Positions 1 to 64,000 of a stretch of 64,000 bases of DNA are shown here, in pieces. The notes below the pieces were generated by a model that made no database searches, was not told the origin of the DNA, and saw only the letters and a list, made by a program, of their open reading frames with translations. Location of the stretch: the NCBI RefSeq assembly GCF_041260155.1, contig NC_091938.1:16832219-16896218 (forward strand), read 5' to 3'. The first letter of the stretch is position 1. Each line of letters begins with the position of its first letter. Source of the stretch: Ptychodera flava (lineage: Eukaryota; Hemichordata; Enteropneusta; Ptychoderidae). A program made the position numbers and the translations under genes.

Positions 1-344
1 AACTTCAGTGAAAGAAAAACATATGATGAACAAAACAAAAAGTTATAAAATAAAAAAGTTACTTCATTTACTGGCCACGATTATACCCTTCAGATCTCCC
101 CTCCCCCCCCTTTCTTGGCCAAAGAATCATAGTATATCTGATGCAGACTAAAATAAAAATGTTTCAGAATTTTGACGGATTTTTTTTCCTTTTACCTAAG
201 TGCGTCATCTGTTTTTCTCAAGTTTCTTTGGCTGATTATTTTTATTGAAATTTGTGGGAATTTTTTTTTCGAAAATTTTCCACTCCCCAATGGTCCACCC
301 TTGCCGGCTAAAGGCCTCCCACCACAGCCCTGCTGACCGCCATA

Positions 345-795
345 GGCAAAACCAACCACTGGTTGCAACACGCAGTTTCTCCACCGAAAACAATTGTTTT
401 TTTCACCCAAAATCGTGATCGATCTCCTATTTTGAGCACGCTCAACTTGTCTAGATGCACGATGAGCTAAGCTGTGCTTTTGAACTTAGACAAAGCCTAT
501 TTTCATCTCTCTATGCGATGGGACCATATCAGATGCGCCATATAGTAAATCTCGGTCTTTCACGATAAGCCTCCCACGCACGGTGCACAATAGACAAAAC
601 TGCTGATTGCAGCGCGCAGTTTCTTTTCCAAAAACAGGCAATTTTTAATTTATAATCGTGATCGATCCTAGTTTTCGAGCACGCTCATTTTGTTTAGATA
701 CACAATGTACTAAGCTGCGTTTTTAGACTTGTGCAAAGTTCGCATTTCTCTCTCTGTGCGAGGGGACCATTTCGCGTCCGCCATTTTGAATCTTG
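345..795. repeat. Two-copy tandem duplication, period about 244 bp
   Basis: Two diverged copies sharing CGCAGTTTCT (371 and 615), ATCGTGATCGATC, GAGCACGCTCA and TGCGA.GGGACCAT. Noncoding; lies beside the 64-bp minisatellite. Confidence 0.75.
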
Positions 796-842
796 TTCGA
801 TAGCCAGTAACACTGCCCTGCTCCGCAGAGCTAGCTTTAGAA

Positions 843-1545
843 AGGGATGTTGAGTTGTAAAATAGGATTTGGAAGTCCATGATGTTGTCAAATAGCATGT
901 TGAGTTGTGAAATAGCATGTTGAATTGTCAAATGAAATTGGGAAGGCATGTTGAGTTGTAAAATAGGATTTGGAAGTCCATGATGTGTTGTCAAATGAAA
1001 TTGGGAAGAGCATGTTGAGTTGTAAAATAGGATTTGGAAGTCCATGATGTGTTGTCAAATAGCATGTTGAGTTGTGAAATAGCATGTTGAATTGTCAAAT
1101 GAAGAGCATGTTGAGTTGTAAAATAGGATTTGGAAGTCCATGATGTGTTGTCAAATGAAATTGGGAAGAGCATGTTGAGTTGTAAAATAGGATTTGGAAG
1201 TCCATGATGTGTTGTCAAATGAAATTGGGAAGAGCATGTTGAGTTGTAAAATAGGATTTGGAAGTCCATGATGTGTTGTCAAATGAAATTGGGAAGAGCA
1301 TGTTGAGTTGTAAAATAGGATTTGGAAGTCCATGATGTGTTGTCAAATGAAATTGGGAAGAGCATGTTGAGTTGTAAAATAGGATTTGGAAGTCCATGAT
1401 GTGTTGTCAAATGAAATTGGGAAGAGCATGTTGAGTTGTAAAATAGGATTTGGAAGTCCATGATGTGTTGTCAAATAGCATGTTGAGTTGTGAAATAGCA
1501 TGTTGAATTGTCAAATAGAATTCGGAATGGCATGTTGTGTTGTAA
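843..1545. repeat. Minisatellite with 64-bp unit
   Basis: Central copies (about 1130-1465) repeat exactly every 64 bp. Each unit is built from shorter related words (AGCATGTTGAGTTGT, CATGATGTGTTGTCAAATG), and the edge copies lack or shuffle these subunits. Open frames here arise from the repeat. Confidence 0.95.
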
Positions 1546-2049
1546 AATCAAAGTAGTAATTTTGGCATGGATTGGACACCATATGTAGCCTGGCTATTTA
1601 AAATAAATTCCATATCAAGCATTGCCAACCAATGAAACAATGGTGGAGTGTGCTCAAATATGTCGTTCCCGGGAGTTTGTAAGTCTAGAGTAGGTATTAT
1701 TCGTTTCAGGGTGAGATTTACTGGCTTAAGGTAAGTGATAAGTGTTCCCCAAAAATTCTAACGAATAACATGTTGGCTGGGGGACAATGTGCTTCAGCTT
1801 TGTAATATACCGGTCCTCGATCTAACTGTTTTATTTACTTTATTTGTATGTTCTTTCCATGTAAGTTTGTTATCAAGGTCAACCTCAATTGAGAGCTTTG
1901 AACTTCATGGATCTGTTCCCCTTTAATACTGATTATGCCTTGGCATTTAACTTGTCTATTTTACCGCGGAATATTACGAATTTGGCCGAGGACTCATATA
2001 CGAACTTACAAGCCTGCTCTGATCAACAACCTATGGGTGGGCGGTTCGT

Positions 2050-2295
2050 TTTTAAAGCTCTTGGAGTAAGAAAAAACTTCATTGTTTTTCGGAAATCGAA
2101 ACTTTTAATTTTCCCCCAAAAGAGTTTAACACAAGGCGGCAGCCATTTTGAATTTCAATATCGGTACTAAATGTTCGGTAATTTGTTCCTCAAGTGCCAA
2201 ACTTCGCAGGATTCGTGATTAAGCGAGAGAATGGTTGAAAATTTCATTAAAGAAAGTTTGAGCAAAAGTTTCAGCTTCGAGACGCATACTACAAT
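2050..2295 (+). repeat. Dispersed repeat, copy 1 (same family as 24080-24425)
   Basis: Shares in the same order and orientation GAAATCGAAA, GGCAGCCATTTTGAAT, GGTAATTTGTT, GAGAATGGTTGAAA and AGCAAAAGTTT with the copy in a CASC3 intron. Confidence 0.7.
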
Positions 2296-2976
2296 GACAT
2301 ACGATAAATAATTTACGGTCAAACTATCACAATTAATGATCGCCAAACGCATGAATAACATACTTCGTGTGGAATAGGTGTTAACGACCGCCGATATATA
2401 ATTGATGAATAATTTCATGTACTGTCAGATTTCAATGTTCCCTAGTATAACAACCAATTTTTTCTTTGTTTCTCAATTAAAACAAACAAGCAAATAAACA
2501 AACTTACGATTTTGCAGTAATCAAACGCGAAGTTAGACTTTTGACGGTGCAATTTAGGTGTCTTCAAGCACGGAGAATTACAGTAAGAAAAGAAACGCTC
2601 TGAAGCATTTTGCTCTAATAACCACACTCGGAAAATATTTTACAGTTGAACGATCAAATAGCAGTATCACTGAGTACATTCATTTCGCTACTCGCGAAAG
2701 TGCCAACTGCCAACGCCCTATAACATGTGAAATGTTTTCTGAATGTTTTCTGACTTATTGAGTAACAGAAAAATTTCACTCCATCGATATTTCGTTATTT
2801 GTCTGAGACGATCGCCAGTTTGACAACGTTATAATTCCTGGTAATAAGCAAACAGCTGGAAAAAGTCCAGTTCAATGTTTTTTGTTTTGCGAAAACTTGT
2901 CATTGACCTTATACATCTGCTAACGAGAATAATAGAACTTTGCCATGCGGAACGCCCGCGTGCGTTCGGCAACATT

Positions 2977-3498
2977 AGAGAGGTTCGGCTACACGTTTTA
3001 GGTGAACATGAGCGCGTAGAATCCACGTTGGCGTTTGCGTACACGTTCGCGTGCAAAAGTCCGTTTGGCTACGCATTACGCCAACCGTTCTTGTGGCACG
3101 CGCAAGAAATGATTCGGCCCGGCTTGGGTCCGCGTAGTCTGTTTCCGCATCACAGGGATAGCTCAATGGTTACCAGGTATGCCGCGAATCGACGAAGAAA
3201 TTTCACATAAAAATAACGAAAATACATATATATCTTTGAGGATGTCACTATCATATATCCAACTATAAACAACTGCATGAATGATTCACAGTTTTTACCA
3301 TGTTTTGATACCTAAAGATGAGAATAAATTTACACGTTTACAAATTACGTGAAAACAGCTGTCTCCACGTAAATACGCGACGCCGGCTCCGTGTACGTGA
3401 AGAACGTCCGCACAAGTCGATGACATCATCTGCATCATCGCAGAAATTCGTGACGTTACGCGTTCACGTTCGCGTAAAACGTGTAGCCGAACCTCTCT
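2977..3498. mobile_element. CpG-rich MITE, 522 bp
   Basis: Terminal inverted repeats of about 40 bp begin AGAGAGGTTCGGCTACACG and are near-perfect. A 3-bp direct repeat ATT flanks both ends (2974-2976, 3499-3501). The interior is rich in CGCG/ACGT words. No transposase. Confidence 0.8.
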
Positions 3499-3599
3499 AT
3501 TACTGTTTCCAGGCGTCCCCACTATAGACCCCATGTGCACAGCCGCGTTGGCTGTTGAACGGTTTCAAGGACCCATATTGAACGATACGCCAGAATGTA

Positions 3600-3860
3600 T
3601 TACGTCTGGCGCTCTGTACGTGTAATTCACAGGCTATCCAGAGTGCATGAATCAGAAGGAAAAATGTTGAACTTGCATTGAAACGGCCAATTCTGGTCCC
3701 ATTTGACGCTGCAGTCAAGAATGTAAGATGTTTTTGCAATACGGCCATTACGAAAATACCGCAAAGAGACATTTTCGCCACGCATACCCTTCTGCGATAC
3801 GCTGCGCCAATGTCCTCGTGCATCCTTTGCCGTGTTTCGGTGATAACCTCATACTATCGT
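3600..3860 (-). repeat. Dispersed repeat with palindromic end; reverse of 38589-38885
   Basis: ACGAAAATACCGCAAAG, GCGCCAATGTCCTCGTGCAT, AAGAATGTAAGATG and AAATGTTGA..TTGCA..GAAACGG all recur, in reverse order, at 38589-38885. The outer part continues beyond the LTR element at 41105. Confidence 0.7.
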
Positions 3861-4037
3861 CAGAAAATAATTTGTTGCTGAGCTGATTGTACTTTAGAAA
3901 TACTTACATTCTTTCTGAGTGTATCTTTGTTATTTCGAAAAAAATGTACGCTAGTAGACATTCTCAGTGAAAATGGGGGAAAAAAGCGTCCTGAAACATT
4001 GACCAAAGTTAAACGCGATTCACCAGCTCTTCCGGAG

Positions 4038-4728
4038 TTTACCACAGGGTACAGGGGAAAGTCCCCTGGGTTGGGGAGGAAGGTAGTTTTTGTGCAACGG
4101 TTTACCTTATTTGATTTTATCAATTTTGACTGTGATATTTCAAATAAAGTGTTCAACTCTACACCGTCTGACTGCTTTATTATTACCGACAAGTCCTTAT
4201 CTCCTCTCCAACTTGTGTATACACCACTGTAATTGCTCCGAAAACATTGCCAACTTGCTTTCGACTCCAAACTGTCTGACTGTGTTTCCAATACCTACAA
4301 TTCCTTATCTCCTCTTCAACCAGTGCACATACCACTCTAATTGCTGCGCAAACATTGCCAACTTGTTAATGACTGAGCGTATCAGCGGATTAGCTTGTTA
4401 AGTCAACACCACAGCCGTCCCACACGTAGTGAAATAATTTTAATACGTGCGGGACGGCTGTGGTGTTGACTCAATCACTTAATCCGCTGATACGGACAGC
4501 GGATTAGCAAGTTGGCAATGTTTTCGGAGCAATTACAGTGGTGTATACACAAGTTGGAGAGGAGATAAGGACTTGTCGGTAATAATAAAGCAGTCAGACG
4601 GTGTAGAGTTGAACTCTTTATTTGAAATATCACAGTCAAAATTGATAAAATCAAATGAGGTAAACCGTTGCACAAACAACACCTTCCGCCCCACCCCAGG
4701 GGACTTTCCCCTGTACCCTGTGAGTTTA
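4038..4728. repeat. Large nested palindrome (foldback)
   Basis: Outer arms of about 220 bp (4038-4260 and 4505-4728) are over 90% complementary and begin ACAGGGTACAGGGGAAAG. Inside is a second palindrome (4378-4494, arms about 55 bp, GTATCAGCGGATTA...). Between left arm and inner palindrome a 110-bp segment of the arm is repeated in diverged form (4260-4368). Confidence 0.85.
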
Positions 4729-5634
4729 CACGACAATGAAAGACACGACCCTATACTCACCATTCGAGAGGGCCAGGATGTTCGCTAGTATGTACCAAGT
4801 GCGGAAAACATGCAATGTTTCCCAAGACATGACTGTTCCGGGCCGTTTCTGGAAAGTGAGACAACTTGACCTTAACACCGGATCTACGGAAAAAACTCCT
4901 ATTCAACTTCGACAAACGTCGGAATGTATGGGCGACAATAATCTTAGTAGACGATGATTTCTTCCAACCTATATTGAACAGTCCTGGTAGATGACTGCGG
5001 TCAACACTCGTTTCATTTCCTTTTACCATAAAAAACATAATACACCATACATCATAAATATCTATCTTGCAGACTTTGTCTTCCAATATCGGTTGCCTAG
5101 TAACTGTAGTCAACCATTAAATATTAATTTTTCACATTCCCGGGTGTACAAAGCTATTAAAGAGTACGTGTTGGCTCGCTGCATAATTTCTGATCGCTCA
5201 AGAGCTGAAAGAGTATTACAAAAACAAATGAAAAAGTGGTTTCCGAACAAGTTACATTGAATGATACAATTATCTCGAGTTCGTATATAAACACACGAGT
5301 ATGCAACCAGCGCCGCGAATTTATCTCCCTTTGCCAGTATGGAGTCCATTTCGTACCACACATGCGCAGACCGAGGACACTTGAAAGCATTCTCCTTCAT
5401 AATCACAAAATGAAAATCAGGCGCCACTGTGCATTTAGCTTTTGATCCAATTTAGGGAAACAGCGTCACATGCATGTATCTGTACCACGCGAGAAAGGGG
5501 AAATGTCATCTTACTCCAATACTGGCAATAGAATTTATTCGGGTTTACAAGACCAGTTAAAGTACATGTTTATCGCGTTTTTATCTGACTCGAAGCCCGT
5601 CGTATTATTTGCATTGTCAGTCAAAGTTAACTGC

Positions 5635-5835
5635 TTTCTTTCTTTCTTTCCTTCTTTCTAAAGTATGAAATAACGTTCGTTTGGTTGTTGTTGTTGTTTT
5701 TGTTTTTGTAGTTTATGTTTTAATGATGATAATGATGATGATTATGATTGTGATAATGATGGTGATTATATTGATCGGATGATGATGGTGTTCGTCGTCG
5801 CTCATGATCATGATCATCATCATTATCATCACCTT
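5635..5835. repeat. Low-complexity TTTC and GATGAT/ATCATC runs
   Basis: A short TTTC run at 5638-5658, then degenerate GAT-type trinucleotide repeats (about 5722-5790) and ATC-type repeats (about 5800-5835), forming an imperfect palindrome. Confidence 0.7.
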
Positions 5836-7335
5836 TTCTTCTTGTCTTTGGACATGTGCACTTTAGTTGTTGTATTTCATATTTTTAATCGTATGGTAAA
5901 GGTATTTTCCTGTCTACACGTCTTGCACTGCTCTTCAAGCAAATGAATTATGCAAAACAATTAAAATCAAAATGTTGTGACGAAAGTATCATGTAACTAC
6001 GTTACAGCATATCACCATGCCCTGGCCGTCGCATTTTAATTGGTCGAGCTGAACCATGTGACCACAAATACACAGTAATGATTTGTTTACATGTTCGTAA
6101 ATATGAATAATAATATTGACAGGTGAGTAGCAGTTAGTCTGTCGCTATGCTTGATGTTTTCGTTAGTGCGATCAAGTCTGTTGAGGTCTATTAAGCATGA
6201 AAACAGGTCACATTTCAATTATTAATTCAACTATATGATTGCTATTTAACTTCACGGGTGACGCCCATTAATTATCATGACATGTTCTAACCGTCCTTGA
6301 TCTTAATTATTATTTTTTTGGACAAGTAACTAGTGTACAAACGTTTTCATTAGGCCAAATCGTCCAACATCTGTGTTTCCGGTAACCCGACTTGCCCTAA
6401 GAAAAACCCGTCGACCCTGGACATCTTGTATCGCATTTTAAATTATTTCGAGTAAATTATCTAATTTTACGTGTATTTTATGGGTCTCAGCCAACAACAA
6501 AATAAGTAAAAATTTCATCCGACTTACCTACCCTAATTTTAGGAGGCATGTTTTTGCCTTGCCTTCTCATGTACAACTGTATGATAGTGTGTTTCTCAAT
6601 CGGATTCGTTCTAGAGTCAAAGAAATTAACTCTACAGCAAACGACTTTTTGGTGGGACAGTGGACGAGATCATTTGAAACACGGTTCCAGGACAGTGCTT
6701 GAAACGTCAGGGGGATTTCTATACAAATTCTGTTAAGCCAAGCCGGTCAGACTCCTGCAAGGTGTTCACACACACGAACATGCAAACAAACAACCACGCA
6801 TAGAAGACTGGTAGGCCTACATTGGGCAGGTGTTATTTTGAAGCAGTCAGATGAACGCTATCATGTATGGATAAGTCTATAAGGCCTAGAAAAATAGAAA
6901 GTTTGTTTCTCATCCTGGACATATTTCAAAAATGATGCGGTGACGCGGGTTTTTTTCTGTCAATGTTTTTATTCTTCAACCAACAAGAACGCGCAAAAAC
7001 ATGTAAACAACATAGGAATGCACGCAGAGATAAATGCACAGCAGTGTTGCTTTAGGATTTTTGTACAGCAACAGTTCTGCGGTTTGACTTTTAGTGCAGC
7101 AATGCACAGTTTTGACAGCTTAATATAACAGTGACATATGTGTACAGTCTAAATGGAATGTTAGTGTCAATTATTTTGTATACGGTTCTGTTTTATACTG
7201 CACTGTGTTATGCACTATCGTCGCGTATTTTTGCGTTTATTTTTTGTTCATTTTATTTCCTCATGAGCAGAAAAAAGGTTGACGCGGCGGGTCTGAATTG
7301 ACGCGAGCGAGGATGAGAAACAAACTTTTTATTTT
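5836..7335. other. No gene recognised
   Basis: AT-rich sequence with short open frames and no splice-supported coding signal. The same applies to 4730-5630. No repeat with defined ends was seen. Confidence 0.5.
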
Positions 7336-7346
7336 TCTTGGCCTAA

Positions 7347-7966
7347 AGGAGGCCGTTCAATCAGTACAAATGGTCTTTAATTAAAATACACCGACGTTTC
7401 GGCAACACACAAGCTGCCTTCTTCAGGGTAGAAGCTGACAAATAAAAGTGAGCACATACAAAAGTAAAAATCAGGCTGGTAAAAGGTAAACTGAAGATTG
7501 CATCGAAATAAAATGAAAATTACACCGTGAACTTGTTCATTCCGACCCCCATCTTCAGCTGGTATAGTTCCACTCTCCACACCCAGGTCAGTTTCATTCC
7601 ATTGTGCCTTTGTTTCAACCACATTTCTTGTTTCAAACAGTTTTCTGATCTTTGATTTTTAGTAGTAGCGCTTTTTAAAGTTTTTAAATCACAACTGTAT
7701 TTTAATTTCGTTTCTTACTACTGTAGTTTTGGTTTATTCGCTCACTGTAGTTCCAGTTTTCATAAGTATTGCAATTTTCATTTGATTTCGATTCAATCCT
7801 CAGTTTACTTTTACCAGCCCGAGTTTTACTTATATTTGTGCTCCCTTTTATTTGTAATGTCAGCTTTTACCCTGAAGAAGGCAACTTGTGTGTTGCCGGA
7901 ACGTCGGTATATTTTAAATAAAGATCATTAGAAGACAAAGAGTACTGGTTGAACTGCCTCCTTTAC
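7347..7966. mobile_element. Foldback element with hammerhead-like ends
   Basis: Inverted arms (about 7347-7523 and 7779-7966) share GGAGGC.GTTCAA, CAGTAC and the block CCTGAAGAAGGC...GCCGAAACGTCGG. The middle, about 255 bp, is unrelated. No transposase or reverse transcriptase is present. Confidence 0.75.
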
Positions 7967-8665
7967 ACACTTATCTATGCCATGATCCTGGTGTGTTCCA
8001 ACACTCTGCGTTTAGCTTCTATGGTTGTTGTTGGACTAACTCTTTGCAGAACGCTATATTAACACGCACATGTCGATATAATACAAACAAATCAAAATAA
8101 GAAAAGAAGAGGCGGGTAAAATAATGAAAATATACGTTGTGACGTCAAGTTTCCTGAATATAGTGTGCAAAAGAATTTTGGCACGCATGGCATGGTTTGA
8201 TCTGTGCATAGGCTAACAGGTGGGTTTTCTTTGTGAGAGGATCCGAGGCAAACAATGGCCTCAAAAGTATGAACTATAGGCCTATATGGAACTGAAGATC
8301 TTTTTTGCATTCAGATCAATCGAAATTGGCCCACGAATTTTTACACAAACACAACAGCTGGTCAGTGAAGGGACTAGTTTTGTTGAAAATGATCGATCAA
8401 TCTTCCTGGCTTGTGTATTCAGAACAGTGACTGTCAGTCTTGCTTCTCCATCCCCATGGTCAAGTTGGCATCGCATCGACCTTCACGCGACCTTCGCATG
8501 TTTGGAATATATACACATCAACTGATAAGTTACAGGGTTACGTGTCACACTGAAAATATACGCAACACCAGCTATTATGTTTTCCTTTTATATCAGGAAT
8601 ATTGCAAGTGTAAACAGTAGGCGCTGCATCACTGCGACCTTTCGGTACAGCAACCTCGTTATGTT

Positions 8666-8678
8666 GGGTCAAAGGTCA
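8666..8678 (+). promoter_or_regulatory. DR1-type nuclear receptor site in the CASC3 promoter
   Basis: GGGTCA-A-AGGTCA, two direct half-sites with a 1-bp spacer (HNF4/RXR/COUP class), about 70 bp upstream of the CASC3 start codon. Similar AGGTCA words occur inside repeats elsewhere in the window, so chance or repeat origin is possible. Confidence 0.4.
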
Positions 8679-8745
8679 CATGCCTTTCGTTCTTAAATCT
8701 CATCAAATCTCGGAAATCACGAGACTTTGGCTAATCGATAGCAAG

Positions 8746-26636
<17,891 letters not shown>

Positions 26637-29600
26637 AGAGCTCCACACAGAAATGGAGGTGATGCAAGAATCTTCATTAGTCCAAAATCTACCAACGGGG
26701 TCCTTGGACAAAACACCTAAAGAGTGGAGTGGGAACAAACTGGTTTATGCTGGTTAGACGGAGCTGTTTTGTTATATGGGTGACAAAATTCAGAAGAAAT
26801 CGCATATTTCTGGTGGAGTTTGTGATGTGTTTCTTGATTTTATCCCGGCAAGGTAATAGAATTGAGTGCATACATCGTGAAAGGAATCCACTTATGCTTT
26901 AGGAAAGCCATGTACATAGAACAAAGACATTGTGGAAGGAAGAACATTCTGAACCAAAGCTGACCTGTAGTGGCGTAGCTGAGACAAACGTATTTTAGTC
27001 TAGAAAATTTAGCTTGTACTTTTCATCAAGGATTTGTGATTTCCCAACTGTTGGCTTAGGAAGATGAATTTACGGACTTCTTTTAATTTATCAAATGTCT
27101 GATATGGACATTTTCTGTGACTAAAAATTTGCGTAATTTTGCTGTTAGGTAGAAAGTAACATTTAATTTTTTAAAGAGAAAGTGTAATTTTGGTAGGTTG
27201 ACTTTCATAGAGCATGATTCTTTGCTTGATCTTTTTATACTCTGTGGTAAAAGCTTTCGCAATATTTCAACAAGTTGGAACTATTTTTTTTATAGTTGGA
27301 TGTGCATGCTCTCAATGATACGTGTGCGTGGTCAGGTTGGTTGAGTAACAGTGTTATTATTTATACCTGTATGTTATTTGTTTAAATTTTTGTGTAATTG
27401 GGAATGTAAGCTTGTTTGACAGAATTTGCAAATGGTGATCACATGATGGTCATGTGATAGTCACATGGCATGTGAATGGTCTGTTACATTAGTAGTAGAA
27501 ACCCGCTGTTGTTTAGTTACTCGTATAAAAATTATGAAATGAAAGTCATCGACACATGATGGTCTTATTTTTTCTTGGAAGAACCGTCATTCTGTAATCA
27601 GTGTGGAGTATAGAAGTTAACCCTTTGAAAATTATTTCAAACTTTACAAATTATTTGATTTAGTTTTGGTATGATTGATTATGGCTAATTGGGTTTCTTT
27701 TTTTTATTTTCAATTTGAGTGGATTATGCAATCATCTTTACAGAAAATATTCACCCGCTTCAATTGATATTTACCTGCAATACACAATACTTTTTTTCTT
27801 GGCTTTGTGAACAGGGCAATATTCACTGATATTGACCTTGTTTTTAGGGTATTATTTTGTACAGTAGCATCCTATACGTAAAATTGCATATTTGCAGTAT
27901 GGTGAAGTCACCAATAGCCATTACTAGTTTTGCCTTTTTGCCAAGTGGATTAGACTTCGCAACATTTTGCTGAATATTGTACATAATTGCATTTTTCCCT
28001 ATTTCGTAACATCTTCAAATAATCCAAAAGACAAAAATTTGTTGGAAGTAGGCGGCTTCAGGGCCACAATAACACAGATGTTAGATGTTGGGCATTGTAA
28101 GTCCCTACAGCAGTGGTTTATGTGGACATATATCAAATACATTAATTTATATTATGATTTGCGATCTGTTTGTTAGAGCCTAGAGCAACATAAGTGTAAC
28201 AAAAGTGTTAACTTTCAAAACTTTGACCAAGAAAATTTTTCTGCTTTAATGTTCTTGGTCCATGGTGTGTTGGTTCTCAGAGTTTTATGAAGAAAATTCA
28301 TCGGAGAATGACTGTCACACTGGCATGATTTAGTCAGCTTTATCACCCAGGCCTTGGGTTAAAAGGCCGATATTTCTATTATTGACTTGCACATCCGAGG
28401 CCATTATTTCTATTGTTGGCTAACACCTGGTACATTATTGTAATGTTAGTCAGTATTCAAAATATAACGCTCATGACTTCAGTAGCAAGTGTTTGAATCA
28501 GTGCCTTTTCTCATTTTGATTTCTGTGGGAAAATGAAAAAAAAACGCATGCCAATTTAATCAATATTTAACTATATGGACCTCAGTTAGGATGACATTGT
28601 AGCAGATAGCTCAATCAGACCTTAATCATGATTGGTTGAAATTCATAACCATCCTCTTATGTTGAGTCCAATATTTACACAATTTGAATTTTCACAAATA
28701 TTATTGAGTTTCTCTTTCTCATTGAAAAGTGAATGTTAATTCATGGGATGGAAACGGAAGTTTTAAATTTTCATTTCTTAATGATTTCCGTAGCAAAGAT
28801 TTGTCGGTTTAACTTTCCTCAGTCTATTAATATCTTAAAGAATTTTCAGATGATGACAGTCACCAAGTTTTCACACAAAGGCTGATTAACCTGCTCACCC
28901 CCATATTCCCTGTTAACAGGTCCTAACTCACCAATCGTAACGTTGGGTTTGGGCCGAACCATTGCAGTGAAAGGTTACGTGATGTTGATGTATCTGTTTT
29001 TCACAAAGAGAGAGAAGTCACAATCTTAAACTTAGAAAGAAAACCAACCTCTGAAAAAGTCCTACGCTTTGATTTTTGAGCCATCTTAGTACTTTATACG
29101 AGAAGATGTCTGTACCGTTGTTGGATCTCATTCATATGGCCAACACAGTGTAAGCAATAGTTCTTACGTGAATCACTTCACAAGCTGTTAGTTTCAAGAG
29201 TATATCACTTTACATGCAAACATTGTCTAGTATTGAAGTGGTAAATGAATTTAATGTGGGGGATAAATGTTAATATTGTGCTGTTTTGAATTTGAAGATA
29301 TTTTACCCCCACCTTAAGTTTGTAGCACAATCTTTCATATGTCTATTCCTGCTTGTCTAAAGGTTCCTTTCATAGTATGTAAATAGGAATGTACCCCCTT
29401 GAAAACTGTGGAATTGTAGTATGGCCAAGCATGAAGCCAGTGTTCTGGTTATATTGTTGACTGTGAATTTAGTGAAATACAAGCAAATCTTGGATTGGTA
29501 CAAAATGGTGTTTTAGAGTCTGTCAACAACAACAACCAATTTACATAACACATAATTTGCATATTCTTTTGTTTTGAAAATGTATTCTTTAGTATAGTTA

Positions 29601-31390
29601 TCAACATATGAATAGATCGCTCCAAAAACAGACCGTGGCCCACCCCTAAATAACCTCTTGTGGAGAACCCTGTAAAAGCAGATTCTGTTATATGTAAAAA
29701 TGAAACCGCTAGTGATAAACACACACAGATAATCAACAATCATGCATACAGCGATGACCCTCAGCTATGGCAATACAGCATCAATGTCTGATAATACACT
29801 TTGAACTCAGATACAAAGCTCCTCTGACTGTCAGCTGCATATTGCCTGGTTATGGCTTATGCCTGGCATTGGTGACACTGCTACTAAAAAAAGAAGCATG
29901 TTTAATAGAAACACGCAACTGCATGTGTGCCAGAAAGACAACCACTTGTACAACCCGCTACCCAGCTGAGCATTTGCACATGAAGTTCCACAATGAACAC
30001 ATCACTATACCTGTCCCCATGCAATGCAGACATACACTTGACTAATAGATTCAGCTTTGCTTGGGAGTTCTGTGACCTCTGACCTCATGGTGTAGGTAGG
30101 GTAGGAGGTCACAGAGCATCTACTCACAGCTGAATCGTTCAGTCTGCACATGCACTAACACTGTCAGAACCTAGATTCGAAGTTGACTCACACCTCTGAG
30201 CAACCCAGATACAGAGGGGGCGTTGCCACTACAAGCCCAGATAGGCAACCACTCTCAACAAACGAAAGGTGCGCTGCCATTTACTGTAGTGTAGATAATG
30301 AAGTGTGGAGTACGCCACTTCTGCCAGTGTACCAAATAGGTAAACATCACTACAAAGTAGGCTTACATGTATAGTTCCATAGCCCAGTGCCATCTAACAC
30401 CTGATTTCACAATGTGTTGTTTCATGCAAGATGTATTGATGAGCATTGTTTTAGTATGCAAATCAACGTACAATTAGTCATTGTCAATGGTATAGTCATT
30501 GGTCAGAAATTGTGCACTGTCTAGCCAGTGCAAAGTGTATCCTAATTAAAACAGGTACGCCCTGTAGGGCATTGGACATTTCACAACCAGGGTTGGATTT
30601 TCATTTTGAGTTGTCAGTCGTCCATTATCTTTGAACTTTCAATGTTCAAGATCACTTTGCATGTCATGTTAGAAGAAAAAAGAAAGATTTTGTGACTTTT
30701 CTTCAGCTTTCGTGCGTTAGTATAAAGTTCTTGTACTTTGTCATGAGACCTTGGTGAAAACACCAAACAATATTGTAAAAACGCAAAACTTTAAAAGTGT
30801 AAGAGGCATTGTAGAATTGTTTTCAACTTTTTCACAAGTGTGAGATTTGGTTCCGTAGTACACAGATAATGTGTGTCCATGACTCCTGAGGGTATGAGAA
30901 GTTTTTTCAGGAACAATACAAGTTGAAATGTGCAGTAGATGACACATTACAAATAATTTGGTGAAATAAAATTTTATTGGTAATTTCATAGCCAAGAGAA
31001 CAAACAATATTTACTGGGATAATTTTTTCTTTCTTGTGTCACACTGTTATAATGTAGGGAGTATTTTTTCTGGCCTCAAGCTATCAAAGCTATTGACAAA
31101 AACTTGTGTGGCATTGCCATATAGCCACGTACATGCATGATGGCTTCGTTGTGGCTGACACACATTGCTAATTTTAATATTCATATAGTTCTAAAATGTG
31201 TAGCCGGTGTGTTTTTTTGAAAGCAAAGCATATTAAAAACTTGTATAGTGGTATTATAATTACCATCATTGACATCATCATCATCGTTATCATTGTTATT
31301 ATTCTTGTGGTTGCATTAGGAAATAGATGCTTATTTTTGTACTTTCTAATTACTATTCAAGGGTTGTGAATAAAGACTACTCCTGTTACC
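26637..31390 (+). other. Probable CASC3 3' UTR and downstream sequence
   Basis: About 4.75 kb with no convincing coding exon. If the site at 31369 is used, the 3' UTR would be unusually long. Other weak + strand signals exist (AATAAA at 30965; ATTAAA variants), so shorter ends are possible. It holds a degenerate TTAA-type MITE (about 28888-28976) and an imperfect inverted repeat at 30049-30138. Confidence 0.4.
31369..31374 (+). promoter_or_regulatory. Candidate poly(A) signal for CASC3
   Basis: AATAAA with TGTA about 30 bp upstream and a GT/T-rich stretch (about 31407-31450) downstream, the usual cleavage-site arrangement. A second + strand AATAAA is at 31589-31594. Confidence 0.45.
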
Positions 31391-31565
31391 AACATCACTT
31401 GATGTCTCTGTGAGTTTTCATGTGTTGTTGCCAGAGTCTTGAGTTGTTGATAGAAATTCTCCACAGCTCAATCCTCTTCTTCATTTCAGGTAGAATGCAA
31501 CTCGGGGACACATATTCGGATTCTTAAACTCCTACGGTATTCTTTTGGGCAACTGCTTGTAGGGG

Positions 31566-31635
31566 TTTATTTTAAAGCTTATTGAGTAAATAAAGTTTTC
31601 ACCAGCTTAGTTTTGTAAAAATTGGGAATTTTATT
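31566..31635 (-). promoter_or_regulatory. Candidate poly(A) signals for the phosphatase gene
   Basis: Two AATAAA hexamers read on the minus strand (31635-31630 and 31571-31566), 140-210 bp beyond the stop codon at 31775, giving a short 3' UTR. Confidence 0.45.
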
Positions 31636-31774
31636 TCTCCATGTACCATACATAGTCGGTGACCTCTTATCACCTCACATAGACCTTTGACCCCACTTTT
31701 GACATGGCATTATTGAAGAAAATGAAGATTTTTGATCTAGCGCCTCTCCCACTAAACTGGGAGACCACAGTGAA

Positions 31775-31950
31775 TCAGTCACTGACTTGTTCGCAGTGGG
31801 GTCTTGGTAGCTGTAAGGACTGTTGCAATGCTACATCATCTGACTGTGTGTAGTCTGAGTCAAAGTCATAGCCCATAATATGCGCCTGGCCCATCAGCCA
31901 ATCATAATCCCTGCATGACACGTAGGCTTCCATTAGCAGAGAGAAGAAAC
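31775..31950 (-). CDS. Phosphatase-like gene, exon 3
   Basis: Follows acceptor TTCTTCACAG and completes the Gly codon of RTG. Encodes GFFSLLMEAYVSCRDYDW and IMGYDFDSD, mirroring LLHLARSKK...AMGYQFDSD of domain 1, then a short tail ending HCEQVSD and TGA. The match to domain 1 is what identifies this exon. Confidence 0.85.
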
Positions 31951-34900
31951 CTGTGAAGAAATGAATTCATTGATAATAATTTCTGCACTTGGAAATTTAT
32001 TTATTTGGGTTATTTTATCAAAGTGAATACTCTTTTGGTGATAATTTAGCATGGTGTATTTTGGTGGTGGGGAGGGTAGTACGGAAAAGTCATAATGAGG
32101 CCATCAATTTTCCTAGAAGTCGAAAAAGCCACATGGTATACCAAAACAAGCGACCTAACGGCCGATATAGCTCTGCTGTGTTTATGTAGAGAATAACTAT
32201 TTTGACACATGTTGATGAAGAAGGTGGAAATCTTTGATAGCTCATTTCAGTGGCCAGAAAAAAGTTGCTAAAATAGCTGCAAAATTACACAATTGAAGAT
32301 TTCATCATAATCTGAATATATCACATTTGATCATCCCTAAGAACATGTCAACCAAAGCTATCTGATGAGTAGTTTTTTGAGAATGAAATTTTCTGACCAA
32401 AAATGGCAAACATTGCCCCAAAATAAAAATTGCAGATTTCTCCATAATTTCAATATATCATATATTAAAATAATCCCTTGGAACCTGTATACCAAATATC
32501 AAAGCTATCGACTTGCAGTTTTTGAGAAAAAAAAAATTTAACCAAAAATGGCAAAAATTGCCCAAAATACAATGTGCCCAAAAAATATAAATATGCAAAT
32601 TTAACCATGATTTGAACAAACTTAAGTAAGGTCACCCAAAGTGAACTGCATATATAAAATTTCAAAGCAATCGGACTTGCGGTTTCAGAGGAGAAGGCAA
32701 TTGTTGACAGACGACGGATGATGGACAACAGATGACAGACGACGGAAGATCAACCTATTTGATAAGCTCCGTGTCGCTGACAGCGGAGCTAAAAAGCGAA
32801 AAAATCCCCACCCCATATTGGAATGGACAGTCCCTAGATCCAGTCTAACTCACCATCTTACTAACTGACAACAATCATGCAGAGTATATGCTGTGAGGGT
32901 GACCGTAGATCATTAAATTACACTCAAGGGTGTAGAACTCTAGTAATTATTCAAAATTTTTGTACTTTTCTGCCACAGTTTGCAGTTAATGTTTTCAAAA
33001 CTGGGACAAGTTGATATATGTATACCAGTCTCACCTGTGCGATACCCAATTGTACAGTGCATTAGAATGGGCGGCCTGTGTTGCGTTGCTATTTCCGCTA
33101 TTCTGTCCCTGAACTCGTGAAATATTCTGACACCATCACTGCCGCATGGGTAAGCTGTAAAAAATAGTGTGACCACCATATTACTTCACAGATAAATACA
33201 CTTAACAGAAAGGCCTTGTATTAGCATATGTGTCTATTGCATCCAATCAGTGCGCTCAGTAATTTTGGGACATCTACATGTAAGTCATGGTTATGCATGT
33301 TTGTAAGTCCTTGTGCCAAGTTTAAAAGAAATCTGTCAAGGAATGTCGGAGTAACGGCTGTGGACAAAAAAAAAACACAACAAAATGACCATGTGGCACA
33401 AGTGAGGTTGATTGATCTTGCTTTTGAATAAATGGAGAGGGAGACGAAAACAATCCCAAAATTATTGAATAACAAGTCATTGACAAAGACATAGTCCCCA
33501 CTTGTAATAGGAGTATTAGTCTTGATGGGGCAGGGAAATGTGGTCATTAAGAAGTATCACTGGAGTGTATATGTTGAGATCTATGGGCACATAGGTCTAT
33601 GTCGTTGTTCCCAATTTGAAACACATGAGGCATGTCTATTAAAGTTATGGTTCTAAATCGGGAAAAAAGATCAGACCTCTAGCTGTATTGGCTAGCCAAG
33701 AAATAAATATGTGCATAATAATGAGGTACAAGATGTGATATCTTAAGGTCTAATATCCTATCAGAATTGGAGGGTATAGAACTTGTGGTTACCGAGTTAT
33801 GCATATGTATGTATAATCAAGGTCAAAGGTCATCAAGGTCACGTGACATTTTGAAAAAAATTTGTTTTGCTAATTAATCCCTATATGCCAAAAATCAGAC
33901 CTCTAGCTCTATTCCCTTGCCCAGAATTAGATGTGTGCATAATTAATGAGGTAAAGCGTGTGTTGTCATAAGGTCTCCCACCCTACTAAATATAAAGGAC
34001 ATAGCACTTGTAGTTATGTATTTATCGACATAAACATATATTTCAGGTCGAAGGTCATCAAGGTCACATTACATTTGGTCAAAAAATTTCTATCTTATAG
34101 TTATCCCTATATACCAAAAATCAGACATCCAGCTCTATGGGTTTGCTCAGAATTTGATATACGCATAATTAATGAGGTCTATTGGCCAGAGGTCCATATA
34201 TCTTTCTTTCATGAATTTGACTTTGTTTGTGTACCGTCTATTTACTGTCCGTTCTGTGCTGTTTTGTGTCTATGTTTACAACTATTGTCTTACAAATTTT
34301 GACCTAGTGTTATTGGATTATGGATTGGTATGATTGCGATTATTGTACAGTATGAAGCATCATAAGGTCTCCCATCATACCATATATAAAGAGTGTACCA
34401 CTTGTGGTTACTGAGTTATGGACAAATATGTATATTTGAGGTCAAAGGTCACCAAGGTCACATGACATTTTGTCAAAAAAAATTGTAGTGCTAAGTTATC
34501 CCAATATACCAAAACTCAGACCTCTAGCTCTATTAGCTCGCTCAAAATTAGATATGCAAATAATTAATGAGGTACAATATTGTGACGTCATAAAGTGTCC
34601 CATCATACCATACATGAAAGGTGTAGCACTTGTGGTTACTGAGTTATGGACAACTATGTATATTTGAGGTTAAAGGTCACCGAGGTCACGTGACATTTTG
34701 TCAAAAAAATTGTATTCCTACGTTATCCCTATATACCAAAAATCAGACCTCTAGCTCTATTGGTTCGCTAACAATTAGATATGAGCATAATTAATGAGGT
34801 AAAATATGTGGCGTCATAAGCTCTCCCATCATACCATATATGAAGGGTGTAACACTTGTGGTTACTGAGTTATGGACAAATATATATATATTTGAGGTCA

Positions 34901-36527
34901 AAGGCCACTGAGGTCTCGTGACATTTTGTCAAAATATCTGAGATATCTGCATGAGCTTATGGACTCACGGATGGACTCACGGACAGACATGACCCAATCT
35001 ATAAGCCCCCTGGACTTCATCCGTGGGGACTAAAAACTGTGTCACTGCATCCTTTTTGCAATATGAATACGATGAGAAACTAAATTTTTATTTTTCTTGG
35101 CCTTATGCATGGGAGTCTATGGACTGCCTTATACATGGGAGTCTATGGACTGCCTTATACATGGGAGTCTATGGAGACTGCCTTATACATGGGAGTCTAT
35201 GGAGATGAAAACTAAAAAGTCCTCTAATACGACCAAATTTGATCGCATTGTGAAACAAATCGACGTGCATCTGTATGGGGTAGGGTACTATCGTTGTGCA
35301 AAGTTTGAAAGAAATTGACCAGGGCATGTCTGAGATATCTGCGTGAACGGACGGACGGACAGACGGACGCACGCACGCACGCACGGACATGACCAAACCT
35401 ATAAGTCCCCCCGGACGGTGTCCGTGGGGACTAAAAAGCATTACTTGGGGAGTAAGGTTTACCCAGGTTACTTGGAACTTACGCGCCGGAATGTGATAAT
35501 AAGGGATGCCAGCTTCTCTGAATGCTTGTCTCTCCAACTCTGCGTTATAGCCAATTTCATCACCGAATTCGTTTTCGTTTTGAAGTTCAACATTCCAGGG
35601 AGAGTTTGGAGAAATGTAGCCATTCGATTTATTCGGATCGATGCGTGTTTCTAATAATCTGAGAATAAACTGTCGGTTCCCTTTAAAGTACGTCTGCGTC
35701 CCAGCTGGGATGTTGAGAAGAGTCACCTCTTCCTGGGAAGGTTGTCCAGAAATGATGGATGTCTTCCCTTGCCTCATGTTGATGACAGCACCAAATCCGG
35801 CTGATTTGATCATCGGGATGTGACTTCTCCAAACCTGTCCGGCATCGAAGAATGTCGGTGACACGAACTTGGCCGGCCAGTACTCCCGCCACTTGGCAAG
35901 CTCACTGGGTGACTTGGTTACGATGGCAACAGGTGGTTCTCTTGTTGCCTTGGAAACTAAAGATACGACGTGTGCATCACTATCGAACTGATAACCCATG
36001 GCGTTGCCAATTCGGTAAAATTCCTTCGACTGCTCTCCATCTTTTGGCGCTAATTTCTTTGATCGGGCGAGATGTAAAAGAACAGTCAGTGATGACGTGT
36101 ATGTGTCGTTGCAAAACACAAGAACTGGTTTTGGAAGACCTTTCACGACGGCCGCGAACTTGTCGACATTGTCCAAGGTCAAGTAGTTTTGGGCGACATC
36201 GACGCTCAATACTTCATATTTTAATCGGAGGGTGTAATTCGTCATCTCTCTGATTTCTCTATTGCTTGGCAAATACTCATGGCCAAGCCAAGCTGGGGCG
36301 CTGATATCGAAGACAGAAATGATAGATTTAAATCCAGTTTCGGCGGCGTATTTGATCTGTCGTTCCGATAATCTTCCCGCCGTGAAGAAATCCGCAGTTA
36401 TTCGCTTGGTCCACCATACTTTGGATGGGTTGAATGGCGTCGGAAACTGTGCGATCGTGACCGGACAAATAGCACCGTAAATCAATAAAGCTTGACATAT
36501 CAAAGTTTTTAGAGTGACACGTGACAT
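31775..36527 (-). CDS. Secreted tandem DUF442/BLH-like phosphatase domain protein (3 exons)
   Basis: Exons 36527-35483, 33154-33035 and 31950-31775 join in frame (phases 1 and 1, GT/AG junctions) to 446 codons plus TGA. A signal peptide is predicted (hydrophobic residues 5-26, likely cut after VTIA). Two homologous domains follow. Domain 1 is about 36-192 (VWWTKRITADFFTAGRL..., strand PVLVFCND, tail AMGYQFDSD); domain 2 is about 214-425 (EYWPAKFVSPTFFDAGQV..., PILMHCTIGYRTG, tail IMGYDFDSD). Domain 2 has a Cys382-X4-Arg387 loop, the form seen in DUF442/rhodanese-like phosphatases. In domain 1, Cys139 is followed by NDTYTS with no Arg, so it is probably inactive. The substrate is unknown; secretion suggests an extracellular or lumenal phosphoester. 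Minus-strand start has A at -3. The family call is from motifs, with no search behind it. Confidence 0.82.
32165..32791 (+). mobile_element. Dispersed repeat in phosphatase intron 2
   Basis: AGCTCTGCTGTGT.TATGTAG, GATGAAGAAGGTGGA and GATAGCTCATTTCA match 61440-61550 in reverse. Repeated 'AAAATGGCAAA..TTGCCC' units follow, with ACAGACGACGGA words near the end and an AGCTCCG...CGGAGCT terminal palindrome. Confidence 0.7.
33035..33154 (-). CDS. Phosphatase-like gene, exon 2 (active-site loop)
   Basis: 120 bp after acceptor TTTTTACAG. Encodes PYPCGSDGVRIFHEFRDRIA...PPILMHCTIGYRT, i.e. the helix and the catalytic loop of domain 2. The donor ACAG|GTGAGA leaves phase 1. Confidence 0.85.
33230..35436 (+). 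mobile_element. Pearl-like element with about 230-bp tandem core, in phosphatase intron 1
   Basis: At least five core copies carry GAGGTCAAAGGTCA, CACGTGACATTTTG, TATACCAAAAATCAGACCTC and CATAATTAATGAGGT at spacings of about 224-235 bp (one gap of 387). They are followed by a four-copy, roughly 30-bp repeat (35100-35210, TACATGGGAGTCTATGGA), an (ACGG/ACGC)n run and a terminus GTCCGTGGGGACTAAAAA. ACRG microsatellite plus tandem core is the layout of pearl/Helentron-derived elements. Confidence 0.7.
35483..36527 (-). CDS. Phosphatase-like gene, exon 1
   Basis: 348 codons plus one base, covering the signal peptide, all of domain 1 and most of domain 2 up to YYHIPA. The donor GTAAGT occupies 35482-35477; the frame stays open past it only because it runs into repeat DNA, so the exon ends here. 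The antisense frames are shadows. Confidence 0.85.
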
Positions 36528-36704
36528 TGTTGGTCGTATCTGTACTTTATAATAGCACTAAATCAAATTTCCGATGTTGTTTAAATTTGCACACACTGTA
36601 AAGGCTGTGGCTAGCGGTCCTTCCCCTCTAGGCGAAAACGAAGACTTGCCCAAACTATCCTACCATACAAAAAGAGAGACAGTTACTTCAGTAAGCACAC
36701 ATTC

Positions 36705-36818
36705 ACCAGTGATCTACTCAGCTCTGGGCCTATGCGCCCCATAGGCGTGTGTACATATGCCTCTGTATGTACACACGTCTATGGGGCGCATAGGCCCAGG
36801 GCTGAATAGATCACAGGT
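36705..36818. repeat. Palindrome 1 of twin pair upstream of phosphatase gene
   Basis: Arms of about 53 bp with four mismatches (GTGATCTACTCAGC..., TATGCGCCCCATAGGCG, TGTGTACATA) around a loop of about 8 bp. Confidence 0.88.
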
Positions 36819-36851
36819 GATTGTGGTTAGCACAATGGACGTACAACAGAC

Positions 36852-36994
36852 CACAGTCACCTGTGGTCGGTCTATTCCGCTCGGCGTCTATGCCCCCATA
36901 GACGTGTGTACATATGCCTGAGAAGTAGACATATGTACACACGTCTATGGGGGCATAGACGCCGAGCGGAATAGACCGACCACAGATGACTGTG
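36852..36994. repeat. Palindrome 2 of twin pair
   Basis: Arms of about 65 bp, nearly perfect (CACAGTCACCTGTGGTCGG, TCTATTCCGCTCGGCGTC, CCCCCATAGACGTGTGTACA), loop about 13 bp. The loop-proximal CCCATAG.CGTGTGTACATA is shared with palindrome 1. Confidence 0.9.
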
Positions 36995-36999
36995 AACAG

Positions 37000-37880
37000 A
37001 CAAATCCAGCAACGCTCACGAATATCTTCCGTACTAACAGCTCTGCATGGCAGTGCTGTATGTTACCGGCTACCCTCCGTATGTTAGCTTCAGCAGAAGC
37101 CCTGGGCCTGAGTTTTGCATAGTATTAGGCCAAGAGTACAGGTGATACCTTGAGTCGACACGATGCAGAAGAAACGAGACTGACGTGATCTTGAACGCGC
37201 CTTGGCTTAGTCAGGTTAGCCACCTGACTAATTGACTACTTGTCCAAGGGGCGCTCTATCTCATAGTCATGTACTAATCTAAATTGGATGGCAGCTGGTG
37301 GCCTGAGTGGTCAAAGGTAGAAAATCCATATCATCTGCGCATGCGTGGTTTCCTGCATTGGCTTTTGGTTACTACCACTGCACGTGTGGCAGGTACAGGT
37401 ACCTGCAGTGTAACCTGACCTGATGCATTACATGTGAATGATAACCGCGCCACCGGGTATGGGATACGTCTCTTGGAGATGGTGATCTGAATGGCGATGG
37501 ACATCAGGGACGTGTATTGTTCAAGTTGGCAAAACACGTTTTTTTTTCCCGAGCTGGAGCACTTTTTACCGTGTCCAGTCGTGTGAATAAGCTTGCTGTT
37601 TTGGGAATTCTGTTGTTGAAATAAGCGAGTCCGCTATTTTAAGTCAATTTTCCTTTTACCATTTCTTACAGTTTTCCAAGGTTCGATAACACATTTAATC
37701 TAGTAACTTCAGTTGTGATAGTTTTAATTCAAATACGGTAACGTGATTTTATATTCTGGACGGCAAGAAAAGGAAAGAGTTGACGAATTCTCTCTAAAAA
37801 CGATATAAAAGAAATTGAATCGTAGACTCAGAAGAATTTTTTTTCCATTTAACTTTATTTCGATAAATTCTTTTGATGTT
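37000..37880. other. No gene recognised
   Basis: Upstream flank of the phosphatase gene. Contains a GCAGGTACAGGTACCTGC palindrome near 37390 and short unconvincing open frames on both strands. Confidence 0.5.
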
Positions 37881-37884
37881 TATC

Positions 37885-38320
37885 TGGTTTATTATTGAAT
37901 CCGTGGCACAATTCGGCCAACCAATAAACCAATTTGCATTTTCAAAAAAGAAATCGAAATTGAGCTAATTTTCAATTTTCAAATTGTTTTATCATCTTGA
38001 TTATTAACTTTTAGGCCTATTTCTAAATTTAAAATCTTTGGGCTGAGATTGAAATATAGGAAACAGGTATATACTGCTGTGAGGATGGCACTTTACGGCC
38101 ATTCAAATTTCCCTCTGACAGACTCTATTTCCAAAAATTCGTATTTCCGTTTTTTCAATTTCCAATATACCAAATGTCCGATTTTCCCATTTCATTTGGA
38201 GCGTGGCCCAGTATCTTTTCATACTGTGGCGGAAATAACTGTATCGAACTGGAATTAAGATGTAACATTTATCTCAGTGTGACCAAATGTACTTGGGCGG
38301 GGCTTGGTTACGATGATTAG
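37885..38320 (+). repeat. Dispersed repeat, inverted partner of 46665-47110
   Basis: TTGGCCAACCAATAAACC-type block, GGTATATACTGCTGTGAGGATGG, AATTTCCAATATACCAAAT and ACCAAATGTACT.GGGCGGG all recur in reverse order at 46665-47110. Noncoding. Confidence 0.78.
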
Positions 38321-38588
38321 CACAAGATACTTTTAAAAATTAACGGGAATGAGGGACTGGTCAGTTTCTTCGGCCTTAGGGGCCGGTGGATTCATGGGTG
38401 TCACCCTGTTTTTCACCTTGTTGACAGGGTCACCTATTTTGAAATGCCGAATAGGGGGGTCGGTGTGTTTTTAAATTTCAACACTGGCTCATACTTGCCT
38501 AAAATGCATCAAATGCATCGTGCTAGCCATGAATTTCATCATTCAGTTTCATTTTTCGGTGCGCCATTTGGGCGCGTAACTTTACTAA

Positions 38589-38725
38589 TATGAGGTTATT
38601 ACGAAAATACCGCAAAGGATGCACGAGGACATTGGCGCAGCGTATCGCTCGAAGCGAAGCGGAGGGTGTTGCACGGCGCCAATGTCCTAGTGCATCCTTT
38701 GCGGTATTTTCGTGATAACATTATA
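38589..38725. mobile_element. Snap-back MITE, 137 bp
   Basis: Arms of 50 bp, near-perfect (ACGAAAATACCGCAAAGG, ATGCAC.AGGACATTGGCGC), loop about 37 bp including CGAAGCGAAGCGGAG. Confidence 0.85.
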
Positions 38726-38888
38726 ATACATCTTACATTCTTCACTGGGACATCAAATTGTCTAGCTGTGGCTATGCAGGTCACGCACGCTACCCGCCAA
38801 CAATAGCTGCGTTTCCAAAGCTACAAATTGTCTGAGTAGTGACCGTTTTAGTGCAATGTCAACATTTTGTTCTTCCGATTTATACTAT

Positions 38889-39541
38889 TGTCATAATCTT
38901 CCAAATTGGCGCACAGAATAGTAATATTTCACGCTCAAAATACATTAGCGTTCTGGGACGCGAGTGATCAAGCTGATGTTTCTTTGTTTGGACTCTAACA
39001 ATGCTGGCGCCACGAAATACCAGCACAGTATCGACGACATGATCTCACTCATTTACACATTTACAAGAATTACCCAGTAACATATTTTCTCATGGAGGTA
39101 TTCTGCGTACTACCCCTATGTTCTGATGTGTTTCAACCAATCGTAATATTGAGCCGTTGTTATCATTTTAATTTATTCATGGCGTGGTTTTGAAACAAAA
39201 GAATTGTAGCAAGCCACGCACGGGCAAGTGATAATTTCTACTTTTGTAATCCTTTCTAATGTCGGTAAATCAAAGCATTTTCTTATTATATTCTTTATGG
39301 CGTCGGCATCCGACATAGCCAAGATATTGTATAATAGACACACTAACTCAGAGGATTGAACTTGGACCACGGTCACTCTCTAGTGGAGTGACCGACACGA
39401 GGACCGATAACCACGGTCACTCTCTTGTGGAGTGACCGAGACAGGACATTCACAGTTATGGTTCCGTATTCAATAAATAAGTTCCAGTTGTACATCAGCA
39501 CTCGTCGTCTGATCCAGCTTCTTTTCCTTTATGTTAGGACA
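38889..39541. repeat. Left LTR of the short LTR element
   Basis: About 653 bp, TG...CA termini, near-identical to 40451-41104. Confidence 0.85.
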
Positions 39542-40450
39542 TGGTGGAGAATCTATACAAAAGCATTTATCCTCGTATTTTTGTTATAACTGTAACTTTG
39601 CTTAAGTGTTTTTATCAGCTGTTGAGTGACACATTGACATTTGCTATGATTTTATCGTGTGAGATTCGTAGTGTGTGGGGTAACGGCCGGCTCCATCATG
39701 CTGCCTGATGTCACACCCTCAGAAGCAAAATTCTATGTTTCACGATTCAGTATGATATCGCAATAGGAATTTTGTCTACATTATGTTGTATTGTATATTG
39801 TTTCTTCGACACCCTAGTTTCCGTTGTGTATTTCTTTTAATGTTGCATCTCATTTTTAACTTTTGCTCTCAGTTATGCAAATTACCCTTTGTATGAAATT
39901 CAATTGTTTTACTTTCGCTGAATGCCCAAATCTGAAAACGTTCATTTTTTTGCTTCTCTCAAAACTTTAACAGTGTTTAGGCCAACAAAATATCATTTCA
40001 TACACTTTAAATCACACGTTTCCGTACAAATGAGGATCTATTTGAAAGCCATTTTTGCAAAGATTTTTGGAACACCAATGCTTGGTCTCTATTTCCGTTT
40101 TACGCTAAGCCAGCGTGTTTTTCTTGTAAGTAAGATTTACGAACAGGCTTTATTTATTATAATGCTGACGGCAAACCAAGAGATGGTCACAAGAAGACGC
40201 ACAAAGTCCGCCATCCAAATGCCTACACGCTCTTTACTATTATTCTTCGAGGCCAAACGAGCCCAATTATTACCCGCCAAAGACGCGAGGATTATTTTTA
40301 AGGTTAATAGCGATCATGCATTTTAAGATTATAAATCACACGTGTTTCAGACTTTCTTTTAAAGAAATGTACTTTGTCATATTCTCAACTCAGAGGGAAC
40401 GGACGTATTATTTTGAAAATGAGGTCATTTTCTATTTCGAAATTGGCCCA

Positions 40451-41104
40451 TGTCATAATCTTCCAAATTGGCGCACAGAATAGTAATATTTCACGCTCAA
40501 AATACATTAGCGTTCTGGGACGCGAGTGATCAAGCTGATGTTTCTTTGTTTGGACTCTAACAATGCTGGCGCCACGAAATACCAGCACAGTATCGACGAC
40601 ATGATCTCACTCATTTACACATTTACAAGAATTACCCAGTAACATATTTTCTCATGGAGGTATTCTGCGTACTACCCCTATGTTCTGATGTGTTTCAACC
40701 AATCGTAATATTGAGCCGTTGTTATCATTTTAATTTATTCATGGCGTGGTTTTGAAACAAAAGAATTGTAGCAAGCCACGCACGGGCAAGTGATAATTTC
40801 TACTTTTGTAATCCTTTCTAATGTCGGTAAATCAAAGCATTTTCTTATTATATTCTTTATGGCGTCGGCATCCGACATAGCCAAGATATTGTATAAATAG
40901 ACACACTAACTCAGAGGATTGAACTTGGACCACGGTCACTCTCTAGTGGAGTGACCGACACGAGGACCGATAACCACGGTCACTCTCTTGTGGAGTGACC
41001 GAGACAGGACATTCACAGTTATGGTTCCGTATTCAATAAATAAGTTCCAGTTGTACATCAGCACTCGTCGTCTGATCCAGCTTCTTTTCCTTAATGTTAG
41101 GACA
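40451..41104. repeat. Right LTR of the short LTR element
   Basis: About 654 bp, TG...CA termini. The repeat interrupted at 38888 appears to resume from 41105. Confidence 0.85.
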
Positions 41105-41546
41105 CTACAAATGCAGAACGCTATCTCAGACGGCTTCTGCAATCTCTAAAGTGTGTGTACTACACACGTACGTACAGAGCGCGCGAGGCTGAACAAACTA
41201 TGACCAGTCCCTAGCATCGTCTCACATACTGGAAGACAAGAAAAAAACTGTTTTACGCGCTATCCATCAATGTCGCAAACTTGTACGGTGTAAAAATTGT
41301 GACAGCCATCAGCCAATACAGAGTGCGGCATGCACATTTACTTTTATCTGATTAATTTATTCATGATCAGCTGTCAATCTTTGTACGCAATGATGTTCTC
41401 CGTACAATGATCTAGGTACCCCGTCATAGTTTTTAAACCGTATGCCGGCCAACATTATGAATTGCATACACAACCCTATCCAAATCTTGACCTTGAAGGC
41501 GATGATATCATGTTTGAGACAGTATCGTCTTACACTTCGTTCTCCG

Positions 41547-41599
41547 ATTAAATCATAGACAGTAGAGGGAGACTCCCCCTCCACTGTCTATGATTAAAT
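41547..41599. mobile_element. 39-bp micro-palindrome with 7-bp target duplication
   Basis: 41554-41592 has arms CATAGACAGT.GAGGG; exact flanking repeats ATTAAAT at 41547-41553 and 41593-41599. Confidence 0.75.
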
Positions 41600-43335
41600 C
41601 AGAGCAATTTGTGGCGCAATAAAGTAACATCGCGCCAACAGAAACAATATTTTGATACGTGAAATCGCGCCAAACGGAGTTAGGTGATGCTATGAATGAT
41701 AGGGTTGGCAGCTTGGCAGTCCATCGCGATTTTTCAATTTAGCAAAGAATAGCAACCAAATTACTTGTCAGCTTGAAAGAAAAAAGTGTGATGTTGGCTT
41801 AGTGTGAAATACGTTCAAATTATGAATAAAATTTAGGGACCGAGCACAATTAACGGCGGGGGGGGGGCCGGAAGAGAAAATGGGGGGGCCACGAAAAAAA
41901 ATGAGTGTTCTTGGGGTGGGCCATGAAAATTCCAAGGAAGGTAAGGGGTGGGCCACCAAAATTTTTTACACCATGACAGACAGAGAATATTTTTCAGCAT
42001 TTTTGTTCCTTGTTGAAGTTGGAGTTCCTTGTTAAACTTCTTGTAGCGTGATGAAATACCAAGTCTTGAACCTCACAATGCAGTTGTTCTGTGTAAAATC
42101 AGCAATATTATGATTAAAATAGCACAACACAATACTGACAAGTATATTCCCTTACAAAACTGAACTGCCTATTAGCCAGTCCACATAACTGTGTGGAACA
42201 GGTGGCATGGCTATTTGAGGGAAAATAGGCAGTCCATAGCAGCCCAACCTGCCACATGCCAGTATTGGAAATACGACATGTTAAAATTTGAACATTCATC
42301 ACAAGCTATGCATGTGAAATCAGGCTCAGCCATGTGAAGTAACCATTCATTAGCAGTCCTATTGAATTCATGACAGAAGGGAAGATTGTCAATGGATTGA
42401 ATGGTAGCTTACACATGTGGCAGTAAAAATTTAGACATGCATTAATAAACTCAAAGGACTGACTTGTTTGTCAATTCTCATGTTTTCATATCCCTATTGT
42501 CTATTTAATTTAAATAAATTAGGCAGCACTCATGTGTAGAGTTGTTTTTACTTGAGTTAAGTTTTTCAGGTGAAATTACTCATGTTTGCACAATAGAAAT
42601 GTCACATGGGTCACATGCACTGGTTACCAGTTAAATTGTTCTCAGACTTAAATATTTAGTGGATACAGAAGCAACGGTTTGCCATTTTAAAGTGACAGTG
42701 TAAAGCTGTAAGTTTTTGATTTTGTTAATATTTTTGTTATGTATTATTTATTGGTTCACAAATTTAAGTTGAATTAGCTCGTTGATATTATCAATACAAC
42801 TAACATACACTTTGTGTGCATGTATATTATAAAAGTCCACGTGTTATTGTGTTCAATTAAAGTTTAGTCCAGACCAAAATGTGTTTACCAACAATAACAA
42901 TGCTGACTTTACATAATACAGGTTGTGAACACTGGACATTTGAACGTGTTTTAGAAAATAGAATAACATTTGCAATACTGGCTAACATGATTTTGAAAAG
43001 AGAGAAAAACCTGTAGTCGATGTACGAAGAACAAAATTTCTGCCAAAATTATGAAGTTACAGACTATCCCTTAAATATAGTTAGAATTAATTTAATTCAT
43101 CTCCATTCAAAAAAAAGAGACCAGGATTTTCAGCATAAACCAATGAATATGACAAGAGGGGAGTAATGCAGATGGCTGCGAACGTCTGTGAGTAGTAAAT
43201 TAAATTAGATAAATCAGCACAGATCAAATTTTAAACATCGTTTATTTTTATTTTCAAAATGTGAAATAATTAACACATGTTCACCGCTAAATATTCAATA
43301 TGATCGGAACCTGCATTCTATTGAAAGGTACTCAC

Positions 43336-43413
43336 ATGGTTGGATCTGTCAATAAATTTTGTCAGATCATCACACAACGACGAACACACTTGCGACGGTT
43401 CTGCATCTGCCAT
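43336..43413 (-). CDS. Exon-like coding start, minus strand, inside the 3.8-kb element
   Basis: ATG followed by 26 codons (MADAEPSQVCSSLCDDLTKF to RSNH) ending exactly at a consensus donor GTGAGT (43335-43330). It lies in CpG-containing DNA facing another such start 530 bp away. I found no downstream exon and do not recognise the protein. Confidence 0.3.
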
Positions 43414-43942
43414 TGTAAAACTTTCGCGATCACAACTTACATAAAACTTAATGGAAACGCAGTACAGGTACTGTTCATCCCCAAACCGTTCAAAAATCGA
43501 GCCGGATCGACTAACGGTTCTGACGATGTATGATGTCGTGACTTGGAAAGAGTTGCGTTTCCGAGAGTGGACGGCACGCAACAGGGTATGAACGTAAGGT
43601 CCCGTAAATGAGTATGCTGGAATTTAACAAGGCTGATCAGTATTGCAACGGGGTTCACTTAGTGTGCTGGCTTAGTGTGCTGGACTTCCGTATTTTAACT
43701 GATCTCTTCATATAAAGTCATTTTTTGCTTATTAGAAAAATCTAAAAGAACAGTTTACGCGTACTTGAAATGTCAAAATTTTGCGACGGTCACGACCCTT
43801 GACCTTTCGAATTTGACCAATGCTTTGTGTTCCCACGCGATCGTTATCGGACACATTATGCGTTGCATCTCTCAAATGAGATAACGCATAGTTTTTTCAA
43901 GTATTAACGGCTGTTCAAATCTCCAGCTGAATCTTACGAATT

Positions 43943-44600
43943 ATGGCTGATTTCTCAGTCATTTCTTCCCCCAGTGACGACACATTTTTAGTCAAAACAG
44001 CAAGTGAGTTAGGTCTATGTATGTTTCGGTGGACATTTCCCCGCGACATTGTTGGATGCAGTGACCGAGATAGCACAAGTCGCCGTGGACGATAATTTTC
44101 CATTGATCCGGTAAGTATTTGAAATGCATATTTATAAAGGGCAATTACGAAATTAGTATGCCTTATAGAGAGGCTTTTCTCTGCACATCGATGTTTCCCT
44201 GGAAGCTTGGCTTTGTATATGGCCCGACATTTTTAACCTGAGCTTGAGGGCCAGTGGCAACAACTAGTCAAGTCAATACAACTTACACAAGCCCAATACA
44301 TTTCTAGATATGTTACACTTTTAATGTGTTAATTTTGCACTCGCAAAGATGCATGTAAAAAATTCCTCTATGTGTATGTAACAAATCACACACATGTTCT
44401 GAAACTGTATTGTAAATTTGTTGTCTTAATAAATGTTGCTAAGTTCATTCTCTTCTTTCTGTTTCATTTCAGTGTGCATATCAGCCAAGGCCCAAGAAAA
44501 ATTCGGCAAGAATAATCATGACCTACCTAAAGAAGTCTTCAATATCAAATTTCAAAACAAAATAGGACATGAAAGACGAGACTTGGCCAGAGCTAAATGA
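43943..44600 (+). CDS. Exon-like two-exon small ORF, plus strand, inside the 3.8-kb element
   Basis: Exon 43943-44003 (MADFSVISSPSDDTFLVKTA) ends at donor GTGAGT (44004). Acceptor TTTCATTTCAG ends at 44472, and exon 44473-44600 continues in phase (CISAKAQEKFGKNNHDLPKE...) to TGA, giving about 62 residues. No family recognised. An alternative donor GTAAGT is at 44111. It could be a captured host fragment or a chance frame. Confidence 0.3.
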
Positions 44601-46664
44601 ACTCTTTTAAAAACTAATCTTTGACTAAATCACTTTTCACTGTGTCTATGAAATTTGTTGAAGCCAAAAATTTATTAAATTGGTCATCAACTTACAGATA
44701 TAGGCCTATTTTGTGCTTTTTATTTTGAACGTTTGGAAAGGTGAGTCTGCTTGTGTTTGCTGTGATCAGGTGAGTCTGAGTTGCTTTTAACTCTGTTTGG
44801 CCTGTCTTAGTTTTAGGCCAAATATGGTTAAATTACATCTCTAACCAATTGTATCATATAATACATGTACACTAAAAGAGCCTGTGTAAAAAGTACTTGA
44901 TTTCACTGGAATTTGATTTCACTTATTTGATATTTGCTTACACCTTGCAATTATGCAAATGTAACAATGTTTACCAAATTCGTAACAGGAACATCAATTA
45001 AAGTAAAATCTGGTGTCAAATCAGTACTTTTCATGGTGCTCTTTTTCTGCCAGGATGACCCTGTCATTCATATGTGCATTCAAAATAACCGTTCGTTCAC
45101 ATACATGTGAACAGTTCAAAATAACCATTCGTTATTCAAAATAACCATTCGTTCACATTTATGTGAATGGCTAGCTGAAATGAATGTGTACTGCCTAACT
45201 GCCTATTCCCTATGCACATACAGTTAGCCATGCCAACTAGCCATGTGAATGCTAATTTCACATGGTACTGACAGGCATTCCTGTTCTATAAGCTAGCTGT
45301 AGGTGTTACAAGTAGTAAAGCTTGAACATATGTTATTTTGTTTATTATTTATATATTTATTTGTTTGTTATTTATTTCAAGAATGCAAGAATGTTGTTTT
45401 CACTAAAGCATATATTAAAAGTTATAAGGATTATATATATGTGTACAACTTTGTACCCATGTAATCTTTCTTTTTTTTCGGGGGGGGGGGGCCACAAAAA
45501 TTTTGTTGCCGGTGATGGGGGGGGCCACTAAATTTTTTGCTGGTGTTAGGGGGGGGCCTGTAAAAAATTTTGCACCACATATTTTCTCTTCCAGCCCCCC
45601 CCCCCCGCCGTTAATTGTGCTCGTTCCCTTAAGTTTATGAAATCGAATTCAGCACGATCGGTGCTTGGTGGTCTCCGTTTTTAAAGTGCACCATTCCTAC
45701 AGGTGCAGCCAACAAACAATGCACTTTTAAAAAAGTCCTTACTATGATAAGATATATTGTGCATGACAAATAATGTGAACTGACTAATTTTAAGTCAAGA
45801 GGGTAATTAACTAGCTGTTCATAATTTGCCCTCCCACAGAAAATTTTTCGACTTACCCTCCCACACTCAAACTTCATTTTTACCCACTCCCCACTTATTT
45901 TTGCCTGTTTCCCCTCCCCACTGTGAATTTTTGAAGCTCCCTCGCCCTGTGGCGAAAAAAATCTTGCCAATTTTCCCTGCCCTGGTAACAATTCCCCTCA
46001 AAAAGTTTTTCGCCAAGCCCTGTCCCCAGGACAATCAACCGATATCCTCCCTGCCCTACAAAAAAACCCTAAAATTTGCTCCCCTACCACCTAAAAACAT
46101 GTCCCCTGCCCTAGCAAAATTAAAATTTCCCCTGCCCTCAAAAATTGCTCCAGGAATAGCTTTCTCGATGAATAGTTCCGTCGGCTGCACCTGTTCCTAG
46201 TCTGCACTGCGTTCAGTGATACCGAGAAGCGACATCGGACCTGTGTCCCTGCAATTTTTAGTGACCTTTCAAGAGTACACCCCTCACAAAACAAAGTATC
46301 GCTCTAAATACATCGTTATCATTGTACATTATACCATATAACGAGAATAAAAATTCGGGCATGACATCTGTGATTTAATTTCAAACTTCAAACTTATACG
46401 CATGGAAAGAACGGTAAAATTTCGCACTTGGTTGCAAACACATCTTTGTGGTAAATCACAGTGATATTGGGGAAAGGGTGACGGACATCGTTTTCATTAC
46501 CAGAAAGTCGCAATGAAATGTTACCGTGGTAACAGAGTGTTGGTAGACAAGTTTGCTACAGATGGGGTCATGTGGATGCGCTATCCAATCATGCGATCTC
46601 TAAGTAGGAAGCAATCACACTCAAAGTCCAAGCTGAAATGACAAAATAAAATATTATTGGCTGA

Positions 46665-47110
46665 TAATTTTGTGCAATTATCGTTACCGAGCCCGCCCCA
46701 GTACATTTGGTCACGCGGAGACAAATGTTACACCTTAATTCCAACTCGATACAATTATTTCCGCCATAGTATCAAAAGATGCTGCAGCCACACCCCAAAT
46801 GAAAGGGGAAAATTGGTTATTTGGTATATTGGAAATTGAAAAAACGGAAATAGTGCATTGTTGGAAATGGAGTTTGTCAGAGGGTAATTTTGATGGCCGC
46901 AAAGTGCCATCCTCACAGCAGTATATACCTATGTCCTACACTTCAATCTCAGACCAAAGATTTTAAATTTAAAAATGGGTCTAAAAGTTAATAACCAAGA
47001 TGATGAAACCATTTGAAAATTAAAAATTAGCTTAATTTCGATTTTCTTTTCTGAAGGTGCAAATTGGTTTATTGGTTGGCCGAATTGTGCCCTGGTTTAT
47101 TATGGTCAGG
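46665..47110 (-). repeat. Dispersed repeat, inverted partner of 37885-38320
   Basis: See 37885-38320. Similarity is clear over about 430 bp with scattered mismatches, suggesting an older pair. Confidence 0.78.
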
Positions 47111-48282
47111 CAAAAGTCGACATCACACCATAGAGAAACTAAAATTATCGATCGACGACGAAGCAAACTGGCAATTATAATTAAATCAAATTGTATGATT
47201 TTGAGATAAGTCTCAGAGAGATTTCCAATCGGGGAAATGTTCCTGAATGACAGATTGGCAGATTTTACGTGTCTACGGGATTTGCAGACTGACTTAGTCT
47301 TTTCAATTTTTTTGAAGACCATTTATTTTTCACCACAGAGCTCAGAATGACTGCCGTTTTGAATTTCAAATAACTGTTGATGTGTTTTGCTTCTGGTCCA
47401 GAAAGTTGCCAGTATAGTAACTTCTCATTTTTATATCAGAGTGCGAAAGAATATTTGAAAGGCGTACTAATCTGATTATCATGGAGAGGATGTCATTCTG
47501 AGCAAGGAGTTCGCGCCTTTTTTTCAGATGGGAAGTATGATTGCCTTCCTAAAGGGCATGTCCACACTTGATTGATTCGAGACCCAAGGAGAAGTATGTG
47601 TAAAGTGCATGACACGGAAGGTGTGGTTGCTGACGGCTTCCCCCGATCCAACGAAGCAACTACACGACTTTCACAATTACGTCACCAATACTCAAAAGCA
47701 GAATGACATCATCATCGACGCCATTGATCTAGCCAACCAGGTTGAGCGAATCCTCCAAAAAATATTCTGAAGCGGTTGAACTGGCCCAGTATCCCCTAAA
47801 AACTATGTTTATGAATATGTTATCTTCCCTCGAAGGTAGAATGCACCTCGTGCATACAGAGTACTCACATATTGATAGGTGAGTTAAAAAGGCAATGTTT
47901 TCATGGAATACAAGTGAATATCAATAGTTTGGGAAAGCAAAATCATGCCATGGTCCCTATCACAATGTGCAAATAGTTTTGGGTAAAGTCGAAGCAGTTT
48001 AAATTTGTAAACATGTTATGAACTTACTATCGGCACTGCGATTCTAAGTCAACCACGCCTTTATATCGAGGTGACATCAGTAACATTGGACATCACATAC
48101 GTACAGGTTTTGTTGACAAAATGAACACTTTGCATTTCGGTATGGTTTTATCAGTAGGACAAGAAGCTGTATTGCGTAAACAAAACAAAAATATCCCTGG
48201 AAAATACATCAAAAATTACTCCTATATTTTAGCTTTAATTGCAGCGGTGTCTTCAGGTGACTTTTGACAACAAAGTGATTAA
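47111..48282. other. No firm gene; one short open frame
   Basis: Mostly featureless. A 53-codon frame at 47609-47770 (MTRKVWLLTASPDP..., ending NQVERILQKIF) has coding-like composition and a helix-like end but no recognised family or splice support. Confidence 0.35.
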
Positions 48283-48576
48283 AGGGCCAGTAATGCAAAC
48301 TTTTGATAATTTTTTTTCACTATTTTTGTCTTTAATATCAACTATAATTTCAGTGTAATTCATTGGTCTACACGGCAAAGCATATTGATGTACACAGTAT
48401 AGTATTCGGCTTGTCAACTCAGCCTGTACGTGAGTAAGCTGCGTTTTTATTGTTTACAAGTGAATTCTGATCAAAATAATGTAAACAATGAAAGTGCATT
48501 TAACACGATAGCCATGATATTGACAAGTTAAATAAAAATAATGAAAGAAACGTCAAAAGTTAGCATTACTGGCCCT
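48283..48576. mobile_element. MITE, 294 bp
   Basis: Inverted ends AGGGCCAGTAATGC.AACTTTTGA (the right end has one extra base). AT-rich interior. It abuts, and probably truncates, the pearl-like copy to its right. Confidence 0.8.
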
Positions 48577-49987
48577 GTAATATTGAACCTTTGCTGCATG
48601 TTTGCAACTTCATTGAAAGTATTATGATAAACATAATGAACAATATTCACCACAGATAAACTCTAAAGGTCATTAAGTATTCAAATAATTAGCTGAAATA
48701 AAAATAATTAATTTCTTTGACTGCTGTCATTGTATCACCACTTTATATAGCAAGTGTAATTGCCTTTGGTCAAATCCTTCAAACTATATATTCCAAACTT
48801 TAAAAGCTCATTAGATATGCAAACTATAAATTAGCTGACATGAAAACTTAAGTCACTGTGCGAAATGACTCCCAATATTGGCATAACCTGGTATAATCAT
48901 CAATGTACGTAGCATGTTATGCCAACTTTGATCAAATAAATCCAAGTATATATCCCTAATTAGGAAAGTTCATTAAATACACAAATTAGGAATTGGCTGA
49001 AGCAAAAATGCTTAATGCCTTTCAATAATGTTAGCCTACATAATAGTATCTTTAATGTACATCGCAAGTTTCATCAATTTTGGTCATCTATATTCATATA
49101 TATCCCTAATTTAAAAAATTCATTAAATATGCAAATTAGGAGCTGGATGAAGTAAAAATGCTTAATGTCAATAATGTCGTATCGTAGCATCTTTAATGTA
49201 CATAGCAAGTTTTGTCAACTTTGGTTTAGTCAATACAGATAAATATCCCTGATTATGAAAGTTCATTAAATATGCAAATAAGGAATTGGCTAAAGTTCAA
49301 ATGCTTAGTGACTTTCAATAATGTTCTATCATAGTATCTTTAATGTACATAACGACTTTCATCAACTTTGGTCTTGTCGATTAAGATAAATACCCGTAAT
49401 AAGGAAAGTTCATAAAATATGCAAATTAGGAATTGGCTGATGTAAAAATGCTGAATGACATTTAATAATGTTCTATCATAGTATCTCGCATGTACATAGC
49501 AAGTTTCATCAATTTTAATCATGTAACTTCAAATATATATCCTTAATTTCAAAAATTCATTAAATATGCAAATTAGGATTTGGATGAAGTAAAAATGCTT
49601 AATGACTTTCAATAATGTTAAATCATAGTATCTTTAATATGAATACCAAGTTTCGTCAATTTTCATGGAGTAAATTCAGATATATACTCCTAATTAGGAA
49701 ATTTCATCAAACATGCAAATTAGTAATTATCTTTCACGTCACCCCTTAATATCTTTCAAAGCTGATATATCTTGGTGTGATCAACATTTGTAGCGAATCT
49801 CATCAAATTGTGTGCAGTCGTTGTCAATATATATCAGCTTTTTTCTAAAATCATTAATTATGCAAATGAGCAAAGAGTAAGAAAGCCACACCCACCAAAA
49901 ACTAATCAGTTCTTGCCATTTGCAAAATGAATCTATGTACCAGATTTGATTCTGATCTGATGAGCCGTTTTTTGAGATATTGAGTAC

Positions 49988-50022
<35 letters not shown>

Positions 50023-50075
50023 TCGCTGAGACATATGCCCACGTGTGTCAACACGTGAGCAAAAAATGCTCTCTG
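48577..50075 (-). mobile_element. Pearl-like element copy A
   Basis: Reads on the minus strand: GCTCACGTG palindromic head (near 50069), (GTCT)n run (49987-50022), conserved block, then about eight core repeats of roughly 160 bp (ATTTGCATATTTAATGAA, ACTTGCTATGTACATTAAAG, CATTAAGCATTTTTACTT). The far end is cut at the neighbouring MITE. Confidence 0.82.
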
Positions 50076-50091
50076 ACGTCCCAAACCATTA

Positions 50092-52488
50092 GGGATGGAC
50101 CATTAGATCTCGGGAGGTGGGGGTGGTCACGATCAGATTGTGATTGTTTTACAATTGTAAATTTTTGAAAGATTTTTCCCTAGTGAGTCATGATGTGCTG
50201 ATTTTTTGCTCACGTGTTTACACACGTAAGCATATGTCGCAGCGATGTCTGTCTGTCTACGTGTCTGTGTGTCTGTCTGTGTGTCTGTCTATCTGTCTGT
50301 CGGTCTGTCTGTCTGTCTGTCTGTGTGCTCAATATCTCAAAACGGCTCATCAGTTCAGAATCAAATCTGGTACATAGATTCAGTTTGCAAATGGCAAGAA
50401 CTGATTAGTTTTTGGTGGGTGTGGCTTGCTTACTTTTTGCTCATTTGCATAATTAATGATTTTAGAAAAAACGGCTATACATTGAGAACGACTGCACACA
50501 ATTTGATGAGATTTGCTACAAATGTTGATCACATCAAGATATATCAGCTGTGCAAGTTATTAACGGGTGACGTGAAAGATAATTACCAATTTGCATATTT
50601 GATGAAATCTACTAATTAGGCATATATATCTGAATTTACGCGATCAAAATTGACGAAACTTGGTATGCATATTGAGGATACTATGATTTAACATTACTGA
50701 AAGTCAATAAGCATTTTTACTTCATCCAAATCCTAATTTGCATATTTAATGACCTTTTGAAATTAAGGATACATATTTGAATTTACATGACCAAAATTGA
50801 TGAAACTTGCTATGTACATTAAAGATACTATGATAGAACATTATTAAATGTCATTAAGCATTTTTACTTCAGCCAATTCCTAATTTGCATATTTTATGAA
50901 CTTTCCTAATGAGGGGTATTTATCTGAATTGACGAGACCACAGTTGACGAAACTGGCTATGTACATTAAAGATACTATGATAGAACATTATTGAAAGTCA
51001 CTAAGCATTTGAACATTAGCCAATTCCTTATTCTCATATTTAATGAACTTTCATAATCAGGGATATTTATATGTATTGACTAGACCAAAGTTGACGAAAC
51101 TTGCTATGTACATAAAGATACTAAGATACGACGTTACTGAAAGTCATTAAGCATTTTTACTTCATCCAGCTCCTAATTTGCATATTTAATGAATTTTTGA
51201 AATTAGGGATATATATTTGAAGTTACATGACCAAAATTGATGAAACTTACTATGTACATTAAAGATACTATGATAGAACATTACTGAAAGTCATTAAGCA
51301 TTTTTACTTCATCCAGCTCCTAATTTGCATATTAATGAACTTTGCTAATTAGGGATATATATCTCAATTAACTTGATTTTAGTAATTGAAACTTGCTATA
51401 TACATCAAAGATACTGTGATACAACATTATTGAAAGTCAAAAGACATTTTTACTTCAGCCAATTCCTAATTTGCATATTAAATGAATTTTCATAATTAGG
51501 GATATATATCTGAATTGACTAGATCAAAATTGATGAAACTTGCTATGTACATTAAAGACACTTGAAATTCATTAAGCATTTTCTCTTCAGCCAATTCCTA
51601 ATTTGCATATTTAATGAACTTTCCTAATTAGGGATATATATCTGAATTGACTCTACCAAAGTTGACAAAACTTGCTACATATATTGAAAACACTATGATA
51701 AAACAATATTAATAATCATTAAGCATTTTTACTTAAGCCAATTTCTAATTTACATATTTAATGAACTTTGCTAATTAGGGATATATATCTGAATTGACTG
51801 GACCAAAGTTGATGAAACTTGCTATACACATTAAAGATACTATGATATAGCATCATTGAAAGTCATTAAGCAATTTTTCTTCAGCCAATTCCTAATTTGC
51901 ATTTTCGATGATCTTTCCTCTGAGATTCACTTGATCAAAGTTGGTAAAACATGCTATGTATATTGATTATTATACCAGGTTAAAACAATATCGAAAGTCA
52001 TTTCACATTTTCATGTCAGCTAATTTATAATTTGCATATCTAATGAGCTTTCACAGTTTGGCATATATGGCTTGAAGGACTTGGCCAACGGTAATTACAC
52101 TTGCTATATAAAGTGGTGGTACAATGACAGCAGTCAAAGAACTTTAATATTTTCATTTCAGCTAATTACATATTTGTATACTTCATGACCTTTTAGAATT
52201 AATCGGTGTTGAATATTGTTCATTATGTTGATCATAATACCTTCAATGAAGTTGAAAACATGTGGCAAAGGTTCAAATTTACACGTAACTGCAATAATAA
52301 TGAAACACGTGAGCATTTTCAGTTCATATCTGGTTTTCTAAGTAATCTGTCAGATTTATCTTTTTTTTGCATTCTGATTTTATTTTTTATTATTTTGCCA
52401 ACTTGTCTGAAGATTTTTTTTCTAATTTTTTGCTTTGATTTTTTTTCTGTTTTTGACCACCCCCTCCCAAGATCTAATGGTCCATCCC
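50092..52488. mobile_element. MITE-like element split by pearl-like copy B
   Basis: Inverted ends GGGATGGACCATTAGATCT, continuing GGGAGG..GGGGTGGTC, lie at 50092 and 52488. Between them is almost entirely pearl copy B, so B appears to have landed inside a small foldback element. Confidence 0.6.
50208..52333 (+). mobile_element. Pearl-like element copy B
   Basis: Head GCTCACGTGTTTACACACG, (GTCT/GTGT)n at about 50246-50322, conserved block AGAACTGATTAGTTTTTGG, about eleven core repeats of roughly 160 bp, tail AACACGTGAGCATTTTCAGT ending ATCTGG. It lies head-to-head with copy A. Confidence 0.85.
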
Positions 52489-52780
52489 GTCCCGTCAAGG
52501 GCCCAATGGCCGGCCACATCTCGCGTGAACGTATCTGTAATGTCTATGGACCTTATCAATCCAAGGTTCCCGCATTATCTCTTGTTGGCACTGACTGTTA
52601 ACCTGGTGTTGTATCATTATGGTCCTTTGTTGATTGTGACCAGTGAATTAAACTGTTTAGAGATAAAAGTATAATTAAGGCACCCTGCCTCTTTATTCAT
52701 CACAGTATCTACCTGATCTGACACTCGTAAAGAAGCGACAAGATTAAAATCCACCGATCACATAATTTGTCGTTTTTGCA

Positions 52781-52833
52781 TATGTCGCAGCGATGTCTGT
52801 CTGTCTATCTGTCTGTCTGTCTGTCTGTCTATG

Positions 52834-52872
<39 letters not shown>

Positions 52873-53093
52873 TGGTCCGATATCTCAAAAACGGCTGATC
52901 AGATCAGAATCAAATCTGGTACATAGATTCAGTTTGCAAATGGCAAGAACTGATTAGTTTTTGGTGGGTCTGGCTTGCATACTTTTTGCTCATTTGCATA
53001 ATTAATGATTTTAGAAAAAACGGATATACATTAAAAACGACTGCACACAATTTGATGAGATTTGCTACAAATGTTGATCACACCAAGATATAT
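52781..53093 (+). mobile_element. Pearl-like element copy C, left part
   Basis: Starts at CATATGTCGCAGCGATG, without the GCTCACGTG head, followed by (GTCT)n (52795-52871) and the conserved block. It stops at GATATAT (53087-53093), where the 5.1-kb transposon begins. Confidence 0.85.
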
Positions 53094-53464
53094 CACAGGG
53101 CCTGGCGAGAATTATTAGTGTAGCAGTTATGAATATGACCAATAAATGTCTTCTATTAAACCACTTTTCATTATACAAGCCTTACCTGTGTGTAGTGTGT
53201 GCCTATTACTTTACGCTAGCTATCCCTGTATAGTATTTCAAAGAAAACAGTCTATATCTGTTAATTGCCCTCCCTTATCCCCTTCATTAATTTGTTCTGC
53301 CGATCACTGACGCGAGGGCTTATCGCCCTGGCCAAATAACTCGTTAGCAGCTCATAAGGTAACACATGGCCTGGCGAGAATTATTAGTGTAGCAGTTATG
53401 AATATGACCAATAAATGTCTTCTATTAAACCACTTTTCATAACACAAGCCTTACCTGTGTCTAG

Positions 53465-55196
53465 TTAGCTCACGTGTGTAAACACGTGGGCTATTGTCAT
53501 AGCGATGTCTGTCTGTCTGTCCGTGTGTGTGTGTGTGTGTTAGTGTGTGTGTGTGTGTGTCTGTCTGTCTGTTTACACGATAACTCAAAAACGCCTGAAC
53601 GGATTCAAGTCAGATTTGGTAGACAGGTACCATATGCTACTTGCAAGAACTGATTAGATTTTGGTTAGTGTGGCTTGCATATTAATGAAGTTATGCAATA
53701 TCGTTTTTTTTCCGTACAATGGTTTCCCTATGGAGACAGTAATGACAGTGTAGACATATATCAAGAAATACTGCACAAATTTTCATGAAACTTTTCATAG
53801 ATGACAATCTCAGAACATTATGATGATGCTATGAGTGTCATGTCAATTATCTCCTCATTTGCATATTTAATGAACGTTTGTTATTAGTGACATAACTCTG
53901 AAATTTCTGCACCAAACTTAATGATACTTGCAACAAATATTGATCTGATATATATCTAATTATACTTAGAAGCGTTGGGCAGTGTCCAGTTTATAAATAG
54001 CTCATTTGCATATTTTATGAAGTTTGTAATTAGTCATATAACTCCGATATAACTTCACCAAATGTGATGAAATCTGCTGCAGATACTGATCCGACTGATA
54101 TCTAACTGTAGTGTAAAGCATTAAGTAGTGTGAAATTAATTAAGGGTTCATTTGCATATTTAATGAACTTTGTAATTAGGTATATAATTCTGAAATTACG
54201 GCACCCAAGTCTTTGAAATTGGGTACAGATATTGTTTTGATAAATATCTAATTGTACTGAGAAGCATTTGGCAGTGTCAAGTTAACAAATAGGTCATTTG
54301 CATATTTTATGAAGTTTTCTAATTAGTGATATAACTCCAAAATAACTGCACCAAATGTGACGAAATCTGTTGCAGATACTGATCCGACAGATATCTAATT
54401 GTGGTGTAGAGCATTTACTTGTGTGAAGTTAATTAAGGGTTTATTTGCATATTTAATGAACTTTGTAATTAGTGATATTACTCCAAAATTACAGCGTTAA
54501 ATTTGATGAAACTTGCTACAGATGTTGATCTGATAAATATTCAATTGTACTGAGAAGCATTGAACAGTGTCAAGTTAATAATTAGCTCATTTGCATATTT
54601 CATGAAGTTTTATAATTAGTCATATAACTCCGAAATAACTGCATCAAATGGGATGAAAACTGCTGCATATACTGATTTGACAGATATCTAACTGTGTTGT
54701 AAAGCATTTAGTAGTGTAAAGTTAATTAAGGGTTCATTTGCATATTTAATAAACCTTGTAATTAGGTATATAGCTCTGAAATTACGGCACCAAATTTTGT
54801 GAAACGTGCTACAGATATTGATTTGATAAATATTTAATTTTGCTATGAATCATTGAACAGTGTCAAGTTAATATAGGGATTATTTGCATATTTAATGAAC
54901 TTTGTAATTAGTGACATTACTCTAAAATTACTGCATTAAATTAAATAAAACGTGCTACAAATGTTGATCTGATGGATATCTAATTTTCCCATGAAGCATT
55001 GAGCAGTGTCAAGTTAATTAACAGCGTATTTGCATATTAAATGAAGTTTTGTAATTAGTGATTAAAATCTGAGAGTACTGTGCGATGTTAAAAAACCTGC
55101 TTCATTTAGTGATAACATATATCTATTGTTCTGTGAAGCGTACTACTATTAATGAACCTGTTGTAAAACACGTGAGCATATTCAGTTCATATCTGG
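53465..55196 (+). mobile_element. Pearl-like element copy D (divergent subfamily)
   Basis: Head GCTCACGTGTGTAAACACG, (GT/GTCT)n at about 53507-53571, core repeats of roughly 150 bp (CATTTGCATATTTAATGAAC, TGTAATTAG.ATATAACTC, AGCATT...CAGTGTCAAGTTAAT), tail ACACGTGAGCATATTCAGTT ending ATCTGG. It sits inside a TIR copy of the 5.1-kb element with no visible target duplication, as Helitron-like insertion predicts. Confidence 0.82.
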
Positions 55197-55936
55197 TGTG
55201 TGCCTATTACTTTACGCTAGCTATCCCTGTATAGTATTTCAAAGAAAACAGTCTATATCTGTTAATTGCCCTCCCTTATCCCCTTCATTAATTTGTTCTG
55301 CCGATCACTGACGCGAGGGCTTATCGCCCTGGCCAAATAACTCGTTAGCAGCTCATAAGGTAGTAGACGGAAAGGGCTGAAACTCTCAGGGTCCGATTTC
55401 AAAAAATCTTCATTTTCGAAGGGTTAGGTGACGTAAATTTTCGAAAAAAGTCGGCATCAGCTTTGTACTTAAGCAAGCAAGAACTCTGACTAGTTATTTT
55501 CAGGATTCCAATGGCCGAAGACGGAGCACAAGGATCGACTGGTTCTACCAGTCGATGGCATGAGGATGGGAGTAACGCCGGAAGACGGAAGTTGCGACCT
55601 TTGACACTATGCTGGCTAATATCTTGTTTACGGGAGCCAGCAAATGGACAAGTTGTAAACAAAATTTGCATACTTCCACAAAAGCTTCGCTTAGTGTCAA
55701 GGTCGATTGATATACTATCAGTTAGTCTCCCCACTGTGTTTTAATGCATTAAAATACTCCGGCATCAAAGTTGGGATGTTAAGTTCGTTCAAATTTCCCA
55801 GGCTTTCATTTGGTAGACGCAACTAAAACACTAATAAGCCACAAACACTAAAAACACCGTGTGAAGTAATTGCAGTGTTTGCCCCGTGTGTGCAAAGTCG
55901 GGTTGATTAAATCATGATTGAATCTAGTGAACATTT

Positions 55937-56230
55937 CTAAAAAAACACGAATGTTTCTCGGATCGAAATGAACTCGTCTGTCTGTTTATGATTTGACCAA
56001 AGGCAGCATAGTGGACGACCATGCAGTTTCACTGCCAATGGCTTGACAGTGATGCCGCGCCTACTCGTGTCTGATCCGCAAAACAGAAAGGATCGCGTTG
56101 AATTTTCTAGCAGCAGGCTCAAGTTGGCAACAAGTAAATTGCTTTGTAGAGATTTATCGTGAAGGAAAGCCAACGGGTGTGAGAATGAACACGAATAGAA
56201 AACCAATACTATCACTAGGAAAATTCTCAT
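55937..56230 (-). CDS. Small ORF with signal peptide inside the 5.1-kb element
   Basis: 97 codons, ATG to TAG, single exon. The N-terminus MRIFLVIVLVFYSCSFS is a convincing secretion signal, followed by HPLAFLHDKSLQSNLL, an NST glycosylation sequon and Cys-containing FCGSDTSRRG and PLCCLW. No family recognised. It could be a captured host secreted-peptide gene or a chance frame. The signal peptide is the only support. Confidence 0.35.
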   Translation of the reverse strand: MRIFLVIVLVFYSCSFSHPLAFLHDKSLQSNLLVANLSLLLENSTRSFLFCGSDTSRRGITVKPLAVKLHGRPLCCLWSNHKQTDEFISIRETFVFF

Positions 56231-56570
56231 GTCAATGAAAGCAACTCGGATCTACAAGTTACGCATTTGACATGCCTTCTTTTCGTTGTCGATGTTATGA
56301 AACACAAAACTGTTTCTTTTGACTCTTTGCAAGTCCCCCACCTTTCTAAAATGTCAACTGTCTGATTTGACCCAAGTAAAATTATTGTAGCTGGAGACAT
56401 ATTTTGGTGAAAATACATTGATTTGTTTGAGATTTTGCTGTGACATCATCGTGAAATAAATGATCGGCAGCGTTCTTTGTGGCGATGGAATAACCACAAT
56501 TTCGTGGTTAGTTACCACATTCAATAACTTTCCTATTTTAAAGAATGTCCGACAGGTGCACGTGATACAC

Positions 56571-56572
<2 letters not shown>

Positions 56573-56639
<67 letters not shown>

Positions 56640-56640
56640 G
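56573..56640. repeat. (AG)n microsatellite
   Basis: About 33 AG units inside the 5.1-kb element, followed by a short G run. Confidence 0.97.
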
Positions 56641-57003
56641 GGGGGGGGTTGTATCCAAGAAGCCGACTATGCTTGTCTTTGTAGTGACTCTCTAGGTTCG
56701 TTTATTTTTTTGCCTGTTTTTTTTTGCTTTTCTTTGCAATTTCGCTGGTTTAATTGCTTGTGTTACAGATTCATTGACGTTACTGGATCTTTGCGTTGTT
56801 CATTATGTTCGCATCCCTCCTTTGGATAAATGTAACGGAGATGGGTTTCGAATCAAGTATTACGCAAAGAAATGTTTGATTTATATAAGTGATGAACCTT
56901 TGAATAAAAAAACGAGAATATTTTGATCCATTTTGACTTTCCCCATTGATCCGGCTCAAAAGTCAAGTAGTAAACCCAGCGATGACTCGTCGTGGAATGA
57001 TGG

Positions 57004-57195
57004 ATGTTGATGTTTACTTCGGGAAGTGTTTTTGAAATGTTACGAAATTCTATCGGGAAATTAGTAGTTTATACCATGGCTACCTCCATGTTTATACTGA
57101 ATGCTATATTTTTACGACCATGGTTTATTGTACAAAGGCAAAGGAAGGCATTACAAAACAGAATGGCAGCCTTAATTTCGTTTAAATTCAATTAA
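57004..57195 (+). other. Short ORF with one hydrophobic segment in the 5.1-kb element
   Basis: 63 codons. Residues about 20-45 (VVYTMATSMFILNAIFLRPW) would span a membrane and are followed by basic RQRKALQNR. No splice sites or family recognised; weak coding candidate. Confidence 0.2.
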
Positions 57196-58210
57196 ATTTC
57201 CGTTACCGTTTGCGCGACATCTCCGTCATAAGATCGTCATTGGTCTGTACGTGGTCTGTACACGGTCCTGTCGGCGAGACCGTGGTCTGCATATACACGG
57301 AGGTAGAAAGAAAGAGGGACCTCCATGGTCTGTACAATGACTGACGTAGAGAAAGGAGGTATAGCTACACTTGCCTAAGTCTGACGCATCTGTGGCATTT
57401 AGATATCAAAACAGAGTAGTAGAATTACAGGAATTGACTTCAGCAGACTGTCGCGTTAGTTGTGAGATGGTCGAGAGATAGGAGCAACACGTACATGTCG
57501 CGTAGATCGTGGAGTGTCGTTAGGAAAGCCATGCTATAGCGTCCGCCCGAGAAACTCCAAACGACCAGGGCCACCAGTCCATAATCTTGGAGGTAACATA
57601 TTACACCTGTACGCTTCATAATCAGTTGATTTTCTCTCACAATGATAAGGAAAGTACTTCATTTGGCCTCAATTTTATTAGACATCAGGGGACAAAATAT
57701 GTCTTCCTGACTCCAATATGTCCGTATCCATTACTTTACACGGAAATTCAAAGCGGACACCGCGGCACCGTCGCTGCTGAACTACATGTACTTAGAAGAT
57801 TACGTAATGGCGTTCGCGCATACATGCATACCTAATAGTACACGTTGTTTATTCCTGTTTATCTATGCATACATGCATAAATTAAGTGTCTAGGTACTTT
57901 ACTCCCATCCTCTTGCCAAGGACCCTGAGAGTTTCAGCCCTTTCCCTTATGAGCTGCTAACGAGTTATTTGGTCAGGGCGATAAGCCCTCGCGTCAGTGA
58001 TCGGCAGAACAAATTAATGAAGGGGATTAGGGAGGGCAATTAACAGATATAGACTGTTTTCTTTGAAATACTATACAGGGATAGCTAGCGTAAAGTAATA
58101 GGCACACACTAGACACAGGTAAGGCTTGTATAAGGAAAAATAGTTTAATACAAGACATTTATTGATCATATTCATAACTGCTACACTAATAATTCTCGCC
58201 AGGCCCTGTG

Positions 58211-59378
58211 GATATATCAGCAGTGGGAAGCATTAAGGGATGACATGAATAGATCAAACTTGGTATGTATATTGAAGATAATATGATTTAACATTCTTGA
58301 AAGTCGTTAAGCATTTTAACTTCACCCAATTCTCAATTTGCATATTTAATGAACTATGCTAATTAGGGATATATATTTGAATTGACTGGACCAAAGTTGA
58401 TGAAACTTGCTACATGTATTGAAGCCACTATGATACAACATTTTTGAAAGTCATTAAGCATTTTTACTTCAGCCAATTCCGAATTTGCATATTTGATGAA
58501 CTTTTCCAATTAGGGATATAGATCTGAATTAACTTGATTGTAGTTGTTGAAACTTGCTATATACATCAAAGATACTGTGATATAACATTATTGAAAGTCA
58601 AAAGACATTTTTACTTCAGCCACAACCTAATTTGAATATTTAATGAATTTTCACAATTAGGGATATTTATCTGCATTGACTTGATCAAAATTGATGGAAC
58701 TTACTATGTACATTAAAGACACTATAATACAATTATATTATTGAAAAACATTAAGCATTTCCTCTCCAGCCAATTCCTAATTTGCATATTTAATGATCTT
58801 TCCTAATTAGAGATATATGTCTGTATTGACTTGATAAAAGTTGACAAAATTTGCTACACATATTGCTGATACTATAATACAACATAATTGACAATCATTA
58901 AGCATTTTTACTTAAGCCAATTCCTAATTTACATATTTAATGAACTTTGCTTATTAGGGATATATACCGGGATTTACTTGATCAAAATTGGCAAAACATG
59001 CTATGTACATTGACGATTATACCAGGTACTAGGTCAAAACAATATCGAAAGTCATTTCACATTTTCATGTCAGCTAATTTATAATTTGCATATCTAATGA
59101 ACTTTCACAGCTCGGCATATATGGCTTGAAGGACTTGGCCAACGGTAATTACACTTGCTGGTGATACAATAAGAGCAGTCAAATAACTTTAATATTTTTA
59201 TTTCATCAAATTACATATTTGTATACTTCATGACCTTTTAGAATTAATCGCGGTGATTATTGTTCATTATGTTGATCATTATAATTTCAATGAAGTTGAA
59301 AACATGTGGCAAAGGTTCAAATTTACACATAATTTCAATATATAATGAAACACGTGAGCATTTTCAGTTCATATCTGG
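58211..59378 (+). mobile_element. Pearl-like element copy C, right part
   Basis: Resumes at GATATATCAGCAG after the 5.1-kb insertion, carries about six core repeats of roughly 160 bp and ends AACACGTGAGCATTTTCAGT...ATCTGG, like copy B. Confidence 0.85.
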
Positions 59379-60138
59379 TTAACTGACATAGCCTATGATA
59401 GCATCGCTTCTACCTCTATGCGAGGTGCAAGGACGACGCCCGCAACTATTAACTTTGGGTCAAACCGTGGTCACTCCACCAAAAACTTGCATGCAGGTAT
59501 TGATATGCTAATATAATTTGCTGTTCAATGAGGCAAAAGTGCCTTCGTGTTAGTTACTTCTTTAAAGTTCTGACTATAGGTATTCAGACCATGGAGGTAA
59601 CAAGGCCCGGTACGTAACTAGAACGTTTCTACCCCTTGTCTCAGCAGTGTTACAAGGGCCTGAGGTGATACTGAGGTGAGTCAACCCTCTTCTACTGCTC
59701 AAGTTCTCATTGAACAATTGCAAAACCCGTATTCACACGCAATCACCAATTTGTACACAATGTGTCGTCCTTGGCGGCGAGGTTTACGGCAGTTTGACTG
59801 AAAAGGGGGCATATTCATCGGGGCGATATTCGAGATGTGGTATATAACAACAAACGTTGGTAAGTGCCGCCATTCGGGATTCTTGGTTGTGCCTGTTGCA
59901 GTTGTGACGTTTTCCGTTTTATACGGCCGCCCTTGATTTATATATAGGGATTTACGCAGAATTATTAGGAGCGAGAACAAATGGAATCCTTGAGTTCCTG
60001 TTTTCGTTTTTTGTCATTTTCTCGGCATTTGCGTTGACTTTTTTGTTTCCCGGCCCGTCTCCTTCATCTTTGTTCATTCTTCTCATCCCGTTTAGCTTGT
60101 TGGTACACTGCTTGATGGCGCCTCTTGGAGATAATTTT
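59379..60138. other. No gene recognised
   Basis: Unique-looking sequence with a fragment of the TTAA mini-MITE interior near 59455 (TTTGGGTCAAACCGTGGT). Open frames are short and unsupported. Confidence 0.5.
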
Positions 60139-61687
60139 TAGCTACTATAGACTATAGTCTATAGAAGCTATTGGAATGGGTATCCGTCCGGCGTCCGTCG
60201 TCAGTCTGTATGTATGTATGTATGTATGTATGTATGTATGTATGTATGTATGTATGTATGTCCGTTTGTGAGGCGTCCGTCCACTCAAATATCTTGAGAA
60301 CCGCAGTACTTACTGATTTGATATTTGTTGTGTAGATGAAAAATATGATTTTGAGAAACTATCTTTTTTAATTTTTTGATATTGTTGAAAATAGGCAAAT
60401 TAATGCCAAAAAAGGTGTTTTTGGTAAAAAATCTTCTTCTTCATAACCGCTGGTCAGACAGCTTTGTTATTTGGTATACAGGTCCCTAGGGATAACCCAA
60501 CTTAGATTTGTTCAAATTGTGATGAAATATGCAAATGTGTATTTTTAAGGAATTTTTTTGTCATTTTTGGTCAAAGTTTGACTTACATTGTATGTAATTC
60601 TTGTACTGTATAAACCCTATCAATTCACCCAGAAAAAAATAATTAATATGATTTTAAACAATTGAATTAATTAGGAAATCATCAAAGCCAAAATAAATTT
60701 AGTGTGGAATTATCAGAAAGTTCAACTTTTTTTGACAGTTCACAGTGAATTGAGGATTAAAACATGTAAAGGCAACTTTCCTGAATCCCAACTTTGATAT
60801 ATTCTGAACCACCATTTATGTTATCTTAAAGAATTTGCTCACAATAGTTTGTCATGACAGGGTGGTCAAATAAATAGAGATAGAGAAAGTTCTAATTTCC
60901 ATTTATGGTTGACTTGGTAAGGATAAAATAAGATTACTTTTTGAGGAAAAAAAATAGAGTGGTCAATTATAAGAGTGGTCAAAATGATAGGGTTTTTATG
61001 TTAAAGCTCTGCTGTAAGATTCCTCATGTGCTATTTATAGCAATTATGCAATCTGTGTAAACAGTGCAATGAAAGTGTAACATGATTCCTTATAATGCTT
61101 TTGATGACCTTGAACTGCTTAAGTTTCAAACATTTGTCTCTTCAGTGTGCTTTCTCTGAGTACGTACAGTCTCAACTTATTCAACAGAACTTACTTACAA
61201 TGTTAATTTGAAAGTTAAAATGTGCTTGGTTAATAGGATGAAAGTACTGATATTAAAAGATAACCAGCTCAAGATTTTTTATAACCTGACAGATATGCTG
61301 TTTTTTTATGACGTAAATCTTGATTTAAGCAAGTCTTGTTTACTTTAAGAATGTAATTAACTCTCGTTTATTTGCTATAATAGACTAATATAGTCTGATG
61401 AAAAATGCAAATCTGTATTTTTACGGAATTTTTTTCCATTTTTGGTCAGGCCATCCTGAAATGAGCTATCAAAGATATCCACCTTCTTCATCAATACATG
61501 TGTCACAAAAGGTTATTCTCTACATACACAGCAGAGCTCTGTCAACTGTTGAGTCGCTTGTTTTTTCAAAACCGCTGGTCAGACAGCTTTAATATTTGGT
61601 TTACATGTCCCTAGGATGACCTTAGTGAGATAATTTCATACAGTTAGGAAATACTTAATTTTGTATCCATGTCTATAGTAGCTTCAG
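60139..61687 (-). mobile_element. 1.5-kb dispersed element, same family as 32165-32791
   Basis: Ends AGCTACTATAGAC (left) and GTCTATAGTAGCTT (right) are inverted. Near the left is a (TATG)n run (60207-60260) and GCGTCCGT words. Two blocks reading GCTGGTCAGACAGCTTT..ATTTGGT and CATTTTTGGTCA match the 32.2-32.8 kb element in reverse. No coding recognised. Confidence 0.65.
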
Positions 61688-62329
61688 GGACTTTGGCCCT
61701 ATGTTTTATTTTAAGTGTTCGAAGTGCCCACTCTTGAAAATGGCCGATGGTGACGAGCCGAATCCGTGACAAATTGCGACCAACAACGAGATTTCAATAA
61801 AGGAATTTGAAAATATATTTTTTGTTGATTTTTCTTGTACTCTAAAAATCTACTGAATATTGAAATATACTCATATTTCTGTTTCCTATTAGTGTGTCAT
61901 TTCGAAATAAGCATAATTGGTATCACAATAAGGGTGTCTTTTTTGTTGAAAATCCTGGATACCAGTAAGGGGCGTTTTGAAATTTTGCGGAACAATACCA
62001 AGCTTTTCCTGTGAGTGTTAAAGAGCCTTCCGCCTGCAAAAATGGTCCGCTACGTACGAGTCAATCATTTATCAAACCAAACGAATGCCTGGGAGAGCTG
62101 TTTTCTTCTTGATACGATTAGCGATCAAAGTCCCAACCTGTTGTCAGGGCCTGGTTGGGACGGGGCAAACAAACTGTGACTGTCGACTAGACTATTATCG
62201 TTATAGTCTCTCACACATACGGGGTTTTGGTGGTGATGGTGTCGCAAGCGAAGCGCCGAAGGCGCGAGTCGTGAATGCTGAATGCTGCAGGCATAACTGC
62301 GAATACCGAAGGCTTGCGCCCAGATAGAG
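61688..62329. other. No gene recognised
   Basis: No splice-supported or family-recognisable open frame. GC-richer towards 62220-62320 (GCGAAGCGCCGAAGGCGCG). Confidence 0.4.
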
Positions 62330-62694
62330 CAAGGGGTATTGCAAGCGATATTCGTCTAAAAGTTATGAATGTGATCAATAAAATGTCATTAATATTAAAC
62401 TTTTTTCATTATACAAGCCTTACCTGTGTCTAGTGTGTGCCCAGTACTTTACCCTCGCTATCTCTGTATAGCATTTCAAAGAAAACAGTCCATATCTGTT
62501 AATTGCCCTCCCTGATCCCCTGCATAGTTCTGCCGATCACCAACGTGAAGGCCTATCGCCTATCGTAGTTCGTCTACTACCTTATGAGCTGTAGCTATGT
62601 AGTAATATGTACACACTAGACACAGGTAAGGCTTGTATAATGAAAAAAGTTTAATACATGACTTCTAGGCGAATATTGCTTGCAACACCCTGTG
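62330..62694. mobile_element. MITE related to the 5.1-kb element, 365 bp
   Basis: Tips CA.(A)GGG(T)GTTGCAAGC.ATATTCG are inverted. The interior carries ACAAGCCTTACCTGTGTCTA, AGAAAACAGTC.ATATCTGTT and TTATGAGCTG, as in the 5.1-kb TIR. Flanks GATAGAG and GATATAG form a 7-bp duplication with one mismatch. Confidence 0.8.
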
Positions 62695-63239
62695 GATATA
62701 GCGACCCTTTGACTCAGCTGTGTCCAGCGCTACTGCAGCGAAGAAATGGCGCAAACGACAGTCGACAGTCTCAACAAACTTAACGTTGCTTCGTTATCGA
62801 GAGTGTCAGATTTTTTTGGTCCATTTTTAAATTTTAAAGCGGGATCATTACTTTTCGTGCATGCCATGCCTATGGATATCCATGGAGGGGCAAAGATTAC
62901 CAACGCGTCCTTCAAGTTAGAATAGGGGATGATTAATTGTTTCTCGTTTCGAGCTAATTACCCCAGCATGCGCCATCTTAAACAAGGGTCAGTATATCTT
63001 GACGCCAAAGTCTGTTCGATTCGCTGGATAATTTTTTGTACGACGTTTTTTTTACAATGTGATCATTATTTGATTATGTCGAACCACAGTCCCTCGTGGT
63101 CGAACTCACTTCTCAGTCTGGGTTGGCGGCTCTACATGTCGTTGCGCAATGTCTACACCAAATTGAAAACAGGAAATAGGCTGCATTTCCTATTTTCAAT
63201 TGACGTGAGCCTGATAACTAAACTGGACTTAAGTTGACA

Positions 63240-63660
63240 TACATTTCAGTACATGCCTGTAACAGGGTCTGATCAGTACCTGTAATAGTCCCAAAGAAAT
63301 AACCTCTGTTACAGGACCCTGTAAAATTGATCAGATATCAGGCTTGTATCTGTATCAGGCTTGACATGTACAGTGACGTAATTTCTGAGTGTATCCAGTG
63401 CTGTGGCTACATGACTAAAATACTGGTGTACAAACAGTGGTGTGTCAGTGTTGAATTTACAGGGCCTGTTACAGGGTCTGAAAATTTGTCAGATTTCAGG
63501 GGTGTATACTTCAGAAAAATGATCCAATTTTGATGCAGAAATGAATACAGGCATTATTGTGTGCACAATAAAAATTATTGACCCTGTTACAGGTCTGTAT
63601 TCACATTGCTGTGTTCAGTGACTGTCCTGTAAATACAGTGGTGGGACAGGAAGAATTTTC
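63240..63660. repeat. Cluster of CCTGTTACAGG-type palindromes
   Basis: CTGTAACAGGGTCTG (63255), CTGTTACAGGACCCTG (63309), CCTGTTACAGGGTCTG (63467) and CCCTGTTACAGG (63582), with related TGTCCTGTAAATACAG. Spacing is irregular; noncoding. Confidence 0.65.
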
Positions 63661-63749
63661 AGGCACTGTCACATCACTGTGTCTACAGCATTATTTATTA
63701 CACCTCACGTATTATCCAGGTACTGTGATTGGCTGAGCCTTACTCACGT

Positions 63750-64000
63750 GATATAGAACGAAAAGTGATAGAACATGGCTTAGGTGATATAGCCCTGTCG
63801 CGTGCGCTCAGAACACCAGTTCGCGAGATAAGGAGACAGGACGTTTTCATCGCTGTAACGATGTCGGCCCGGCCGACATCGTTGCCACACTTCAAACAGT
63901 GGCGGCGCTCTCACTTCCGTTTCACTTCTGTTCTTGTCAGTCTCTTGCTACATAAGCCTGAATATGAACGTATCCTTGTAATGTTAAAGGGACAAAGTCG
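63750..64000. promoter_or_regulatory. CpG-rich, promoter-like end of window
   Basis: Local concentration of CpG (GTCGCGTGCGCTC, TTCGCGAGA, GTGGCGGCGCTC) and a perfect 27-bp palindrome at 63857-63883 with 13-bp arms AACGATGTCGGCC. Possibly the promoter of a gene beyond the window; no start codon assigned. Confidence 0.35.

Follow-up and report, generated by a model that had tools for sequence, protein, structure and literature searches.

The locus examined here lies on the minus strand of a 64-kb stretch of DNA, the whole of which is called the window below. It raises the question of what an animal protein with two related domains would do behind an N-terminal leader, when the active-site loop of one domain is changed. 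An earlier note had read the gene as a secreted tandem phosphatase with one dead and one intact active site. We consider it very probable (about 0.9) that the locus is a three-exon gene encoding a hydrophobic leader and two DUF442/BLH-like domains.

Gene model and predicted protein

The spliced product read from the sequence has 446 residues. The exons and the elements at both ends of the gene are as follows.

36450 to 36527, minus strand: putative signal peptide, residues 1–26, with a predicted cut after VTIA
35483 to 36527, minus strand: exon 1, an open frame with ATG at 36527 and donor GTAAGT; residues 1–348 and base 1 of codon 349, covering the leader, domain 1, the linker, and the start of domain 2
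33035 to 33154, minus strand: exon 2, 120 nt, phase 1-1, acceptor TTTTTTACAG and donor GTGAGA; a helix and a strand, assigned by family likeness, and the active-site loop of domain 2
31775 to 31950, minus strand: exon 3, acceptor TTCTTCACAG; the end of domain 2, the C-terminus, and the stop codon at the low end
31630 to 31635, minus strand: AATAAA, a possible poly(A) signal 140 nt past the stop codon

The frame, the two introns, and the ends given by the earlier note were all present. The introns (2328 and 1084 nt) are both phase 1 and of the GT-AG type (GTAAGT...ACAG and GTGAGA...ACAG), and exon 1 is contained in a stop-free frame of 462 codons. The gene occurs once within the window, and a second AATAAA lies 204 nt past its stop codon. 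The plus strand of the window carries a CASC3/Barentsz coding sequence (Btz, E 1.5e-5; CASC3 chain in the PDB, E 2.6e-13), which marks the DNA as eukaryotic and probably of animal origin.

The exons might not belong to one transcript, or the locus might be a decaying gene; numerous repeats in intron 1 would suit this explanation. Against this stand a coding frame that is clean over 1341 nt, canonical splice sites with matching phase, the poly(A) signals, and a profile match (residues 329–420, see below) that crosses both splice junctions. We regard this explanation as very improbable. Exon 2 is symmetric; from the gene model alone, its skipping would remove the segment with Cys382 and Arg387 and keep the frame.

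The hydrophobic leader was upheld by hydropathy. The 15-residue Kyte-Doolittle mean peaks at 2.06 in the stretch that starts at residue 9, which is signal-peptide-like by hydropathy alone, and the cut after VTIA was placed by the −3,−1 rule for signal peptide cleavage. The protein is predicted to enter the secretory pathway. N-glycosylation sequons are found at N97, N140, and N299, and cysteines after the leader at 139, 352, 382, 401, and 441.

Relationship of both halves to the DUF442/BLH family

The domain features are located as follows.

35991 to 36410, minus strand: domain 1, DUF442-like, residues 40–179
36096 to 36113, minus strand: domain 1 loop C139-N-D-T-Y-T144; Cys kept, Thr in place of both Arg and Gly; N-glycosylation sequon at N140-D-T
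35976 to 35999, minus strand: MGYQFDSD, residues 177–184, tail of domain 1
35483 to 35873, minus strand: N-terminal part of domain 2, from residue 219; relative to the bacterial rows it has about 60 inserted residues
33039 to 33056, minus strand: domain 2 loop C382-T-I-G-Y-R387, an intact CxxGxR
31853 to 31876, minus strand: MGYDFDSD, residues 414–421, tail of domain 2

PF04273 matched the whole protein over two stretches with 24.9 bits (E 2.6e-5; Pfam cut-off 26.1), and half 1 alone with 14.1 bits (E 0.061). In the Pfam search, half 2 alone drew no PF04273 match; Y_phosphatase3 was found below its cut-off (E 0.0077). TIGR01244 also matched over two stretches (32.4 bits, E 8.2e-8; cut-off 85.85). 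The Rhodanese family was absent from the Pfam and NCBIfam matches up to E 10, a range in which the HMMER filters drop weak matches, and one rhodanese chain in the PDB gave E 1.7 and 0.6, or 0.033 with profile A1.

Bacterial relatives were collected from plasmid records, genome contigs (seven loci), the three genomes behind those loci, and 200 Pseudomonadota genomes; PF04273 was found in 54 of the 200, with 30 loci among the matches listed, and 20 further regions were added to the sample. This gave 70 open frames in which a DUF442-type domain was matched at or below 1e-3, and none of these 70 contained two DUF442 domains. Removal of six identical rows left 64 distinct domain rows, all but a few from Pseudomonadota: 36 of the CRSGTRS type and like, 10 3gxg-like, 12 of the CASGNR type, and 6 with a CX5R loop. 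These counts are not independent, because two rows repeat a gene already in the set with other boundaries, and seven from Shewanella and Marinobacter are near-duplicates.

A profile built from the 58 non-CX5R rows scored 45.0 bits with domain 1 and 44.1 bits with domain 2, while the best of 2000 shuffled sequences per half reached 5.7 and 6.1 bits, respectively. The proposal that both halves are DUF442/BLH-like is thus supported. On the whole protein, the match of this profile spans residues 40–157, 219–256, and 329–420.

By plasmid tblastn, 10 records were listed (best E 8e-3), with the best place on domain 1 in nine; we set aside the tenth record (Paenibacillus), whose match runs antisense to the annotated genes and yielded no DUF442 row. 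Phage tblastn listed four records (best E 2e-2), all with the best place on domain 1. Single-sequence searches gave no pattern matches in viral contigs, 38 in genome contigs with none confirmed, and nothing usable in the PDB (best E 0.6). Viral scans with bacterial DUF442 and with alignment A3 gave 9 and 24 pattern matches, none of them confirmed. Domain 2 alone had no match in 299 Pseudomonadota genomes, a set that contained no known-match genome, so that the result is uninformative.

The active-site loops

The motifs quoted for the two halves (FFTAGR/FFDAGQ, FCNDTYTS/HCTIGYRTG, and MGYQFDSD/MGYDFDSD) are all present. Domain 2 has the six-residue CxxxxR loop of the family (CTIGYR), which is missing from domain 1 (CNDTYT). 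Cys stands at the loop start in all 64 bacterial rows. The loop ends in Arg in 58, and in the six CX5R rows the Arg is one place further on. Loop Gly is replaced only by Asn or Ser among these rows, and Thr was found at neither the Gly nor the loop-end Arg place in any of the 64; the loss of Arg from domain 1 is therefore real and unusual in this sample. That it affects half 1 only was likewise borne out by the 64-row alignment. The HCX5R loop of tyrosine phosphatases was found in neither half, and both align in the six-residue register.

The MGYxFDSD tail had been named as a feature common to both halves. It occurs in both, and its GY part (GYQ, GYD) is the family's own tail, as in the CRSGTRS type; only FDSD is special, being found in none of the 70 bacterial domain rows.

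Branch and origin of the two domains

We compared the branches of the family using six-row profiles with 40 draws each, and a single profile for CX5R. Mean scores for domain 1 were 34.4 (CRSGTRS), 22.8 (CASGNR), 11.0 (3gxg-like), and 10.5 bits (CX5R); those for domain 2 were 25.6, 21.9, 17.5, and 21.9 bits, respectively. These scores place domain 1 among the CRSGTRS rows and domain 2 clearly in no one group. By identity, the row nearest to domain 2 was L024 (31%); for domain 1, L002 and L005 tied at 24%. L024 and L005 have DUF442 fused to an FAD oxidoreductase (Pyr_redox_2), as would be expected of sulfide:quinone fusions.

The halves had been said to arise by internal duplication. Their identity is 21% (29 of 137 aligned residues), within the range of each to the bacterial rows (domain 1, up to 24%, median 17.6%; domain 2, up to 31%, median 21.4%). 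A tree constrained to unite them in a clade is 0.09 log units worse (p-AU 0.46), which neither supports nor rejects the grouping, and the branches leading to them measure 3.63 and 3.28 changes per column. Domain 2 has two introns and domain 1 none, so no position is common to both. Direct comparison gave E 0.001 (blastp) and E 5.6e-4 with a probability of 29.8 (hhalign); the local score was matched by 2 of 2000 shuffles and the semi-global score by 96 of 1000. We dropped duplication as an established fact, as identity and tree give it no support. The FDSD found in both tails and the W.....FF.AG-like start make common descent within the gene plausible, and fusion of two DUF442 genes is a possible alternative.

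Possible chemistry of the protein

In the bacteria treated in the sources cited here, the DUF442 domain serves sulfide oxidation. According to PMC5823870 and PMC8533005, sulfurtransferase activity was measured for the DUF442 domain of Xylella Blh and for that of a sulfide:quinone oxidoreductase (loop CRTGTR), respectively. A review (PMC9369223), in conflict with PMC5823870, calls CstB a rhodanese-domain protein without sulfurtransferase activity. In PMC8533005, R99I cost the CRTGTR domain about 95% of its activity with thiosulfate and cyanide (Reaction 1) and abolished Reaction 2. The same paper gives the rhodanese loop as six residues, with Arg at its end in 8, Thr in 3, and Ser in 2 of 13 solved structures, and reports that T253V in human TST (loop CRKGVT) abolished Reaction 1 and retained part of Reaction 2.

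These results bear on both words of the earlier reading. "Phosphatase" does not stand as worded, as both loops have the six-residue DUF442 length and the DUF442 domains whose activity was measured in those papers are sulfurtransferases; phosphatase chemistry is still possible. "Dead" would be justified for a phosphatase alone, because rhodanese loops may end in Thr by that survey of structures, and Arg in domain 1 is replaced by that residue. Domain 1 may accordingly be a Thr-type site by analogy; its loss of Gly and the sequon adjoining Cys139 speak against it. The enzyme family used as the yardstick decides whether the loss of an Arg makes a domain dead.

We tentatively favor sulfur transfer over phosphate hydrolysis or pure binding, at a confidence short of even odds. 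The protein would then work like the tandem rhodaneses TST and MPST. Cys382 of domain 2 would be the catalytic thiol and would attack a sulfane-sulfur donor (persulfide or thiosulfate) polarized by Arg387; the resulting enzyme persulfide at Cys382 would hand its sulfur to an acceptor thiol. Domain 1 would act as its partner, shaping the cleft, binding substrate, or providing a weaker Thr-type site.

In line with the earlier note, the protein could be a secreted phosphatase of the PTP fold in which domain 2 is active and domain 1 a pseudophosphatase; this is somewhat unlikely. Domain 2 retains H-C-x-x-G-x-R-T, and Asp355, 27 residues upstream of Cys382, could by its spacing suit a general acid. 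The Y_phosphatase3 match falls on domain 2, which scores equally with CX5R and CASGNR in equal-sized sets, and 3gxg, an exported-type bacterial DUF442 protein (family loop CLANYRAS), is labeled phosphate-bound. However, the loop is CX4R rather than CX5R, domain 1 sides with the CRSGTRS rows, and the activities measured in the family, as cited above, point the other way.

Unlikely as well, and more so, is a protein in which neither half is catalytic and the DUF442 folds serve binding or structure in the secretory pathway. The long branches indicate strong divergence, and domain 1 lacks Gly and Arg and has a sequon at its loop, but domain 2 keeps in its loop the Cys, Gly, and Arg expected of the family. 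Distinctly improbable is an extension of sulfur transfer in which both loops are live and differ, the Arg-type domain 2 and the Thr-type domain 1 forming a two-centre persulfide relay in an exported animal protein. This would be an extracellular or secretory-pathway sulfur-transfer enzyme, in which skipping of exon 2 would turn off the Arg-type centre in frame.

Comparison with known systems

In receptor tyrosine phosphatases, an intact catalytic domain is paired with an altered one in a single chain (D1 and D2), the active one comes first, and the loop is CX5R. The parallel drawn with them fits poorly; here the order is reversed, with the intact domain last, and the loop has six residues. PTP-like phytases with tandem domains (3f41, matched weakly by profile A1, E 0.0049) resemble this protein as exported proteins with two PTP-fold domains and differ in their CX5R loop and phytate chemistry.

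Human TST and MPST share with this protein two homologous domains and a six-residue loop. According to PMC8533005, TST has the classical loop in its C-terminal domain only, as here, and is mitochondrial, which sets it apart from this putatively exported protein. The likeness to tandem rhodaneses is one of plan only, given the absence of a Rhodanese family match.

The Shewanella DUF442 proteins 3gxg and 3gxh resemble this protein in the leader of their relatives, the Tyr before the loop Arg (CLANYR, CTIGYR), and the IPV/IPA strand. They differ in having a single domain and no GYD tail, and both halves score lower with the 3gxg-like profile. With the DUF442/BLH_phosphatase family (PF04273, TIGR01244; Blh, the sulfide:quinone oxidoreductase DUF442 domain, and 2f46), domain 2 shares the six-residue Cys loop with Arg and the GY(D) tail, and the fold may be shared as well, judging from a model of domain 1; a prediction made for domain 1 without an alignment gave no information. 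The present protein differs in its two domains per chain, leader, introns, large insert in domain 2, and Thr-ended loop in domain 1, and its score lies just below the Pfam cut-off. Of 24 papers found by words starting with DUF442 (at least one concerns DUF4424), none has an animal member in its title. A two-domain DUF442-like gene with a leader is real and unusual, and an exported animal protein of this kind would give the secretory pathway sulfane-sulfur chemistry or else a new phosphatase.

Features in and around the tandem DUF442 gene

The features of the gene and its surroundings are as follows (window coordinates).

About 21090-21590, plus strand: CASC3/Barentsz exon with the Btz domain
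33035-33154, minus strand: exon 2 of the tandem DUF442 gene
33666-34935, within intron 1: about five copies of a ~226-nt unit
35100-35203, within intron 1: 26-nt tandem repeat, 3.9 copies
36698-36994, on the 5' side of the start codon at a distance of 170-470 nt: two near-perfect palindromes

Exon 2 (120 nt) is symmetric (phase 1-1) and encodes the active-site segment of domain 2. Skipping of this exon, if it occurred, would leave the product in frame without the domain 2 active site. The changed loop of domain 1 (36096-36113) contains an N-glycosylation sequon, N140-D-T, adjoining Cys139.

The ~226-nt unit of intron 1 is a member of a repeat family, and its 122-nt core shares 70-91% identity with a reference copy. 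The palindrome arms are 60 nt (92% complementary) and 68 nt (97% complementary), and these palindromes are foldback element-like. Beyond the exon of the neighbouring CASC3/Barentsz gene, further low-complexity open frames extend to about 26754 and may be part of that gene.

Paired DUF442 genes in bacteria

Two separate DUF442 genes with unlike loop types lie side by side in the bacterial genomes L063, L064, and L065, where CRTGNRS is paired with either CASGNRAG or CGSGARAK.
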